NCBI GenBank assembly: GCA_017960525.1
Contig: JAGCZA010000005.1
Span: 29,051-93,050, forward strand
Source: Prevotella sp.
GTDB lineage: Bacteria > Bacteroidota > Bacteroidia > Bacteroidales > Bacteroidaceae
Length of the DNA stretch: 64,000 bases
Reading direction: 5' to 3'
Positions 1 to 64,000 of the stretch are shown in pieces (the stretch's first letter is position 1; each line of letters opens with the position of its first letter). A model generated the notes under the pieces. The model worked only from the letters and a program-made list of their open reading frames with translations, had not been told where the DNA came from and did not search any database. The position numbers and the translations under genes were made by a program.

Positions 1-1752
1 GTTGTCGGATGTCTTCACCAATGCAGTAGCAATAAGTTTGTGCTTTTCGGCGAAAGTTTTGTTGTAGATGAGTTTATTTTCCGTCTGGAGTGAGAAAGCG
101 TCGCTGGTGGCATCGGTCGAGCGGTTGGCATTGCTGCTGGTCCACAGTACGCCCGTAGCCTCCTGGGGCAGGAACTTCTTGTTCTTCGTGGTGCTCATAT
201 TCATCGACACCCAACCAGCATACTGAAGTCCGAAGGGGAAGTCGTACTCCAACGTGATGGTCAGTTTCTCCTGCCGCTGGGTGGTCTTATTATAGCCCTC
301 GTTCACCAAAGCCACAGGATTGTAGTTGCTGCTGTAGGCACCCTGGAAGTCGCTCTCCTGCGTGAAATAGACGCCAGTGGACTCTTTTGTCACAGGGTCT
401 ATCCAATAGGGGCTCAGGTTGGGCATTTTATATTGGGCCATCGAGCGCGCATTGTCGAGCACGTTGGCATCTTTGTTGGTGTTTGTGAAAGAGAAGTCTG
501 TGCGTACACGCAACTGGTCGCTGAACTTGTAGGTGATTTTCATACCAGCGGACAGACGCTGAACGCCTGTTCCACGGGTGGTTCCCTGCTCGTCATAGTA
601 ACCCAAATTGAGTTTATAGACAGCCTTCTCGCCACCACCGGTCATCGAGAAGTTATTGTCGGTGATGATGGCGTTCTGCTTCACAGCCTCTAACCAGTCG
701 GTGTTTACGTTATACTCGTCGTAGTAGCGGTACGACGGGTCATAGTTCAGTTCCAAATTGTTGAAGAGCATATTCATCTCCGAGGCGGCACTGTTCACGC
801 CCTTGGCGTTGGCAGCATTCCAGATTGCATCCTGCATCAGGGCCACATACTGCGGACCGTTGAGCAAAGGAATGCTTTCAGGCTCCTTCTTGAACGTCAT
901 CTTCGACGAAAAGGAGAACTTGGTCTTTCCCATTGCACCGCGCTTGGTTGTAATGAGCAGCACGCCGTTGGCTCCCTTTGTGCCATAAATGGCTGTGGCG
1001 GAAGCGTCCTTGAGCACTTCAATGCTTTCGATGTTGGCCGGGGCAATGTTCAGCATAGCGCCGAAATCCTCCTCATTGGCGGTGGCGAAGTTGAAGTCCT
1101 CGCTGATGTCCACGTCCTGCGGCACGCCATCGATGACGATGAGCGGTTCGTTGCTGGCCGAAAGCGAACTGGTACCACGGATGCGGATGCTGCTGCGTGC
1201 GCCGGGGTCACCGCCAAGGTTGATATCAAGACCGGCAATCTGGCCCTGCAGGGCCTCCTCCACACTGGTGACTGGCGATGTCTCAACGATTTCGGTCAGG
1301 TCAATCTTCTGTACCGACGAGGTCTGCTCCATTCGGCTGATACCCATTCCGTCGCGTCCGCCACGCTGGCCGGTAACCTGTACTTCCTTCAGCGTGGTCT
1401 GGTTCTCCAATGTGAAGTTCTGGGTCGTCTGTCCCGTATATTTCACGCTCTGCGTCTTCATACCGATGTACGAGGCCTGGATGCGCAGATTCTTGGCATC
1501 ACGCGGCACCTGCAGATTGTAATGGCCATTGATGTCGGTGACAGCACCCTTCACATAACGGTTCTGCTGGTTCACCAGCACCACATTGGCTCCCATAACG
1601 GGTTCCTTGGCACCGCCGAATATTTCAGTCACAGTACCTGTAATGGTCTGCGCCATAGAAGTGATAAGTGATAATTGGAAAGTGACAAGTACGGCAAGTA
1701 CTTTCACTATCCATCTCGCTTTCACTTCTAAATATTTCTCTTTTATTTCCAT
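1..1752 (-). CDS. SusC-like TonB-dependent outer-membrane receptor, 3' end cut by the window edge
   Basis: The first 584 codons are present and the gene continues past position 1. The start is the ATG at 1752. It gives a basic N-terminus, a hydrophobic stretch and a likely signal-peptidase site after SMAQ near residue 35. A carboxypeptidase-like regulatory domain follows (ITGTVTE to about residue 110). The TonB plug domain has the SusC signatures IRIRGTSSL, PLIVIDGVPQD and ASATAIYGTKGANGVLLI, and the start of the barrel follows. SusC proteins import oligosaccharides or peptides across the outer membrane with a SusD lipoprotein, which is presumably beyond the left edge. The FAS1 lipoprotein gene ends 28 bp upstream, so the two are probably one operon. 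This repeats the FAS1-then-SusC order at 59691-62246 and 56401-59685. Confidence 0.9.
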   Translation of the reverse strand, partial: MEIKEKYLEVKARWIVKVLAVLVTFQLSLITSMAQTITGTVTEIFGGAKEPVMGANVVLVNQQNRYVKGAVTDINGHYNLQVPRDAKNLRIQASYIGMKTQSVKYTGQTTQNFTLENQTTLKEVQVTGQRGGRDGMGISRMEQTSSVQKIDLTEIVETSPVTSVEEALQGQIAGLDINLGGDPGARSSIRIRGTSSLSASNEPLIVIDGVPQDVDISEDFNFATANEEDFGAMLNIAPANIESIEVLKDASATAIYGTKGANGVLLITTKRGAMGKTKFSFSSKMTFKKEPESIPLLNGPQYVALMQDAIWNAANAKGVNSAASEMNMLFNNLELNYDPSYRYYDEYNVNTDWLEAVKQNAIITDNNFSMTGGGEKAVYKLNLGYYDEQGTTRGTGVQRLSAGMKITYKFSDQLRVRTDFSFTNTNKDANVLDNARSMAQYKMPNLSPYWIDPVTKESTGVYFTQESDFQGAYSSNYNPVALVNEGYNKTTQRQEKLTITLEYDFPFGLQYAGWVSMNMSTTKNKKFLPQEATGVLWTSSNANRSTDATSDAFSLQTENKLIYNKTFAEKHKLIATALVKTSDN

Positions 1753-1780
1753 ATCAATATCTTTTCACTTACCACTTTTC

Positions 1781-4105
1781 TTACTCACTTAACAGGATAC
1801 CATCAATGAACTGCATACAGCCGTCGCTGAAGGCGAAAGGCAGGCAGAAATATTTGCGGCTCACCTGTACGCGGGGCTGGCCTTCCAAGCCAACGCTCAG
1901 AGTGCCGCTGTCCTGCTGTGTCAGCCCGTCATTGGTTATCACTATGTTCTCGCCACTCATCGTGAGGAACGTTCCAGTCATAGATGAGCCAGGATAGGGA
2001 TAACTGGTGATGGTGTTCATCAGCGACGAGACAAAGTAGTGTCGCAGATAATTGGCCAGGGCCGTCTTGTTATTACCCGTCACGTTGCCCGTCATCGTGT
2101 AGTCGTCGGCAATCTTCAGGCCTGAACAGCCGGGAATGTTGTCAATGTTCTGCCTGATGGCCTCATTGGTGGGTACGAAAGCCACCAAGCGGTTACCCTC
2201 ACTAGTAAGAGAAGGCATAGCACCGCCATTGACCAATCCGGCCTTCTGCAGCAGTTGTGAGAAGAGATAGTATTCGTAGTTTTTGTCGTTACCAACGGAA
2301 AGCAGATGTTCGAGTCCGTCGCCTGTCTGCTCGGCAAAGAGGTCGTCGCTGTCGTAGGTGTAGGCCATACCGTTGGTCCAGGAGTCACCACCTTCAACGC
2401 CTGTGTAGAACGACGGTCTCAATGGGTGGTAATCCACAAAGGGTGAGCCTTGGTAGGCAGGATTGAGTTGCTGGTTGAAGCGCGCGTTGGTGGTAATCTT
2501 GCCATCGTGGACATACCAGTAGTTGAAGGCGATGTTGGTCTCATAGACCTGCGTAGGCAGCACGCCAAAGGCGACATTCGACTGCGCCACATGCATATTG
2601 ACAATGCTTTCGGCCTTACTCTGGCCCATATTGGCGAAGTTGCCGTCCACGTCGCTATACACCTCTATATTCTTGCCTTGGGTGGTCTCGTTGAGACGCA
2701 TCTGGGGTTCGTTCTGGTTATACTGTTTGTTGGTGGGCATCAGCACCATAAAGTTGGTCTTGTTGGAAGCCAACGAGAGCACCAGGTCGCTCTTGTCAAG
2801 CGTATAGAGGAAACACTGGAATGTGGTGTCGCGGAAAGCCTGTCCCACAACACTACGGAATACAGCGGGTGCCTCCATCTGATTCATACCATAGACCACG
2901 CCATTCTCACACATCAGACGGTCGTCCACCTGGTCGGGGTTAATGGTGATGGAAGTGCCAAAGGCCGTCTCGACCAGTCCCTTCCGAATCTCCTCTGGGT
3001 AACGGATGGTATTGCCGTCGGCAAACGACTGCATAATGAAATATTGAACCACAAGCGGGTCAAGATCTTTCAGCGAGGCATAGCCGCCCTCTGGCGTCCA
3101 ATAGGTCTGGAAGTAGTGGCTGATAGCCTGATTCGACGGTGCAAAGATGGTGTAACCCACGCTGGAAAGTTGGCTCATTTGCCTGTAGTTGGTGACAGGC
3201 CACTCGCAAGCGATATTAGGCAGCGGCGAGTGAACGAGTTGGTAAACGGGTTTGCCAACGTTGTCGCTGGTCTCGGTAGCAGCAGGCGAAAGGGAACCAT
3301 AGTTATCATAGAGACCAATGAAGTCGCTGTAGTCCGGACGCTGGCGCAAGGTCTGGTAAATGGTTTCCAGGGGGCGCACCACTTGACTGACGTGGTAGAG
3401 GTAGCCATTGTCGGTGACTACGGCCTGCTGGTCTCTGACGCTGGCGTTTGACACTTGGAAGCCGTCACCCGTAACTATCCATTGGCTGCCAGGGAAGAAA
3501 TATTCGTAGTTGCTCTTGGCATCAATGCCGAGCGTTTCAAACAATTTATTCGACAACACGGGCAGGAAACGCTCATAGTGGTAAAGTGTGACGGTGGTAT
3601 CTTGTCCGTCGAGTTTGCCGCGCACCTGTTCCATATCGTCCTGACTGCGGGTGCGATGCTTGTACCACGTTCCGGCTCCCTGCTCCTTGGCTTCCGCACT
3701 TGCCCCGTCACCCTCGTTGGGACGGAAGTTGACCAGTTTCTGCCAGTCGTAGGCATAATACATCAGATGGAAGCCCACGGTCTTCTTCAACTCCGCAGGA
3801 TTTTGTTTCCACATCTCGTCTACGCTGGTATAGCCCTGCTGGTGCAAATAATCTGTCCACGCATCGTCGTCGGAGGCCATCACAGTGAGGATGCTCTGCC
3901 CATTGACTATAGGCTTGTAACCTGTCAACTCAATGGCTTTGAGGAATGAGGCATAGTTGCCCTCACCCTCCATTACCTCCCAGGCGTTGCCTTTGAGCCA
4001 TGATGGCGCAGCGTAGTGATCATCGTCGGCAATGTCGTGACACGAAACGACAAAAGCCCCCGCAATAGCAAGTGCAATTGCCGTCAGTAATGGTTTATTA
4101 GTCAT
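1781..4105 (-). CDS. FAS1 (fasciclin) repeat surface lipoprotein
   Basis: A 774-residue protein starting at the ATG at 4105. An in-frame start 13 codons upstream would put INYYYYQ before the signal peptide, so it is less likely. Residues 1-22 form a lipoprotein signal ending in a Cys (FVVSC, Cys22), predicting an outer-membrane lipoprotein. Four FAS1-like strand motifs can be read: TVMASDDDAW near 75, TIFAPSNQAI near 315, FMVLMPTNKQ near 457 and VAFVPTNEAI near 645. FAS1 domains are adhesion or binding modules; the ligand is unknown. The gene is followed at 28 bp by a SusC gene, as in the large locus at 46-62 kb, suggesting it is an accessory surface lipoprotein of a SusC/SusD complex. Confidence 0.85.
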   Translation of the reverse strand: MTNKPLLTAIALAIAGAFVVSCHDIADDDHYAAPSWLKGNAWEVMEGEGNYASFLKAIELTGYKPIVNGQSILTVMASDDDAWTDYLHQQGYTSVDEMWKQNPAELKKTVGFHLMYYAYDWQKLVNFRPNEGDGASAEAKEQGAGTWYKHRTRSQDDMEQVRGKLDGQDTTVTLYHYERFLPVLSNKLFETLGIDAKSNYEYFFPGSQWIVTGDGFQVSNASVRDQQAVVTDNGYLYHVSQVVRPLETIYQTLRQRPDYSDFIGLYDNYGSLSPAATETSDNVGKPVYQLVHSPLPNIACEWPVTNYRQMSQLSSVGYTIFAPSNQAISHYFQTYWTPEGGYASLKDLDPLVVQYFIMQSFADGNTIRYPEEIRKGLVETAFGTSITINPDQVDDRLMCENGVVYGMNQMEAPAVFRSVVGQAFRDTTFQCFLYTLDKSDLVLSLASNKTNFMVLMPTNKQYNQNEPQMRLNETTQGKNIEVYSDVDGNFANMGQSKAESIVNMHVAQSNVAFGVLPTQVYETNIAFNYWYVHDGKITTNARFNQQLNPAYQGSPFVDYHPLRPSFYTGVEGGDSWTNGMAYTYDSDDLFAEQTGDGLEHLLSVGNDKNYEYYLFSQLLQKAGLVNGGAMPSLTSEGNRLVAFVPTNEAIRQNIDNIPGCSGLKIADDYTMTGNVTGNNKTALANYLRHYFVSSLMNTITSYPYPGSSMTGTFLTMSGENIVITNDGLTQQDSGTLSVGLEGQPRVQVSRKYFCLPFAFSDGCMQFIDGILLSE

Positions 4106-4300
4106 TTGATAGTAGTAGTAGTTTATTTTAGGTAGTTTTGCCAAAAGGCGAAAGTTGTGTGGAGACGCACTACATCCCTTCTCTCCTGTCCTCTCTTGGG
4201 AGGAGGGGGAACAGTAAAAAACGGTTTGGAGTGCGTCTCAACACACCTTTAGGTGGAGGCTCTACGGGGAGAGCAGGCTGGCTTGCTAACTGCCATTACA
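4106..4300. repeat. Intergenic inverted repeat
   Basis: The gap between the TM2 gene and the FAS1 gene contains a perfect 10-bp inverted repeat: GAGACGCACT at 4162-4171 and AGTGCGTCTC at 4230-4239. Inside it is a second, C/G-rich imperfect palindrome around 4189-4209. No coding capacity or tRNA was seen. It could be a terminator for the TM2 operon or a small fold-back repeat. Confidence 0.5.
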
Positions 4301-4642
4301 CTAACGGAAAGAGAGCATCTGCATCACCTTTTCAGTGTTTCTCTGACGGGTGGCACCCATAATGAGGAAAAGGTCGATAAGCCACCAGACACCACAACCG
4401 CCACCTGTGAGCAGTTTTCCGATTCCCAGGCCAATATCGCCAATGTAGAAGCGGTCAATGCCCAGTGACCCTACGAGTACCGAGATGATAATCGAGATTG
4501 TCGGGTCTTTCAAATCGGAAAAAGCGAAGACGGCTGTGTTATAGTCCCTATCCTGCAGTTGCTCACGGATAGAAGGGATGTACTCCGGTGCCAATTTGGA
4601 GGAGTGCATCAGAATGAGCTGGTCTACTTGCTGCTGTTCCAT
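4301..4642 (-). CDS. TM2 domain membrane protein (second copy)
   Basis: A 113-residue protein. Residues 1-45 are a soluble acidic helix region. The TM2 domain follows: a first membrane helix (ISIIISVLVGSLGIDRFYIG) containing the family GxxGxDRFY signature, and a second helix (LLTGGGCGVWWLIDLFLIMG) with the GGxGxWWxxD signature. It is 3 bp downstream of a paralogue with the same layout, so the pair is a tandem duplication. TM2 proteins are small inner-membrane proteins of no established biochemical role in bacteria. It is the last gene of a four-gene set with DUF2752 and CD225 proteins. Confidence 0.85.
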   Translation of the reverse strand: MEQQQVDQLILMHSSKLAPEYIPSIREQLQDRDYNTAVFAFSDLKDPTISIIISVLVGSLGIDRFYIGDIGLGIGKLLTGGGCGVWWLIDLFLIMGATRQRNTEKVMQMLSFR

Positions 4643-4645
4643 AAC

Positions 4646-4978
4646 TTAGATGCGGTTCAAGATTTTCTCTGCATTGTACTGGCGGGTACGTGAACTGACG
4701 GTGAACCAGTCGATGATGGCCCAGATGCCGCAGCCGCCACAAGTGCAAAGTTTGGCAATGCCCAGTCCCGTCTGTCCCAGCATAAAACGGTCTACGCCGT
4801 AGCCACCGAGGAAGAAGGAAATAAGAAACATTGTGGTTGTGCTTTTCAGGTCGGCAAAGGCAGCCTGTGCCACGCCTTCGTCGGCATTCTGCAAACGCTC
4901 GCGAATGGTATCGATGAGTTCGGGAGCAAGCTTGTCAGCATTGATGGAGACGAGCTGGTTAATTTGATCAGTGGTCAT
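4646..4978 (-). CDS. TM2 domain membrane protein (first copy)
   Basis: A 110-residue paralogue of the next gene. The N-terminal 45 residues match it in pattern (INQLVSINADKLAPE against VDQLILMHSSKLAPE). The TM2 domain shows GGYGVDRFMLG in the first helix and CGGCGIWAIIDWF at the second. The shared N-terminal region is therefore part of the family here, not random sequence. It lies 34 bp downstream of the DUF2752 gene on the same strand and is probably co-transcribed. Function unknown. Confidence 0.85.
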   Translation of the reverse strand: MTTDQINQLVSINADKLAPELIDTIRERLQNADEGVAQAAFADLKSTTTMFLISFFLGGYGVDRFMLGQTGLGIAKLCTCGGCGIWAIIDWFTVSSRTRQYNAEKILNRI

Positions 4979-5012
4979 AGTCGTAAAGTGTTAGTGAATA
5001 ATTAATGTAAAT

Positions 5013-5390
5013 TTAGATGTGTAGTATATTTCTCAGAACGAACCACGCCGGTGCAATGATGCAACAGGCGATGGTGGCTGTCCGCCCTTCTATCACTGCC
5101 CGCCAGCGTTGCTGTTGACTACCTTTCAGCATTGTCCGCTCTATGGCAAAGAGCAGCAGATAGGGCAGTAGCAGCACCAGCAGATAGTTGTAGCCAATGG
5201 CCTCGGCAAAGCGTCCGTGCAGCAGGGCGTGAATGAAACGCTGCATACCACAGCCCGGACAACTCAACCCTGTCAGTTGCTTGAGCAGGCACTTTGGGGC
5301 AAACGGCGCGTCTACGGGGTTGAACACGTAGAGCAGCACCAGCACCAGCGCCACGGCTGCCAACAGGAGGACAGTAGACAGGCGTTTCAA
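5013..5390 (-). CDS. DUF2752 membrane protein
   Basis: A 125-residue protein with a hydrophobic N-terminal helix (residues 5-23), a Cys-rich loop with the family signature LSCPGCGMQR (Cys44, Cys47) plus Cys34, and two further hydrophobic segments near residues 64-82 and 105-122. The CPGCGxxR motif is the hallmark of DUF2752. The cysteines suggest metal binding or disulfide formation, but no function is known. It directly abuts the CD225 gene (stop at 5391) and precedes the TM2 pair, which fits one operon of small membrane proteins. Confidence 0.85.
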   Translation of the reverse strand: MKRLSTVLLLAAVALVLVLLYVFNPVDAPFAPKCLLKQLTGLSCPGCGMQRFIHALLHGRFAEAIGYNYLLVLLLPYLLLFAIERTMLKGSQQQRWRAVIEGRTATIACCIIAPAWFVLRNILHI

Positions 5391-5732
5391 TTAGTATTGT
5401 ATCTGCTCAATCAGGTTGTTCAATGCACCGGTGCAGTTCAACACCATACTGACGATGAACGACAAGCACATCAGACCGATGGCAATGTAGCTGAACATCT
5501 TGGCATTCTTGCTGCACGACATTGCCTTGATGTAGAACTGGTCGCCCTGTTGCATTGACAATTTCTGAACCTCGTTGGCCTGCATCAGAGCATAGATGGA
5601 GCAACCGAGTGCCGGCAAGTTGCAGCAGCAGACAATTGAGAGCACCAGGGCCACGATGGCCAAAGTCTTGTGATCTTCTACGGGGGGACGCTGAGGCAGA
5701 CCGCCACCCGTTGGTTGATAGGGATATTCCAT
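5391..5732 (-). CDS. CD225/dispanin family membrane protein
   Basis: A 113-residue protein with a Pro/Gly-rich N-terminus (residues 1-20), a hydrophobic segment at about 23-47 containing VCCCNLP, a short loop ending with the SKNAK basic patch, and a second hydrophobic segment near 81-103. The cysteine cluster, the loop A-x5-S-x-NAK and the two-segment layout match the CD225/dispanin fold, which includes animal IFITM proteins. Bacterial members have no established function. It is the first gene of the run CD225, DUF2752, TM2, TM2 and lies 24 bp downstream of ilvE. Confidence 0.8.
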   Translation of the reverse strand: MEYPYQPTGGGLPQRPPVEDHKTLAIVALVLSIVCCCNLPALGCSIYALMQANEVQKLSMQQGDQFYIKAMSCSKNAKMFSYIAIGLMCLSFIVSMVLNCTGALNNLIEQIQY

Positions 5733-5756
5733 AGTCGTTATTGTTAAAGTGTTTGA

Positions 5757-6773
5757 TTATTCTATCACTACAGTTGTCCACCCGTGCTTGTCCTCTATCT
5801 CGCCGTACTGAATACCGCGCAGCGTGTCGTAGAGTTTCTTCGAGACAGGGCCGGGCTTCTCGCCAAACGAGTAGCGTTTGCCGGTGTCGAGGTCGTCTAT
5901 ATAAGAAATAGGTGAGATAACGGCTGCCGTTCCGCAGGCACCAGCCTCCTCGAAGGTTTCAAGTTCCTCTTCAGGAATGGGGCGGCGCTCCACCTTCATA
6001 CCCAAGTCCTCGGCCACCTGCATCAGACTCTTGTTGGTGATGGAGGGCAGGATAGAGGTTGACTTCGGGGTGACATAGGTGTTGTTCTTGATGCCGAAGA
6101 AGTTGGCGGCACCACACTCATCCATATATTTCTTCTCCTTGGCGTCAAGATAGAACTCGCAGGCATAGCCCTTCTCGTGGGCCAGATTGTTGGCAAAGAG
6201 GCTTGCAGCATAGTTGCCACCCACCTTGTACTTGCCCGTGCCAAGCGGTGCCGAGCGGTCGTAGTCACGGATGATGACGTAGGGGTTGGTGGCGAAACCG
6301 CCCTTGAAGTACGGGCCAACGGGTGTGACGAAGATGAGGAAGAGATACTCCTTTGCGGGATGCACACCCACTTGGGCACTGGTACCGACGAGCAGCGGAC
6401 GGATGTAGAGCGTAGCACCGCTCTCATAAGTGGGAATCCACTCCTGGTTGAGGCGCACCACCTTCTTCACCATCTCCTCGAACAGTTCAGTAGGCACTTC
6501 TGGCATCATAATGCCACGACAGGTGCTCTGCAGGCGTGCTGCGTTCTCGTCCATACGGAAGACGCGCACCTTCCCGTCCTTGCAACGATAAGCCTTCAGA
6601 CCCTCAAAAGCCTCCTGTCCATAGTGCAGACAGGTGGCGGCCATGTGCATTTTAATATACTCGTCGGAGCAGATTTCAATCTCGCCCCATTTCCCGTCGC
6701 GATAATAGCAACGGACGTTGTAGTCGGTGGGCCGATAGCCGAAAGAGAGATTAGCCCAGTCTAAGTTTTTCAT
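5757..6773 (-). CDS. ilvE: Branched-chain amino acid aminotransferase
   Basis: A 338-residue fold-type IV PLP aminotransferase of the eukaryote-like BCAT group. The Schiff-base lysine is Lys183 in KVGGNYAAS. Other conserved stretches are HYGQEAFEGLKAY near 50, YIRPLLVGT near 123 and DECGAANFF near 215. It catalyses the last step of leucine, isoleucine and valine synthesis and the first step of their breakdown, with 2-oxoglutarate/glutamate as partner, in the cytoplasm. It has its own promoter at 6803-6833 and is followed closely by the CD225 operon, which may be read from the same promoter. Confidence 0.95.
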   Translation of the reverse strand: MKNLDWANLSFGYRPTDYNVRCYYRDGKWGEIEICSDEYIKMHMAATCLHYGQEAFEGLKAYRCKDGKVRVFRMDENAARLQSTCRGIMMPEVPTELFEEMVKKVVRLNQEWIPTYESGATLYIRPLLVGTSAQVGVHPAKEYLFLIFVTPVGPYFKGGFATNPYVIIRDYDRSAPLGTGKYKVGGNYAASLFANNLAHEKGYACEFYLDAKEKKYMDECGAANFFGIKNNTYVTPKSTSILPSITNKSLMQVAEDLGMKVERRPIPEEELETFEEAGACGTAAVISPISYIDDLDTGKRYSFGEKPGPVSKKLYDTLRGIQYGEIEDKHGWTTVVIE

Positions 6774-6802
6774 ATCTTTATATTTTGTTCTTTATCATAG
6801 TG

Positions 6803-6833
6803 CAAAGATAGACAAAAATCTGTTATCCCACAA
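6803..6833 (-). promoter_or_regulatory. Bacteroidetes-type promoter of ilvE
   Basis: Minus-strand TATCTTTG at 6803-6810 fits the TAnnTTTG -7 box. TTG at 6831-6833 lies 20 bp upstream in the -33 position. This is a pattern match only. Confidence 0.6.
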
Positions 6834-6839
6834 GTTTTT

Positions 6840-7034
6840 CTAACTTTTTTCAAGAATTTTCTTAATTTCAGCGTCAGTCTTGCCCAGTTTGTCCTTGCAT
6901 CGGGCTATCAGTTGCTGGGCGGTTTTCAACTGGGCGGCCAATTCATCGACCGACAGTTCGCCCTGCTCCATCTTGCGGACAATGTTCTCCAACTGATTGA
7001 GTGCTTCCTCGTAGGTCATCGTTTCTTTCATCAT
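6840..7034 (-). CDS. xseB: Exodeoxyribonuclease VII small subunit
   Basis: A 64-residue protein with the family core TYEEALNQLENIVRKME followed by a helical pair ending at KILEKS. XseB binds several to one XseA large subunit to form the single-strand-specific exonuclease VII. Its usual partner xseA is not adjacent: the upstream gene, 3 bp away, is a glycosyltransferase. The very short gap suggests read-through from the glycosyltransferase/wecC operon. Length and motif are normal for the family. Confidence 0.92.
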   Translation of the reverse strand: MMKETMTYEEALNQLENIVRKMEQGELSVDELAAQLKTAQQLIARCKDKLGKTDAEIKKILEKS

Positions 7035-7037
7035 AAT

Positions 7038-8246
7038 TTATGACTCCTGCTGATAATTCTTCAAGAATTGATAGTATTTCTTCATCTGTTCGTCGAAAGA
7101 GAATTCGTGCTTGGAGGCTTCCTTGCAGCGCGTTCTATAACCTTCATATTCTGCGTCGGATATTGACTTCAATGCAAGGATATTCGCTCTCAAAGCGTCA
7201 TAGTCGCCCGGAGGAGACACCAGGCCCAGCCTGTCGGCAGCCACGATGCGCTCTCCCTCGCCACCGCCGCAGAAAAGAACGGGAGTGCCGTGGGGCAAAA
7301 GGTCGAAAATCTTAGAAGGCACCGCTCCCTTGATGGCTACTGCCAGCGGCACTATAGAGGCATGATAACTGCTCAGCAACCGTGATATTTCCCCCTTCGG
7401 CTTATAGCCATGAAACACCACGCCACAATCGTGAGTCTTGACGTATGAGTCGATGACTGCGCTCTGGTTGCCGTCGCCGAAGATATGCAGTTCGACACCC
7501 ATCTGCTTGAAGTCGATATGCTCAATCATTCCAAGTATATCCTGTGCGACGCCGAGCAGTCCGGCATAGACAAGACGCAGACACGACCTGTCAGCAGTCA
7601 CACCAGAAGCCCCTACCCCATCAATGGCCGGCTGAAGATTGCGATAAAGGAAATGACGCTTCCCAAAGCCAAAAGCCTCTACATGGTTGATGATTTCCTG
7701 ACTCTGCCCCTGATACACCGTAGTATGACGATAGACAAAGCGCTCCATAGCGGCCAGCACCCTGTAGTAAAGACTGTCTTTCTTCATAGCTCCCAGGACT
7801 ACGGCTGTCGTAGGCCATAGGTCGGAGACATTCAGCACCGTGGGCCGCCTGTAGATGAAGCGGAATAGCAGTATCGACGAGAAAGCGACCGGCAGCGGCG
7901 GACTCTGTACCACCACCCTGTCATAACTCCTCACCTTCATTATCCGAAGGCCGAAAGTCCACAACAAGATGGCGAACATAAACATACCCATCACACGCGA
8001 GAAGGGGTTCTTCGACACAGAGGCGTATGTCCAAAACCTGTAAACCTTAATGCCGTTTATCGTCTCATTTTTCCATAGTCTGCGTCTGTATCCCTCGAAG
8101 ATGCGCCCCTTGGGGTAACTGGGCAGGCATGTCAGCACCTCTACTTCCGCACCCTCCCGCTGCAATCCCTCCACCATATTGGAAATACGGGAAGCAGCGG
8201 CACCAATTTCAGGGGGATAATAAAAAGAGACGACAAGTACCTTCAT
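7038..8246 (-). CDS. GT4-family glycosyltransferase (WbuB/WcaI-like)
   Basis: A 402-residue GT-B glycosyltransferase. The start is the ATG at 8246; an in-frame TTG three codons upstream is less likely. Residues 1-25 contain the N-terminal pattern VSFYYPPEIGAAASR typical of WbuB/WcaI-like enzymes. A hydrophobic stretch near residues 90-108 may attach it to the membrane. The C-terminal nucleotide-sugar domain has GVELHIFGDGNQ and the acceptor-loop region VPSKIFDLLPHGTPVLFCG near residue 310. It probably adds a sugar to a lipid-linked capsule or O-antigen intermediate. The gene is 11 bp downstream of wecC, whose product oxidises UDP-ManNAc, so a uronic-acid-containing polysaccharide is a reasonable guess. 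Confidence 0.85.
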   Translation of the reverse strand: MKVLVVSFYYPPEIGAAASRISNMVEGLQREGAEVEVLTCLPSYPKGRIFEGYRRRLWKNETINGIKVYRFWTYASVSKNPFSRVMGMFMFAILLWTFGLRIMKVRSYDRVVVQSPPLPVAFSSILLFRFIYRRPTVLNVSDLWPTTAVVLGAMKKDSLYYRVLAAMERFVYRHTTVYQGQSQEIINHVEAFGFGKRHFLYRNLQPAIDGVGASGVTADRSCLRLVYAGLLGVAQDILGMIEHIDFKQMGVELHIFGDGNQSAVIDSYVKTHDCGVVFHGYKPKGEISRLLSSYHASIVPLAVAIKGAVPSKIFDLLPHGTPVLFCGGGEGERIVAADRLGLVSPPGDYDALRANILALKSISDAEYEGYRTRCKEASKHEFSFDEQMKKYYQFLKNYQQES

Positions 8247-8257
8247 GCGCAGCAAAC

Positions 8258-9463
8258 CTATTTCTTGAATATACCGCAGAAGTCGAGAATGACTTTATCG
8301 TCATTCCACTTCAACTGCTTAAACGGATCATGGGCAGTAAGGAACACCACAATGTCGGCCTTCTCGTAGGCGGTGGCATAGTCGGTCAACTTAAACACCT
8401 TGTGTTCAGTGATATTCGGCTCCACCACCAGGATATTGGCATTGTTGAAACTCTGCATCACCTTGGTCACGATATACTTGGCCGGACTCTCGCGCAAATC
8501 GTCAATATTTGGTTTGAAGGCCAAGCCCATCATAGCCACCACGGGAATACGCTTGTGACTGAGTTCGAAGCGCAGCATGGCGTTCTGAACCTTCTCAGCA
8601 CACCAGTCGGCCTTATAACTGTTCACCTCGCGGGCCATCGCAATCATACGCGCCTCTTTGGGGAACTCGCTACTGATGAAATAAGGGTCAACGGCAATGC
8701 AATGACCGCCGACGCCGCAGCCGGGCTGCAGGATGTTCACACGCGGATGTTTGTTGGCCAAGTTAATGAGTTCCCAGACGTTGATGCCAGCCTTGTCGCA
8801 GATGATGCTCAACTCGTTGGCAAAGGCTATCTGTGAGTCGCGGCAGGAGTTTTCCGTCAGTTTGCACATCTCAGCCGTCTTGCAGTTGGTGGCATGCAAA
8901 GTGCCCTTGACAAACTGCGCATAGAACTCTTGCGCCTTCTTTGTAGAGGCTTCGTCGATGCCGCCGATGACGCGGTCGTTATGCTCCAGTTCATAGATGA
9001 CATTGCCTGGGAGCACACGTTCCGGACAGTAGGCGATGTAGAGTTTTCCCTTCAGTTCAGGCCGCTCAGTAAAGATGAGTTCGGCCATCTTGTCGGTAGT
9101 GCCTACGGGCGAAGTCGACTCGATGACAAAGAGGTCGCCCTCTTTCAGAAGCGGCAGAACCATGCGTGTGGCCGACTCCACGTAAGAGATGTCCGGCTCA
9201 TGCTTGCCCTTGAACGGGGTGGGCACCACGATAAAATAGGAATCGCTCACCTCCGGCGCTACCGAGACGTGAAGCATACCGCTCTTCACCACCTCGCTCA
9301 AAATCGCCTCCAGGCCAGGCTCCACAAAGTGCAGACGCCCCGCATTGGTCATTTCCACCACTTGCGGGTTGATGTCCACACCTGTCACCTTTATGTTATG
9401 TTTAGCTGCAATGATGGCCGTGGGCAATCCGATGTACCCAAGCCCCATAAAACATGCTGTCAT
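8258..9463 (-). CDS. wecC: UDP-N-acetyl-D-mannosamine dehydrogenase
   Basis: A 401-residue UDP-sugar 6-dehydrogenase. The start is the ATG at 9463, which puts the Rossmann motif GLGYIGLP at residues 7-14; earlier in-frame starts would overlap the upstream gene and precede the promoter. The catalytic Cys255 lies in GGHCIAVDPYF, and KLTENSCRD (201-209) holds the conserved Lys/Asn of the active site. It oxidises UDP-ManNAc to UDP-ManNAcA with two NAD+ for capsule or common-antigen synthesis. The C-terminal LAFKPNIDDLRESP is characteristic. No mnaA (wecB) epimerase gene is adjacent in this window. Confidence 0.92.
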   Translation of the reverse strand: MTACFMGLGYIGLPTAIIAAKHNIKVTGVDINPQVVEMTNAGRLHFVEPGLEAILSEVVKSGMLHVSVAPEVSDSYFIVVPTPFKGKHEPDISYVESATRMVLPLLKEGDLFVIESTSPVGTTDKMAELIFTERPELKGKLYIAYCPERVLPGNVIYELEHNDRVIGGIDEASTKKAQEFYAQFVKGTLHATNCKTAEMCKLTENSCRDSQIAFANELSIICDKAGINVWELINLANKHPRVNILQPGCGVGGHCIAVDPYFISSEFPKEARMIAMAREVNSYKADWCAEKVQNAMLRFELSHKRIPVVAMMGLAFKPNIDDLRESPAKYIVTKVMQSFNNANILVVEPNITEHKVFKLTDYATAYEKADIVVFLTAHDPFKQLKWNDDKVILDFCGIFKK

Positions 9464-9484
9464 ATCTTTTTTCGATTTTGGATG

Positions 9485-9492
9485 CAAAGGTA
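9485..9492 (-). promoter_or_regulatory. Candidate -7 box upstream of wecC
   Basis: Minus-strand TACCTTTG matches TAnnTTTG exactly and is 22 bp before the wecC ATG. A convincing TTTG at -33 was not found; the region upstream is A/T-rich. Confidence 0.45.
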
Positions 9493-9600
9493 CTCTTTTT
9501 TTTAAAATTTTATGGTTTTTGTAAACAGAAAAAGACAATTCTTCACAAAAAAAGCCCGATTTAAGGATTTTTAAACAACGCACAAGCCTTGGAAACCACT

Positions 9601-9634
9601 CATCCCCAGCTCCAAGCAGATGAAGCCGGGGATG
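9601..9634 (-). terminator. Hairpin downstream of the FG-GAP/dockerin gene
   Basis: CATCCCC at 9601-9607 pairs with GGGGATG at 9628-9634, and the stem extends to about 10 bp with one G-T wobble. It begins 24 bp after the stop of the large gene. No T-run follows at once on the minus strand (a T-run lies some 40 bp further on), so it may be a 3'-end stabilising stem rather than a strict intrinsic terminator. Confidence 0.4.
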
Positions 9635-9657
9635 AAGGTAGAGTTTGGTGAGAACAA

Positions 9658-12600
9658 TCAATAAGAGTCGTCCACGGATGTTCCACCGTTTTCCATCTTC
9701 AGCATCCTTGCTCTCGACGCCATGATGCTCAACACGGTGGCGATGTCGGCCACATCCACCTTGCCGTCGCTGTTCACGTCTACCTGTTGCGAATTCAGCC
9801 CAGCGGTCTGCCCGGCCATACAACTGAGAATAGTGGCAATGTCAGCCACGTCAATCTTGCCGTCGCCGTTGGTGTCGCCTATATCGCTGCTGCCGTCGAT
9901 GGTACATTCTACGGTCTTCGTCATCGGCGAATGTAGCCCCCACAGGTCGATGGCCTGTACCTGCACCTCGTAGGTCTCGCCAGTAGTGAGGACGGAGGCT
10001 GGGACGAGCATCTGCGTAGACTTCTTGTAGTCGTAGTCGGGCACAATGGCTGCGGCATCCATCAGGCCGTTCATTGGTGAGATGAGGAAGGCATTCTTAC
10101 CCGTCTTGCCCTTGCGTTTCACGCTGACGTTGTAGCGCATTTGCATGGCAGGTGTATGGTCATCCGTGGCATCGCTCCAAGTGATGAGCAGACCATCGGC
10201 TGTCTGTTTGGCTGCCACCGTGGCAGGAGCCTGAGGTGCAACATTGCTGATGTTTGTTTTGTAGAGGTAACCATCAGAGAAAAGGAATCCCTGTTGTGGG
10301 CTAAAGGTGTTTAATGAATTAAAAGCAGGCTCCGCAGTTCCCAGTTCATAGCTGAAGTCGGAATGGAAGAACAATGCTTTGCCGTTTTTCAAGTCCGGTA
10401 TGTCGGGACAGCCGTCATTATTTACATCCATGGCCGTACGCAATGGAGTGCCGACACCTTCAACCTTGGCTACCACCTCTGAGCTGTTGCCTCTGGCCTT
10501 GCCTTTGAAAATGTACAAACTGCCCGAATAATACAAGGCCATGTCGACATAGCCGTCGCTGTTATAATCGGCAATTTGGAAGACAGTGTTTTTCAGACTA
10601 TCTGGTATCTGGAACAACACCTGCGGCTCTCCGTAGTTGAAATCTGCTGTCTTGTCTTTCAAGCAGCAACAGATTCTGTAATTGGTATAATTTTTGTCGT
10701 AGGTACCATAAACCAAATCAGGGAAACCGTCGCGGTTCACGTCGTAGAGCGTGAAAGTATAGATATAATAATGAGGATTTTTCTTTTCTATTTTTTCGTA
10801 TGTCTTGCCGTCTGTAGTAGAATAAAATGAAAAGTTTGAATAATTTCCATCAACATTTTTACTATCCAACAGCCCATCGTTGTTCAGGTCGGTCATTCCG
10901 TAACCACTAGGCGGGAATGTCATCCCCACGGTCTGGTAGTCGAAGTCGAGGTCCTGCTCGCCATAGTTCAGGAACACGTCGCCTTTGCTGCAGTTTGCCA
11001 CGGTGAAGTCGGGATAGCCGTCGCGGTCGTAATCGGTCACGAAATTACATTTGGTGATGTCGGCAAAGGTGCTCCATGCTATCCGCTCCATGCTGCCGTC
11101 GCCCACATTACGGTAGCCAATGGCATCGATAAGGCCATCCTGGTCCATGTCGAGCACGGGCCTGTGGAAATCGCTGCGCGTTACGCTCTTCAAGGCACTG
11201 GTGTAGACCGTCTTCGGATTGGCCTTATAGGTCTTGCTACCGACGATGACAGAGAGACCGACCTCGTGGTTGCCCTGCTTGAAGAACGCCAGCTTGGCGG
11301 TGTTGCCATCCCACTCCACCACCATGCCGTCGGTAACCGTCCACTCGTAGGTGGCACCGGCCACAAGGCTCTTGGCATAAACCGCCAGCGTGTCTGCCGT
11401 GGTGATGCTTTTACTGTCCATCGCGAACACAGGCTTCTGCATCTCATGCTCATAGACAAACTCGTCGCTGAAGGGGCCACCGAGTCCGCCCTGATCTATG
11501 GCCTGCACGCTGATGTAGTACTTGCCCGGATGTAGCGATGCGGCATTGAACAGGCAGTATAGGTTGGTACCCTGCTTACCCTCGCGGGTGGTCAGGCGGC
11601 GACCGTCGGCACTCGACTCGGCATACAGCACGTCGCCCTGTCCGGGCTGAGTGCCTATGCGCAGCTCGTAGGTCAGGTCGCAGGCCGATGTCTCAGCATC
11701 CTCTCCCCGCTGCCATGTTATATTCAGCCGGTTTCTATCGGACAGGAATGTGGCAGTAGGGGCAGCCATTTTCTTCGGAGCGGAGTTGGTTTTGGCCTGT
11801 GACGACAAATGGCCATACAGTGTACCTCCTAATGAATAGAACTCTGACAAGCCGTCGCCATCGAAGTCACCAATGATAGTGTTGCGGCCTTGAGACTTAT
11901 ATTTAGGCGGACTGCCACCACCACCATTGTAAAAGAATTCACCTGGAACAAAACGGCTACTCATCTGGCTTATGGTGAAATCGGCATTCACCTTCATTAA
12001 TAGTTCGTCACAAACATTTCCAGTCTTGTCAGGTTCCACTATTTTATTCAACAAGATTTCATAGCAGCCATCAGCATCATAATCGCCACAACTGATGATT
12101 TGGCTCGACAAGTCGGCAAAGTTCACCTCTTTGCGACGGAAAGTCCCATTGCCATTGTTCCGCAAGAAAACAAAGTAGCTGTAGCGAGAATTATTATAGT
12201 ATTGACTCCCATAGCCTGGGCAGAGAAACGCCAGAATATCGATGTCGCCGTCGTGGTCGAAGTCACGGAACAGTACCTGGTCAACAACTGAGTTCTTATA
12301 TAGCTCTTGCCTGTTGGACTCGGTACTTGTCACGCCGGTGATGATGTAGAGGGTGGTGCCGTCGTAGCACACATAGTCCACCTCACCGTCGCCGTCCACG
12401 TCGTAGGGGTAGACTTTATTGTTGCCCGCTGACATACAGAAGAAGCTGTCTGGCTCGCACAGGCTGTAGTACATGTTGCCACTTGTAATGAAGTCCTGTA
12501 TGCCGTCCTTGTTCAGGTCCACGCACTGGCCTACTCGTGATGACGAACGGCTTGATGATGTATTTGTCCACACCATCGTCTTCATTGGACTACGCGACTC

Positions 12601-13602
12601 GGCAAAGTCCGAAGGTGCCTCTCGTGAGTCGACAAACATACCATCGCGCAAATTGGGAATTCCCAGCAGGGTGTTCCCGTTGGTACTAGCGTTGACATCA
12701 CCCTCATCGCTCGTCACATACTGCACGGAACCGATAAACGAGCCGTCGGTCTGCTGCATATAGAGCGTCATGCCGTTACTGTCGACAAAACCACAGTCAA
12801 TTCGCCCGTCATTGTCGAAGTCGTCGATGTAATTACATTTGACATCTGACACATGCACCGACTTGTTGTCATCAGTTAGTTTGTATAAGTAGTTCGTGTA
12901 GTATCCGCTTTCATACTTCCAATACATCAGGCCGCCGTTAGGCTCGCACCATATATTCTCATACTCTACAGGCTCCATCACCCCGTCGCCGTCACGGTCG
13001 TAAACGCTATAGGCTAAGAACCCCAGGTTCAAAACTTCGTCGACATCGCATGTCTCCTCAAAAACATAACGATCATAGTAATTTAAGGCGTATGTTCCAG
13101 CACTACCTTTAGGTACTATGATAATCATAGGACAATTGACTAATGATGCCCTTGTTGGCGGTGTCACATTTTGCAGGGTTGCCTTCTTGCATGAAGGAAA
13201 CCAAACGTAGCTAACACTATCCATCAACACCACGTGGTTGATACCTTCACTACGGGCAAATGTCCCGTATGTTGTTTCTCCCCAATACCGTTGTCCTGAA
13301 GGTATAACATGTATACCCTTAGGGATGGTGATTATCCCCTTGTCGTCTATATAGTTATAAGGTACGTACACAAGCGAGTCGCCAGCCTTGTTGCACAGCA
13401 GGCCATTGTTGCTGCTGTACAGCGGATTGCCCTCCTCCACCAGCACCTGTTCTAGATTGGGATACTGATTGAGAAACTCGCGAATTTGATTCGCACTCCA
13501 TGTACAGTCTTTGGGGATGGTGTACGTAGTGCTGTCGTCGGCATGAGCCGCTAATGTCAGCAGCGACAGGAAAAAGGAAAAGCATAGTTTCTTCATATTC
13601 AT
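9658..13602 (-). CDS. Secreted FG-GAP/VCBS repeat protein with C-terminal dockerin-like domain
   Basis: A 1314-residue protein with a Sec signal peptide (residues 1-21, cleavage after AHA). The body carries many short acidic calcium-loop motifs of the FG-GAP/VCBS type, for example YDRDGDGVMEP, YPYDVDGDGEVDY, DFDHDGDIDI and VDMDQDGLIDA-like copies, which suggest one or two beta-propellers. Fibronectin-III-like segments lie near 640-730 and 1135-1230. The C-terminus (about 1240-1298) has two repeats of the pattern D-x-NGDGKIDVADIAT and VNSDGKVDVADIAT, a type I dockerin-like pair of calcium loops. It is predicted to act at the surface or in a protein complex; no catalytic domain is recognised. 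It has a long leader with the duplicated hairpin element and its own promoter at 13732-13762. Confidence 0.85.
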   Translation of the reverse strand: MNMKKLCFSFFLSLLTLAAHADDSTTYTIPKDCTWSANQIREFLNQYPNLEQVLVEEGNPLYSSNNGLLCNKAGDSLVYVPYNYIDDKGIITIPKGIHVIPSGQRYWGETTYGTFARSEGINHVVLMDSVSYVWFPSCKKATLQNVTPPTRASLVNCPMIIIVPKGSAGTYALNYYDRYVFEETCDVDEVLNLGFLAYSVYDRDGDGVMEPVEYENIWCEPNGGLMYWKYESGYYTNYLYKLTDDNKSVHVSDVKCNYIDDFDNDGRIDCGFVDSNGMTLYMQQTDGSFIGSVQYVTSDEGDVNASTNGNTLLGIPNLRDGMFVDSREAPSDFAESRSPMKTMVWTNTSSSRSSSRVGQCVDLNKDGIQDFITSGNMYYSLCEPDSFFCMSAGNNKVYPYDVDGDGEVDYVCYDGTTLYIITGVTSTESNRQELYKNSVVDQVLFRDFDHDGDIDILAFLCPGYGSQYYNNSRYSYFVFLRNNGNGTFRRKEVNFADLSSQIISCGDYDADGCYEILLNKIVEPDKTGNVCDELLMKVNADFTISQMSSRFVPGEFFYNGGGGSPPKYKSQGRNTIIGDFDGDGLSEFYSLGGTLYGHLSSQAKTNSAPKKMAAPTATFLSDRNRLNITWQRGEDAETSACDLTYELRIGTQPGQGDVLYAESSADGRRLTTREGKQGTNLYCLFNAASLHPGKYYISVQAIDQGGLGGPFSDEFVYEHEMQKPVFAMDSKSITTADTLAVYAKSLVAGATYEWTVTDGMVVEWDGNTAKLAFFKQGNHEVGLSVIVGSKTYKANPKTVYTSALKSVTRSDFHRPVLDMDQDGLIDAIGYRNVGDGSMERIAWSTFADITKCNFVTDYDRDGYPDFTVANCSKGDVFLNYGEQDLDFDYQTVGMTFPPSGYGMTDLNNDGLLDSKNVDGNYSNFSFYSTTDGKTYEKIEKKNPHYYIYTFTLYDVNRDGFPDLVYGTYDKNYTNYRICCCLKDKTADFNYGEPQVLFQIPDSLKNTVFQIADYNSDGYVDMALYYSGSLYIFKGKARGNSSEVVAKVEGVGTPLRTAMDVNNDGCPDIPDLKNGKALFFHSDFSYELGTAEPAFNSLNTFSPQQGFLFSDGYLYKTNISNVAPQAPATVAAKQTADGLLITWSDATDDHTPAMQMRYNVSVKRKGKTGKNAFLISPMNGLMDAAAIVPDYDYKKSTQMLVPASVLTTGETYEVQVQAIDLWGLHSPMTKTVECTIDGSSDIGDTNGDGKIDVADIATILSCMAGQTAGLNSQQVDVNSDGKVDVADIATVLSIMASRARMLKMENGGTSVDDSY

Positions 13603-13688
13603 AATTATTTATATTATTACATTCACCTCATTCCATGGCAGAAGCGCGGGAATGCCTTTGCCCGTTCCGTTTGTGTGGCGGTTGAGCA

Positions 13689-13762
13689 AATGAAATCTGT
13701 GCGTCGCGCCCCGGAGAGCGGTGGCACGTTGCAAAAGTATGTAAAAAATGCGAAACGCGCAA
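13689..13762 (-). promoter_or_regulatory. Promoter and structured leader of the FG-GAP gene (leader element copy A)
   Basis: On the minus strand, TACTTTTG at 13732-13739 matches the -7 box and TTG at 13760-13762 is 20 bp upstream in the -33 position. The transcript should start near 13725, leaving about 120 nt before the ATG. The first 40 nt hold a hairpin with arms CGCTC and GGGCG closed on a TCCG loop. A conserved tail, ACGCACAGATTTCATTT, follows. The block is a near copy of that at 14766-14837. Confidence 0.65.
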
Positions 13763-13827
13763 GCTATTTGGAGATTTTTTAGCAGAAAGTAAAAAAGAAG
13801 TGCAAAATGAGTGCAAGAAGGGAAAAG

Positions 13828-14283
13828 TTACAATTCGTGAAGTCCCTTCTGTGCGATGTCGACCAATTCGCGTTGTATGGCGAGTATCAGAAAATCTTGC
13901 TCTATGCCAGGAGTGATTGTACTGAGTATCTTGCCTCCAACGAGATTCTCCCCATTAACCGTAATAAAGATACCAGCATAAGAGGGCACACTTTCTGAAG
14001 CACATTCTTTGACATCATACACCACTCCTTTCAGTTGGATTTTTCGAATACCATTTACCCCCATTTCCGCATAGCCATAAAGCTTACGGTTTTTGCGCTG
14101 CGGTATAATCTTCACATCGTCTAACCAAGTAGGGAAAGCCATCCGAATAACGGAGATATACTCTTCTTGTATGGACGGCCTTAGGCAAAATGCTTCTGGT
14201 TGTATTTCACCATTGATAATCATACGAGGCGAGAAGATGGCACGTGCCACGTTTTCATTATCAGCAACCATTTTACTTTCCAT
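13828..14283 (-). CDS. Uncharacterised protein, second gene of a two-gene unit
   Basis: A 151-residue soluble protein with no signal peptide or membrane segment. I do not recognise the family. Notable segments are ARAIFSPRMI near residue 14, LRPSIQEEYISVIRMAFPTWLDDV near 34-57, and a C-terminal helix QDFLILAIQRELVDIA. It starts 4 bp after the stop of the upstream gene, so the two are co-transcribed and probably work together. Two-gene units of this size suggest an accessory role such as toxin-antitoxin or defence, but nothing in the sequence proves that. Confidence 0.65.
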   Translation of the reverse strand: MESKMVADNENVARAIFSPRMIINGEIQPEAFCLRPSIQEEYISVIRMAFPTWLDDVKIIPQRKNRKLYGYAEMGVNGIRKIQLKGVVYDVKECASESVPSYAGIFITVNGENLVGGKILSTITPGIEQDFLILAIQRELVDIAQKGLHEL

Positions 14284-14287
14284 TACG

Positions 14288-14752
14288 TTAGAGTCGTTTC
14301 ATAGTATCTAGAACAGCCTTTGGCGAGAATTTCAGGTTGTTCTCTCCCTTTGCCTCACCATCTTGTATCTCATAATATGAGAAGCCGTTGATGCCAATAT
14401 TGATGCCCGATTTCCGAACTCTATTCTGAAGCAGAAGTGTGCCGTTGGCAGCTGGGAAAATAGTCCATCCTTGCAAGTCAGCGTCATTACTCTTTTGCAG
14501 CAGACTCTTGAAATTCTTCACAACATTCCGATTCAGGGGCAGGGCATCATTGCCGTCCCATCCTCGCTCGTACTCTTGAAAGTCAGACAGCCGCTCTAAC
14601 ATTTCTGTATATACCTGACTTCTGGGAACAGCCACGCTGTGTGACTTGACGAGTTTGCTTATAAAGTCGATGGTACGCTGCAAATAGTTCTCATTATCTG
14701 CAATATAGCTCAGTTGCTGTAATAACTGCGCGTTAAGTTCTATCGTTGTCAT
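14288..14752 (-). CDS. Uncharacterised protein, first gene of a two-gene unit
   Basis: A 154-residue protein. The ATG at 14752 is chosen because an earlier in-frame start would lie inside the promoter-leader element. The N-terminal 60 residues are helical. Next comes EYERGWDGNDALPLNRNVV near residue 68, a W-x-G-x-x-A-x-P pattern that I associate with small uncharacterised bacterial proteins, then a beta-rich segment (GWTIFPAANGTLLLQNRV). The function is not known. The gene begins right after leader element copy B and is followed at 4 bp by its partner gene. Confidence 0.65.
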   Translation of the reverse strand: MTTIELNAQLLQQLSYIADNENYLQRTIDFISKLVKSHSVAVPRSQVYTEMLERLSDFQEYERGWDGNDALPLNRNVVKNFKSLLQKSNDADLQGWTIFPAANGTLLLQNRVRKSGINIGINGFSYYEIQDGEAKGENNLKFSPKAVLDTMKRL

Positions 14753-14765
14753 AACCAAAGCAAAA

Positions 14766-14837
14766 TGAAATCTGTGCGTTCCACCCCGAAGGGCGGTGAC
14801 ACGGTGCAAAAATACGAAAAGTTTGGGAATTGGCAAA
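14766..14837 (-). promoter_or_regulatory. Promoter and structured leader of the two-gene unit (leader element copy B)
   Basis: On the minus strand, TATTTTTG at 14807-14814 is a -7 box and TTTG at 14834-14837 lies 19 bp upstream. The leader has a hairpin CCGCCC-TTCG-GGGTGG with a UUCG tetraloop, then ACGCACAGATTTCATTT, and reaches the ATG at 14752. Compared with copy A, the pair at one stem position changes from G-U to G-C while pairing is kept. Confidence 0.65.
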
Positions 14838-14877
14838 GAAAAGTGGGAAAAATTAGCAAGGAAAAGAAGAATAAAAG

Positions 14878-14941
14878 TTTTGACGAACCAAACTCACAGT
14901 TTGGACGAACCAAAGTGGGAGTTTGGACGAACCAAATTTTT
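14878..14941. repeat. 22-bp hairpin repeat array, locus A
   Basis: About 2.7 contiguous copies of GACGAACCAAACTCACAGTTTG: 14882-14903, 14904-14925 and a partial from 14926. Each junction AGTTTGG-ACGAA-CCAAACT forms a short hairpin. It lies 7 bp beyond the stop of the acetyltransferase gene, in the position of a 3' end structure. Confidence 0.75.
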
Positions 14942-14947
14942 GGCCGT

Positions 14948-15511
14948 CTATAATTGCTTGATGACCTTGGCCGGAACACCCGCTGCCACAGCGTAAGCGG
15001 GCACATCGTGGGTCACCACGCTGTTGGCCCCAATGATGGCACCGTCGCCGATGGTCACTCCGGGCATCACGCAGACGTTGTTGCCTAACCACACGTTGTT
15101 GCCGATAACCACAGGGCCTTTGCTGTACATTGGCCGCTCATAGTAGGGCAGGCTCATGTGCTCACGGGTGCTTTGTCCGTGGCTGTTATCGGTGATGAGC
15201 ACGTTGGTGCCTGTCAGCAGATTGTCGCCGATGGTGATGCTGTTGATGGCTGTAATGTGGGCATTCTCTCGGATTTCGCATCGTTTGCCGATGGTGATGG
15301 AGGGTGTATAGGTTTGGCCATCAAGCGAATCCCATGCCGTCAGTTGCACGCCAGGGGTGATGAACGTCCCATCGCCCACCGAGATATATTTCAGTCCTTT
15401 CAGGTTCATGGCACGCCAGCCGATGTGCGCGCCCTTGCCCAAATGGGCAAAGCGCGGACGTAGCCACAGCGTGTAGAGTCTGATGACGAAATATCTGATA
15501 ATCCGATTCAT
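14948..15511 (-). CDS. Left-handed beta-helix (hexapeptide repeat) acetyltransferase
   Basis: A 187-residue protein with an N-terminal basic/hydrophobic helix and many hexapeptide turns ([37 protein letters not shown]), ending in the usual [12 protein letters not shown]. The catalytic-type His is in TDNSHG near residue 114, and the loop [11 protein letters not shown] is typical of maltose O-acetyltransferase and WcaF/NodL-like enzymes. It probably acetylates a sugar of a surface polysaccharide using acetyl-CoA. It is 21 bp downstream of fcl, consistent with an operon for fucose-containing glycans. Confidence 0.88.
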
Positions 15512-15532
15512 AATTTACAAAGTGAAATACTG

Positions 15533-16699
15533 TCAGGCCAGACTCTGCCTGTACCAGTCGAACAGGCGTCCGACGCCCTCTTCCAGTTCCACCTTGTGGG
15601 TCCAGCCCAGACGGTGCAGTTTCTCCACGTCGATGAGTTTGCGCATAGTGCCGTCGGGCTTGGAGGCATCGAACTCCACCTTGCCCTCGAAACCAACGGC
15701 CTTTACAACCAATTCGGAAAGTTCGCGGATGGTCAGCTCCTTGCCCGTGCCCACGTTGATATGGCAGTTGCGAATCTCGCCCAAGGCGGGGATGGCGCCT
15801 CCACGACCGGCGGAGTGGTTACGGTCCACAGCCCCATCAGTAGCGGCTCCATAGTGCACGCTGCTGTACTTCTCGATGCCGATGATGTCCTTGAAGTCGA
15901 CATTGAGCAGCACATGCACCGAGGCATCGGCCATATCCTCGCTCCAGAGGAACTCGCGCAACGGCGTGCCCGTGCCCCAGAGCGTCACCTTGTTGTCCGA
16001 TATTCCGTAACTACGCAATATCGCTATAATGGTATCACGAGGGGCCGACCCGTTGATGCCCTCTACGGGCCGGATATCAAGGTCGCGGGCAATGGCGTCC
16101 CAGTCGCCGTCGTGGATGAGCTTGGCCAGATAGACCTTGCGCATCATGGCGGGCATCACGTGCGAGTTCTCCAAGTGGAAGTTGTCGCCGGGGCCATAGA
16201 GATTGGTGGGCATCACGGCGATGTAGTTGGTGCCATACTGCAGGTTGTAGCTCTCGCACATCTTCAGACCGGCAATCTTGGCGATGGCATACTCCTCGTT
16301 GGTGTACTCCAATGGCGAGGTGAGCAGACAGTCCTCTTTCATGGGCTGCGGCGCATTCTTGGGATAGATGCAGGTGCTGCCCAGGAAGAGCAGCTTCTCC
16401 ACACCGTGACGGTAGCTCTCGCCAATGACATTGCACTGCATGAGCATGTTCTGCATGATGAAATCGGCGCGGTAGAGCGAATTGGCCATGATGCCGCCCA
16501 CGAAGGCGGCCGCCAGCACCACGCCGTCGGGTCGCTCCTGGTCGAAGAAGTCCTTGACAGCCTGCTGGTTGGTCAAGTCCAGTTCCTGATGGGTACGCCC
16601 CACCAGATTGGTGTAGCCGCGCTGCTTCAGGTTGTTCCAGATGGCCGAGCCCACGAGTCCTCGGTGCCCGGCCACATAGATTTTCGATTGTTTGTCCAT
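15533..16699 (-). CDS. fcl: GDP-L-fucose synthase
   Basis: A 388-residue extended SDR enzyme. It has the NADP motif GHRGLVGS near residue 11, the catalytic Ser in LGSTCIYP near 108 and the Tyr-x3-Lys pair EEYAIAKIAG near 137. It epimerises and reduces GDP-4-keto-6-deoxymannose to GDP-L-fucose. The protein is longer than the usual form of about 310-320 residues; an insertion near residues 280-305 (HYGAATDGAVDRNHSAGRGG) accounts for part of this. The partner gmd (GDP-mannose dehydratase) is not in the window. pruA ends 2 bp upstream, so it may be read with the proline genes. Confidence 0.93.
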   Translation of the reverse strand: MDKQSKIYVAGHRGLVGSAIWNNLKQRGYTNLVGRTHQELDLTNQQAVKDFFDQERPDGVVLAAAFVGGIMANSLYRADFIMQNMLMQCNVIGESYRHGVEKLLFLGSTCIYPKNAPQPMKEDCLLTSPLEYTNEEYAIAKIAGLKMCESYNLQYGTNYIAVMPTNLYGPGDNFHLENSHVMPAMMRKVYLAKLIHDGDWDAIARDLDIRPVEGINGSAPRDTIIAILRSYGISDNKVTLWGTGTPLREFLWSEDMADASVHVLLNVDFKDIIGIEKYSSVHYGAATDGAVDRNHSAGRGGAIPALGEIRNCHINVGTGKELTIRELSELVVKAVGFEGKVEFDASKPDGTMRKLIDVEKLHRLGWTHKVELEEGVGRLFDWYRQSLA

Positions 16700-16701
16700 C
16701 T

Positions 16702-18330
16702 CTATTTCATATAGGTATAACGGTAGTCAGTTGGCGAGACGAGTGTCTCCTTGATGACACGCGGGATAATCCAGCGCAGCAGGTTGAACTCGCCGCCCGC
16801 CTTGTCGTTGGTGCCGCTGGCACGAGCGCCGCCGAAGGGCTGCATACCCACAACGGCTCCCGTGGGTTTGTCGTTGATGTAGAAGTTGCCGGCGGCATAA
16901 CTCAGACGCTCCGTCATCTGCTCCACAGCCATACGGTCTTGTCCGAAGACGGCTCCTGTCAGGCCGTAGGGCGAAGTCTCGTCACAGAGGGCCAGCGTCT
17001 CGTCCACCTTATCATCGTCGTAAGGATAGACGGTCAGGATGGGGCCGAAGATTTCCTCCTCCATCGACTTGAAGCGCGGGTTGCTGGTCTCGATGACAGT
17101 AGGCTCGACAAACCATCCCTTCTGCTTGTCGCACTTGCCACCAACGACAACCTTTGCGTCGGCGGCAGCCTCGGCATAGTCGATGTACAACTTGCACTTG
17201 TCGAAAGAGGCCTCGTCGATGACGGCATTGATGAAGTTCAGCGGGTCGCAGACGTCGCCCATCGTCACCTCGGCGCACATCCGTTTGATGTCGGCAAGCA
17301 CGGCAGGCCACATCGACTTGGGGATATACATACGGCTGGCGGCCGAGCACTTCTGGCCCTGGAACTCGAAGGCGCCACAGAAGGCAGCCGTGGCCACGGC
17401 CTTCACATCGGTGGTGGAAGGATGGACGAAGATGAAGTCCTTGCCGCCCGTCTCGCCCACCAGTCGCGGATAACTGATGTAGCGGTCCAGTCCGGCGCAA
17501 GCCTGCTGCCAAAGGGTCTTGAACGTGGCGGTGCTGCCCGTGAAGTGGATGCCTGCGAAATAGCGGCTCTGCGTGGCCACTTCGCCAATGAGGGCACCAC
17601 TGCCCGGCAGGAAGTTGACCACGCCGTCGGGCAGGCCTGCCTCGCGGTAGAGTTGCATCAGATAGTAGTTCGACAGCAGGGCCGTGGTCGAGGGCTTCCA
17701 AAGTGCCACATTGCCCATCAGCACAGGCGTCATAGAAAGATTAGAAGCAATGCTCGTGAAGTTAAACGGCGTGACGGCAAGCACAAAGCCTTCCAACGGA
17801 CGATACTCCGTGTGGTTCAGTTGGCCGTTGCCGTCCTTGGGCTGCATAGCATAGATTTTCGAGGCATAGTGGACGTTGTAGCGGAAAAAGTCAATGGTCT
17901 CGCAGGCTGAGTCGATCTCGGCCTGGTAGATGTTCTTGCTCTGGCCCAGCATACAGGCGGCGTTCATAATGGGGCGGTATTTGGTGGCCAGCAGTTCGGC
18001 CATCTTCATCACGATGGCGGCGCGGGTGGTCCACGGTGTGCGGCTCCACTGCTGCCAGGCTTTCATAGCAGCCTCGATGGCCATCTCCACCTCCTTGCGG
18101 CCCACCTTATGGTAGGTGGCCAGCACGTGCTGGTGGTCGTGGGGGCAGGTCACCTGGCCTATGTCGCCAGTACGGATTTCCTTGCCACCGATGATAATGG
18201 GAATGTCTACCACAATGTTCTTCTGGCGCTCCAACTCTTTCTCAAGTGCCAAACGCTCTGGCGAACCTGCCAGATAAGCCTTCACCGGCTCGTTGGCCGG
18301 CAGAGGGAATGTAATCACTGAATTGTTCAT
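16702..18330 (-). CDS. pruA: L-glutamate gamma-semialdehyde (P5C) dehydrogenase
   Basis: A 542-residue aldehyde dehydrogenase of the stand-alone P5C dehydrogenase type. Catalytic Cys328 lies in FQGQKCSAASR and the general base Glu293 in VGETGGKDF. The FNFTSIASNLSMTP segment (189-202) is typical of this subfamily. It oxidises glutamate semialdehyde to glutamate with NAD+, the second step of proline and ornithine breakdown. It lies 40 bp downstream of proC, the biosynthetic enzyme at the same intermediate. No proline dehydrogenase gene is nearby. Confidence 0.95.
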   Translation of the reverse strand: MNNSVITFPLPANEPVKAYLAGSPERLALEKELERQKNIVVDIPIIIGGKEIRTGDIGQVTCPHDHQHVLATYHKVGRKEVEMAIEAAMKAWQQWSRTPWTTRAAIVMKMAELLATKYRPIMNAACMLGQSKNIYQAEIDSACETIDFFRYNVHYASKIYAMQPKDGNGQLNHTEYRPLEGFVLAVTPFNFTSIASNLSMTPVLMGNVALWKPSTTALLSNYYLMQLYREAGLPDGVVNFLPGSGALIGEVATQSRYFAGIHFTGSTATFKTLWQQACAGLDRYISYPRLVGETGGKDFIFVHPSTTDVKAVATAAFCGAFEFQGQKCSAASRMYIPKSMWPAVLADIKRMCAEVTMGDVCDPLNFINAVIDEASFDKCKLYIDYAEAAADAKVVVGGKCDKQKGWFVEPTVIETSNPRFKSMEEEIFGPILTVYPYDDDKVDETLALCDETSPYGLTGAVFGQDRMAVEQMTERLSYAAGNFYINDKPTGAVVGMQPFGGARASGTNDKAGGEFNLLRWIIPRVIKETLVSPTDYRYTYMK

Positions 18331-18370
18331 AGTATTATGTCTTAGGTTTGATATATGAATGTGTCTGTTA

Positions 18371-19150
18371 TCACTTCAGGCCGGCCTTCAAGCCTCGGAT
18401 GACGGCGGAGGTGAAGCCGGCGTGTTCCATCTCGTTGAGGCCCTTGATGGTGACGCCCTGCGGGGTGGTCACCAGGTCGATGGCGGCCTCGGGGTGGAGG
18501 CCCGTGTCGGTGAGCAGTTCAATGGCACCGCGCAGCGTCTGGAGCACCACCTTTTTGGCATCGTCGGCCTTGAAGCCCAGTTCCACGGCACCCTCGCTCG
18601 ACGCACGTATGTAGCGCATAGCGTAGGCGATACCGCAGGAGGCCAATGTGGTGCCAGCGGCCAGATGGGCCTCGTCGGTGATGAGCGTGCCGCCCATCTC
18701 GTTGTAGATGTCGAGCACGGTCTGGGTGTCCTTCTCCGAGGCACTGACGGGCACGATGAAGGTCATTGAAGCCATCTGGGCGATGGCGATATTAGGAATG
18801 ACAAGGAACAGCGGCGGACAGTTCAGGCCCAGCCATTCCTCAATACTGGCCGAGGCCACGCCGGCAGCCACCACGATGAGTATCTGGTTCTGCGGCACCA
18901 GCACGGGACGTATCTGCTTGAGCACGGTCTCCACCAGCCACGGCTTCACCACCACCACCACAATGTCGGCAGTAGCAGCAGCCTCGCTGTTGTTGGTCGT
19001 CACGTTGACGCCCATCTTTTTGAACTTGTCGAGCACCGCCTTGTTAGGGTCGGCCACGGTGATGTCATTGTTATTGAAATGGGTACCCCTGACGAGGCCC
19101 TCAACGGTGGTGCCACCCATAGCACCAGCGCCTATCACGCAAATCTTCAT
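18371..19150 (-). CDS. proC: Pyrroline-5-carboxylate reductase
   Basis: A 259-residue protein. The start is the ATG at 19150; an in-frame ATG eight codons upstream adds NYIYYKK before the Rossmann motif GAGAMGG and is less likely. The C-terminal region has the family substrate loop around DTGLHPEAAIDLVTTPQGVTIKGL. It reduces P5C to proline with NAD(P)H. In related Bacteroidales proC usually follows argD directly; here a restriction-modification island separates the two, with only 20 bp between the island's last gene and proC. Confidence 0.93.
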   Translation of the reverse strand: MKICVIGAGAMGGTTVEGLVRGTHFNNNDITVADPNKAVLDKFKKMGVNVTTNNSEAAATADIVVVVVKPWLVETVLKQIRPVLVPQNQILIVVAAGVASASIEEWLGLNCPPLFLVIPNIAIAQMASMTFIVPVSASEKDTQTVLDIYNEMGGTLITDEAHLAAGTTLASCGIAYAMRYIRASSEGAVELGFKADDAKKVVLQTLRGAIELLTDTGLHPEAAIDLVTTPQGVTIKGLNEMEHAGFTSAVIRGLKAGLK

Positions 19151-19170
19151 CTTCTTATAATAAATATAGT

Positions 19171-20250
19171 TCAACTCAAAGCAATATAGTGAATATACTC
19201 TGTGGTCTTATCACCCGCAATATGCCGTGTATCCGACTCGTTGTCAGCCTTAAAACGGCCATACTCTTGTTTGAAGCAACCATAGCGGCCACGCTCCTCC
19301 ATGATGGAGCGTATATCATCGAAGGTCATAAGCCCCTCATTATTGTAGCTCAGGAAGATGTAGTGGGCATCGACCTCCTGTATGAGCTGGCGAAATGCTT
19401 CCTTTACGCTACTCCGTGAACAGTATTGAGACCGCTGGCCCGAATAGTCACGCATACCTGTCTTGCCAGTTATCTGCGGACTGTCATAGAGGGCAATGGT
19501 TTCGAGCAGATGATAGTTGGCCGAATATTGCCGTTGGTTATATGGCGGGTCTAAGTAGAGTATGTCTACGTGCAGATGACGGGCCAGTTGATTAGCATCT
19601 TCATTATACACATAATGCTCCTGACCATTGTAAATCATTTCTGCCGGCTTCATAGTAAGCGGTTTCTGTGCAGACCGTTTAAGCCGTTTCAGGAATGCCC
19701 CATATACTGATGCAGTATTGGCCACACGGTCTATGCCCTCAATTAACGTCGCCAACAGAAAGAAATATTCGCCCTCGGTCAACTTGCCTTCTCCGCGCCA
19801 CTGCTCTATTTTCTGGCGTATGGCATCGCAGCGACCACCGTTATCATCGCTGAAGTACAGGCGGTAGTCCTCACCATCCTGATGACGCCCCTTGCAGTAA
19901 TTCTGATAGACGAAGCCCTCAATGGGTTTTAGGAAGTTGAGGTATTCACAAACTTTCGCACCACGCATATCATCAAAAAGCACATCACGTATCTGAGGAA
20001 TTTCCTCTTCCAGACCATGAAACATAAGTATCGTATGATTACCTATATACTGGCGGTTCAACACATAACTGTAGTACTGAAGGTCGTTGGCCGTTACTTG
20101 GTATCCTATCCGCTTAAAGTGACGCCCCACGGCTCCTGTTCCAGCAAACAGGTCGCAGAAGGTCTGTCCATCACGGTACGGCCCAGCTACTAAAGTGATG
20201 CTCCGCTCCAAAAACGGCAGAAGGGTATGCTTTGAGCCAATATAGTTCAT
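19171..20250 (-). CDS. D12-class adenine-specific DNA methyltransferase
   Basis: A 359-residue protein with the Dam/D12 layout: motif X at MNYIGSKHTLL, the SAM-binding motif I at LFAGTGAVG (34-42) and the catalytic DPPY at 234-237, followed by NQRQYSANYHLLETIA, a stretch common in D12 methylases of type II/IIS systems. It should place N6-methyladenine in one strand of a specific site. Its ATG overlaps the TGA of the upstream nuclease gene by 4 bp (ATGA), so translation is coupled. Its base composition is nearer to the host genes than that of the three AT-rich genes upstream. Confidence 0.88.
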   Translation of the reverse strand: MNYIGSKHTLLPFLERSITLVAGPYRDGQTFCDLFAGTGAVGRHFKRIGYQVTANDLQYYSYVLNRQYIGNHTILMFHGLEEEIPQIRDVLFDDMRGAKVCEYLNFLKPIEGFVYQNYCKGRHQDGEDYRLYFSDDNGGRCDAIRQKIEQWRGEGKLTEGEYFFLLATLIEGIDRVANTASVYGAFLKRLKRSAQKPLTMKPAEMIYNGQEHYVYNEDANQLARHLHVDILYLDPPYNQRQYSANYHLLETIALYDSPQITGKTGMRDYSGQRSQYCSRSSVKEAFRQLIQEVDAHYIFLSYNNEGLMTFDDIRSIMEERGRYGCFKQEYGRFKADNESDTRHIAGDKTTEYIHYIALS

Positions 20251-21392
20251 TGGTGAAAATTTATTTGGTTTGGCTGAGGATAATCATAATAGATAAACTT
20301 AAGAGACGACAAATTGGTCAATCCTTTGTACTTTGTAAATAGATCATTGGCGGCCAACTGTATTTTATGCGCAGAATTCTTTGGTAATCCTTTGGTCAAT
20401 AGTACAGGAACAATAAAACTGGGCTTATTGGGTATGTAATACTGTGATAGCCAGTCAATATATCTGTGCATTTGCAAAATGTCCTTTACTTTTGCTTTTT
20501 CATCTTTCAGTTCTATCACATAGAGTGTGGGTAGTTCTTCATTTGGCTTTTCTGTAGATATAACTATGTCCATTCTTTGCATACCTACGCCACAAGACAC
20601 TTCATTTCCAATCCACGCCACAAGTTCACCAGGAGAAAAGAGGGAAGTGTCCAACGAAGGACAAGTTCCGACACCCACGTTAGCAACCACGAATGCCTGC
20701 AAATGTGGCTCATGTGCTTTGTTATTAACATACCTGTCATATAGTCGCTGAGAAATATCTAACTGTGAACACAAATCAAAAGAATAAGGAAGTGTCTTAG
20801 TGGTCGATACAACACTATTTGATGTCTTGTCATAACTGAACCCGCCAGCATTTGAAAGAAAGGTTTCACTGTTTTTCATCCGTATTAGGCTTATTAATCT
20901 ATCAGCCTCATATGGTGTAATCATTGTGTTGCCACGGTTTCCCTTAAGCTTTCTATATATCAGGCTCCAAAGCATCTGGCAGGGAGAGGAAATCATTTTT
21001 ATCTCATCAAGAGCTTCCCATTCCGATACACCCTTTGAATATACCTTATAAGGCTCAATAAATGCCCGATACTGAAGATTCTTTGATATTTTTGGTGGAT
21101 ATTCCTTTTCCTTGTTGTCTACAAAAGGAACATCTTTTACTTTAAAAAGGCCAAAGAATCCACCTTCGTTTTTGGAAGTCTGTTGCAAATAGAAGATGAC
21201 ATAGTCGCCGACTCTCATCCTACTACAATCTGCCACCATCAATGCCTGACTACGTTCAGTGTTATGATTGGTAGTAATAGTAGTATAGCCGTTATTGAAA
21301 AGAAACCGATGACTGTTTCCTGTACCTATGAACATATATTCAAGATGCTCTTTGAACGTATCTTCATTTACTATGAGTATGTGAGTTGTCAT
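20247..21392 (-). CDS. Putative restriction endonuclease: EVE/PUA-like domain plus PD-(D/E)XK nuclease
   Basis: A 381-residue protein, AT-rich. Residues 1-130 resemble EVE/PUA-like folds by pattern: MRVGDYVIFYLQ followed by GGFFGLFKVKDVPF. Such domains bind modified bases, but this assignment is tentative. Residues 220-330 carry a NucS/DUF91-like PD-(D/E)XK core: Glu228, Asp275 in MQRMDIVI, Glu294-Leu-Lys296 in YVIELKDEKA, and Gln307 in QMHRYIDWL. It starts in a TAATG overlap with the HNH gene and ends in an ATGA overlap with the D12 methylase. It could be the main restriction enzyme, a second nuclease or an accessory specificity factor. Confidence 0.7.
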   Translation of the reverse strand: MTTHILIVNEDTFKEHLEYMFIGTGNSHRFLFNNGYTTITTNHNTERSQALMVADCSRMRVGDYVIFYLQQTSKNEGGFFGLFKVKDVPFVDNKEKEYPPKISKNLQYRAFIEPYKVYSKGVSEWEALDEIKMISSPCQMLWSLIYRKLKGNRGNTMITPYEADRLISLIRMKNSETFLSNAGGFSYDKTSNSVVSTTKTLPYSFDLCSQLDISQRLYDRYVNNKAHEPHLQAFVVANVGVGTCPSLDTSLFSPGELVAWIGNEVSCGVGMQRMDIVISTEKPNEELPTLYVIELKDEKAKVKDILQMHRYIDWLSQYYIPNKPSFIVPVLLTKGLPKNSAHKIQLAANDLFTKYKGLTNLSSLKFIYYDYPQPNQINFHQ

Positions 21393-22081
21393 TATTCGTC
21401 TGGATAAAGTTTCTTCATTATAAAGTCTGAAGTATGCTCCGCTGCTTCTTTGCTTATTCGCCTTACCATAGATTTCCTGTATTCCACAGGGTCATACTGG
21501 TAGCAACCGACACAGCCCAGTTCCTCTGTATAGTGTTCGTCCCCCTCATAGAAAGGATAAGGATTGCCCTTTATATTTGTCGCCTCCCACCTCAAGTCAC
21601 TTGCCTTACAGGCCTTGCAAATTTGTCTCTTCACATCATTGGCAGCTTTGCACAAGGGCTGAAAATCCTCCAATCGCTGGGTAGCTATATCGGACACGCG
21701 CATATCATCCTTTCTACCGTCTTTATGGTCAACTTCTATGGAAGTATTTTCAGAAGTACCCCTTATTCCCAGCATAACACACTTCTGTTGGCGAATAACT
21801 TCTACTATGTCCTTACGAATAGCCTGATTGAAATGCCTTTTATTATTAAAGCCGACAAGCCTTATTCCATCAACTCTATTACCTGGTGTCTTATCTTTTC
21901 TTACTTCAACAATATATTTCTTTCTTAAAGCAGAGTTCCTCCTGCCCCAACTTAGGCCATTACCAAGAGACAACTCGGCATATTTACCAACAAATTCTGT
22001 GGTATATACCCAACGGCTTTCACCATTTTTGTTTGGGTGAGCCAGTTCAAGAAACAAGTCTACCTTTGATTTCTCCATCAT
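21392..22081 (-). CDS. HNH restriction endonuclease with zinc-binding cysteines
   Basis: A 229-residue protein. The nuclease core is at about 95-160: IEVDHKDGRKDD holds the catalytic Asp118-His119, QPLCKAANDVKR holds Asn148 and Lys151, and CxxC pairs at 155/158 and 190/193 (with Cys101 and Cys144 nearby) probably bind zinc. The N-terminal 90 residues look like a DNA-binding or specificity domain. The ATGATG start overlaps the TAA stop of the methylase gene by one base. HNH enzymes of this kind are common in type II and IIS restriction systems. AT-rich compared with neighbouring host genes. Confidence 0.82.
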   Translation of the reverse strand: MMEKSKVDLFLELAHPNKNGESRWVYTTEFVGKYAELSLGNGLSWGRRNSALRKKYIVEVRKDKTPGNRVDGIRLVGFNNKRHFNQAIRKDIVEVIRQQKCVMLGIRGTSENTSIEVDHKDGRKDDMRVSDIATQRLEDFQPLCKAANDVKRQICKACKASDLRWEATNIKGNPYPFYEGDEHYTEELGCVGCYQYDPVEYRKSMVRRISKEAAEHTSDFIMKKLYPDE

Positions 22082-22872
22082 TAAAACTCCTTTTTGAAAA
22101 CGAATATATATTCGTGCTTGAACAAATAATAATCACTCTTCATAGCACGATACTTCCAAATATTCTGCTGTCCAAGTTTTCCGCGATTCCCTTCAATGTT
22201 TTTCACTACGACCCCCTTCAACTTAACCTTGAAATTCTTTTTAATCATATACATAGTATAGAAACCAAGTGGTATAACCTCACTCTTTTTGTATACATCA
22301 CCCATAACAACGCTAAAATATTTTCCCTTTTCCAGACAGGGCAAAGCGTTTGCAAAAGCAGACTTTAGCTTATCAAGGAAAATAGTCAGGTCAGAAATGT
22401 TTGAAAGATCTTCCGCTTTATCAGAGAATTTCACTATATCCATATATGGCGGGTGAGCAATCAGGAAATCAGCATGCTCTTTTCTTGTCTTTTTCAGGCT
22501 TTGTGACATATATTCGGCAAACATTGTGCTATTCGTGACATCGCATTTGTTTACCACATAATTAATGCTCTTTGTATTTGCCATCCGCCCATTTACATAT
22601 TCTATGATTTCTTCATTAATATCAAATCCTATATAGTCGCGTTTCAGAGTTTCACATTCATATAGAGTAGTTCCGCTACCTGAAAACAACTCCAGTACAA
22701 GATCACCTTCACTGGTATATCGCCGTATGAGCTGATTCGGGATTTGAGGTATGAAATTGCCATGATAGACATTTGCATGCTTTCCGCTCTTATCCCTCTC
22801 AGTTATCATCCAAAGACTGTCCACATTTAGGTCAAGATCTTTCCAGTTGTCCTTTGAAACGAATTCGTTCAT
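22081..22872 (-). CDS. Site-specific DNA methyltransferase with HPPY motif
   Basis: A 263-residue protein. Motif X (NFIPQIPNQLIRRY, 39-52) leads into motif I, LELFSGSGTT (60-69), and the catalytic motif IV is HPPY at 140-143, with His in place of the more usual Asp, Asn or Ser. The order X-I-IV and lack of a long insert mark a compact N6-adenine or N4-cytosine methylase. It is the first gene of the four-gene overlapping island and clearly AT-rich. It lies 49 bp downstream of argD. Together with the D12 enzyme it gives two unrelated methylases, as in type IIS systems with asymmetric sites. Confidence 0.85.
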   Translation of the reverse strand: MNEFVSKDNWKDLDLNVDSLWMITERDKSGKHANVYHGNFIPQIPNQLIRRYTSEGDLVLELFSGSGTTLYECETLKRDYIGFDINEEIIEYVNGRMANTKSINYVVNKCDVTNSTMFAEYMSQSLKKTRKEHADFLIAHPPYMDIVKFSDKAEDLSNISDLTIFLDKLKSAFANALPCLEKGKYFSVVMGDVYKKSEVIPLGFYTMYMIKKNFKVKLKGVVVKNIEGNRGKLGQQNIWKYRAMKSDYYLFKHEYIFVFKKEF

Positions 22873-22921
22873 TGCTATTCAATTTCTGATTCAACTTACA
22901 TCCTTCAAAAAAGTGCAAACA

Positions 22922-24049
22922 TTATAGCATCCTCTCCAAGCGACAGACGAACTCGTCGGCCAGGGCCTTCGAGAATGTCAGCGGGGGCAGCAGGCGCAGC
23001 AGATTGTCGCCCGAACAGCCGGTGAAGACGTGCTCGTCGTAGACCAGGCGCTCACGCACCGGCTTCTGCGGCACGGTCAATTCAATGCCAATCATCAGCC
23101 CACGGCCACGCACTTCTTTTATCTTTTCATTGTTCAGTCCCTTCAGCTTCTCCATCAGGTAGTCACCCACCACGCGGGCGTTCTCCACCAGTTGCTGCTC
23201 CTCCATCACGTCGAGCACGGCCAAGGCAGCCGCACAGGCCAGATGGTTGCCGCCGAAGGTGGTGCCCAACTGTCCATAGACGGGCTTGAACGCTGGCGAG
23301 ATGAGCACTGCCGACATAGGGAAGCCATTGGCGATGCCTTTGGCCACGGTGATGATGTCGGGACGTATGCCTAACCACTGGTGGGCGAAGAAACGGCCCG
23401 TGCGCCCATAGCCGCACTGAATCTCGTCGCAGATGAGCACTGCACCGTGTTTCTTGCAGGCGGCGGCGAGCTGCCGGGCAAACTCCGGCGTGGCCATGCG
23501 GATGCCGCCCACGCCCTGCACGCACTCCAGGATGACGGCGGCCACATCGCCCTGCTCCAGTTCGCGCTCCCAAGGCTCAATGTCGTTCAACGGCAGGAAG
23601 CAGGCGTGGCCGTTGTCGTTGATGGGGGCCACAATCTTGGGGTTGTTCGTCACCTCAACGGCCAGGCTGGTGCGACCATGGAAAGCCTTTTCGGACGACA
23701 GCACCCGCGTGCGCCCCGTGGTGAACGAGGCCAGCTTCAAGGCGTTCTCATTGGCTTCGGCACCGCTGTTCACCAAGAACAGCTGGTAGTCGTCGTAGCC
23801 GCTCGCACGCCCCAGGCGCGAGGCCAGTTCGGCCTGCAACGGGTTCTTCACCGAGTTGGAGTAGAAGCCCAATTGCTGCAACTGCTCCGACACCTTATTA
23901 ATATAATAGGGGTGGCAATGGCCGATGCTGATGACGGCGTGGCCGCCATAGAGGTCCAGGTACTCCTGTCCCTTCTCGTCCCACACCTTGCAGTCCCTGC
24001 CCCTGACAATGGTCACATCGAACAGGGGATAAACGTCGAATAGATTCAT
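22922..24049 (-). CDS. argD: Acetylornithine/succinylornithine aminotransferase
   Basis: A 375-residue class III PLP aminotransferase. The PLP lysine is in TVAKGIANGFPM, with LVNSGAEANENALKLA and LICDEIQCGYGRTG as further signatures. It makes N-acylornithine from the acyl-glutamate semialdehyde in arginine synthesis; Bacteroides use succinylated intermediates, so N-succinylornithine is the likely product here. Its promoter is at 24078-24109. The genes after it are the restriction-modification island and then proC, its normal neighbour. Confidence 0.9.
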   Translation of the reverse strand: MNLFDVYPLFDVTIVRGRDCKVWDEKGQEYLDLYGGHAVISIGHCHPYYINKVSEQLQQLGFYSNSVKNPLQAELASRLGRASGYDDYQLFLVNSGAEANENALKLASFTTGRTRVLSSEKAFHGRTSLAVEVTNNPKIVAPINDNGHACFLPLNDIEPWERELEQGDVAAVILECVQGVGGIRMATPEFARQLAAACKKHGAVLICDEIQCGYGRTGRFFAHQWLGIRPDIITVAKGIANGFPMSAVLISPAFKPVYGQLGTTFGGNHLACAAALAVLDVMEEQQLVENARVVGDYLMEKLKGLNNEKIKEVRGRGLMIGIELTVPQKPVRERLVYDEHVFTGCSGDNLLRLLPPLTFSKALADEFVCRLERML

Positions 24050-24077
24050 AGTTTAGCTTTTATTTTCAATCTCGGTG

Positions 24078-24109
24078 CAAAGTTACTCTTTTTTTGAGAA
24101 ACCACAAAA
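24078..24109 (-). promoter_or_regulatory. Promoter of argD
   Basis: Minus-strand TAACTTTG at 24078-24085 is a -7 box and TTTTG at 24105-24109 is 19 bp upstream. It is divergent from the promoter at 24123-24155. Confidence 0.6.
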
Positions 24110-24122
24110 GAAACAGCCATTT

Positions 24123-24155
24123 TTTTGGCCAGGTCGCTAATTAGCCGTACCTTTG
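24123..24155 (+). promoter_or_regulatory. Promoter of the LOG-family gene, near-leaderless
   Basis: TTTTGG at 24123-24128 and TACCTTTG at 24148-24155 are 19 bp apart. The ATG begins at 24160, only 4 bp after the -7 box, so the mRNA should have almost no 5' untranslated region. Confidence 0.6.
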
Positions 24156-24159
24156 CAGA

Positions 24160-24687
24160 ATGAAACTTTGTATTTTTTGTTCTGCCAACGAGCAGATAGA
24201 CCCTTATTTCTTCGAGAAGACCGCAGAACTGGGGCAATGGGCCGCACGCCAAGGACATACCATCGTCTACGGCGGCGTGGGGCAGGGACTGATGGAGTGT
24301 GTGGCACAGGCCACGAAAGAAGCCGGCGGGCACACCGTGGGCATCGTTCCCAAAATCATTGAGGAGGGCAAGCGCACATCACAATATGTAGACGAAGTGG
24401 TGCCTTGCCAGGACTTGAACGACCGCAAGCAACTGATGCTTGAGGAGTCGGACATCTTCATCGCCTTGCCAGGTGGCATCGGCACCCTCGATGAGGTCTT
24501 CACCGTCGCCGCTGCCGCCACTATCGGCTACCACAGCAAGCGCGTCATCCTCTACAACCTGAATGGTTTCTGGCAGCCCCTCATCGCCTTGCTGGACAGT
24601 CTGCAAGCCCAAGGCCTGATGCGCCGCCCCTGGCAGAACTACATCGCCGTGGCCTCAACACTTGAAGAACTGTCGGACATCATTTAG
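24160..24687 (+). CDS. LOG-family (TIGR00730) Rossmann-fold protein
   Basis: A 175-residue protein with the lysine-decarboxylase-like LOG signature PGGIGTLDE (104-112) and the catalytic-type DRK at 88-90. Members of this family release free cytokinin-like bases or other bases from nucleoside monophosphates; in bacteria the physiological substrate is often unclear. Length is normal for the family. It has its own promoter, directed away from argD, and is convergent with the HU gene, whose stop is 16 bp away. Confidence 0.88.
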   Translation: MKLCIFCSANEQIDPYFFEKTAELGQWAARQGHTIVYGGVGQGLMECVAQATKEAGGHTVGIVPKIIEEGKRTSQYVDEVVPCQDLNDRKQLMLEESDIFIALPGGIGTLDEVFTVAAAATIGYHSKRVILYNLNGFWQPLIALLDSLQAQGLMRRPWQNYIAVASTLEELSDII

Positions 24688-24703
24688 GATTTAAGGCTGC
24701 TGA

Positions 24704-25186
24704 CTACTCTTCATCATCTTGACAGTCGTTCACCGGTTGCTGCGGCACGCCGTGACGATCGATGATAAATCGCTGCTGGAGATGAACCATTTTGGCGAAT
24801 GCCTGGCTGGTGAGTTGTTCGTCTTTCACTTTCTCTGGCAGGAAACGTATGTGGACGCCTGTCAGGTGGTCGTTCACGTTGTAGTTCTCAGGCGAGTCGG
24901 AACCATCGGCCTCTATCGAGGGGTAGAAAGTGCCCAGTCCGTCGAGTTTCACCCCCACTCCCTGGGAGAGCAGTTCGACGATGCAATCGCGGAATTTCAC
25001 CACCAGTCCTTCCACGACGTCGCGGGTATAGATTGAGCCATGACTGACGATGTGGTTTGCCAGACCTTTTGTGTTGAGTGTTGCACGGCGCACAGCGCGT
25101 GGATACCATTTCATATAAGAGGGACTTTGTCTGAGGTTGTTTTGACGCAGGTCATACTGCATCGCAATTTTACTGTTTGCCATCAT
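24704..25186 (-). CDS. HU-family DNA-binding protein (HU_rel type)
   Basis: A 160-residue protein. It begins MMANSKIAMQYDLRQN and belongs to the longer HU-related family of Bacteroidetes. The central part GLGTFYPSIEADG (about 85-97) and the arm region HLTGVHIRFLPEKV correspond to the HU beta-arm body. The C-terminal tail is acidic (DCQDDEE). It probably acts as a nucleoid or regulatory DNA-binding protein. Its promoter is at 25224-25254, and a tandem repeat array lies directly upstream. Confidence 0.85.
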   Translation of the reverse strand: MMANSKIAMQYDLRQNNLRQSPSYMKWYPRAVRRATLNTKGLANHIVSHGSIYTRDVVEGLVVKFRDCIVELLSQGVGVKLDGLGTFYPSIEADGSDSPENYNVNDHLTGVHIRFLPEKVKDEQLTSQAFAKMVHLQQRFIIDRHGVPQQPVNDCQDDEE

Positions 25187-25223
25187 TTTCTTTTCCTTTC
25201 TTCATTTTTGGTTTAACGTGCTG

Positions 25224-25254
25224 CAAAGTTAAGTGCTTTACCACAATCTGCCAA
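25224..25254 (-). promoter_or_regulatory. Promoter of the HU gene
   Basis: Minus-strand TAACTTTG at 25224-25231 with TTGG at 25251-25254, 19 bp apart. The leader to the ATG at 25186 is about 30 nt. Confidence 0.6.
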
Positions 25255-25271
25255 GAAAAAACATCCCCTGT

Positions 25272-25370
25272 GGGAGTTTTGGAGAGTTTTGGGTAGAGTT
25301 TTGGACTTAGAAGGCATATAACTCCCACTTAGAAGGTATATAACTCCCAGTTAGAAGGTATTTAACTCCC
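25272..25370. repeat. Tandem repeat array: three GAGTTTTGG units and three 22-bp units
   Basis: Three spaced GAGTTTTGG motifs (25273-25304) are followed by three contiguous 22-bp units, 25305-25326, 25327-25348 and 25349-25370, of the form ACTTAGAAGGTATATAACTCCC. The junction AACTCCCAGTT also occurs in the 22-bp repeats of locus D. There are no spacers, so this is not CRISPR. Confidence 0.8.
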
Positions 25371-25408
25371 AATGAGGTATCGGAAAGAAAACGTTAAAAC
25401 GTTAAACT

Positions 25409-25475
25409 TTTGTTTAATGGGAGAGAAAAGCACAGAAATATTTGCACATTAAACAAATGTTTATTACTTTTACGC
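25409..25475 (+). promoter_or_regulatory. Promoter and inverted repeat upstream of the DUF5053 gene
   Basis: TTTG at 25441-25444 (-33) and TACTTTTA near 25465-25472 (-7, last base A instead of G) are about 20 bp apart. A perfect 10-bp inverted repeat, TTTGTTTAAT at 25409-25418 and ATTAAACAAA at 25448-25457, brackets the -33 box and could be an operator. Confidence 0.45.
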
Positions 25476-25511
25476 CGTTAAAATTGATTATCCACTAGTT
25501 GAACTAAGAAG

Positions 25512-25904
25512 ATGACGAATAAAAGACCTACAAGCAACATCAAGAACCCGAAGACAAGAGCCTATTTGGAGGCAGTAGTTGATGGGAAACCGACAGCCGA
25601 CAAACTGACTGCTGACGAATACGAAGAGGGCGTGAACCAGTTCATTGACGGGCTGGATATGGCTGTAGCACAAGCAGATGAGATGATAGCCCGCGCCAAA
25701 TTGTGCGGAGTGCCCGATGCCATATCATTCAGTTACATTGCCAAGAAGTATTTTGGCAAGTCGCGTGGATGGCTTATGCAGAAGGTGAACGGCAATATGG
25801 TGAACGGCAAGCGGGCCACTTTCACCGAAGACGAGCGCAAACAGTTTCGCGCCGCCCTCCAGGACATCAGCGAACAACTCTCAAATGCTGCGCTCGCGTT
25901 TTAA
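25512..25904 (+). CDS. DUF5053 family protein
   Basis: A 130-residue basic protein. The C-terminal half, ISFSYIAKKYFGKSRGWLMQKVNGNMVNGK followed by FTEDERKQFRAALQDI in separate segments, matches my memory of DUF5053 proteins of Bacteroides and Prevotella. It looks like a helix-turn-helix (SYIAKKYFGKSRGWLMQKVNG), so DNA binding is plausible but unproven. N-terminal 60 residues are low in pattern. It stands alone with its own promoter and ends before a strong bidirectional terminator. Confidence 0.7.
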   Translation: MTNKRPTSNIKNPKTRAYLEAVVDGKPTADKLTADEYEEGVNQFIDGLDMAVAQADEMIARAKLCGVPDAISFSYIAKKYFGKSRGWLMQKVNGNMVNGKRATFTEDERKQFRAALQDISEQLSNAALAF

Positions 25905-25965
25905 CCTACAGGCAAACGCAACTCCTGACAACAACAGAAAACCTGTCAGACATAGCATAAAAACA

Positions 25966-26020
25966 ATTCACGCGATGTACATCTTTCGTATGCACATCGC
26001 GTGAATCGGTTTTTACTTTT
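25966..26020. terminator. Bidirectional intrinsic terminator
   Basis: ATTCACGCGATGT at 25966-25978 pairs perfectly with ACATCGCGTGAAT at 25994-26006 and the stem continues inward after one mismatch. A T-rich run follows on the plus strand (26010-26021) and another on the minus strand (25958-25963). It separates the converging DUF5053 and HIT genes. Confidence 0.85.
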
Positions 26021-26023
26021 TGT

Positions 26024-26422
26024 TTAGGCGTTTATGAAAGCCTCGTAGATTTTGGCGGCGGTCTGCTGCATCTCCTCGGCGGGGAGTTGGAGTTTCTCGC
26101 GGCGGAAGTCGACGTCGGCCTCGGTGTTCATCGGGATGAGGTGGATGTGGGCGTGGGGCACCTCCAGGCCAAGGACGACCTGGGCCACCTTCTTGCAGGG
26201 GAAGGCCTTCCTGATGGCTACGGCCACCTGCTTGGCAAAGGTCTGGAACTCGGCAATCTCGTCGTCGCCCATATCGAAGATGTAGTCAACCTCGCGGCGG
26301 GGAATCACCAACGTGTGGCCCTTGACCACCGGGTTGATGTCGAGGAAAGCATAGAACTTGTCGTTCTCTGCGCACTTGTAACTGGGAATCTGCCCAGCGG
26401 CAATCTTACTGAAAATATCCAT
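26024..26422 (-). CDS. HIT-family (histidine triad) nucleotide-binding hydrolase
   Basis: A 132-residue protein with the histidine triad H90-x-H92-x-H94 in VPHAHIHLIP and the N-terminal DIFSKIAAGQIPSY typical of Hint-like members. It probably hydrolyses adenosine phosphoramidates or related nucleotides. It is 18 bp downstream of greA on the same strand and likely co-transcribed; this greA-HIT pairing is common in Bacteroidetes. Confidence 0.9.
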   Translation of the reverse strand: MDIFSKIAAGQIPSYKCAENDKFYAFLDINPVVKGHTLVIPRREVDYIFDMGDDEIAEFQTFAKQVAVAIRKAFPCKKVAQVVLGLEVPHAHIHLIPMNTEADVDFRREKLQLPAEEMQQTAAKIYEAFINA

Positions 26423-26440
26423 AGTCCTTCCTTTTTTCGA

Positions 26441-26908
26441 TTATCCCACGGTAATGTTCTCAATGCGCAACTTGATGGTGCCGCGTGGAATCTTCACTTC
26501 CACCTCGTCGCCCACCTTGTGGTTGAGCAGTCCCTGCGCAATGGGGGTCTGGATGCTGATTTTCCCTTGGCGCAAGTCGGCCTCGCTCTCGCTGACAATG
26601 GTATAGGTCATACGGGCCTTGTTGGCCATATTGGTCATCTCGACCTTCGAGAGAATCTGCACCGAGTCGCTGCTCAGACGCGACGTGTCCACTATCTTTG
26701 CCTCACTGATAGACTGCTTCAGCAGATTAATCTTCGACTCCAGATGGGCCTGGGCCTCCTTGGCAGCCTCATACTCCGAGTTCTCACTCAGGTCGCCCTT
26801 GTCGCGTGCTTCCGCGATGGCGGCCGATGCCTTTGGGCGCTCGATGCCCTCCAGGCGTTTTAGTTCGGCTATGAGATTGTCATAGCCCTCTTGTGACATA
26901 TAAGCCAT
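26441..26908 (-). CDS. greA: Transcription elongation factor GreA
   Basis: A 155-residue protein with the N-terminal coiled coil (MSQEGYDNLIAELKRLE to about 75, tip ENSEYEAAKEAQ) and the C-terminal FKBP-like domain (about 80-155, SPIAQ-like segment ISIQTPIAQGLL). It rescues backtracked RNA polymerase by stimulating transcript cleavage. The acidic tip residues DLSENSEYE are present. Its leader contains an intrinsic terminator between promoter and start codon. Confidence 0.95.
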   Translation of the reverse strand: MAYMSQEGYDNLIAELKRLEGIERPKASAAIAEARDKGDLSENSEYEAAKEAQAHLESKINLLKQSISEAKIVDTSRLSSDSVQILSKVEMTNMANKARMTYTIVSESEADLRQGKISIQTPIAQGLLNHKVGDEVEVKIPRGTIKLRIENITVG

Positions 26909-26973
26909 TTCTACTTGTTTTTTGTTAGTTTAATATTAATATGGTATGAGAACAGGGGAGGCTTTTTTTGAGT

Positions 26974-27020
26974 CGTCAAAAAATAAAGAATCCCGACCAT
27001 TCTCTGTTTTGTCGGAATCC
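26974..27020 (-). terminator. Intrinsic terminator in the greA leader (possible attenuator or small RNA end)
   Basis: On the minus strand, arm GGATTCCGAC (27011-27020) pairs with GTCGGGATTC (26988-26997) over 10 bp with two wobbles and a 13-nt loop, and TTTATTTTTTG follows directly (26975-26987). It lies downstream of the minus-strand promoter at 27060-27091 and upstream of the greA ATG, so part of the transcripts should end here. Confidence 0.7.
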
Positions 27021-27059
27021 TCGTTACCTCTTATGTGTTCTTCTACCTATTTTCGGGTG

Positions 27060-27091
27060 CAAAGGTAAGGATTTTTCCTGATACCACCAAA
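27060..27091 (-). promoter_or_regulatory. Promoter of greA
   Basis: Minus-strand TACCTTTG at 27060-27067 and TTTGG at 27087-27091 are 19 bp apart. The start point should be near 27053, about 145 nt before the greA ATG. It is back to back with the recF promoter. Confidence 0.7.
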
Positions 27092-27105
27092 TTTTTTTGC
27101 TAAAA

Positions 27106-27137
27106 TTTGGCTGTCTGCCCAAAATGCGCTACCTTTG
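27106..27137 (+). promoter_or_regulatory. Promoter of recF
   Basis: TTTGG at 27106-27110 and TACCTTTG at 27130-27137 are 19 bp apart, an exact match to the Bacteroidetes consensus. The ATG is at 27168. Confidence 0.7.
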
Positions 27138-27167
27138 CAATTCCATTATCCACTTGTTTCAACGAAG

Positions 27168-28310
27168 ATGATACTTCAACAACTGTCCGTCGTCAACTAC
27201 AAGAACATCGGTGAAGCCACCCTCCAGTTGTCGCCCAAAATCAATTGCTTCATCGGCCACAACGGAGCTGGCAAGACCAATGTGCTGGACGCCATCTTCT
27301 TCCTTTCCTTCTGCCATTCCGCCCAGACCACGCAGGATTCGCTGGTGATCCGACACGGCGAGGATTTCTTTGTGCTGGAGGGGGATTATCTCTCGAAAGG
27401 GGAGTCAGAGCCACTCAACGTCTTTTGTGGTATGAAGCGCGGCACAAAGAAGCACTTCAAGCGGAACAAGAAAGAATACAAACGCCTGTCGGAGCACATC
27501 GGACTGATACCCATCGTGTTCGTCTCGCCAGGCGACACGCTCCTCATCGAGGGGGGAAGCGAGGAGCGCCGACGGATGATGGACCAAGCAGTGGCCCAAC
27601 TCGACAAATCGTACATCGAAGCCCTGAACCGCTACAACAAGGCTTTGCAGCAGCGCAATGCTATGCTCCGCCAGGAAGACCAAGAGCCAGACCCCGATGT
27701 GCTGGCCCTCTGGGAGGAGCAAATGGCCCGTGAGGGTGAGCACATTTTCCGCCGTCGGACGGCCTTTGTCGAAATGCTCGCCCCACTCTTCCAGCAACTT
27801 TACGACACCATTGCCGACGGCCACGAGCAGGTGACACTCTGCTATACGTCGCACTGCCAGCGGGGGCCATTGCTGGAGGTCATCCAAGGCGGCAGGGCAA
27901 AAGACCGCGCCGTGGGCTATTCGCTCCACGGCATCCACCGCGACGACCTGGAAATTATGCTCGACGGCCACCCTATGCGCCGCGAAGGCAGCCAAGGCCA
28001 GCAGAAGAGTTTCGTCATCGCCCTGAAACTGGCCCTCTTCGAGTTCCTCCGAAGCCACGAACTGAAAGTGGACGGTATGTTCGGCCAGCGCCAGTCAGAA
28101 GCAGTCACTCCCCTGCTGCTGCTCGACGACATCTTCGACAAACTCGACGCCAACCGCGTGGAGCAAATCATCCGTCTCGTGGCTGGCGACCGCTTCGGCC
28201 AGATTTTCATCACCGACACCAACCGCGACCATATTGACCAAATCCTGTCGCACGGGCACTTCGACTACAAACTCTTCCACGTAGAGGACGGCCAAATCAC
28301 CGAAAACTGA
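27168..28310 (+). CDS. recF: DNA replication and repair protein RecF
   Basis: A 380-residue SMC-like ATPase. The start is the ATG at 27168; an in-frame TTG at 27135 lies inside the -7 box and is excluded. It has Walker A GHNGAGKTN (30-38, Lys36), the signature REGSQGQQKSF and Walker B TPLLLLDDIFDKLD. RecF loads RecA at gapped DNA together with RecO and RecR. It is followed 1 bp later by the DUF721 gene, a common Bacteroidetes arrangement. Confidence 0.95.
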   Translation: MILQQLSVVNYKNIGEATLQLSPKINCFIGHNGAGKTNVLDAIFFLSFCHSAQTTQDSLVIRHGEDFFVLEGDYLSKGESEPLNVFCGMKRGTKKHFKRNKKEYKRLSEHIGLIPIVFVSPGDTLLIEGGSEERRRMMDQAVAQLDKSYIEALNRYNKALQQRNAMLRQEDQEPDPDVLALWEEQMAREGEHIFRRRTAFVEMLAPLFQQLYDTIADGHEQVTLCYTSHCQRGPLLEVIQGGRAKDRAVGYSLHGIHRDDLEIMLDGHPMRREGSQGQQKSFVIALKLALFEFLRSHELKVDGMFGQRQSEAVTPLLLLDDIFDKLDANRVEQIIRLVAGDRFGQIFITDTNRDHIDQILSHGHFDYKLFHVEDGQITEN

Positions 28311-28311
28311 T

Positions 28312-28602
28312 ATGTTTAAGCGTAACGTAAAACCTATTGGGGAACTCATCCTGCGGAACCTGCACGTGCAAGGTCTGGAGACGCCGCTGCTGCAAAAGCG
28401 GCTCATCGAGTCGTGGCCGGCGGTGGCCGGCGAAGCCATTGCCCGTTACACCACCCAGGTGCGCATCTACAACCAGACGCTCTATGTGTCGCTGACCGTG
28501 CCGGCCCTGCGCGCCGAGTTGTCTATGCGCCGCCAGGAGTTCGTGGCACGCCTAAACCAATATGTCGGCAACCAAGTGATTGCCGACATACGTTTCTGCT
28601 AA
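28312..28602 (+). CDS. DUF721/DciA-like protein
   Basis: A 96-residue basic protein. It has the DUF721 core: KPIGELILRNL, then RLIESWPAVAGEAIARYTT and the C-terminal LRAELSMRRQEFVARLNQ. In several bacteria the related DciA protein helps load the replicative helicase DnaB. It starts 1 bp after recF and is co-transcribed with it. Confident as family, less so for function in this organism. Confidence 0.88.
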   Translation: MFKRNVKPIGELILRNLHVQGLETPLLQKRLIESWPAVAGEAIARYTTQVRIYNQTLYVSLTVPALRAELSMRRQEFVARLNQYVGNQVIADIRFC

Positions 28603-28615
28603 ACAAAAAGATTGT

Positions 28616-29491
28616 CTAATAGGTGAGCACCTCCACGCCGTGTTCGGTCATCAGGAGCGTGTGCTCCCATTGCGCGCTGGGCAGTTCGTCCTCGGTGATG
28701 ACCTCCCACTGATAGGGGTCGTCCTCGTCGATAAACACTTTCCAAGTACCCATATTGATCATCGGCTCGATGGTGAACACCATACCTGGCACAAGCAGCA
28801 TACCCGTACCACGGTGGGCGTCGTGGTCCACATCTGGCTCCTCGTGGAACTTCAGTCCCACGCCGTGACCGGCCAAGTCCTTCACAATGCCATAGCCATA
28901 TTTCTTGCAATGCTTCTTGATGGCGTGGCCAATGTCGCCCACGAAGCCCCAGGGCTTGGCGGCCTCCATACCAATCTCCAGACACTCCTTGGCCACACGC
29001 ACCAACTGCTCTTTCTCAGGCGTGGTCTTGCCGATGATGAACATACGCGAGGCATCGGCATAGTAGCCGTCGAGGATAGTGGTGAAGTCGACATTGATGA
29101 TGTCGCCCTCGCGCAGCACGTCCTCTTCCTTGGGGATGCCGTGGGCCACCACCTCGTTGATGCTCGTGCAAACGCTGGCGGGGAAAGGCATAGTGTCCTC
29201 GTCGCCGCCATATCCCAGACAGGCGGGAATGGCATTGTGCTCCTCGCAGTAGCGGCGGCAAATCTGGTCTATCTCCAGCGTGTTCATACCCTCGTGGATG
29301 GCTGCCGCCACCGCGTCGAGCACACCCGTATTGATGACGCCTGCGCGGCGTATGCCCTCTATCTGTTCAGGAGTCTTTATCAGGTCTCGTGTCGGGACGA
29401 GTTTGCCCTTGTTCTCCCAGTACATTACTTGTTTGTCCAGTTCTGTAGGCGACTGCCCTGGCAGGCAGTGCCATCTGCGTTTATTTGCCAT
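28616..29491 (-). CDS. map: Methionine aminopeptidase, type I
   Basis: A 291-residue protein. Metal ligands are seen in NVDFTTILDGYYADASR (two Asp), the HGVGLKFHEEP His, FTIEPM (Glu) and QWEHTLLM (Glu). It removes the initiator methionine from nascent proteins. An N-terminal extension of about 40 residues (MANKRRWHCLPGQ to PTRDLIKTPEQ) precedes the catalytic domain; it is longer than in E. coli Map. It converges on the recF-DUF721 operon, with 13 bp between stops. Confidence 0.94.
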   Translation of the reverse strand: MANKRRWHCLPGQSPTELDKQVMYWENKGKLVPTRDLIKTPEQIEGIRRAGVINTGVLDAVAAAIHEGMNTLEIDQICRRYCEEHNAIPACLGYGGDEDTMPFPASVCTSINEVVAHGIPKEEDVLREGDIINVDFTTILDGYYADASRMFIIGKTTPEKEQLVRVAKECLEIGMEAAKPWGFVGDIGHAIKKHCKKYGYGIVKDLAGHGVGLKFHEEPDVDHDAHRGTGMLLVPGMVFTIEPMINMGTWKVFIDEDDPYQWEVITEDELPSAQWEHTLLMTEHGVEVLTY

Positions 29492-29506
29492 ATTTATTAA
29501 ATAAAT

Positions 29507-30445
29507 TTAGTCAGGGATGAGGAAATTCACCACCTCTGGTTCAATCTTGATGGTATATTCGCCCACGGGGTGGTCGGCCAGCCGGCCGTCTATGCCGACG
29601 AGGGCCTTGCTGCTCTCGCACTTCATTTCGCGAATGCGATAGGGATGCACGCTACGGTGGTTTAGGAACCGGCCCGTGACGAGCAGCCAAAGGCCCTCGA
29701 CCAGTTGCTTCACCTTGGGATTGTAGACTACCGACACGTCGAGTAGGCCGCTGTAGGGCACGGCGCTTGGTGTCTGCCCGTAGCCGCGTGCATTGCCGAT
29801 GCAGACGGTCATAATGCGGCGCTCCACCGTCTCGTAGTTCATTTGCAGGCGCATCTTATAGTCGTGGCGGTGGAACACCATCAGCACCAGCGACGAGAGG
29901 AAAGCCAAATGTCGCGAGCCCAACAGGTGGCGGGCCTGCCGACGCAAGTTCATAATATCGGCAGTAAGGCCGATATTGACGCAGTTGAGGAAGTAGCGGC
30001 TGGCCGAAGCGCCCTGCTTGTCGACATAATGCAGACAGCCCAGGTCTATTTTCCTCACACGGCGACGGGCCAGCCAGCCGATGGTCTCGGCATCGTCGTC
30101 CTCGCTGAAGCCCCAGAAGCGGGCGAAGTCGTTCATCACGCCATTGGGAATAACCCCCAAGGCCACCTCGTCGCGCACCTGTTTCTCCTCGCGCATCAGG
30201 CAGTTCACAGCATCGTTGAGGGCCGAGTCGCCACCCACGATGATGATGGTCTTGTAGCCGTTGCGTATGAGCATAGTGACGAGGCGCTCCACGCTTTCCG
30301 TCGACTCGCTCTGCACCATATCGTAGTGGATGCCGCGCTGTTCAAGTTCGTGCTGCAGCCGCTCCCAGTGCCGCCGTTTGCGGTGGAAGCCTTTCTTGGG
30401 GCAGTAGAGAATGCCCCAGCGTGAAGTGTCTTGCTTATTGTCCAT
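29507..30445 (-). CDS. Diacylglycerol/lipid kinase family protein
   Basis: A 312-residue protein of the DAGK catalytic-domain (YegS/DgkB-like) family. The nucleotide-binding loop reads VGGDSALNDAVN and the second motif GVIPNGVMNDFARFWGF. The usual GGDGT glycine-rich loop is replaced by GGDSA, which I believe also occurs in other Bacteroidetes members. The C-terminal part has the beta-sandwich GIDGRLADHPVGEYTI. It probably phosphorylates diacylglycerol or a similar lipid. Its start overlaps the end of miaA by 11 bp. Confidence 0.82.
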   Translation of the reverse strand: MDNKQDTSRWGILYCPKKGFHRKRRHWERLQHELEQRGIHYDMVQSESTESVERLVTMLIRNGYKTIIIVGGDSALNDAVNCLMREEKQVRDEVALGVIPNGVMNDFARFWGFSEDDDAETIGWLARRRVRKIDLGCLHYVDKQGASASRYFLNCVNIGLTADIMNLRRQARHLLGSRHLAFLSSLVLMVFHRHDYKMRLQMNYETVERRIMTVCIGNARGYGQTPSAVPYSGLLDVSVVYNPKVKQLVEGLWLLVTGRFLNHRSVHPYRIREMKCESSKALVGIDGRLADHPVGEYTIKIEPEVVNFLIPD

Positions 30446-31355
30446 AGTCAGTCAGTTGCAGTATAGCATCCACCTTCGCCTCCAAGGGCAGGGTGACGTC
30501 AATCCAATGGATAGTGAACCCGCGCCGCTCCATGCCTCGGAACCAAGTCATCTGGCGCTTGGCAAACTGGTGGATGGCAATCTCCAGTTGGCGGAACATT
30601 TCATCGTAGTTGAGACGCCCCGTCACATATTCGGTGACGTACTTGTACTCCAGTCCGTAGTAGATGAGGTCTTCGGCGGCAATGCCCTCGGCCAGCAAGG
30701 CCCTCACCTCGTCTGCCATTCCGCCCTCCAGCCTGTCCCTGAGCCGCTGGCTGATGCGCTCACGGCGCAGTTCGCGGTCGATGTTCACGCCAATGATGAC
30801 GGCATCGAGCGGTTCCTGTCGCGGCTTTTCGGCTGTCTCTGCCAGAGCGGCTGTCTCTATCTCTATGGCACGGATGGCGCGGCGGGCGGTGTCTACGTCG
30901 GTGGTGTTGTGCATCACGGAGCCGTTGCGGGCCTTCAGTTCCCGCAGGATGGCCGTCAGTTCTTCGAGCGACTTGCCCTCCAACTCCTGCCTGAGTTGCG
31001 GGTTCTGCGGCACCGGCGAAAGCCCATAGCCCTTGAGCACAGCCTCGATGTAAAGCCCGGTACCCCCGCAGAGGACAGGCCTGCGCCCGCGCCGGCAGAT
31101 GTCCTGGTAGGCGCGGTGGAAGTCCTGCTCATACTGGAAGAGATTGTACTTCGTGCCCGGCTCGCAGATGTCTATCAGATGGTACGGCACGCCGCCGTAG
31201 TCGGCCAAGTCCTTTCCCGTGCCAATGTCCATACGGCGGTACACCTGACGGGAGTCGGCAGAGATTATCTCGCCGCCTATCCTGCGGGCCAGTGTTGCAG
31301 CCAACTGGGTCTTCCCGCTGGCCGTCGGGCCAAGTATGGTAATGAGTTTGTCCAT
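30435..31355 (-). CDS. miaA: tRNA dimethylallyltransferase
   Basis: A 306-residue protein starting at the ATG at 31355 (an adjacent TTG lies one codon upstream). It has Walker A GPTASGKTQL near residue 9 and the substrate-binding stretch ISADSRQVYRRMDIGTGK. It adds dimethylallyl to A37 of tRNAs that read UNN codons. Some local motifs differ from the commonest MiaA form (VPYHLIDICEPGTKYNL instead of the usual HHLID), so it could be the second Bacteroidetes MiaA paralogue. It starts 3 bp after the pectinesterase stop. Confidence 0.9.
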   Translation of the reverse strand: MDKLITILGPTASGKTQLAATLARRIGGEIISADSRQVYRRMDIGTGKDLADYGGVPYHLIDICEPGTKYNLFQYEQDFHRAYQDICRRGRRPVLCGGTGLYIEAVLKGYGLSPVPQNPQLRQELEGKSLEELTAILRELKARNGSVMHNTTDVDTARRAIRAIEIETAALAETAEKPRQEPLDAVIIGVNIDRELRRERISQRLRDRLEGGMADEVRALLAEGIAAEDLIYYGLEYKYVTEYVTGRLNYDEMFRQLEIAIHQFAKRQMTWFRGMERRGFTIHWIDVTLPLEAKVDAILQLTDYGQ

Positions 31356-31358
31356 CAA

Positions 31359-32414
31359 CTATCTCCACAGCTTCTGGCACTGCTTCTCCAGCTGTCTGAC
31401 ACTCTTGTCGGGCCGCCAACTGGGGAACACGGCCTTGGGACTGTAGGTGCTGGCCTCCTGCGGCGTCATGACAGTCTCCACACGGAAAGTGTCTTCCTTA
31501 CAGAAGAATGTAACGATGTTCGATTTGGGGGTGATGTTGCGCCCATCGGCGTCGGTGGTGCCAAATTCCTTGAAATAGTTATCGGCTGTGCGCATGCCTT
31601 CAGGGTCAAAGCGCGGCTCACGCAGCAGTTCAGGCTGCATCAGCCTTGTATTGAGCCAAACGCAACGCGGTTTGACGTTCCAACCGCGTGCATATTGGAA
31701 TACCGAGACATTGCTACGGATGGTGCAGCCGTCGAAGACATATCCCCAGTGTGTCTGCGATGTGCGCGGCGCGACTATAACACATCGTCCGCTGCCGTCG
31801 AGCGAGCGTTTCTCTGTCTCTATGACACAATTGCGGAAATAGACATCGCCAGCCCCACAGATGAAGTCCACGGTGCCGTGTATCTCGCAATCCTCAAGAT
31901 AGTGCTCTGCGTCCTCGTTGTAGGCATAGTAGGTGTCCTGATAAGAGAGCATCCTGACTCGCAGACAAATGGTGTTCTGCCCCTTGTCCTGCAGGCAGAC
32001 AGCCCTGCCTGCGGCTCCAGCACTGTAATAGTCAAGGTCATTCCTCAGCGTGAGGTCTTGCAGATAGGTGCCCGTGCCCCTGACGAGAATGGTGGCCGTC
32101 TTGCTGATGCCTTCCTGCTCCACAAGCGGCGCATTGCGTATGACGGTCTGCTCCATTCCCTGCCCCACCAGACTGATGTTGTGCCCAGTAATAGCCGTCA
32201 GCGTGCGCTCGCCCAGGTCATAATAGCCAGCCGGAACAAGGATAAAGAGGCGGTCGGCAGTGCCTGCGTCAGCGTTCTGCTGATTGGCCTGGCTGATGGC
32301 ATCGAGCAGACTCTGCGCATCGCCGGCTTTCACGCGGATGCAACTGGTTTTCGCCTGCGCCGCCAAAGCCAGCAACAGGAGTAACAAGCAGGAAAAGAGT
32401 CGACTGTTTTTCAT
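31359..32414 (-). CDS. Pectinesterase-like secreted enzyme (CE8)
   Basis: A 351-residue protein. The ATG at 32414 starts a Sec signal peptide (residues 1-21, cleaved after AQA). The parallel beta-helix shows the CE8 residues: Asp160 in SYQDTYYAY, Asp183 in HGTVDFICGAG and Arg243 in YARGWN (in place of the common GRPW). It would remove methyl esters from pectin in the periplasm or outside the cell. Its promoter is 9 bp upstream, so the leader is only a few nucleotides. miaA follows at 3 bp. Confidence 0.85.
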   Translation of the reverse strand: MKNSRLFSCLLLLLLALAAQAKTSCIRVKAGDAQSLLDAISQANQQNADAGTADRLFILVPAGYYDLGERTLTAITGHNISLVGQGMEQTVIRNAPLVEQEGISKTATILVRGTGTYLQDLTLRNDLDYYSAGAAGRAVCLQDKGQNTICLRVRMLSYQDTYYAYNEDAEHYLEDCEIHGTVDFICGAGDVYFRNCVIETEKRSLDGSGRCVIVAPRTSQTHWGYVFDGCTIRSNVSVFQYARGWNVKPRCVWLNTRLMQPELLREPRFDPEGMRTADNYFKEFGTTDADGRNITPKSNIVTFFCKEDTFRVETVMTPQEASTYSPKAVFPSWRPDKSVRQLEKQCQKLWR

Positions 32415-32422
32415 ATCGTCGG

Positions 32423-32453
32423 CAAAATTACGCATTTCCCGCAATATAGACAA
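32423..32453 (-). promoter_or_regulatory. Promoter of the pectinesterase gene
   Basis: Minus-strand TAATTTTG at 32423-32430 and TTG at 32451-32453, 20 bp apart. Predicted start point about 5 nt before the ATG at 32414. Confidence 0.6.
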
Positions 32454-32463
32454 GTTTTTCGCC

Positions 32464-32510
32464 GAAAAAAATTTGGACGAACCTAACTCTGAGTTTGATT
32501 CATCCAAATT
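32464..32510 (-). terminator. Terminator of the GH3 gene, a member of the hairpin repeat family (locus C)
   Basis: Arms at 32470-32483 (AATTTGGACGAACC) and 32497-32510 (GATTCATCCAAATT) pair at 12 of 14 positions around a 13-nt loop. On the minus strand a run of T (32464-32469 and beyond the arm) follows, making a plausible intrinsic terminator 30 bp after the GH3 stop. The arm is the same GGTTCGTCCAAA unit as in the 22-bp arrays. Confidence 0.65.
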
Positions 32511-32539
32511 ATTCACAAGGATTCTGGCTCTTCCTTTTC

Positions 32540-35125
32540 TTACTGAAGAACCACCTCCTTTTTCTGCAAATCCTTCTGCAGAGAACTGGTGCCGACGAGG
32601 ATTTCGTACTTGCCAGGCTTCACGCGAATGGTGTTTGTTTCAGGATCCCAGAACTCAAACGACTTGCGGGTGAGCGTCAGTTCGGCAACGGCCTTCTGCC
32701 CTGCCTTCAGAGCAATGCGCTTGAAGGCGCGAAGACTCTTCAGCGGCCCGTCAGGGTCCTGCAAGTTGCGGATGTAGAGTTGTACCGTCTCTGTGCCGTT
32801 ACGACTGCCAGTATTGGACACCTCGACTGCCACAGTGCCACTCCCGTCTTTCTGCAATTTGCATTGTGCGTTTTGCGCTTCAAAGGAAGTGTAACTCAGG
32901 CCGTAGCCGAAGGGGAAGAGGGCATCGTCGAAGTAACGGTAGGTGCGGCCCTTCATCGAGTAGTCCTCGTAGTCGGGCAACTGGCTGCTGTTCTTGTAGA
33001 ACGTGATGGGCAATTTTCCCGTCGGATTGTAGTCGCCGAAAAGCACGTCAGCCACAGCGGTTCCGCCCTCCTGGCCGGAATACCAGGCCTGGACGATGGC
33101 GTCGCAGTTTTTTGTCTCAGGTTCCAATGCGATGCACGAGCCGGAGCAGTTGACGAAGATGATGGTCTTGCCGGCCTCCTTCAGAGCCTTCAGGAAGTTG
33201 CGCTGCACGGCGGGCAGTTCGATGTGCGCGCGGTCGCCGCCCTTGAAGCCGTCGATGTCGACGGGCATCTCCTCGCCCTCAAGGGCCGGCGAGATGCCAC
33301 CCACGAAGACGACCTTGTCAATGCCCTTCAACTGGGCGATGGTCTTTTGGTAGTCGATGGGCTGTTCTTTGGCGATGTTGATGGCCAGATTGGCATTGTA
33401 GGTATGGATGTGGGAGAAGCGCACCTCGATGTTGTAACTCTTGCCCTTCTCGGCCTGGATGGCCACGCGGTTGGGCGTGGTGCGCCAGATGTGGTGGCGG
33501 AACTTCTGCTGCCCGTCGATGTAAAGTTCAAAGTGGCCGCAGCCATCCACGATGACCACATACTCGCCCGACTCTTTCGGTGTGAAGACGGTCTCGTACT
33601 TGGCCGAGAAATCCTCCAACTGTACGCCAGGGGCGAAGTTGTGCATACCAAAGGTGGTCACAGCCAGCGGCGTGGTGTAGTACTGTGTCGTCACGGGAGT
33701 GCCCTCCATCCGTCGATTGTTCCAGAAGGTGCCCTTCATACCTTTCTTTCCCTCGAAACTGCATTGCGAAGCCATCAGGCAGTCCTGCACCTTGTCATAC
33801 GTCAGGTCGCAGCCAGGGGCATAGAAGAGTTTCTTCTGCTTGGCCTTGATGCCGTCAAGAATGGTGATGGTGTGGTTGGGCATACCGTTGTAGTTGCCCC
33901 ACATCATCGGCGTATTGTCAGCATTTGGGCCGATGACGGCAATCTTCTCCTTGTTCTTCTGCAAAGGCAAAACGTTGTTCTTGTTCTGCAAGAGAACGAT
34001 AGTCTGGCGGGCCATATCAAGCGAAAGATTGGCCGACTGCTTGGTGGACATTGCCGAATAGGGAATCTTCGACCACTCGACGAGCGACGGGTCGTCCATC
34101 TCGCCCAAGTCGAAGCGGCCTTCCAGCAGGCGGACAACGTGCTTGTCGACCTCGGCCTCAGTGACAAAGCCACGCTGCACGGCCTCTGGAATGCTGCGGT
34201 AGGCATAGCCGTAGCCGCACTCCACGTCGGTGCCGGCAATGGTGGCCTTGGCCGAAGCGTGGACGGGCGTCGACGAGGACTTGTGCGACTCGTAGAAGTC
34301 GCTGACGGCGCCGCAGTCGCTCACCACCAGATACTGGAAGCCCCACTCGTCGCGCAGGATGGTCTGCAACAGGCGCTGGCTGCCGCAGCACGGGTCGTCG
34401 TCAAGACGCTGGTAGGCGCACATCACCTCGCGCACCTTGCCTTCCTGCACACAGGCCTGGAAAGCAGGCATATAGGTCTCCCACATATCACGGGCCGACA
34501 CGTTGGTCAGGTTGGCCGAGTGGCGCGTGTACTCAGGCCCGCTGTGCACGGCATAGTGCTTGGCGCAGGCCCACAACTTGCGGTACTTCGCGTCCTCAGG
34601 GCCTTGCAGTCCCTTCACCACCTGCACGCCCATCACGCTGGTCAGGTAGGGGTCCTCGCCGTAGGTCTCCTGTCCCCTGCCCCATCGCGGGTCGCGGAAA
34701 ATGTTCACGTTGGGCGTCCAGACAGAGAGGCTGTGGAACTTCTCGTCCTCGCCCGAACCTCGCTGCATACGCTCGTTGTACTGCGCACGGAACTCCGTCG
34801 AGGCCACGTCGAAGCACTTGTAGAGCAGGTCGGGATTGAACGATGCTGCCATCGCAATCGGCTCTGGGAACACGGTGACGTTACCCTGATTGGCAGCGCC
34901 GTGCAGGGCCTCGCTCCACCAGAAGAACTTCTTGATGCCCAGGCGCGGAATGGCCGGACTCTCGTCGAGCATCAACTTGGCCTTCTCGTCCAGCGTCAGG
35001 CGCGAACACAGGTCAACCGCCCGTTCACGGGCACTCAGATTAGGGTTCTGATAAGGATAGGTCTGTGCCACAGCCGAAGTGCCGGCACAGAACGTAAGAC
35101 AGACAGATAAAAGAAAATGTTTCAT
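32540..35125 (-). CDS. Glycoside hydrolase family 3 with PA14 domain (beta-xylosidase/glucosidase type)
   Basis: An 861-residue protein. The ATG at 35125 begins a Sec signal peptide cut after AVAQ (about residue 21). The GH3 catalytic domain has WGRGQETYGEDPY (148-160), KHYAVHSGPE and the nucleophile Asp270 in YLVVSDCGAV. A PA14-like insert lies near 450-600 (GTFWNNRRMEG, HFELYIDGQQ), followed by the second GH3 domain with GISPALEGEEM and a C-terminal fibronectin-III-like domain (770-850). The motif set is closest to beta-xylosidase/arabinofuranosidase members. It acts on oligosaccharides in the periplasm or at the surface. Confidence 0.92.
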   Translation of the reverse strand: MKHFLLSVCLTFCAGTSAVAQTYPYQNPNLSARERAVDLCSRLTLDEKAKLMLDESPAIPRLGIKKFFWWSEALHGAANQGNVTVFPEPIAMAASFNPDLLYKCFDVASTEFRAQYNERMQRGSGEDEKFHSLSVWTPNVNIFRDPRWGRGQETYGEDPYLTSVMGVQVVKGLQGPEDAKYRKLWACAKHYAVHSGPEYTRHSANLTNVSARDMWETYMPAFQACVQEGKVREVMCAYQRLDDDPCCGSQRLLQTILRDEWGFQYLVVSDCGAVSDFYESHKSSSTPVHASAKATIAGTDVECGYGYAYRSIPEAVQRGFVTEAEVDKHVVRLLEGRFDLGEMDDPSLVEWSKIPYSAMSTKQSANLSLDMARQTIVLLQNKNNVLPLQKNKEKIAVIGPNADNTPMMWGNYNGMPNHTITILDGIKAKQKKLFYAPGCDLTYDKVQDCLMASQCSFEGKKGMKGTFWNNRRMEGTPVTTQYYTTPLAVTTFGMHNFAPGVQLEDFSAKYETVFTPKESGEYVVIVDGCGHFELYIDGQQKFRHHIWRTTPNRVAIQAEKGKSYNIEVRFSHIHTYNANLAINIAKEQPIDYQKTIAQLKGIDKVVFVGGISPALEGEEMPVDIDGFKGGDRAHIELPAVQRNFLKALKEAGKTIIFVNCSGSCIALEPETKNCDAIVQAWYSGQEGGTAVADVLFGDYNPTGKLPITFYKNSSQLPDYEDYSMKGRTYRYFDDALFPFGYGLSYTSFEAQNAQCKLQKDGSGTVAVEVSNTGSRNGTETVQLYIRNLQDPDGPLKSLRAFKRIALKAGQKAVAELTLTRKSFEFWDPETNTIRVKPGKYEILVGTSSLQKDLQKKEVVLQ

Positions 35126-35143
35126 AACTCGGATATTTTGCGG

Positions 35144-35151
35144 CAAAGATA
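35144..35151 (-). promoter_or_regulatory. Candidate -7 box of the GH3 gene
   Basis: Minus-strand TATCTTTG, 18 bp before the ATG at 35125. No clear TTTG was found at the -33 distance. Confidence 0.4.
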
Positions 35152-35288
35152 CGCATTATCCCTCAACTGGAACTAACTGCCATGTTTCATAAGTTATCGT
35201 TTTTGTAGCTTACGCAAGAAGCAGGCGCACAAATGATACCACTTGTGCGCCCGTTGTTGTATGAATTGAAACAAAGCAGTCAGCCAAT

Positions 35289-36392
35289 TCACAATACAGG
35301 CTCGTATGGCAGGCCGAAGACATCGGCCACGGCCTTGAAGGTGACTTTTCCTTCAACAATGTTCAGGCCCTTGGCCAGCGACGGGTCATCCTTGCAGGCC
35401 TTCTGCCAGCCCTTGTCGGCCAGTGCCACAGCATAGCGCAGCGTGGCGTTGGTCAGTGCCAGCGTCGACGTGTTGGGAACGGCTCCGGGGATATTGGCCA
35501 CGCAATAGTGGACGATGCCATCCTCCACATAGACGGGGTCGCTGTGGGTGGTGGGCCGCGAGGTCTCGAAGCATCCGCCCTGGTCTATGGCCACATCGAC
35601 GAGCACCGTTCCCGGCTCCATCAACTTCAGCATTTCCTTTGTGATGAGGTGCGGCGTCTTGTCGCCTGGCACGAGCACACTACCCACCACGATGTCGGCC
35701 GATGGCAGTTGCTGGCGGATGTTGTGCTCCGAACTGTAGAGGGTATGCACGTTGGCGGGCGTCTCCAGGTCGAGTTGGCGCAGACGGGGCAGCGAGATGT
35801 CGGCAATGGTCACCTCGGCTCCCAATCCGGCGGCCATCAGCGCGGCGGCTTCGCCTACGACACCGCCACCGAGCACCAGCACGCGGGCAGGGCTGACGCC
35901 GGGCACACCGCTGATGAGTTTGCCCTTGCCGCCTTTCGTCTTTTGGAGATAATAGGCGCCGTTGAGCGTGGCCATGCGTCCGGCCACCTCGCTCATGGGC
36001 TGCAACAGCGGCAGCGAGCCGTTGGGCAACTGCACCGTCTCGTATGCCAGGCACACGGCGCCGCTTTGCAACATGGCATCGGTCAGTTCCTTCTCGCAGG
36101 CGAAGTGGAAGTAGGTGAAGAGCAACTGGCCCTTTCTCACCAGTTTGTATTCTGGCTCGATGGGTTCCTTCACCTTCACAATCATGTCGCACTCGCGGTA
36201 GACCGCCTCGATATCGGGCAGGATGCGGGCACCAGCGGCAATGTATTCCTCGTCGCTGAAGCCGCTGCCCTCGCCAGCGGTGTGCTGCACACTCACTTCA
36301 TGGCCGCGCTTCACCAGTTCCGACACTCCCGCAGGGGTCATGCCCACACGGTTCTCGTTGTTCTTAATCTCTTTTGGAATTCCTACTTTCAT
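35289..36392 (-). CDS. ald: Alanine dehydrogenase
   Basis: A 367-residue protein beginning MKVGIPKEIKNNENRVGMTP, the family N-terminus. The NAD-binding fold is at GGGVVGEAAALMAAGLGAEVT in overlapping segments near 170-190, and YFHFAC near 95 holds the catalytic His. It interconverts alanine with pyruvate and ammonia using NAD(H). Length is typical. It is 33 bp downstream of the GH95 gene with no obvious promoter of its own, so it may be co-transcribed with argG and GH95. Confidence 0.93.
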   Translation of the reverse strand: MKVGIPKEIKNNENRVGMTPAGVSELVKRGHEVSVQHTAGEGSGFSDEEYIAAGARILPDIEAVYRECDMIVKVKEPIEPEYKLVRKGQLLFTYFHFACEKELTDAMLQSGAVCLAYETVQLPNGSLPLLQPMSEVAGRMATLNGAYYLQKTKGGKGKLISGVPGVSPARVLVLGGGVVGEAAALMAAGLGAEVTIADISLPRLRQLDLETPANVHTLYSSEHNIRQQLPSADIVVGSVLVPGDKTPHLITKEMLKLMEPGTVLVDVAIDQGGCFETSRPTTHSDPVYVEDGIVHYCVANIPGAVPNTSTLALTNATLRYAVALADKGWQKACKDDPSLAKGLNIVEGKVTFKAVADVFGLPYEPVL

Positions 36393-36425
36393 AACTCTTA
36401 TGGGGGTTTAGTTAAACAAATCTGT

Positions 36426-38882
36426 CTAATTGATGACATACGTGCCGCCAGGGATGGTGGCAAGGTCGTAGAGCCAAGTCTTCTGCAAAGGATCGGGCGC
36501 TTCGGACTTGCCATTGACGATGGGGACTGGCGTTTCTGGTACGGCAAAGAGGGAGTTAGGATTCGCGCCCTTAGCGGTCTTGAGGCCTTTTCCCTTCAGC
36601 GGAGTGAGCGAGCGCAGACGGCAGTTGCCGCCAAGGGTGGAGCGTACCACGGCCTTGCTGAGACGTCCGTCTTTCCATTCCATATCGATTTCAAAGCCGC
36701 CACGGGCGCGCAGTCCCTGCACCGAACCGTTCCTCCACGCCGCAGGCAGCGCGGGCAGGAGATAGATGAAGCCGTCGTGACTCTGCACAAGCATCTCGGC
36801 GATGCCAGCGGTGCAGCCGAAGTTGCCGTCAATCTGGAACGGCGGGTGCGCGTCGAACATATTGGGGTAGGTGCCGCCGTGCTGTTTCCTCGTTCTGTAG
36901 ACGAGGAAAGTGTCGGCGGTGAGCGTCAGTTGATCGGTGATGAGTTTGTAGGCGTGTTCACCGTCCAGGAAACGTGCCCAGGCACACACCTTCCACCCCA
37001 TTGACCAGCCTGTTGAGACATCGCCACGGGCCTGCAACGAGGTTCTGGCAGCCTGCCACAACTCTGGCGTGCGGTAGGGCGAAATCTGGTTCGAGGGGAA
37101 CAGCCCGAAAAGGTGGGAGAAGTGGCGGTGGTCGTCCTTAGGGTCATCAAGGTCGTCGAGCCACTCCTGCAACTGGCCCCAACGGCCTATCTGCATAGGC
37201 GGGAGTTGTGCCAATTGCGTGCGCAGCGTGTCGAGCAGCGGCAAATCTTCCTTCAGGATTTTGCTGGCGGCAAGCACCTCGTTGTAGAGTTCAAACAGAA
37301 TCTGGTTGTCCATCGTCACGCCCGCGTCGAGGGGCGTTGGCCGCCCTTTGCCGCCATGTTCCGGCGATTCGCCAGGGCAGACGACGAGATAGGGGCGCGT
37401 GGAATGCTTGACCAGCGTCTGCGAGTAGAAGCGGGCGGCATCAAGCATAATGGGGAAATACTGTCGAAGGAAGTCGAGGTCACCCGTATAGAGCCAGTGT
37501 TCCCACAAATGGCGCACAATCCATCCCGAACCGGTGGGCCACAGTCCGCTTGGAGCACGGTCTACTGGCCCCGTGATGCGCCACTGGTCGGTGTTGTGGT
37601 GCAGCACCCAACCGTCGGCCCCGTACATCTGCCTTGCCGTCTGGCGCCCCGTGACGCTAATCTCACGGATGAGGCGGAAGAGCGGGCCGTTCAGTTCGGC
37701 CAGGTTGCAGACCTCCGACGGCCAGTAGTTCATCTCCAGATTGATGTTCGTGGTGTATTTCGAGTCCCACGACGGCAGCATCTTGTCGTTCCAGATGCCT
37801 TGCAGATTGGCGGGATTGGTGTTGTCGGGCTGTGAGGAGGCTATGAGCAGATAGCGGCCAAACTGAAAATAGGTGGCCACCAGATAGTTGTCGGGCGATA
37901 ACGCAGAGAAGCGGTCGATGCGCTCATCGGTGGGCATATTGGGAAAGAGGTCTGGCCCCAAGTCGAGTTTCACACGGTCGTAGAGTTGATGGTAAAGCCA
38001 CTCGTGGCGGGCCTTCAACTGGTCGTAGCCCTGTCCGACCGCCTGATGCAGGCGCTGCCGACTCTGCTCCACCTCGTCGCCAGAGACATCCTGATAGTCC
38101 ACCACATTGGTGCCCACAGTCACGTAAAGTGTCGCCTCGTCGGCCCCTGTAACGGCCAGTTGTCCATTGCTCTGGCTCACTTGCCCGCCTTTCGCCTGTA
38201 CCGTCATGCGTCCTTGGAAGCGGACGCGGTTCTGCAGGCCCTCATGCTTCGCGCTGACGCCATGCAGCGTGGCCTCCAGCCCCTCGCCGCCAATAAGCAC
38301 GTCGGCATGGGGCGTGGAGAAAGATGCGGTGAAGGTCAGCCGACCGGGTGCCGAGGCCGTCAGATGGACAGCGACAACCTTGCTGCCTAACGGGGCGATG
38401 GTCTCGCGCTCATAGCGCACACCATCGGCAGTATAGCGCGTGATGGCACGGGCGTTGTCAATGTCGAGCAGGCGCTCATAATCGCTATAGCGGGCGTGAC
38501 CCGGCATTGCGATGTAGAGGTCGCCGAAAGGCTGGTAGGGCATTCCCATATTCTGCCCCGCCCCCACGGGCATCACCTTCTCGTTGGCCAAGGCCTGCGC
38601 CTCAGCATAGCGGCCCTCGAAAATGAGTTGCCGCACACGTGGCAGATATTCCTTGGCCTCAGGGTTGCACACGTTGTTGGGCATACCGGCCCAGATGGTC
38701 TCTTCGTTCAGTTGGATGCGCTCCACGGCAGGCGTGCCAAACACCATTGCGCCCATCACGCCGTTGCCGATGGGTAGTGCCTGCGTCCACGTCTGTGCCG
38801 GACGGTCGTACCACAACCTGTGGGCGGCGACCGAAGTCACTGCCCACAGAAGCATCACAGCCGTGAAAAGCCTTTTGCCCAT
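36426..38882 (-). CDS. GH95-family alpha-L-fucosidase
   Basis: An 818-residue protein starting at the ATG at 38882, with a Sec signal peptide (cut near VAA, residue 20). Earlier in-frame starts would lie inside argG and are rejected. The N-terminal domain begins [23 protein letters not shown], the GH95 hallmark. The catalytic (alpha/alpha)6 domain has [14 protein letters not shown] (the paired Asn residues), CPGESPEH (the general-acid Glu region) and [12 protein letters not shown] (Asp). It should release terminal alpha-1,2-fucose (some GH95 members prefer galactose) from glycans. It starts 17 bp after argG, an unusual place for such a gene. Confidence 0.92.
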
Positions 38883-38899
38883 AGTCAAATCATTTTTCT

Positions 38900-40102
38900 C
38901 TATCTCTGCTCGTCGGGATGTATGCCGTAGTAGACACGCAAGGGCGTGGAGCTGACCTTGATGAAGCCCTTGGCCTCGTCGGCAGTCCAGCCGGTCTGGG
39001 TCTCGCCGTATTCGCCCAACTTCGAGCGGGTGAGGTCGTTGGGGCTGTCGATGCCCACGGTCTCGAAGCCGTAGGGACGGAGTTTCAGGATGGCCGTGCC
39101 CGTGACGTTGCGCTGGCTGGAGAGGAGCATGGCCTCGATGTCGGGCATAACAGGCTCCAGATACTGGCTCTCGTGGAGGAACATGCCGTACCAGTTGGCC
39201 ACCTGGTCCTTCCAGTACTGCTGCCACTTCGACAGCGTCGACTTCTCCAGTAGGCGGTGGGCCTCGATAATGAGTTTCGGCGCAGCGGCCTCGAAGCCCA
39301 CGCGGCCCTTGATGCCGATGATGGTGTCGCCGACGTTGGCATCGCGGCCAATGGCATACGAGGCACCAATCTCCTCAATCTTCTGGATGGCTTTCACCTT
39401 ATCGTCAAAGTGCTCCCCATTGACGCCGACAATCTCGCCCTTCTCAAACTGAATCTTCAGCAGAGCCTCCGGCGCCTTGGCGGTGACGTGCTTCAGATAG
39501 GCCTCTTCGGGCAGTCCCTGGGCGGGGTCGAGCAGTTCGCCGCCGCAGATACTGGTGCCCCAGATGCCCACGTTGTACGAATACTTCAGTTTGGCAAAAT
39601 CGGCGCTGAAGCCGTGGTCGTTCAGATAGTCCACCTCCTCCTTGCGCGTCAGTTTCTTGTCGCGTGTCAGCGTGATAATCTCCACACCGGGAGCCATCAC
39701 GAGGAAGGTCATATCGAAGCGTATCTGGTCGTTGCCGGCTCCAGTCGAACCGTGGGCAATAGCGTCGGCACCAATCTCACGGGCATAGCGGGCAATGGCG
39801 ATGGCCTGGAAGATGCGCTCGCTGGAGACGGAGATGGGATAGCAGTTGTTGCGCAGCACGTTGCCGAAAATCATATACTTCAGCGACTTGGCGTAATACT
39901 CCTGCGTCACGTCGAGCGTCACATACTTGGCGGCACCCAGTTTGTAGGCGTTCTCCTCGTTGGTTTTCAATTGTTCTTCACTAAAGCCGCCCGTATTGGC
40001 ACAGGCAGCATGCACTTCATAGCCTTGCTGGGCCAAATACATCACCGTATAACTGGTGTCCAATCCGCCGCTAAAGGCGACAACTACTTTCTTCTTGCTC
40101 AT
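38900..40102 (-). CDS. argG: Argininosuccinate synthase
   Basis: A 400-residue protein with the ATP-pyrophosphatase P-loop FSGGLDTSY near residue 9 and the substrate region [14 protein letters not shown] near 118. It joins citrulline and aspartate at the expense of ATP in arginine synthesis. Its usual downstream neighbour argC is missing and a fucosidase gene occupies that place. The upstream gap to the GNAT gene holds a fold-back element. Confidence 0.95.
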
Positions 40103-40108
40103 AATCTA

Positions 40109-40226
40109 AGCCCCCCAAGTTTGGGGAGTGGGGGTCTGAACAAGCGTATCATCAGACCTGTTAAATATGTAATTTATCGTAGGAGCCTGCGCTTGTCCAG
40201 ACTCCCATCCCCTGATTCGGGGGACT
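40109..40226. repeat. Fold-back element with long imperfect inverted arms
   Basis: Left arm 40109-40146 and right arm 40190-40226 are inverted copies at about 80 percent identity, each with a C/G-run followed by GTCTGAACAAGCG-type sequence, around a 43-bp AT-rich centre. It has no coding sequence. The right end covers the stop codon of the GNAT gene. Confidence 0.75.
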
Positions 40227-40881
40227 AAAGTTCTTCTAATTCCTCAAGGTGACGGATTCGTGACAGCACCTCGTCGGGTATCTTGGCAGGGAGATGCTCT
40301 GTCGGGTCGAAGAGCATAGCGGTGCAGATACAGAATTTGCGGTTGCGCTCACGCAGCACGGGATAGTTGACACATCCCTCGCAGCCCTTCCAGAAGGCTT
40401 CATCGTCGGTAAGGTCGTCGAAGGTGACGGGCTGGTAGCCCAGGGCGGTGTTCATTTTCATCACCGCCGCGCCGCTGGTCAGCGAGAAAATCTTGGCGTG
40501 CGGCCAGCGTGTGCGGGCCAGTGTGAACGTCATATCCTTGATGCGCTTGGCCAATCCGAGGCCACGAAAGTCGGGGTGGACGATGAGTCCGCTAGTGGTG
40601 ACATACTGCTTATTGCCCCAGGTCTCAATGTAACTGAAACCCGCAAAGCGCCCGTCGCCCCTCCTGAGCGCAATGACGGCCTTGGCCTCCTGCATCTTCT
40701 TTGCCAGATAATCGTGGGTGCGGCGGGCAATGCCCGTTCCGCGCACCTTGGCGGCCTCGGCGATGGTGTCGAGAATGGTATCTACGTAAGCCTCGTGCTC
40801 TGGAGCCGCCACCAAAATGTCAATCTCTGTACTATCTGTGGCAACAGGCTTGGCCACCGACAATTCTTCTGTTTCTTCCAT
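40225..40881 (-). CDS. GNAT-family N-acetyltransferase of the arginine cluster
   Basis: A 218-residue protein with an acidic N-terminal leader and a GNAT domain: GLIVHPDFRGLGLAKRI (acetyl-CoA loop) near 108-125 is the clearest motif. In Bacteroidetes a GNAT gene commonly sits between argR and argG, and it may supply an acyl-glutamate-forming step of arginine synthesis, though this is inferred from context. It is 36 bp downstream of argR in the same direction. Confidence 0.85.
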   Translation of the reverse strand: MEETEELSVAKPVATDSTEIDILVAAPEHEAYVDTILDTIAEAAKVRGTGIARRTHDYLAKKMQEAKAVIALRRGDGRFAGFSYIETWGNKQYVTTSGLIVHPDFRGLGLAKRIKDMTFTLARTRWPHAKIFSLTSGAAVMKMNTALGYQPVTFDDLTDDEAFWKGCEGCVNYPVLRERNRKFCICTAMLFDPTEHLPAKIPDEVLSRIRHLEELEEL

Positions 40882-40917
40882 AATTGTTACGCACTTTTCA
40901 CATAATAGAGAGAGAAA

Positions 40918-41394
40918 TTACTTGATGCTGGGTATCACCTCGCCAAGGGCATCGATGACCTCCTGACGGGAGCAGCCTTCGCTCACAACGATGAAGATGC
41001 AGTCGTCGCCGGCAATGGTGCCGAGTATCTGCGGTATATTGCTGCGGTCAATGTTCCACGCGATGGCACTGGCGTAGCCTGGCCGTGTCTTGATGACTCC
41101 GATATTTCCCGAGAAGTTGATGCTTATAAAGCCTGGCATCTGCATCATTTCGCGTACCGTAGCCGAGGTGCCCACCCGCTTGTACATAGTCTCGTTTGGC
41201 AGCACATAGACGTAGTCACCGCCCATGGTGGCGGCCTTGGCCACTTTCAGCTGCTTCAGGTCGCGGCTGAGTGTGGCCTGTGTGAGTTGGAAACCTTCTT
41301 TCTGAAGGGCACCGAGCAGTTCCTCCTGACTGCCCATACGCTGGCTGGAAATGATGAGGCGCAGAGCTTCCAGCCTATTGTTCTTCTCTTTCAT
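40918..41394 (-). CDS. argR: Arginine repressor
   Basis: A 158-residue protein. The N-terminal winged helix (1-75) includes SSQRMGSQEELLGALQ and the recognition helix TQATLSRDLKQLKV. The C-terminal domain has GTIAGDDCIFIVV, the arginine-binding and hexamer-forming region. It represses arginine synthesis genes when arginine is plentiful and probably its own operon, argR-GNAT-argG. A candidate ARG box and a palindrome overlap its promoter. Confidence 0.93.
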   Translation of the reverse strand: MKEKNNRLEALRLIISSQRMGSQEELLGALQKEGFQLTQATLSRDLKQLKVAKAATMGGDYVYVLPNETMYKRVGTSATVREMMQMPGFISINFSGNIGVIKTRPGYASAIAWNIDRSNIPQILGTIAGDDCIFIVVSEGCSRQEVIDALGEVIPSIK

Positions 41395-41398
41395 TGTT

Positions 41399-41449
41399 GG
41401 TATAATTATTCAGTTACGGGCTGCAAAATTACGAATAATCTTGCAGCCC
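41399..41449 (-). promoter_or_regulatory. argR promoter with palindrome and candidate ARG box
   Basis: Minus-strand TAATTTTG at 41424-41431 fits the -7 box. GGGCTGCAA (41418-41426) and TTGCAGCCC (41441-41449) form a perfect 9-bp inverted repeat that includes it. TGAATAATTATACC (41399-41412, minus strand) matches 12 of 14 positions of the ARG box core TGAATWWWWATTCA. A second, weaker match lies at 41432-41445. Confidence 0.5.
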
Positions 41450-41484
41450 GCCAAACATTTTTGCATATTTTTAATATTCAGGGG

Positions 41485-44400
41485 CTATTCCTCCTTTATC
41501 GAGGCAAATTCAGAGGGGGAAACACCGAAGTGTTTGCGGAAGATGGTGGAGAAGTGGGCCAGATTAGAGAAGCCTACGGTATAGGCCACTTGGGTGACAT
41601 TGATTTTCTGCTCCTTGAGCAAACGGGCGGCCTGCTCCAGACGGATGTTGCGGATGAACTCCGAAGTGGAAAGACCTGTCAGTTCCTTCATCTTGCGATG
41701 GAGCTGTGCACGGCTGATGCCCACCTCCTGGCAGAGCATTTCGACGTTGAAGTCGCTGTCGTTCAGGTTCTTGTTCACAGCCTTCATAATGCGCTCCATC
41801 AACTGCTCGTCGTTGCCCTTTACCTCTGGCTGCTCCAGTTTGTCGGCTTGCTGCTGTGCGCCGCTGAACTTGCCTTTCAGGTGGCGCCGGCCCTGTATGA
41901 GGTTTTCTATGGTAAGGTGGAGCTCCTCCATGTCGAAGGGCTTGGCCAGGAAGGCGTCGGCACCGTTCTCCAGCCCCTCCAGACGGTTTTGCACTTCGGC
42001 CTTGGAGGTGAGCATAATGACTGGCAGATGACTCAGGTTAAGGTTCGACTTGATCATGCGGAGCATAGTGAAGCCGTCCATCTCAGGCATCATCACGTCG
42101 GAGACGACCAGGTCGTAGTCGCCCTGGAGCAGTTCCTTGATGCCCTCCTTGCCGTTGGGGCAGATGCCGAACTTATAGTAGCGGTGCAGTTCCTGCTGGA
42201 TGTACTGGGCAATCTCGTTGTCGTCGTCGACGATGAGGACGCGCTTGCGCGAGGAAGATGCCGATGCAGGAGTGCTGGACACTGGCTGGACACTGGAAGG
42301 CTGGTCGGCGGCAGTCTCAATTTCTTCAGGCGACAGATGGGCGTTGCCCAGTGGCAGCGTGACGGTAAAGACCGAGCCTTGATGGCCGTCGGTGCGGTTG
42401 CAGGCAGAGATTGTGCCGTGGTGCATGTCTACAATCATCTTGCAGAGGTTCAGGCCGATGCCTGTCCCGTCGATGTTGAGACGGCGGGAGTTGTTGCCTT
42501 GGTAGAAGCGGTCGAAGATGTGGCGCTCTGAATCGGGGTCAAGCCCCACGCCAGTATCCATCACCTGTAGTGTGAGCGAAGAGTCGGGATGTGTCTCTTC
42601 TGTTCTACTGTTCTCTTTGAGCATCACCGTCACCTCGCCGCCGTCGTGGGTGTACTTGAAGGCATTCGAGAGAAGGTTGGTGATGACTTTGTCGAACTGG
42701 GAGCGGTCAATCCAAGCTGGAAGGGTGTCGATGCCCTCATGAAGGAAGCGCAGGCTGATGTTGCGCTCCTGGGCGTTGAACTCAAACATCTTGCACACGC
42801 CAGCCACGAAGGTCACCATATCGGTCTGCTGGCTGTGGAGGTGCATCTGCTGCTTGTCTATCTTGCGCACGTCGAGAATCTGGTTCACCAGGTTGAGGAT
42901 GCGCTGCGAATTGTGCTCGATGGCCTCGACCGACGGCTGGAACGTGCTGCTAAGGAACGTCTGGATATCGTCGGCAACCGCCAGTTCATTCAGTTTTCCG
43001 TTCTTGAGTTTCTTGAGTGCGCTGAGGATGATGGTCAGCGGCGAGCGGATGTCGTGGGTGGCATTGATGAGGAACTTCATCTTCTCCTCGTCGAGACGGC
43101 GGTTGGCACGTCGGTGTCCCATCACAGCAAGGAGGGTGAGCAATGCCACCACCAGCAGGAAGTAGCAAATGTAGGCCACAGTAGAGCTGTACCAGGGGGA
43201 GCGCACGGTGATGTTGATGACCTTCGACGGCGAGCAGTCGCCACCCTGGCAGGCGCGCACTTCCACCCGATAGGTGCCAGGCTGCAGATGTGCCAGCGAA
43301 ATCTCGTTCTGCCCCTCCGGCTGGCGTATCCACGGGTCGTTGTTCACCCGGTACTCCAGGCTGACGTTCTGTGCCACCTCGAAGTTGAACTGCGAGAAGG
43401 CGAGCATCACCGTATGGTCGAGATAGCTCAGGGTAAAGTCGTTGCAGTCGGCGATGGGCTTGCCATCGGTTACGTGGACATCGTTCACGATGGTGGTGGC
43501 TTCGACGTATTGGTCGCCCACGCGGAACGCCGTGAGCTGGAGCGAGTCTTGCTGTGTCTGCTGCTGGCCGGCGAAGTGGTTGGGCGAGAAAACGGTGAGA
43601 CCGTCGTTATGGCCGAAGAAGACAATGTCGTTGTCGGTGTGCATACCCACGTTGAAGATATACTCCTTCTTTGTCAGGCCATTGCCGGCCACGTAGCCGA
43701 TAAACGTCTGGTCGTCGGGGGCATACTGCCAGATGCCCATCGACGTGGAGCACCACAGGTGGCCGTCGTTGCTCTCAACGATGTAGTTTACCACCTTGTC
43801 TTTAAGCACTTCGCTGCCAGGGAACAGGGTTGCCTCCGACTGTCCAGGCTCATAGATGTAGAGGCCGCTGCCAGTACCGATGAGGATATGGCCGCGTGTG
43901 GTTTCGCAGAGCGAATAGCACATTTGGCCGTCGAGCAGCGACATCCATCCGAAAGGTCTGAAGGTGTCGGCCTTTGGGTCGTAGCAGGCCACACCGCTCG
44001 ACGTGGCCATCCACAAACGGCCCTTGCTGTCGGGCTGCATGGCCAGAATCCAATTGTTGCACAGGCGTCCGCGGATGGAGTCGTTGGTGTCGCTCATTGA
44101 GAAGTGGCGCTTGTAGCCTGTCTGGGGATTGAACACACAGAAACCGCGAGAAAAGGTGGAAATGTAGATGTTTCCCTCGTCGTCGCTGGTCATATCGTTG
44201 AACCTGTCGCAGTCGAAGGTGAAGCGCCGCTGCGAGTTCCCGGTCAAGGGGTCGTAGCTGTAAAGTCCGTCGTCGGTGCCCACCCAGTAGCGGTGCTGGC
44301 GGTCGCGGAAGATGAATTCTGTGGCATCGGGGGCTTGCGGATGGGCAGTCACGCGACCCTTGTCGCTGAAACCATAGATGCCAACGCCCTGGACGGTGAC

Positions 44401-45450
44401 CCAGGTTGTGCCGCCATCGCCCTCGCAGACGGAACTGATGGTACTGCCCAAGCGCACGCCCTGGCCCTCAAAGCTCCAGCTCTGGAACGCGGTTTGACTG
44501 CTCGGCACCATCACCATTCCCTTGCGCTGGCAGCCCAACCAGATGTTGTCCTTGCGGTCGAAGAGGATGGCACTCACTTTGGTGGTCAGCATATCGACAC
44601 CAAGGCAGCTCACGTCAAGCGGCTCCATACGCCGGTGCTTGCCGGGGGCGATGACAAAGACGCCGTTTCCGCGTGTACCTATATAAAGATTGCCGGCAGC
44701 GTCGACAGCCGCTTTCCAGAATATGATGTCGCGCTGGGCCACAGCGCCCATATTAATGTCGGCCAGTTCCATCTTGCCATTGTGGTAGGACATAATGCCG
44801 TGCTGGCAGACCGCCAGCAGCTCGCCCTCCTGCTCGACGAAGACTTGCGGATTGCCACAGACTGAGTTGAAGGTGGTAGTATGGCCCTGATGTTCAAGAA
44901 CAATTGTGTCGTCGTAGCCGCTGCGCCAGATGCGCCCACCACGGTCTTCGTAGATGCGGCTGTAAAAACCAGTGGGTCGCTCGCCGTAAAGCCGCAATTG
45001 TCCACCTTTTTCAAGCGTATATACACCATAGCCGGCGGTGCCCACTATCAGCCGGCCGTCGCGCAACTGCACCAACGAACTGACGCGGGGTTTCACGCTG
45101 TCGGGGAAGAGATAGTGGACGAAACTGGAGGTGGCATTGTCGTAACGGTCCAGACCCACACTCGTTCCCACCCAAACGTCGCCATTGGAGGCAGCCAACA
45201 GACTGACTACCATATTGTTATCCAGCGAACTTGGGTCGTCGTCGCGATGGAGGAAAGTCTGGAAATTATAACCGTCGAAACGATTTAAGCCATAATCGGT
45301 GGCAGTCCAAATAGAACCCTGACGGTCCTGACAAAGGTCGTTTATGAGACTGCTGGAGAAACGGTCAGCTGAAAAAAACTGGCCCATCTGCGCATACGCT
45401 GTGAGACATACGATGAGACATGAAACAAATAGAAAAGTGTAGCGTTTCAT
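41485..45450 (-). CDS. Hybrid two-component system regulator (HTCS)
   Basis: A 1321-residue one-protein signalling system. A Sec signal or membrane anchor (residues 1-20) precedes a periplasmic sensor of two beta-propellers (Reg_prop repeats such as LNRFDGYNFQTF and VGTSVGLDRYDNA) and a Y_Y_Y domain (about 690-750), then a membrane helix at about 757-778. The histidine kinase has His799 in THDIRSPLTI and the ATP lid GTGIGLNLCK. The receiver has Asp1118 in VVSDVMMPEMDG, and an AraC-type HTH domain ends the protein. It senses a ligand in the periplasm and activates nearby SusC/SusD genes. Its own promoter box is at 45494-45501. Confidence 0.93.
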   Translation of the reverse strand: MKRYTFLFVSCLIVCLTAYAQMGQFFSADRFSSSLINDLCQDRQGSIWTATDYGLNRFDGYNFQTFLHRDDDPSSLDNNMVVSLLAASNGDVWVGTSVGLDRYDNATSSFVHYLFPDSVKPRVSSLVQLRDGRLIVGTAGYGVYTLEKGGQLRLYGERPTGFYSRIYEDRGGRIWRSGYDDTIVLEHQGHTTTFNSVCGNPQVFVEQEGELLAVCQHGIMSYHNGKMELADINMGAVAQRDIIFWKAAVDAAGNLYIGTRGNGVFVIAPGKHRRMEPLDVSCLGVDMLTTKVSAILFDRKDNIWLGCQRKGMVMVPSSQTAFQSWSFEGQGVRLGSTISSVCEGDGGTTWVTVQGVGIYGFSDKGRVTAHPQAPDATEFIFRDRQHRYWVGTDDGLYSYDPLTGNSQRRFTFDCDRFNDMTSDDEGNIYISTFSRGFCVFNPQTGYKRHFSMSDTNDSIRGRLCNNWILAMQPDSKGRLWMATSSGVACYDPKADTFRPFGWMSLLDGQMCYSLCETTRGHILIGTGSGLYIYEPGQSEATLFPGSEVLKDKVVNYIVESNDGHLWCSTSMGIWQYAPDDQTFIGYVAGNGLTKKEYIFNVGMHTDNDIVFFGHNDGLTVFSPNHFAGQQQTQQDSLQLTAFRVGDQYVEATTIVNDVHVTDGKPIADCNDFTLSYLDHTVMLAFSQFNFEVAQNVSLEYRVNNDPWIRQPEGQNEISLAHLQPGTYRVEVRACQGGDCSPSKVINITVRSPWYSSTVAYICYFLLVVALLTLLAVMGHRRANRRLDEEKMKFLINATHDIRSPLTIILSALKKLKNGKLNELAVADDIQTFLSSTFQPSVEAIEHNSQRILNLVNQILDVRKIDKQQMHLHSQQTDMVTFVAGVCKMFEFNAQERNISLRFLHEGIDTLPAWIDRSQFDKVITNLLSNAFKYTHDGGEVTVMLKENSRTEETHPDSSLTLQVMDTGVGLDPDSERHIFDRFYQGNNSRRLNIDGTGIGLNLCKMIVDMHHGTISACNRTDGHQGSVFTVTLPLGNAHLSPEEIETAADQPSSVQPVSSTPASASSSRKRVLIVDDDNEIAQYIQQELHRYYKFGICPNGKEGIKELLQGDYDLVVSDVMMPEMDGFTMLRMIKSNLNLSHLPVIMLTSKAEVQNRLEGLENGADAFLAKPFDMEELHLTIENLIQGRRHLKGKFSGAQQQADKLEQPEVKGNDEQLMERIMKAVNKNLNDSDFNVEMLCQEVGISRAQLHRKMKELTGLSTSEFIRNIRLEQAARLLKEQKINVTQVAYTVGFSNLAHFSTIFRKHFGVSPSEFASIKEE

Positions 45451-45493
45451 AGTTATATGGTAAATCGAGCAAGTTAGTTATGCTAATGCGCTG

Positions 45494-45501
45494 CAAAAGT
45501 A
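45494..45501 (-). promoter_or_regulatory. Candidate -7 box of the HTCS gene
   Basis: Minus-strand TACTTTTG, 44 bp before the ATG at 45450. No strong -33 box was found. Confidence 0.4.
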
Positions 45502-45621
45502 CGAAAAAGAGAAATAACAGGCGTGTTCGTTTCTTTCTTTTTTATGTTCGTTTTGCAAAGTGTTGCGTACAATAGGGAAAAAGGGGTTAGTCGATAATTC
45601 CGATACATATTGAAAATAATT

Positions 45622-45775
45622 TGCGCAGCCATTCCCCTCCCATCAAGGGGAGGGGTAGGGGTGGGGTCTGTAATTTCTTGTCAGTCAAAAAGATACCAAC
45701 CCCACCCCCAACCCCTCCCCTTCAGGGGCGGGGAGCAGCTTCGCAGTTTTGCACCGAAGAGAACGACTGACCCGG
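45622..45775. repeat. G/C-rich composite fold-back element, copy 1
   Basis: It starts GCGCAGCCATTCCCCTCCC and contains two inverted G/C-rich arms, around 45630-45667 and 45697-45740. The first 66 bp are nearly identical to 63632-63700. The end (45741-45773) is the inverse of 63852-63880. It abuts the 22-bp array at 45782. Confidence 0.8.
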
Positions 45776-45781
45776 AAAAAA

Positions 45782-45859
45782 GGACGAACCAAACTACCAG
45801 TTAGGACGAACCAAACTATGAGTTAGGACGAACCAAACTATGAGTTAGGACGAACCAAA
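45782..45859. repeat. 22-bp hairpin repeat array, locus B
   Basis: Three full units and one half unit of GGACGAACCAAACTATGAGTTA: 45782-45803, 45804-45825, 45826-45847, 45848-45859. Units differ only in the three bases before GAGTTA or CAGTTA. Confidence 0.85.
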
Positions 45860-46012
45860 AAGAATGGCCGCCGATATTCTCATACAGGCGACCACAGTCA
45901 TTAGTTTACCATAACTAACTTAGAATGATGCTACTAAAAAAACTACTAACCATATAACTAACTTATAACAAACTTTTAACTAACTAAAACTAACTTATTA
46001 AGGATTCTTGCA

Positions 46013-47704
46013 TCATTTCGGGAGATACCAGTTGTTCTTGTCCATCAGCAGGGCACGCAGAGCAGCGTCCTGCTTGCCGCTGCGGCGGCTGATGGGGTCG
46101 GCCAGATAGGCGGGGTCGCCACGGCGCAGGGCCACACGCATCAGGTCGTAGAAGCGGTTGCCCTCGAAGGCGCCCTCCAGGGCCATTTCGTTGACAATCA
46201 GGTCTTCAACTTGCGGAATCTGGTAGGCTATTGTGTCTTCACGTGTTGCCAGCGGCGTTTCGGGCTGAGGCAGCACGTAGTAGGCGTTGCATTGCGAGTC
46301 GCCGGAGCCACGGGAGTGAATGCCGATGGTGGTCTCGCGGGTGAAGAGGTTGTCATCGAACTTGATGAGGTCTCCGGCCTTGACCTGCTCCAGACTGTCC
46401 ACATAGTTGTCGATGTTCTCCTTGCAGAGTCCATACTTCAGGATGGCCATAGCCGACTGGGGCAGTCCGGCGCGGTTGAGGGCTTCGGCATAGCGCAGAT
46501 AGACCATTGTCACGCGGTAGGTGGGCACCATAAGGCTTGAGAACTTGCTAATGGTCTGGCGCATAGAAGAATACTCTGAATAGGGATCCTGAGTACCCGA
46601 CGACGACTGGTTGTAGTTGGAATAGAGGCGAAGGTCGCCAACCAGAAGGTTGTCGGTAAAGCCGCTGCGAGGTGCATAGACGGTATCAACCTGAGTGGCC
46701 GACTCGTTCTTGTATTCTATACAGTAAACCTGATCGGAAGACAGCTTCCTCATCCCCTGCGAGGGTGCGAGTTGGAAGAAATAGTTGTTCTCTCTGGTGG
46801 AGCAGAAAACATTGCGCAAATCGGACACCACGCCGTCGAACACGCGGCTCTCCATAGGAATGAAGCTGAGCACCTCATTGTTGCTTGTGACGGAATAGGC
46901 ATCGCGGGGACGCTGGTAGTCAGTGACGCTGGTCCACCTGATAGACGCTTCATAGTTCAGCTGGACAGGGTCGTCCTTGTCGTTCAGATAGTCGTTGTAC
47001 CAGCGGGCTGACTCCTCATAGCGGCCAGCCCAGAGGCAGAGGTCGCCAAGCAGGGCACGCACAGGAATGAAGAATCTCTCGGTATCACGAGCGTCGATGT
47101 TCTCGTAGTTTGGCAAATCGGTGAGGGCGTATGGAGCCAGGTCGTCAATGAAATAGTTGCACACCTCCTGGATATTCGACAATGGGCCATTGGCGGCTTC
47201 CTGGGCCTCACGCTCGGTCATCAAAGGCTTCAGTACAAGGGGCACCTGCCCGTAATTCTTCACCAGCTCAAGGTAAGTCCAGGCACGGAAAGCCTTCACC
47301 ACGGCATACTCATATTTGAACAGCTGGCGGCCACGGCGCTGGAGTGTTGTGTCGACATTGGCCAGATAGTAGTTGCAGTTGTTGATGACGGCATAGTAGT
47401 CGCTCACCTGGTTGTACTTGTTCTTCTGCGACAGATTGAAAGCGGCCAGACGCTTCAAGTCGGCAGAGGCCTCCTCGGTGGGTTCCACCAGATCGGAACG
47501 AGCCTCGCCCAAGAGCACAGTACGGTCGGCAATGAGTTGCAGCCGGCCAACAATGCCCAACACGCTGTAGACTGAGTCGGTGGGGTGGTCAAGTGTATTG
47601 TCTTCGGCAAACTCCACAAGGTCAGACTCCGCATTGAGAATGTCGGAGCAACTGCTCAAAATTAAAAGATTAAAAAATGAAAAGATTAAAATATACCGTT
47701 TCAT
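46013..47704 (-). CDS. SusD/RagB-like nutrient-binding lipoprotein (pair 2)
   Basis: A 563-residue protein with a lipoprotein signal ending at Cys19 (LILSSC). The SusD fold is read from the N-terminal helices and tetratricopeptide-like segments (FKYEYAVVKAFRAWTYLELVKNYGQVPLV in shorter blocks near 125-155) and the C-terminal signature ALEGAFEGNRFYDLMRVALRRGDP. It caps the SusC barrel encoded upstream (start 38 bp away) and binds the substrate. This pair is the last two genes of the operon; HTCS follows after the repeat-rich gap. Confidence 0.92.
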   Translation of the reverse strand: MKRYILIFSFFNLLILSSCSDILNAESDLVEFAEDNTLDHPTDSVYSVLGIVGRLQLIADRTVLLGEARSDLVEPTEEASADLKRLAAFNLSQKNKYNQVSDYYAVINNCNYYLANVDTTLQRRGRQLFKYEYAVVKAFRAWTYLELVKNYGQVPLVLKPLMTEREAQEAANGPLSNIQEVCNYFIDDLAPYALTDLPNYENIDARDTERFFIPVRALLGDLCLWAGRYEESARWYNDYLNDKDDPVQLNYEASIRWTSVTDYQRPRDAYSVTSNNEVLSFIPMESRVFDGVVSDLRNVFCSTRENNYFFQLAPSQGMRKLSSDQVYCIEYKNESATQVDTVYAPRSGFTDNLLVGDLRLYSNYNQSSSGTQDPYSEYSSMRQTISKFSSLMVPTYRVTMVYLRYAEALNRAGLPQSAMAILKYGLCKENIDNYVDSLEQVKAGDLIKFDDNLFTRETTIGIHSRGSGDSQCNAYYVLPQPETPLATREDTIAYQIPQVEDLIVNEMALEGAFEGNRFYDLMRVALRRGDPAYLADPISRRSGKQDAALRALLMDKNNWYLPK

Positions 47705-47742
47705 AACTGTCTTTAATTTTTAAATTCTTTAATTCTTTAATT

Positions 47743-50700
47743 TTACAAATTGATGTTCACACCCAGCGAGAAGGTTCGTCCGGCAGAAAGCAGCCCGCGG
47801 TCGATGCCCTGTGCAAGGATTGACGAACCAAGGGTTGTGTCGGGATTGCTGCCCAGATAGCGTGTGATGGTGAAGAGGTTCTGAGCGTTGCCCCAGATGG
47901 TGATGCCCTGCAGATAAGTGCTCTGGATGGGCAGGTGATAGCTCAACGTGACACTGGCCAGACGCAGATAGCTGCCGTCCTCAATCCAGCGGTCGCTGAA
48001 GCGCGAGTTGCCCATCGGGTCGGTGTAGCGTGCACGGGGGATGTCGGTCACCTGGCCCTCAGTAGTCCAGCGGGTCTGTGCGGCTGTGGTCTGGTTGAGG
48101 AAGAGGTTTCCGCCCTCAAGCAGCGAGCGCTGGTAGTTGTAGACGTCGTTGCCCAGCGAGTAGTTGAACACGGCGTTGAGCGACAGCCGCTTGTAGGTGA
48201 GCGTTGTGAAGATGTTGCCGTAGATGTCGGGGTTGGGGTCGCCGATAACGGTGCGGTCAGCCTCGTCAATCAGTCCGGCTCCACCCGTGTTGGCGATGTC
48301 GATGAAACGCATATCGCCAGCCTGGAAATACTCGCGCTCACCGTTCTGCTTCAGCACATAGTGGCCGTCGGCCAATGCCTGCTGAGTGGTGGAATAGACG
48401 CCATCGGTCTTGTAGCCATAGAACAGGCCCACGGGCTGGCCCACCTTGGTGATGATGGTGGCACCATAGACAGAGGTCTCAATGGGATGGTCGTTGTCGG
48501 GCAGGGCGGTCACCTTGTTCTTGTAGTGACCGGCAGAGGCACCCAGTTCCCAAGAGAAGTCCTTCAGGGCCAACAGTTTAGTGTTGATGCTGACATCGAA
48601 GCCCATATTCTCCAGCTTGCCGTCGTTGCTCCAGTTCTCCTGCAATCCGCTGGTGTAGGCCAACTGGCGCAGCGAGAGGAGGTTGGATGTCCAACTCTTG
48701 AACACGTTCAACTTGACACCCAGGCGGTTGCCCAGGAAGTTTCCAGTCAGTCCGGCAGTCAGGCGGCGGGTGGTCTCCCATTGCAAATCGGTGTTGCCTA
48801 TATTGCCGATGACCTTGCCGACCACACCGTTCTTGCCGTCCTCTGTGATGAGCACGCGCTTGGCCACAAAATAGGTACGCGAAGCGGTATAGTCGATGTC
48901 GTCGTTACCCGTCACATCAAAACCTAAGTTCAAACGCAAGTAGTCGATGCCCTTTGCTCCGGCAAGCCACTTCTCGTTGGTAAGCACCCAAGCGCCCTCG
49001 ATGCTGGGGAAAAGCCCCCAGACGGTGTTGAACAGCTTGAGGCCGCTGGCATCGTCACCGAAGCGCGATGAAGCCTGTGCCGAAAGCCCGGCGTTGACAT
49101 AGAAGCGGTCGGAGAAACTGTAGTCGGCTAGTGCATACCACGTAATCTCACGGGTATTGTCATCGGCACCCTCGGTGCTCTTGAAGAGCAGGTCGGCTGA
49201 CATATTCGGTGTCTTGTCATTACCAGAGTTGTAACCGCGCTGGGCCGTGAGTTGATACTCACTGCTGAGGTAGCGCACACCTGCCTTGACGGCGATATTG
49301 TGGGCATTGTAGCGGTTCTGCCACGTGAGACGAGTGTCGCTCTGGATGGCCGTCTGGCGCGCTGCCTGGCTCTGGGCGATGTTGTCGAGGCGGGAGTCTT
49401 CATCAAGCCCGTCAACCACAAAGGTGGGCACGCCCTGAATGGGCAGATAGTAGTTCTCGTTGGTATTGACCAGTCCCAAAGTGAAGTGCTCGCGCAGGTC
49501 GAGGTGTCGGTTGAACTGATACCTCGGCGTGATGGCAAATGTGATGAGGCGGTTGCCGAAAGAGTTGCGGTTCTTGCCATCACCATACTCCAATATAGAG
49601 ACTGGGTTGGCCAGACGGCCACGGCCCTGGAACTTGCCCTCCAAATAGTCGTCGGCCTCAGCCAGATAGTGGCTCAGGTTGCCGTGCTTGTCGTAGGCGT
49701 ACGGCGAAAGGAACGGAGCCTTGGCCAAAGCGATGAAGCCCGGAGAGGTGATAACCGTGCCAAGCGGGTCGGCAGGAGCGCCGTCATCGCGCAGAGCCCG
49801 GTCCACATCACTATAGCTGGCATCGAAGCGCACATCGAGCTTGTTGCTGATGATAATGTCGGAGTTCAGTCGCATATTAAAGCGCGAATAGTCGTTCTCC
49901 TTCAGCGTACTGTTTCCTAACGAGTAGCCAACAGATAGGTTATACGAAGCGGCATCGTCACCACCCTGCACGTTGATGCCGTAGTTCTGCGAGAATGCGT
50001 TCTTGTAGACCTCGTCAGTCCAGTCAGTATTGTTGTGGTACTGGTTGTAATAATAATAGGTGGGTTCGCTGTTGAGGAACTTCATCTTGCCCATCATATT
50101 GGGGTTCATCTTCTCAGAGAGCAGCTCCGAGGCATAGAGACGATAGCCCTCGCTGTCCATCATTTCGGGCAGGCGGGGCACCAGCTCGTAACGGCCATTG
50201 ATGGTGACATCAATCTTGGTGGCCATCGACTTGTTGCGCTTTGTCTTGATGAGGAGCACGCCGTTGGCACCCTTGGCGCCATAGAGGGCGGTACCGTTCT
50301 TCAGCACCTGTACGCTCTCTATGTCGTTCACGTTGAGGTTGGCGAGCAGATTATTGAAGTAGCCGTCGTGGAGCATCGTGCGGTTGTACTGCATGTCCAT
50401 AATAACATCGTCAATGACGACGAGCGGCAGGGCATTGATGTTAAGCGAGTTGATGCCCTCGATGAGCATCGTGTTGCCCTGACCGGCAATGCCGCCACGG
50501 CTAACCATACGCATATCGGCGCCAAGTTGCTGGGAGAGCAGCGGGTCGATGCTCAGTTCTGACGTGTTGTCAAAACGGTTGGCCTCGCTACTGGTGGTAG
50601 CGGTGGTCTGGCGGGAATATAATTGGCTGAAGGCATCGCTGAAGAGCTGGCCGTCGGCCCGGCCATTGGCAATGGCTTTCTGCTGAATCGTATAGCCGTC

Positions 50701-50934
50701 GACGTGCATCAGCACCGAACGGGTGTATGCAGGAACCTTCAGCTCGTAGGTGCCGTCGTCGCCGGTCATAGTGGTCTGGCGCTGGTTGCCGTAGGCTGAG
50801 ACGATGACACCAGCCAGTGGCTGGCCTGTGGCGGCATCGGTAACAATGCCGGTCACGGTCTGCGTGTTGTCCTGCGCCATCAGAGGGCTAATGAATAAGG
50901 AAAAAATAATAAAGAATAAACCTTTCAACCTCAT
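47743..50934 (-). CDS. SusC-like TonB-dependent receptor (pair 2)
   Basis: A 1063-residue outer-membrane protein. The ATG at 50934 is preferred: it opens a normal signal peptide (MRLKGLFFIIF, cut after LMAQ) and has GGAG upstream. An ATG 12 codons earlier at 50970 is possible. A carboxypeptidase-like domain (VTGIVTDAATGQPLAGV) is followed by the plug with LIEGINSLNINALPLVVIDD and VQVLKNGTALYGAKGANGVLLI. The barrel ends in VNINL rather than an aromatic residue. With SusD it imports a glycan or peptide through the outer membrane using TonB energy. Confidence 0.92.
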   Translation of the reverse strand: MRLKGLFFIIFSLFISPLMAQDNTQTVTGIVTDAATGQPLAGVIVSAYGNQRQTTMTGDDGTYELKVPAYTRSVLMHVDGYTIQQKAIANGRADGQLFSDAFSQLYSRQTTATTSSEANRFDNTSELSIDPLLSQQLGADMRMVSRGGIAGQGNTMLIEGINSLNINALPLVVIDDVIMDMQYNRTMLHDGYFNNLLANLNVNDIESVQVLKNGTALYGAKGANGVLLIKTKRNKSMATKIDVTINGRYELVPRLPEMMDSEGYRLYASELLSEKMNPNMMGKMKFLNSEPTYYYYNQYHNNTDWTDEVYKNAFSQNYGINVQGGDDAASYNLSVGYSLGNSTLKENDYSRFNMRLNSDIIISNKLDVRFDASYSDVDRALRDDGAPADPLGTVITSPGFIALAKAPFLSPYAYDKHGNLSHYLAEADDYLEGKFQGRGRLANPVSILEYGDGKNRNSFGNRLITFAITPRYQFNRHLDLREHFTLGLVNTNENYYLPIQGVPTFVVDGLDEDSRLDNIAQSQAARQTAIQSDTRLTWQNRYNAHNIAVKAGVRYLSSEYQLTAQRGYNSGNDKTPNMSADLLFKSTEGADDNTREITWYALADYSFSDRFYVNAGLSAQASSRFGDDASGLKLFNTVWGLFPSIEGAWVLTNEKWLAGAKGIDYLRLNLGFDVTGNDDIDYTASRTYFVAKRVLITEDGKNGVVGKVIGNIGNTDLQWETTRRLTAGLTGNFLGNRLGVKLNVFKSWTSNLLSLRQLAYTSGLQENWSNDGKLENMGFDVSINTKLLALKDFSWELGASAGHYKNKVTALPDNDHPIETSVYGATIITKVGQPVGLFYGYKTDGVYSTTQQALADGHYVLKQNGEREYFQAGDMRFIDIANTGGAGLIDEADRTVIGDPNPDIYGNIFTTLTYKRLSLNAVFNYSLGNDVYNYQRSLLEGGNLFLNQTTAAQTRWTTEGQVTDIPRARYTDPMGNSRFSDRWIEDGSYLRLASVTLSYHLPIQSTYLQGITIWGNAQNLFTITRYLGSNPDTTLGSSILAQGIDRGLLSAGRTFSLGVNINL

Positions 50935-50995
50935 CTGGAAGTCTCCAGAGTATTTATAATATCTATCCATAATCGTCAGAGTTTATTATTTATCA

Positions 50996-52651
50996 TTATT
51001 CATTGTTGTTTTGCGTTGCGACTTTGCGTGGACGGAGGTAGATGCAATCGAGATACATCTCACGATTGTACTTGGTCAATTCGCGTCCGATGCTGGTCTC
51101 AATTTTCAAACTGACTTTGATGTCCGACTGGTCAAAGTTGCATGTCGGGAATGGGAAAGCCTCAGCCAGCACAATGGTGTCGACTTTCTCCGGGTTGTTT
51201 TCAAAGTTTATGTTATTGCAGTTGAACGACTGCGACTTTCCCTGCAAATCTACATAATTGATAGTGGCCTTGAACTTGGTGGGCCGCAAATCAGGATTGT
51301 TGCTGTTGTAAACAGACTTTGGCAGGACAACCAAGCAAATGTCGTAGTCGCCGGCAAGCGTATTGTCTATACGGAAAGTCATCTTCCAGCCATTCGACTT
51401 CTTGGGGTCGCTGGGAAGAATCTGCAAGTAACCATTGTTGGAAATGCTGTCGGCAGTCTGACTACGCTGGTTGTATACACAGTTGGCATCCTCAGTGATG
51501 CACCATGTCTGCTCGCCTTCCACCCAAATCTCCTTGAAGAAGGTTTCTTCGGGCTTGAACGGCCACTCACTTACCTTGTAAAGCGTACCGTTGCTGCACT
51601 TCACGGCCTCGGCTCCATTGAGGATGCCCCCCTGCTGGAAAGGATGCTGGAACACGTGGAAGATGGGCTTACCGGTAGTCCATGACCTGCGCCAGTTGAG
51701 ATAGGGTACTGAGACAAGCGAATCCTCTACCGACTTCTGGTCAGTCATATTGAAAATAGCGTCGTCGAGCAGGGCGCGGTTAGTCCAGAACTGCTGAATG
51801 GAGTCGCGCTTGAGCACTTTCTCGTCGTAGACGAAATACTGTGAGGTCTGCTCCCACGCCCGGTTCCATCCCTCCGTAGTGGGAGCCACTACCCAGTAGG
51901 TGGAGTCTTCGGCATTAATCAAACCAATGCGCTCCAACATGCGGTTGCGCTCGATGACCACCGAGTCGACATAGACGGGCACACCTTCAACGATGCCGCT
52001 CGACACGGAATTGTCTGCATCGAAATAGTCTTCCTCATACTGGCGGAGGAAGGCACCTATACCACTTAACTCCGGGAGGTCACACAGGGCCTCATAGAGA
52101 TTGTGGTTGTAGGGTAGTGGACCGTCTGTGATATGGAGCACTCCATTCTTGGCATGGCAGTTGGCCTGGCTTACGCGGATACCCTGGATGGTGTTGTCTT
52201 TCAGGAGTACATGCTTGGAATTGAGCAGCAACATATCCTGCTCCACCGACTTCATCGACGTGGTTGAGCGGGAAAGGTGGTTGAGCACGAATGACTTCTC
52301 GACCACAGAGTCGCCCTGGTTGGTCTGGGTGAGACGAATGAGGTTGTCACGATCGAAAGTGCCATTCTTCGGAGCCACCACGGTGAACGACTGTCCGCTG
52401 TTGAGCAAATCGGCATAGCTCACGGTGGTCTTCTTGTGCATACGGAACACCTTGGTCTCCTGCAGCACCTGGCAGAAATCACTCAGCTCCTCCAACTGCT
52501 GCATCTGCTGCCACAGGGTGGCACCACTACCGTCGGCGGATTTGGATACATCGTAGTGGTCATCCCAGTCGGAACAGGCTGTCGTTACTGCGCAAATGGC
52601 ACAGCATACGAGGGAACTGGCGAATAAATTCTTGATTTTATTGGTAATCAT
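50996..52651 (-). CDS. FAS1-domain lipoprotein
   Basis: A 551-residue lipoprotein (signal MITNKIKNLF, lipid-site Cys26 in VTTACSDW). Two FAS1-like motifs are readable, FTVVAPKNGTF near 94 and YWVVAPTTEGW near 257. The C-terminal 160 residues look like a beta-sandwich binding domain (DYDICLVVLPKSVY, EMYLDCIYLRP), a pattern I associate with Bacteroidetes FAS1 proteins annotated with DUF5108-type domains. It lies 25 bp after the preceding FAS1 gene. Likely a surface-exposed binding partner of the SusC/SusD pairs. Confidence 0.82.
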   Translation of the reverse strand: MITNKIKNLFASSLVCCAICAVTTACSDWDDHYDVSKSADGSGATLWQQMQQLEELSDFCQVLQETKVFRMHKKTTVSYADLLNSGQSFTVVAPKNGTFDRDNLIRLTQTNQGDSVVEKSFVLNHLSRSTTSMKSVEQDMLLLNSKHVLLKDNTIQGIRVSQANCHAKNGVLHITDGPLPYNHNLYEALCDLPELSGIGAFLRQYEEDYFDADNSVSSGIVEGVPVYVDSVVIERNRMLERIGLINAEDSTYWVVAPTTEGWNRAWEQTSQYFVYDEKVLKRDSIQQFWTNRALLDDAIFNMTDQKSVEDSLVSVPYLNWRRSWTTGKPIFHVFQHPFQQGGILNGAEAVKCSNGTLYKVSEWPFKPEETFFKEIWVEGEQTWCITEDANCVYNQRSQTADSISNNGYLQILPSDPKKSNGWKMTFRIDNTLAGDYDICLVVLPKSVYNSNNPDLRPTKFKATINYVDLQGKSQSFNCNNINFENNPEKVDTIVLAEAFPFPTCNFDQSDIKVSLKIETSIGRELTKYNREMYLDCIYLRPRKVATQNNNE

Positions 52652-52676
52652 AAAAATTCAATTTTTCAGTCTTCAA

Positions 52677-54644
52677 TTAATGTGTATCCTCACCCTCGGG
52701 GCTGCCATAGACACTCTTCGGGCACAGCTCAATATAGTCGAATGACCAGTAGCGGTCGGGATCGTCGAGCACCTGACGGAAACGCAGATAGTAGGTCTTG
52801 CTGCTGTCAAGATAGTTGGTGGTGAGAATGCGGCGGAGGTTCCAGTTGTTGCCGCGCAGCGGGTGGTCGGCACCGCCGGAGCGGTAGCTGTCCATACCCT
52901 TCATATAGCCACGGTTGTGCATGGCCTTGTCGTTGGCGGTATTCTCTTCCTCGTCTTCAACATCCTCCATCCATCCGATTGTGGGATCAGGACCATAGAC
53001 ACGGAGGTCAACGGGAATGCCGCACGGCTCGTTGTTCAGGTAAATCTGCACCACGCCACGCTCCTCGCCCACGGTATAGCCCAGACGTATCTCGTAGGTG
53101 CCAGACGGCACTGGAGGCAGTTTCAGAGAGACATCAAAGATGCCACTGACACAAACGGCATTGGCGCAGTAGGAGTTCCAGTAGTCCACATCAGAGTGGA
53201 CACCGACGTATGTCTCATCGCTCACCTTCCAGTCGGTGATGAAGTCATTCTTAAAGCCGGTAAGGATGTCTTCGCCATAGCGCCCCTTGCCATTACAGTT
53301 CATAAAGTCGGGGCTGAGCGATGTGGCGTCGATGCGGATGCGGCAGTTGAGCACCACGTCGCGCACCTCAGTTGTGTAGGCAAGAATGTCGTCGAGATAA
53401 TGGTATACTCCGTTGAGGGCGTTCTGGTCGGTGGTGCCACTCTCAGAGGGGGAGAGCACCTTCACACCACGCACGGTGTAACGTTTGTTCACGCCCTTGC
53501 GGTTGATGAACAGACCTTCTGAGGGACCTGCAAAACGCATAATGGTACCGGGGCACATTGTCTCATAGAATTCTTCCGGATCACTGATGCTGGTTATCCA
53601 GCAGCGTTCACGCAAGTCGCCCGACTGCACCCAAGAGTTGTACTGACCGATACGGGGCAGCAAGTGGTAGCTGACGAAACGGTTCAGCGGGTTGCGGCGA
53701 TCCTTGGGATTATCGTCATAGAGACCGGCATCCTCGGGATAAGTCTTGTCGTAGACCTCCTTGGCGTAAGCCCTCAGCTGTTCAATGTTGTCAATGCCGT
53801 GGGCATGGAAGACGGAGTCTGGCTCTACGAAAGCTGTGTACTTGTAATAGCGTTTCTCCGGCCAGAACGACCGCGTGTAGAGCGCACTACCTGACGTACA
53901 TCGAACCATCACACCAGTAAACACCGAGTCTACACCACAGCTATAGGTCTCGTCAATGTAGCGCATCAGGGAGTCGCACATACCTGTCATACGCAAAGCC
54001 TGATTGAAAAGCGTCAGCGTGGAATCCTCCTCAATCTTGTCAGGAAGGAGCTGCGAACTACTGGTGATGACATTGTTGAGCACGTGTACCACACCATTGG
54101 TGACCGAGTCGTTGATTTCCACCATGCGGGCGTTCTTGTTAATATAATAGACCAGCTTGTTGCCGTTGGCCACATCGCTGTCGCTTGAGAGCACGATATA
54201 CGAGTCAATCATGTTCAGTTCCGGCAGGGCACCCTCTCCTATGTCAGTAGTGAAGAAAGCTCCTTTCTTGATGATGTGGGTGCGGGCCAGCGTGTCGCAA
54301 GTCTCGGTTGGAATATCATCGATACTGGCATAGCCATTGCGCTGTAGATAGCGGCTAATACCCTCATTGTTAGGAGCAAACAGGGTGTACTTCAGCAGGC
54401 CGGCGGTGCTGTAGGAGCCGTAAGTTGAAAGCATTGAGAAATAGGATGTGCGCTTCAAGATGCCGATGAATTCGCTGAACTGGTCGGGATTGCTCTCCAA
54501 GAACTCAGCAGCCGTCATCTTTGTAGAAGCGTAATAGTTCTCGGGCACGTCGTCATCGTTATCCACACAGGAAACCATTGCTACGCAGAGTGCACAGCCT
54601 ACGAGACAACTGGCAAAGTAATATTTGATGTTCTGGGTAATCAT
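52677..54644 (-). CDS. FAS1-domain lipoprotein with C-terminal jelly-roll-like domain
   Basis: A 655-residue lipoprotein. The ATG at 54644 is chosen; a TTG three codons upstream is unlikely. The signal peptide (MITQNIKYYF, Cys26 in AMVSCVDN) closely resembles that of the next gene. One FAS1 motif, LFAPNNEGISRYL, is near 88. The C-terminal 200 residues contain SGTYEIRLGYTVGEERGVVQIYL in shorter blocks and DDPDRYWSFDYIELCPKSVY, suggesting a carbohydrate-binding-like beta-sandwich. It lies 30 bp after SusD. Confidence 0.82.
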   Translation of the reverse strand: MITQNIKYYFASCLVGCALCVAMVSCVDNDDDVPENYYASTKMTAAEFLESNPDQFSEFIGILKRTSYFSMLSTYGSYSTAGLLKYTLFAPNNEGISRYLQRNGYASIDDIPTETCDTLARTHIIKKGAFFTTDIGEGALPELNMIDSYIVLSSDSDVANGNKLVYYINKNARMVEINDSVTNGVVHVLNNVITSSSQLLPDKIEEDSTLTLFNQALRMTGMCDSLMRYIDETYSCGVDSVFTGVMVRCTSGSALYTRSFWPEKRYYKYTAFVEPDSVFHAHGIDNIEQLRAYAKEVYDKTYPEDAGLYDDNPKDRRNPLNRFVSYHLLPRIGQYNSWVQSGDLRERCWITSISDPEEFYETMCPGTIMRFAGPSEGLFINRKGVNKRYTVRGVKVLSPSESGTTDQNALNGVYHYLDDILAYTTEVRDVVLNCRIRIDATSLSPDFMNCNGKGRYGEDILTGFKNDFITDWKVSDETYVGVHSDVDYWNSYCANAVCVSGIFDVSLKLPPVPSGTYEIRLGYTVGEERGVVQIYLNNEPCGIPVDLRVYGPDPTIGWMEDVEDEEENTANDKAMHNRGYMKGMDSYRSGGADHPLRGNNWNLRRILTTNYLDSSKTYYLRFRQVLDDPDRYWSFDYIELCPKSVYGSPEGEDTH

Positions 54645-54674
54645 AATTTTCAATATTCAATGTTCAATGTTCAA

Positions 54675-56369
54675 TCACTTAGTCAGTTCAGAGTCCTCGC
54701 CGGTGGTGAAGGCTGGGTTCTGCTTCAGCAGCGGGTTCACCTTCAGCTCGCTTTTGGCGTATGGGAAATAGATGATATTGGGGTCTGCCAACTTGATTTT
54801 GATGGCGTTCACATTCTCAATATACTTACGTGTAACCAACTGTACCATACGTGTAGTGTTGCCGTCACGACGTGCCATTCGTACCAGGTCGAACCAGCGC
54901 TTGCCCTCGAAGAGGAACTCGCGCTGACGCTCCTCGAACAACAATTGCTCCATTGATGCCTTGGTGTCGATATAGTCAGCCTTTTTGAGGGTGCTTGAAC
55001 GGTTGCCGTTGACGGCGTCGTTGGCGCGCTTGTTCACAATGTCAATCAGAGCGAAAGCGTTGTCCCAGTCGCCCTCAAGTCCTCGCTCAATCAAGGCCTC
55101 TGCCTTTATGAGAATCATATCTGAGAGACGATAGAAGATCCAGTTGGCGTCGCTGCTGGAGCGACGCGAGGCTGACAGCTTCAGGTCTTTGTCTGTGCTG
55201 ACATTCTTGGTGTCGTAGCTCACGCTGCGGCGTGTGTACTTGGAAATGGCATAGCTGGAATTGCTCAGTTCCGTGCCTTCGTAAGCACGTCCGTCAGTAC
55301 GTTTGAAGATGGATCCATTTCCCGATGCCACATCTTTGGCAATGAAGTCGGGGCAGGAAAGACGGCCCATAACATTCTGGTTATCGCCGTAATAGCTGCT
55401 CACCCAGGAGTTGTCGTTATTGAAATAGAGTTCAAAAATGCTCTCGAATGAATTGCCTTCGCCAAAAATCTCGTTGTAGGTGTTCCCACACACTGTAGAA
55501 CCTAAGGGTTTCTCGAGAATCATAGGGATAGAATCGATGAGGTCGATGTTGTTTACGTTCCCCTCTCGCTCCAGCATTTCCTTGTATTGCAGCCGCTTGA
55601 AATCAATGACCAAGTCGCAGTACTTGATAGCCTCGTCCCAGTCGCCTTTCCAAAGATTGAGGTCGGCCAGCAGGGCATAGACAGCCCAGCGGGTGATTTT
55701 CGAGGAATTTTGGTAGGCGTTGGGGCTATCGTCCTGGAAGTAACGGCGCACGGCATCGTCTTTCACTAATTCGAGCGAAGTGATGAGCGAGTCGAGCACC
55801 TGCTCAAACGGTGTGGCCGGCAGGATGTAGTTCTGGGCATCGCTGATGCTGGGTTCGGTGCTGTAGGGTACGTCACGGAAAGCGCGTATCAGGTAGAAGT
55901 AGCAAAGTGAACGCAGGGTGACGGCCTCTGCCACATTGGCTTTCATCTCGTCTTCGCTATAGTTCGGGTCGATGGCCTGCACCGTGGGAGCATAGTAGCA
56001 GACAGTATTGCATCGGTTGATGCAGTCGTAGATTTTCGCCCAGTTGCAATAGGCGTTTGAAGGCAGAAGGTTTTCCTTCAGAATCTCGTTAATCTCGTTG
56101 GGCACACTGGCACCAAGTCGCACGTTGTCGCTGCGCAACTCACCCCAGACAACCAAGCGTGCCAAGGCATCGCTATTTTCCAGAGCTGCATAGCAACCCG
56201 TCATTACGCTCGAAACATCGCCCTTTTCCGTCCAGTAGTTCTCAAGCACAACCTGGTTTGTAGGCAGGATGTCGAGGAAGTCGTTACAGGATGTGAAAAG
56301 TGACAAGTGGAAAATGGAGAGTGCTGTGCACAGCATCCATTTCTTCGTCCTGTTTATCTTGGTAATCAT
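54675..56369 (-). CDS. SusD/RagB-like nutrient-binding lipoprotein (pair 1)
   Basis: A 564-residue lipoprotein with the ATG at 56369 (a TTG eight codons upstream is less likely) and Cys28 in SLFTSCND. The SusD signature DFLDILPTNQV follows the lipid site, RSLCYFYLIRAFRDVPYS and WAVYALLADLNLWKGDW mark the TPR-like core, and EERQREFLFEGKRWFDLVRM is the C-terminal hallmark. It pairs with the SusC gene 31 bp upstream. Confidence 0.93.
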   Translation of the reverse strand: MITKINRTKKWMLCTALSIFHLSLFTSCNDFLDILPTNQVVLENYWTEKGDVSSVMTGCYAALENSDALARLVVWGELRSDNVRLGASVPNEINEILKENLLPSNAYCNWAKIYDCINRCNTVCYYAPTVQAIDPNYSEDEMKANVAEAVTLRSLCYFYLIRAFRDVPYSTEPSISDAQNYILPATPFEQVLDSLITSLELVKDDAVRRYFQDDSPNAYQNSSKITRWAVYALLADLNLWKGDWDEAIKYCDLVIDFKRLQYKEMLEREGNVNNIDLIDSIPMILEKPLGSTVCGNTYNEIFGEGNSFESIFELYFNNDNSWVSSYYGDNQNVMGRLSCPDFIAKDVASGNGSIFKRTDGRAYEGTELSNSSYAISKYTRRSVSYDTKNVSTDKDLKLSASRRSSSDANWIFYRLSDMILIKAEALIERGLEGDWDNAFALIDIVNKRANDAVNGNRSSTLKKADYIDTKASMEQLLFEERQREFLFEGKRWFDLVRMARRDGNTTRMVQLVTRKYIENVNAIKIKLADPNIIYFPYAKSELKVNPLLKQNPAFTTGEDSELTK

Positions 56370-56400
56370 ATATTTCCGATTTTCAATTATCAACTTTCAA

Positions 56401-59400
56401 TTAAAACTGAATGGTCACACCTGCGGTGAACGACTTGGCACGCGGGGTCTTGGCTCCGTCGGTGACAATGCCCATCGAGCCATAGCCCACTTCTGGGTCA
56501 GCACCCGAATACTTGGTGAGAACGAAGAGGTTGTTGGCCGAGAGATACAGGCTGAGCTGGTTGAGTCCCCACTTCTTGATGATTTTCGGGTCGAGTGAAT
56601 AGCTCAACTGGGAGTAGTTCAGACGGATGAACGAACCATCCTCGACAAAGCGGTCGGAACCCAGATAGTTGTAACCCGCCTGACGGAGTGCACGGGGGAT
56701 GTCAGTGATGTCACCCTCAACGCGCCAGCGCCAGTTCACGGCACGGCTCTGGTTGTTGTTGTCGTACATCTTCTCAACCTCCATACGGGCAGCATTGATA
56801 ATCTTGTTGCCATAGCGGAAGTTGAACTGGTTGTTCCAAGTCAGCCGTCCGAAGTTCAGCTTGAAGCCGAAACCGCCGGTGAACTTTGGCAGCGAGGAAC
56901 CCAGGTAGACGATATCAAGCTCATTAATCTGGCCGTCGTGGTTCACGTCATCGTAGATGGCATCGCCGCCTCGGAACTCGTAGTTGACGCTTCCGGCGCA
57001 GAACATCATAGGCTTGGTCATCTGGTTTTCGTCGAGGATGACGATGCCTTTTTCGTCGCGTGCCACTGGGGCGTTGGGGCCGCTAACGCCAGGAATCTCT
57101 TCGGGCGAATAGTCGGAATACTGATAGACACCTTTGTAGCGGAAGCCATAAATGGAACCCATAGCTGTGTTCAGCTCCACGCGGGTCAGATAGCTGCCGT
57201 TTGAGCGGTTGAACTCATTGTTGAGCGAAGCCAGACAGGTCTCGTCCATCGCCGTAATCTGGTTCTTGTTGTTGGCGAAAGTGACGTTGAAATCGACCGA
57301 GAACTTGCCAGCCTTGATAATGTGGTTGCCGTTGAGGTTGAACTCCCAGCCCACGTTCTTCATATCGCCCACGTTCTGGTACGACAGCGTCGAATAGCCC
57401 GACGAGGTGGGAATACCACGGTTGCCCATCAGCAGGTCGCTGGTGTACTGCCAATACATTTCGACGTTACCCGTGATGCGGTCGTTGAAGAATCCGAAGT
57501 CGGTACCCACGTTGTAGGTTTCCTTCTGTTCCCATTTGAGGTTCTTCAGCTGGATGTTAACCGGGTAGATGCTGCGCTCGCGCAGATAACTTGCACCGTA
57601 GTCATACTTGCTAAAGTAGAGACCCTCGGCGCCCGGCTGACGACCCACGATACCCCAACCCGGACGGATGGAGAGCATGGAGATGAAGGGGAATGTCTTG
57701 CGGAACCAAGGCTCCTTGCCAATGTTCCAGCGGAGCGACAGGGCGGGGAAGTTACCCCAGCGCTGGTCGTCGCCAAACTTGGTACTGCCGTCGCGTCGGA
57801 CGCTGAAGTCGGCCATATAGCGGCCCTTGTAAGCGTAGTGGGCCGAATAGGTGAAATAGATGCTGCGCCACTGTCCGCTGCCCGTCGACATACTGGTGAT
57901 GAATCCGTCGGCAGCTGTGCTTTCGATGCTTCCCGAAGGCAGACCCCAAGTGACCGTGCTCTGCGACGACGACGTGCCGCTGGTCAGCTGTCCACGCAAC
58001 ATCATAGTGAGCGAATGGTCCTTGTTTTTGAAATGAGGGGTGAAAGTGAGTGTGTGAGTGGTGGTGACACCCAGACTCTTGTTTGAGTTGGCCGTGGAGC
58101 GGTTGCTCTCGCTGTCGTTCCAACCCTTTGTGCTCAACGAAAGGGGCATAAACTGGTCCTCATACCTATTAAATATATTAAAGACGACCTTGCCCTCGTA
58201 GTCCAGTCGATGGTGTTCCTCGTCGAGACCGAGCAAACGGTAGTTCAGTTTGAACTCCGGAGTGATGTTGTAGCTCGTTTCGTCGTTCTTGGCCAAGTGT
58301 GCCAGTGCTATGGGGTTTTTGTAGTTCAGCTGGTCGCGCAGGGCGGAGCTAACAGTTGGGAGCATTGAATAATAGTCATCCTGGTCGATGCCGTTCTTGT
58401 CCTGCTCGTAGACGGAGAGGTTCGGCATTCGCACGTATGCGATGGAGAGCAGGTCGCCGGCGTTCTTCTTGTTCTTGGTGTAGGTCAGGGCGATGTTGGT
58501 CTCAATCTTGATACGGTCGGACACGAAGTAGTCGAGGTTCACACGTGAGGTGAAACGGTCGAGCTGTTGTTCGATGATGGAACCGGTCTCATGGTCATAG
58601 CCGGCACCAATGCGGAAGTGGGCCTTCTCACCACCACCGGAAAGAGCCAGATAGTGATTCTGTCTCCATCCCACTTTCTTCACCAGGTCGAGCCAGTCGG
58701 TATTGTTGTTGTACATCTCATACTCGGCAAACGAGGGATTGTAGTTCAATTCGTTGATGTTGCTGGCCTCGTCGCTCATGCGGGGGTTGAAATATTCCTC
58801 CTTGAGGAGCATGGTGTATTCGTCACCGTTGAGCATCTCATAGCCGTTGGGCTGGTAAGTGCCGGTCAGTCGGAAGCTGTAGCTGACGCGGGTTTTGCCT
58901 CGTACGCCACGCTTGGTTTTGATTTCAATGACACCGTTGGAACCCTGTGAACCCCAGATGGCGGTTGCGGCAGCATCCTTCAGCACCGAAATGCTCTCGA
59001 TGTCCTCGGGGTTCACATTGAGCAGCTCTGCAAACTTCTCCTCGTTGGCGTTCTGGAAGTCGAAATCGTTGGTATTGGTTTCCCATACGTTGCCGTCGAC
59101 CACAATCAGAGGTTCGCTGGAGCCGTTGATACTCGACACACCGCGCAGGCGCATTGATGTTCCCGAACCCAGGTTACCGCTGTTGGCAACAATGTCAAGA
59201 CCGGCGATACGTCCTTGCAGGGCCTCGTCGACAGTGGTTATTGACAGACCCTCGAACTCAGACATCGAAATGCTCTGCTGGGCCGTCGAGATTTCATCCA
59301 CAGGGATGGCCAAGCCAGAGCCTTGTGTCTTCTTTTTGGCCGTCACGGTCACTTCCTTGATTTGGGTGGCGTCCTGCATCCTGACCTTGTAATTGGTCTT

Positions 59401-59685
59401 GTTGAAGGGCAGGGTCACCGTCTTATAGCCCACGTAGGTGATACGCAGTTTGTCCTTGGGGTTCTTCAGCTTGAACGAGAAGTTACCGCTCATATCGGTC
59501 ACAGCCGAAGCCACGATACGGTTGGCGGCATCGATTTCCACGACATTAGCACGCATCACCGGGCCGAAGTCGTCGGTGACAGTACCGCTGATGATGTCGC
59601 CGGCCTTTTGCGCGTAGCTGTAGGATAATTGACAGATGATAAATGATAAACCTATCAAAAGTCGCTTGTTTATCTTGGTAATCAT
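56401..59685 (-). CDS. SusC-like TonB-dependent receptor (pair 1)
   Basis: A 1094-residue protein starting at the ATG at 59685 (MITKINKRLLIG), signal peptide cut after SYAQ. The regulatory domain (ISGTVTDDFGPVMRANVVEI), the plug with MRLRGVSSINGSSEPLIVVDG and VLKDAAATAIWGSQGSNGVIEI, and a barrel ending in the aromatic motif VTIQF are all present. It is the substrate channel of pair 1. It starts 5 bp after the FAS1 gene stop, so the two are tightly linked. Confidence 0.94.
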   Translation of the reverse strand: MITKINKRLLIGLSFIICQLSYSYAQKAGDIISGTVTDDFGPVMRANVVEIDAANRIVASAVTDMSGNFSFKLKNPKDKLRITYVGYKTVTLPFNKTNYKVRMQDATQIKEVTVTAKKKTQGSGLAIPVDEISTAQQSISMSEFEGLSITTVDEALQGRIAGLDIVANSGNLGSGTSMRLRGVSSINGSSEPLIVVDGNVWETNTNDFDFQNANEEKFAELLNVNPEDIESISVLKDAAATAIWGSQGSNGVIEIKTKRGVRGKTRVSYSFRLTGTYQPNGYEMLNGDEYTMLLKEEYFNPRMSDEASNINELNYNPSFAEYEMYNNNTDWLDLVKKVGWRQNHYLALSGGGEKAHFRIGAGYDHETGSIIEQQLDRFTSRVNLDYFVSDRIKIETNIALTYTKNKKNAGDLLSIAYVRMPNLSVYEQDKNGIDQDDYYSMLPTVSSALRDQLNYKNPIALAHLAKNDETSYNITPEFKLNYRLLGLDEEHHRLDYEGKVVFNIFNRYEDQFMPLSLSTKGWNDSESNRSTANSNKSLGVTTTHTLTFTPHFKNKDHSLTMMLRGQLTSGTSSSQSTVTWGLPSGSIESTAADGFITSMSTGSGQWRSIYFTYSAHYAYKGRYMADFSVRRDGSTKFGDDQRWGNFPALSLRWNIGKEPWFRKTFPFISMLSIRPGWGIVGRQPGAEGLYFSKYDYGASYLRERSIYPVNIQLKNLKWEQKETYNVGTDFGFFNDRITGNVEMYWQYTSDLLMGNRGIPTSSGYSTLSYQNVGDMKNVGWEFNLNGNHIIKAGKFSVDFNVTFANNKNQITAMDETCLASLNNEFNRSNGSYLTRVELNTAMGSIYGFRYKGVYQYSDYSPEEIPGVSGPNAPVARDEKGIVILDENQMTKPMMFCAGSVNYEFRGGDAIYDDVNHDGQINELDIVYLGSSLPKFTGGFGFKLNFGRLTWNNQFNFRYGNKIINAARMEVEKMYDNNNQSRAVNWRWRVEGDITDIPRALRQAGYNYLGSDRFVEDGSFIRLNYSQLSYSLDPKIIKKWGLNQLSLYLSANNLFVLTKYSGADPEVGYGSMGIVTDGAKTPRAKSFTAGVTIQF

Positions 59686-59690
59686 AGTTT

Positions 59691-62246
59691 TCAATCTTTA
59701 ATGTCAATTGACAGAGGTTTATCAATCAGATGGATGACAGCCGATGACGACGTGAAGATGTTGTTTGCGCGGCTGGCATCGGACGAGTCGTACTGCCACT
59801 CTCTGGCCATCAGGTTGTAGAGTGCCGGATTGGAGGTGACGACGTGACGCTTGTTGCCGGCATTGTCGGTCAGTTCGATGCCGTCAGCCTTCAAAGTGGC
59901 ATCCACACGGTAGAAACGCTCAGTAGTCGGGTCGACTACAGCTGTCTCATAGATGCCGCTCTCGGTTGCGGCGCCAATAAAGAGGGCATTATCCTGGATG
60001 TGGTATTTCACGAAATTGACCAGCTTCTCTGTTTCGGTTTCAGCTGCACCCAGATTGCCGGCATCCTCATATTCGGCCACCTTTTCCCACGATGACAGCT
60101 TGCCTTCTCTCTGGAGTGCCTCGATGCTCTCGTTGGTGGGTACATATATAGTATAGTGGTAGGTGTTGAAGACAGAAACGTTCTGGCCTGCAGTAGCATA
60201 GCGCTTGTCGTGAATCTGCTCGAAAATACCTGCACCGTCCATCAGTTCGAGGAATTTTGAGAACTCCTCGTGCTGTTCCAGAATGTCGCGCACGGTCTGG
60301 CGCGTACCCAGGATGGGCTGATTGTCCAAGACGTAGGTCTTGCCGTTACCGCCATCGGTCTGGTCATAAATATAGTTGACGTATAGCGGCTCGCCCTCGT
60401 TCACTTGGTAACTGCCTTCCACGGTCATGCCATTGGCACCTAAACTGGCGTTCTTGATGCGCAGCTCTGTGCCGCCTTTGGTGCGATAGTACTCATGGCC
60501 GTCCTCCACATTGCCGATGACGATGTGGGTGTCGAGGATGTCCTTCAGGCGGTTGCGCAAGAAGCCGGCGTCGCGTATGATAGTGCTGTCGGCAGACAAC
60601 TCGCCCGTGGCGGGGTCGATGGTCCTCATGCTGGCCCAGACGCGCTGTGTCTCGTCCACCTTGGTGGGGTCATAGAAGAAGTGAAGCATCTGCGTCTGGT
60701 TCTTGCCGTATGAGCAGGGGTCGATATACTCCAGCAATCCCTTGTTCGTGGGAATGAAGAAGCTGTAGTAGGAGTTGAGCGAGTTCAGATAGACATCATA
60801 CTGCAGCTGCTCAATAGCCCAATAGATGATTTTCATGGTCTCGTTGATAAGTGCGGGGAAGCTGACACTGACGTAGGACGTGGGTGAATAGACGTGATTG
60901 GTCAGATAGACGGCGCCGTTGCAGCCGAGCCACACCGAGTCGATGGCTTCCTCCTTGACGCCCATTGGGTCGTTGGCATCGTTGAGGATGTTGTTGAACT
61001 TTGAGGGCACGCTCCCGATGAACGACGATAGCATATTGTTGTTGATGAGCTTCGCCACCACATCGTCGGGGATGCTGTCCCACGTATGGTAGTAGTCGCG
61101 CAGCACCTTGCCTGCGCCCTCGTTCCAGTATTCCTCCAAGGCCTGGTCGCTGGGCACCATCATGACTGCCATATCGCGCTGCAGGGCGATGTTGCCCTCC
61201 TGGTCGTTCAGTCCTGCATAGTAGGCGTTCCACTCCGGGTCAAACTTCAGGCGGCCGTTGACAGCACCCCTGTTGGGGGTCTGAGCCAAGGGCTGTCCGC
61301 CTTGCGACTTGACGGAGAAGAATCGTTTCTGGAAAACCGTGTCCACATTCGTGTCGTAAAGGAAATTGTACTGCGTGGTAGTGGCCTGGTCCAGGGGATA
61401 GGGTGCGCAATAGCGCTCCAGCAGGCGGTTGAAAAGGCGCACGTTGGGCTTGCTCTTAATCAGTTCGGCCATATTGGGCAGAGGGGTGATGACCTCGGCC
61501 ATCTTGTGGATGAAACCGTTGGAGCACTTGATGTTGGCCTGCTCCACTTGTATGCCGTTGATGCTGGCATCGCCGGCCTTGCGCTGGGTGGTCTTGTTGT
61601 AGAGGAAGTCATAGTCGGCATTGGTGATGCGCTTGTTCACCAGTTGCTTTTCGATGAACTGCACAAGAGGTACCGTCGAGTTGTCAGTCATGCAGACCAT
61701 TGGTTTGCCACTCTCGCGATAGGGCCGCCAATAGGGATTGTCCGGCATATTACTGGCCGTGAGCACAGAAACGGAATCGAAAGGCGTGCTCGACGCGAAA
61801 CGGCGCATGGCCTCACCCTCGCGTGGGGGGTTACCCTCTACGCTGGGCAGCGACCCCAACTGCATTGAGTTGTCCATCATACTGCCAAAGAGCAGCAGCT
61901 TCTTCTGCGAAGTGCTCAAGCCGGCATAGCTGTGCACACCCCACGGATTGTTGCTGAAGAAGCGCTCGAATGCCTGGTCGTCGGCCACAAAGAGTGTCTT
62001 CGAACCCGTCTTGGCCAGCACCTCACGGTAACCCAGGTCGTTGATGATGCGCACCGTGTTCTGGTAGTTGCCCGCCTCTTCGAGCCAGCTGTAGATGCTC
62101 GCACCCCAACCGTCGGGAGTCCGCTCGTCGAGGTCGTACTGTTCGCACGATGTCAGCATGCTCCCGCCAGCCAGTAGCACGCCGACAACGGCCAGCATCA
62201 ACTGCCTGCCTGCGTCACTAATTTTTTGCCTTTTTACGGTTTTCAT
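59691..62246 (-). CDS. FAS1-repeat surface lipoprotein, first gene of the locus
   Basis: An 851-residue lipoprotein with signal sequence and Cys34 in SMLTSCEQ. Four FAS1-like strand motifs are readable: TLFVADDQAF near 87, MMVPSDQALEEY near 362, SFFIPTNKGLLEY near 500 and TIYVPTNESIEAL near 702. It has the same length class and repeat number as the FAS1 protein at 1781-4105. It opens the seven-gene operon FAS1-SusC-SusD-FAS1-FAS1-SusC-SusD. Confidence 0.87.
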   Translation of the reverse strand: MKTVKRQKISDAGRQLMLAVVGVLLAGGSMLTSCEQYDLDERTPDGWGASIYSWLEEAGNYQNTVRIINDLGYREVLAKTGSKTLFVADDQAFERFFSNNPWGVHSYAGLSTSQKKLLLFGSMMDNSMQLGSLPSVEGNPPREGEAMRRFASSTPFDSVSVLTASNMPDNPYWRPYRESGKPMVCMTDNSTVPLVQFIEKQLVNKRITNADYDFLYNKTTQRKAGDASINGIQVEQANIKCSNGFIHKMAEVITPLPNMAELIKSKPNVRLFNRLLERYCAPYPLDQATTTQYNFLYDTNVDTVFQKRFFSVKSQGGQPLAQTPNRGAVNGRLKFDPEWNAYYAGLNDQEGNIALQRDMAVMMVPSDQALEEYWNEGAGKVLRDYYHTWDSIPDDVVAKLINNNMLSSFIGSVPSKFNNILNDANDPMGVKEEAIDSVWLGCNGAVYLTNHVYSPTSYVSVSFPALINETMKIIYWAIEQLQYDVYLNSLNSYYSFFIPTNKGLLEYIDPCSYGKNQTQMLHFFYDPTKVDETQRVWASMRTIDPATGELSADSTIIRDAGFLRNRLKDILDTHIVIGNVEDGHEYYRTKGGTELRIKNASLGANGMTVEGSYQVNEGEPLYVNYIYDQTDGGNGKTYVLDNQPILGTRQTVRDILEQHEEFSKFLELMDGAGIFEQIHDKRYATAGQNVSVFNTYHYTIYVPTNESIEALQREGKLSSWEKVAEYEDAGNLGAAETETEKLVNFVKYHIQDNALFIGAATESGIYETAVVDPTTERFYRVDATLKADGIELTDNAGNKRHVVTSNPALYNLMAREWQYDSSDASRANNIFTSSSAVIHLIDKPLSIDIKD

Positions 62247-62280
62247 ACGGTTTTATAGAGTTAGTTCATTTTTTCGGCTG

Positions 62281-62288
62281 CAAAATTA
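62281..62288 (-). promoter_or_regulatory. Candidate promoter of the FAS1/SusC/SusD operon
   Basis: Minus-strand TAATTTTG, 34 bp before the ATG at 62246, matches the -7 box. The -33 box is unclear in the AT-rich upstream sequence. Confidence 0.45.
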
Positions 62289-62435
62289 CATACTTTATAT
62301 GGCATACGCTTTACAGAATGTTTACACGCTTTTTCTGTATGTTTCGGTGGTGTCTCGCATTTTTTTCTTTTTGTTTCATACCATTTTTATGTTCTTTTAA
62401 TAATAATTAGTGTTCGTCATTTCAATACTTTTTCG

Positions 62436-62443
62436 TAATTTTG
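62436..62443 (+). promoter_or_regulatory. Candidate promoter of dxr
   Basis: TAATTTTG at 62436-62443 is a -7 box, 27 bp before the dxr ATG at 62471. The -33 region is weak. Confidence 0.45.
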
Positions 62444-62470
62444 CAGGCAAATTGACAACCAACAATTCTT

Positions 62471-63631
62471 ATGGAAAAGAAAAGACAGATAGCCATCCTT
62501 GGCTCGACGGGGAGCATAGGCACACAGGCCCTGCAAGTGATTGACGAACACAGCGACCTCTATGAGGTCTACTGCCTTACCGCTAACAACAAAGTGGAGC
62601 TGCTCGCACAGCAAGCCCACAAGTTCAAGCCAGCCGCCGTGGTGATTGCCAACGAGCAGCGCTACGATGAACTGAAAAGCCTGATGGCCGACCTGCCCGA
62701 CGTGAAGGTCTACGCCGGCGCACGGGCACTTGACGAGATAGTCGAGGCCGGCCCCATCGATATGGTGCTCACGGCCATGGTGGGCTTCGCCGGCCTCTCG
62801 CCCACCATCCGCGCCATCCAGGCACACAAGACCATCTGCCTGGCCAACAAAGAGACGCTTGTGGTGGCAGGCGAGCTGATCTGCCGCCTGGCCTTGGAGA
62901 ACCGCGCCGCCATACTGCCCGTCGACAGCGAGCACTCGGCCATTTTCCAGAGCCTCGTCGGCGAAGACCAGAACCCCATCGACAAGATTTTGCTCACAGC
63001 TTCGGGCGGTCCCTTCCGCCTGAAGACGATGGACGAGATTGCCCACGTGACCAAGGCTGACGCCCTGCGCCACCCCACCTGGGACATGGGCGCGAAAATC
63101 ACCATCGACTCGGCCTCGATGATGAACAAGGGCTTCGAGGTCATCGAGGCCAAGTGGCTCTTCGGCGTCGACGCCAGCCAGATTCAGGTGCTCGTCCACC
63201 CACAGTCCATCGTCCATAGCGCCGTGCAGTTCCAGGACGGCTCGGTGAAGGCCCAGTTGGGCGTACCCGATATGCGGCTGCCCATCCAGTACGCTTTCTC
63301 CTATCCGCACCGGATGCCGCTCAGTGGCGAGCGTCTCGACCTGTTCAAGGCCCGCTCGTTGGAGTTCTTCGAGCCCGACCTGCAGAAGTTCCGCTGTCTG
63401 GCTATGGCCTACGAGGCACTGGCACGGGGCGGCAACATGCCCTGCATCGTCAATGCGGCCAACGAAATAGTGAACCGCGCCTTCCTCGAAGACCGCTGCC
63501 GCTTCCTCCAGATGGGCGACATCATTGCCGAAACCATGCAGCGCGCCACCTTCATCAAGCAGCCCACCTACGACGACTACATCCAGAGCGACCAGGAAGC
63601 CCGCCGGATAGCCACCTCTTTATTATTATAG
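62471..63631 (+). CDS. dxr: 1-deoxy-D-xylulose 5-phosphate reductoisomerase
   Basis: A 386-residue protein with the NADPH motif GSTGSIGTQ near residue 11, LANKETLVVAG near 133, the metal/substrate loop PVDSEHSAIFQ near 157 and the flexible loop ASGGPFRL. It makes 2-C-methyl-D-erythritol 4-phosphate in the non-mevalonate isoprenoid pathway. Often followed by rseP in Bacteroidetes; here the gene is followed by repeats and then by a new promoter at the window edge. Confidence 0.95.
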   Translation: MEKKRQIAILGSTGSIGTQALQVIDEHSDLYEVYCLTANNKVELLAQQAHKFKPAAVVIANEQRYDELKSLMADLPDVKVYAGARALDEIVEAGPIDMVLTAMVGFAGLSPTIRAIQAHKTICLANKETLVVAGELICRLALENRAAILPVDSEHSAIFQSLVGEDQNPIDKILLTASGGPFRLKTMDEIAHVTKADALRHPTWDMGAKITIDSASMMNKGFEVIEAKWLFGVDASQIQVLVHPQSIVHSAVQFQDGSVKAQLGVPDMRLPIQYAFSYPHRMPLSGERLDLFKARSLEFFEPDLQKFRCLAMAYEALARGGNMPCIVNAANEIVNRAFLEDRCRFLQMGDIIAETMQRATFIKQPTYDDYIQSDQEARRIATSLLL

Positions 63632-63930
63632 GCGCAGCCATTCCCCTCCCATCAAGGGGAGGGGCAGGGGTGGGGGCTGTAATTTCTTGTCAGCCAGAAA
63701 AGGAAACGGCAGCCGTCAATTTCCATCCCAAAACCAGGCTGAAAATTTGGTTCGTCCAAACTATGACTTTGGTTCGTCCAAACTCCCAGTTTGGTTCGTC
63801 CAAACTCCCAGTTTGGTTCGTCCAAACTTCAGGTTTGGTTCGTCCCAACTCCAGGTCAGTCGTTTCCCTCGGTGCAGCACGGCGCAGCAGCTCCCCGCCC
63901 CTGAAGGGGAGGGGTCGGGGGTGGGGTTAA
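63632..63930. repeat. Composite repeat, copy 2, with internal 22-bp array (locus D)
   Basis: 63632-63700 nearly repeats 45623-45691. A five-unit 22-bp array occupies 63747-63856 with TTGGTTCGTCCAAACT as the core. 63852-63928 contains GGTCAGTCGTTTCCCTCGG and a G/C-rich arm that is the inverse of copy 1. The stretch 63632-63971 after dxr has no gene. Confidence 0.85.
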
Positions 63931-63947
63931 ATTTTTCCGGCATTTTG

Positions 63948-63979
63948 TTTGCCCATTTCACGAAAAAATGCTACTTTTG
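63948..63979 (+). promoter_or_regulatory. Promoter of a gene beyond the right edge
   Basis: TTTG at 63948-63951 and TACTTTTG at 63972-63979 are 20 bp apart. The transcript would begin near 63985 and run off the window. Confidence 0.5.
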
Positions 63980-64000
63980 CCGCCAACTCTGGGAGCGCGG

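What the first reader, a model, noticed from the sequence alone, without database searches (positions are those of the whole stretch)
19171..22872. Four-gene, fully overlapping restriction-modification island with two methylases and two nucleases
On the minus strand the order is HPPY methylase, HNH nuclease, EVE-like/PD-(D/E)XK nuclease, D12 methylase. The stop/start pairs overlap as TAATG, TAATG and ATGA, so translation is coupled throughout. Two unrelated methylases are typical of type IIS systems with asymmetric sites, but having both an HNH and a PD-(D/E)XK nuclease is unusual. It may be a type IIS system with an added nuclease or modification-sensing factor, or a fusion of two systems. 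The first three genes are AT-rich against the host background, and the island splits argD from proC, both signs of transfer.
Basis: partly seen in the sequence, partly recalled or inferred. Interest (0 to 1): 0.78.

Follow-up and report, generated by a model that had tools for sequence, protein, structure and literature searches.

The report
Doubly armed CATG restriction system
A horizontally acquired four-gene defence cassette seems to guard one short DNA word, CATG, with two unrelated methylases and two unrelated nucleases, one of which belongs to a nuclease class so far predicted to cut only modified DNA.

Summary
The four overlapping minus-strand genes are real: M1 (N6/N4 methylase), an IceA/NlaIII-type HNH nuclease, an EVE + NucS-like PD-(D/E)XK nuclease (here "EVEN"), and a D12 methylase of the HpyIM kind. 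They sit between argD and proC, which are adjacent in 28 of 29 relatives examined. The same order recurs in Bacteroidota, Treponema and Campylobacter; EVEN also occurs with M1, with D12, or with both but no IceA. In Helicobacteraceae, D12 genes 96% identical stand beside IceA in one genome and EVEN in another. CATG is depleted in the window genome (observed/expected 0.23; 15 same-genus controls 0.51-1.03) and in 14 four-gene loci (median 0.24; 33 controls 0.75). A 17-kb stretch of a genome with only EVEN and D12 found has 4 CATG where 60 are expected; four relatives without EVEN have 163 where 161 are expected. So this is most likely an orthodox type II system for palindromic CATG with duplicated arms, not type IIS, and EVEN a CATG nuclease rather than a type IV enzyme. 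Against: loci with M1-EVEN only avoid CATG weakly, five of 16 M1-EVEN-D12 loci not at all, so M1's target is less certain. No methylome, assay or structure was available.

The parts
22081..22872 (-). M1: N6_N4-type DNA methylase, 263 aa, motif I FSGSGTT before motif IV HPPY
   Evidence: Pfam N6_N4_Mtase 6.6e-21; PADLOC MTase_II 1.2e-77; HPPY invariant in 42 aligned members
21392..22081 (-). IceA/NlaIII-family HNH endonuclease, 229 aa
   Evidence: Pfam ICEA 1.1e-107 over 5-226; the only match in the held genome
20247..21392 (-). EVEN: N-terminal EVE domain plus C-terminal NucS-like PD-(D/E)XK nuclease, 381 aa
   Evidence: EVE 4.2e-5; profile hits to NucS 2vld 0.0045 and the UPF0310 protein PH1033 (1wmm) 0.024; E228, D275, E294, K296 invariant in 49 of 49
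19171..20250 (-). D12-class N6-adenine methylase of the HpyIM/'ulcer-associated' kind, 359 aa
   Evidence: MethyltransfD12 1.3e-47; some phage homologues annotated ulcer-associated adenine-specific methyltransferase; same family as D12 genes of IceA-D12 pairs; not compared with the HpyIM sequence itself
22922..24049 (-). argD-like flanking host gene
   Evidence: Adjacent to proC in 28 of 29 relatives
18371..19150 (-). proC-like flanking host gene (ATG start at 19150; the ORF tool lists TTG 19174)

Best explanation
An orthodox type II restriction-modification cassette for the palindrome CATG in which both arms are duplicated with unrelated enzymes. Inferred working: D12 puts m6A on CATG in double-stranded DNA, as HpyIM does. 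M1 gives a second, independent protection of the same site (another base, single-stranded or hemimethylated DNA, or backup, as DpnA stands beside DpnM). IceA and EVEN each cut unprotected CATG with different folds (HNH and PD-(D/E)XK) and can replace one another. Gene overlap probably couples translation of the four proteins. Shown here: gene content, overlaps, insertion site, modular co-occurrence, nuclease exchange beside one methylase gene, and CATG avoidance. Inferred: that each protein is active, that EVEN and M1 act at CATG, and what the EVE domain does.
For: CATG observed/expected in the window genome is 0.23 (476/2029 over 252 kb) against 0.51-1.03 (mean 0.76) in 15 same-genus genomes without EVEN, and 0.56-0.80 in five genomes near it by ArgD that lack the cassette at argD-proC. 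Fourteen four-gene loci: median 0.24 against 0.75 in 33 controls, Mann-Whitney 4e-7; the next palindrome reaches only 0.05. Positive control, a Helicobacteraceae genome with IceA-D12: 5/432. Combinations found: IceA-D12, M1-IceA-D12, M1-EVEN, EVEN-D12, M1-EVEN-D12, M1-IceA-EVEN-D12. L046 D12 beside EVEN is 96.0% identical over 1028 bp to L147 D12 beside IceA, the match ending within 15 bp of the gene's ends. G695: EVEN-D12, no IceA found, no M1 found; its 17-kb locus has CATG 4/60 against 163/161 pooled (0.64-1.29 singly) in four same-family genomes without EVEN. All 62 EVEN loci over threshold have a methylase gene, or its tail, in the cluster. Orthodox type II sites are often avoided, type IV sites mostly not (PMC4687349 abstract).
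Against: M1-EVEN-only loci avoid CATG weakly (median 0.52 of 20; p 1.8e-3, while TATA scores better and GTAC about as well) and some not at all (L028 1.22, L040 0.97, L059 0.92). Of 16 M1-EVEN-D12 loci, five lie over 1.0. For 20 IceA-less D12 loci CATG ranks only fifth among palindromes (p 0.011). A four-gene Campylobacteraceae genome (G900) has CATG 0.61, rank 8 of 16, and three of the 14 four-gene loci lie at 0.50-0.77. One control without EVEN (G951) is as low as 0.40, and in the two Dehalococcoidia carriers GATC is lower still than CATG (0.06, 0.09). Avoidance can outlive a lost system (PMC4687349 abstract), and Helicobacter loci avoid many palindromes. MAGs are incomplete, so absence of a gene is not proof. 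No methylome, assay or structure (AF2 off).
Confidence: 0.75

Rival explanations
1. Two independent systems interleaved: IceA-D12 at CATG and M1-EVEN at another site, carried together by chance or linkage.
For: M1-EVEN without D12 or IceA in view at 23 of 62 EVEN loci (8 of them within 900 bp of a contig end), and such loci avoid CATG only weakly; IceA-D12 stands alone in Helicobacteraceae.
Against: EVEN with D12 and no M1 at five loci, all with the nuclease residues kept; nearly identical D12 genes beside either nuclease; G695 CATG 4/60; M1 kept with IceA-D12 where EVEN is missing.
Confidence: 0.13
2. EVEN is a modification-dependent (type IV) nuclease that rides with a CATG R-M system and cuts foreign modified DNA.
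For: EVE-PD(D/E)XK proteins were predicted as type IV (PMC7641849 section 9 read).
Against: A methylase gene in the cluster at all 62 EVEN loci, which a type IV enzyme does not need; it is tolerated with either methylase alone; CATG avoidance where EVEN is the only nuclease found.
Confidence: 0.08
3. Type IIS system with an asymmetric site, one methylase per strand, plus an added nuclease.
For: Two unrelated methylases.
Against: The palindrome CATG is depleted to 0.01-0.05 in six of 14 four-gene loci; IceA/NlaIII kinship.
Confidence: 0.02
4. EVEN is a repair nuclease serving the methylases (Vsr-like), not a restriction enzyme.
For: Nuclease domain nearest to NucS/EndoMS among solved structures.
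Against: The methylases are amino-methylases, which do not raise C-to-T deamination (established knowledge, recalled); IceA and EVEN replace each other beside D12.
Confidence: 0.02

Closest known systems
NlaIII / IceA1-HpyIM (CATG, type II)
   Same: ICEA-family HNH nuclease and a D12 methylase of the HpyIM kind; CATG avoidance
   Different: Adds M1 and EVEN; the window's D12 lies on the other side of a 100/99 split from the D12 genes of the Helicobacteraceae IceA-D12 pairs in the tree
C. jejuni ST-677 iceA1/hpyIM cluster with an 'orphan' methylase (PMC4658567 and PMC4687069 passages)
   Same: Another methylase, an IceA homologue and an hpyIM-type methylase in one cluster
   Different: The passages seen name no second nuclease; locus-tag gaps leave room for one, not checked
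DpnII (DpnM, DpnA, DpnB; GATC)
   Same: Two different methylases serve one palindrome (PMC3573125 passages)
   Different: One nuclease; other site; DpnA acts on single strands, untested for M1
EVE-PD(D/E)XK putative type IV nucleases (PMC7641849 section 9)
   Same: Domain architecture
   Different: Clustered with methylases at every EVEN locus over threshold here, and linked to CATG avoidance

Membership tests
NlaIII/IceA-HpyIM type II R-M (CATG) | ICEA-family HNH endonuclease | tested here: met
   Pfam ICEA 1.1e-107
NlaIII/IceA-HpyIM type II R-M (CATG) | D12 methylase of the HpyIM kind in the same cluster | tested here: met
   by family and partners, not by comparison with HpyIM itself; in the window EVEN lies between IceA and D12
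NlaIII/IceA-HpyIM type II R-M (CATG) | CATG as target | tested here: inconclusive
   Indirect support: avoidance 0.23 against 0.51-1.03, 0.18 without the island against 0.56-0.80; no methylome
NlaIII/IceA-HpyIM type II R-M (CATG) | Cleavage and methylation activity | not testable with these tools
   needs methylome or assay
DpnII-like two-methylase system | two different amino-methylases on one palindrome | tested here: inconclusive
   Both present; M1 target inferred only
DpnII-like two-methylase system | second methylase acts on single strands | not testable with these tools
   assay needed
Type IV EVE-nuclease | EVE plus PD-(D/E)XK architecture | tested here: met
   EVE and NucS_C each reported in 15 of 49 members at E 0.01, weak
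Type IV EVE-nuclease | Works without a cognate methylase | tested here: not met
   By association: a methylase gene, or its tail, in the cluster at 62 of 62 loci; activity untested
Type IIS | asymmetric site | tested here: not met
   palindrome CATG avoided; indirect

The most novel reading that the evidence does not exclude
The EVE domain makes EVEN a CATG nuclease that reads the chemical state of the site, cutting CATG whose bases carry foreign modifications that block the HNH enzyme, so the cassette closes the escape route by which phages with modified DNA pass a single-nuclease system.
Probability: 0.2. Interest if true: 0.8.

Novelty: new variant of a known kind. Interest (0 to 1): 0.6.

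Why it matters
It gives a family of EVE-PD-(D/E)XK proteins, an architecture so far predicted to be modification-dependent, a concrete and testable target (unmethylated CATG), and an unusual design: two unrelated nucleases and two unrelated methylases, interchangeable over one four-base word. That makes it testable why bacteria would keep redundant restriction arms, and what an EVE domain does in a type II enzyme.

Tried and rejected
Type IIS: rejected on CATG avoidance. A simple Markov score for CATG was dropped as the main measure because depletion of GATC distorts the CATG expectation; a quasi-independence fit leaving out palindromic cells was used instead. A model in which EVEN cuts DNA that carries only D12-type, or only M1-type, methylation sits badly with hosts that carry EVEN with that one methylase. 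Plasmids and phages: EVEN in 0 records; IceA in 1 plasmid record and 0 phages. Paper search for 'EVE domain' + 'CATG' + 'restriction' gave one preprint, on a cell-division protein (listing only). The iceA1 paper is not held. Pairwise-identity correlations between the four genes were 0.46-0.77 and decide little.

Left out of the avoidance counts: the four-gene set is 14 of the 16 IceA+EVEN loci (L005 and L019, cut by contig ends, out) and omits L135/G900, told separately; the M1-EVEN set is 20 of 23 (L042, L062, L067 out), and L028 and L037 in it end just after EVEN, so a D12 could be cut off; the EVEN-D12 set is 4 of 5 (L052 out); 7 of 20 Dehalococcoidia control stretches under 7 kb were dropped. 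Two loci counted as IceA-less hold a distant HNH enzyme (L021, L035). One search counts whole loci, one search leaves out the cassette. Of the 33 controls, 28 were searched for EVEN and lack it; five were only shown to lack the cassette at argD-proC. Controls come from two clades, plus four stretches from the family of G695.
Full report
WHAT IS THERE. Four minus-strand ORFs overlap by 1, 1 and 4 bases. Pfam names them N6_N4_Mtase (M1), ICEA, EVE (plus a weak NucS_C signal) and MethyltransfD12. PADLOC recognises both methylases but gives no confident call for either nuclease. In EVEN the PD-(D/E)XK residues E228, D275, E294 and K296 are the same in 49 of 49 aligned members. The EVE and NucS assignments are weak one by one: each was reported in 15 of 49 members at E 0.01, and a 49-sequence profile finds NucS 2vld at 0.0045 and the UPF0310 protein PH1033 (1wmm) at 0.024.

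ISLAND. The first three genes are AT-rich and D12 less so. argD and proC touch in 28 of the 29 relatives given loci. EVEN was found in 1 of 120 genomes of the genus, the window's own, and in 3 of 301 in the family sample, the window's own included. So the cassette was most likely inserted between argD and proC.

ELSEWHERE. One scan of genome contigs with the EVEN alignment gave 62 loci, and one of viral contigs gave 2. Of these 64 (genes within 6 kb): M1-EVEN 23 (8 within 900 bp of a contig end), M1-EVEN-D12 16, M1-IceA-EVEN-D12 12, M1-IceA-EVEN cut by a contig end 2, EVEN-D12 4, D12-EVEN 1, shuffled four-gene orders 2, EVEN without M1, IceA or D12 over threshold 2, and EVEN itself under threshold 2. 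Of the two without them, L065 has an M1 tail at its contig end and L068 a different N6 methylase gene upstream. IceA occurs at 16 of the 62 loci with EVEN, always with M1. In C. volucris (L058) EVEN is split over two ORFs. No IceA was found in 20 of 20 M1-EVEN genomes or in 12 of 12 other IceA-less carriers; the tool warns that its control genomes did not ring in those calls, though the same model finds IceA in 30 of 119 genomes of a Helicobacteraceae sample. Helicobacteraceae and Campylobacteraceae hold IceA-D12 pairs and M1-IceA-D12 triples.

EXCHANGE. L046 (Helicobacter sp.) has EVEN-D12; L147 (G720, drawn from the family of H. mesocricetorum) has IceA-D12. The two D12 genes are 96.0% identical over 1028 bp and the match ends within 15 bp of the gene's ends. 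L054/L148 show the same at 84%. L014 and L044 are syntenic over the region, without and with IceA. In the D12 tree a 19-row clade (window, L006 and L057, which have IceA, and 16 rows without it) is split at 100/99 from the 31 rows that hold the IceA-D12 pairs and the other four-gene systems, so D12 seems to have been exchanged too.

TARGET. If the enzymes act at one site, carriers should avoid it; orthodox type II sites are avoided in about half of 1774 studied cases, type IV sites in few (PMC4687349, abstract and outline). Window genome: CATG 0.23, controls 0.51-1.03; window without the island 0.18, five genomes near it by ArgD 0.56-0.80. Four-gene loci: median 0.24 against 0.75, p 4e-7, six of 14 at 0.05 or less and three at 0.50-0.77; the four-gene Campylobacteraceae genome G900 is at 0.61, rank 8. 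EVEN-D12 loci: 4 of 4 at 0.10 or less, three of them Helicobacter, whose loci avoid several palindromes as strongly. G695 is the cleanest case: no IceA or M1 found in the held genome, CATG 4/60 and the lowest of 16 palindromes, against 163/161 pooled from four same-family genomes without EVEN (0.64, 1.00, 1.07, 1.29). M1-EVEN-only carriers: two Dehalococcoidia at 0.40 and 0.35 against a control mean of 0.81 (13 controls, 0.40-1.07), but other such carriers range to 0.90, and over 20 loci TATA does better than CATG and GTAC about as well. Five of 16 M1-EVEN-D12 loci show no avoidance, which may mean recent arrival or a different target.

READING. EVEN is kept with D12 and no M1, and with M1 and no D12, so either methylase seems enough to protect from it. 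Since D12 is of the CATG-methylating HpyIM kind, EVEN's target should be blocked by CATG methylation, and M1 should then protect CATG too. The last step is the weakest. IceA1 with HpyIM at CATG is literature (PMC4450513 passages). A cluster of iceA1, hpyIM and an orphan methylase was described in C. jejuni ST-677 (PMC4658567 and PMC4687069 passages); the passages name no second nuclease. DpnII shows that two methylases can serve one palindrome (PMC3573125 passages). That PD-(D/E)XK and HNH enzymes may differ in inhibitors, which could make redundancy useful, is a guess, not tested here.

LIMITS. No structure prediction, no methylome, no REBASE. Controls are few and clade-limited. That I saw no paper describing EVEN as a CATG enzyme rests on the searches in an open-licence library only.

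Noticed in passing
L135:3021-3242 (-), L058:7777-7998, L054:7769-7999, L046:141-395: A small conserved zinc-ribbon-like protein (73-84 aa) stands directly upstream of EVEN in these four Campylobacteraceae and Helicobacter loci; it resembles the N-terminal part of another HNH restriction enzyme family (L116, L035, L021). Perhaps a regulator or a split-off specificity domain.
   Followed up: partly
L035:7069-7743, L021:7595-8242: A second, distant HNH restriction enzyme (PADLOC REase_II PDLC03537) sits inside the M1-EVEN-D12 cluster (L035) or just downstream of M1-EVEN (L021), so the extra-nuclease slot appears to have been filled more than once.
   Followed up: partly
L009, L010, L012, L021, L025, L041, L055, L056, L059, L060, L067: In these 11 M1-EVEN loci M1 is 378-392 aa, with an N-terminal extension of roughly 115 aa; none of the M1 genes seen beside D12 is that long.
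   Followed up: no
L068:3665-6873: EVEN on a viral contig follows a gene with HSDR_N and N6_Mtase domains instead of M1 or D12.
   Followed up: no
L071-L075: Distant IceA homologues on five viral contigs; in three of five the gene just upstream has weak similarity to M1.
   Followed up: no
G951 (L248): A Dehalococcoidia-family control without EVEN avoids CATG (0.40) and GATC (0.07) as strongly as the carriers; perhaps another or a lost system.
   Followed up: no
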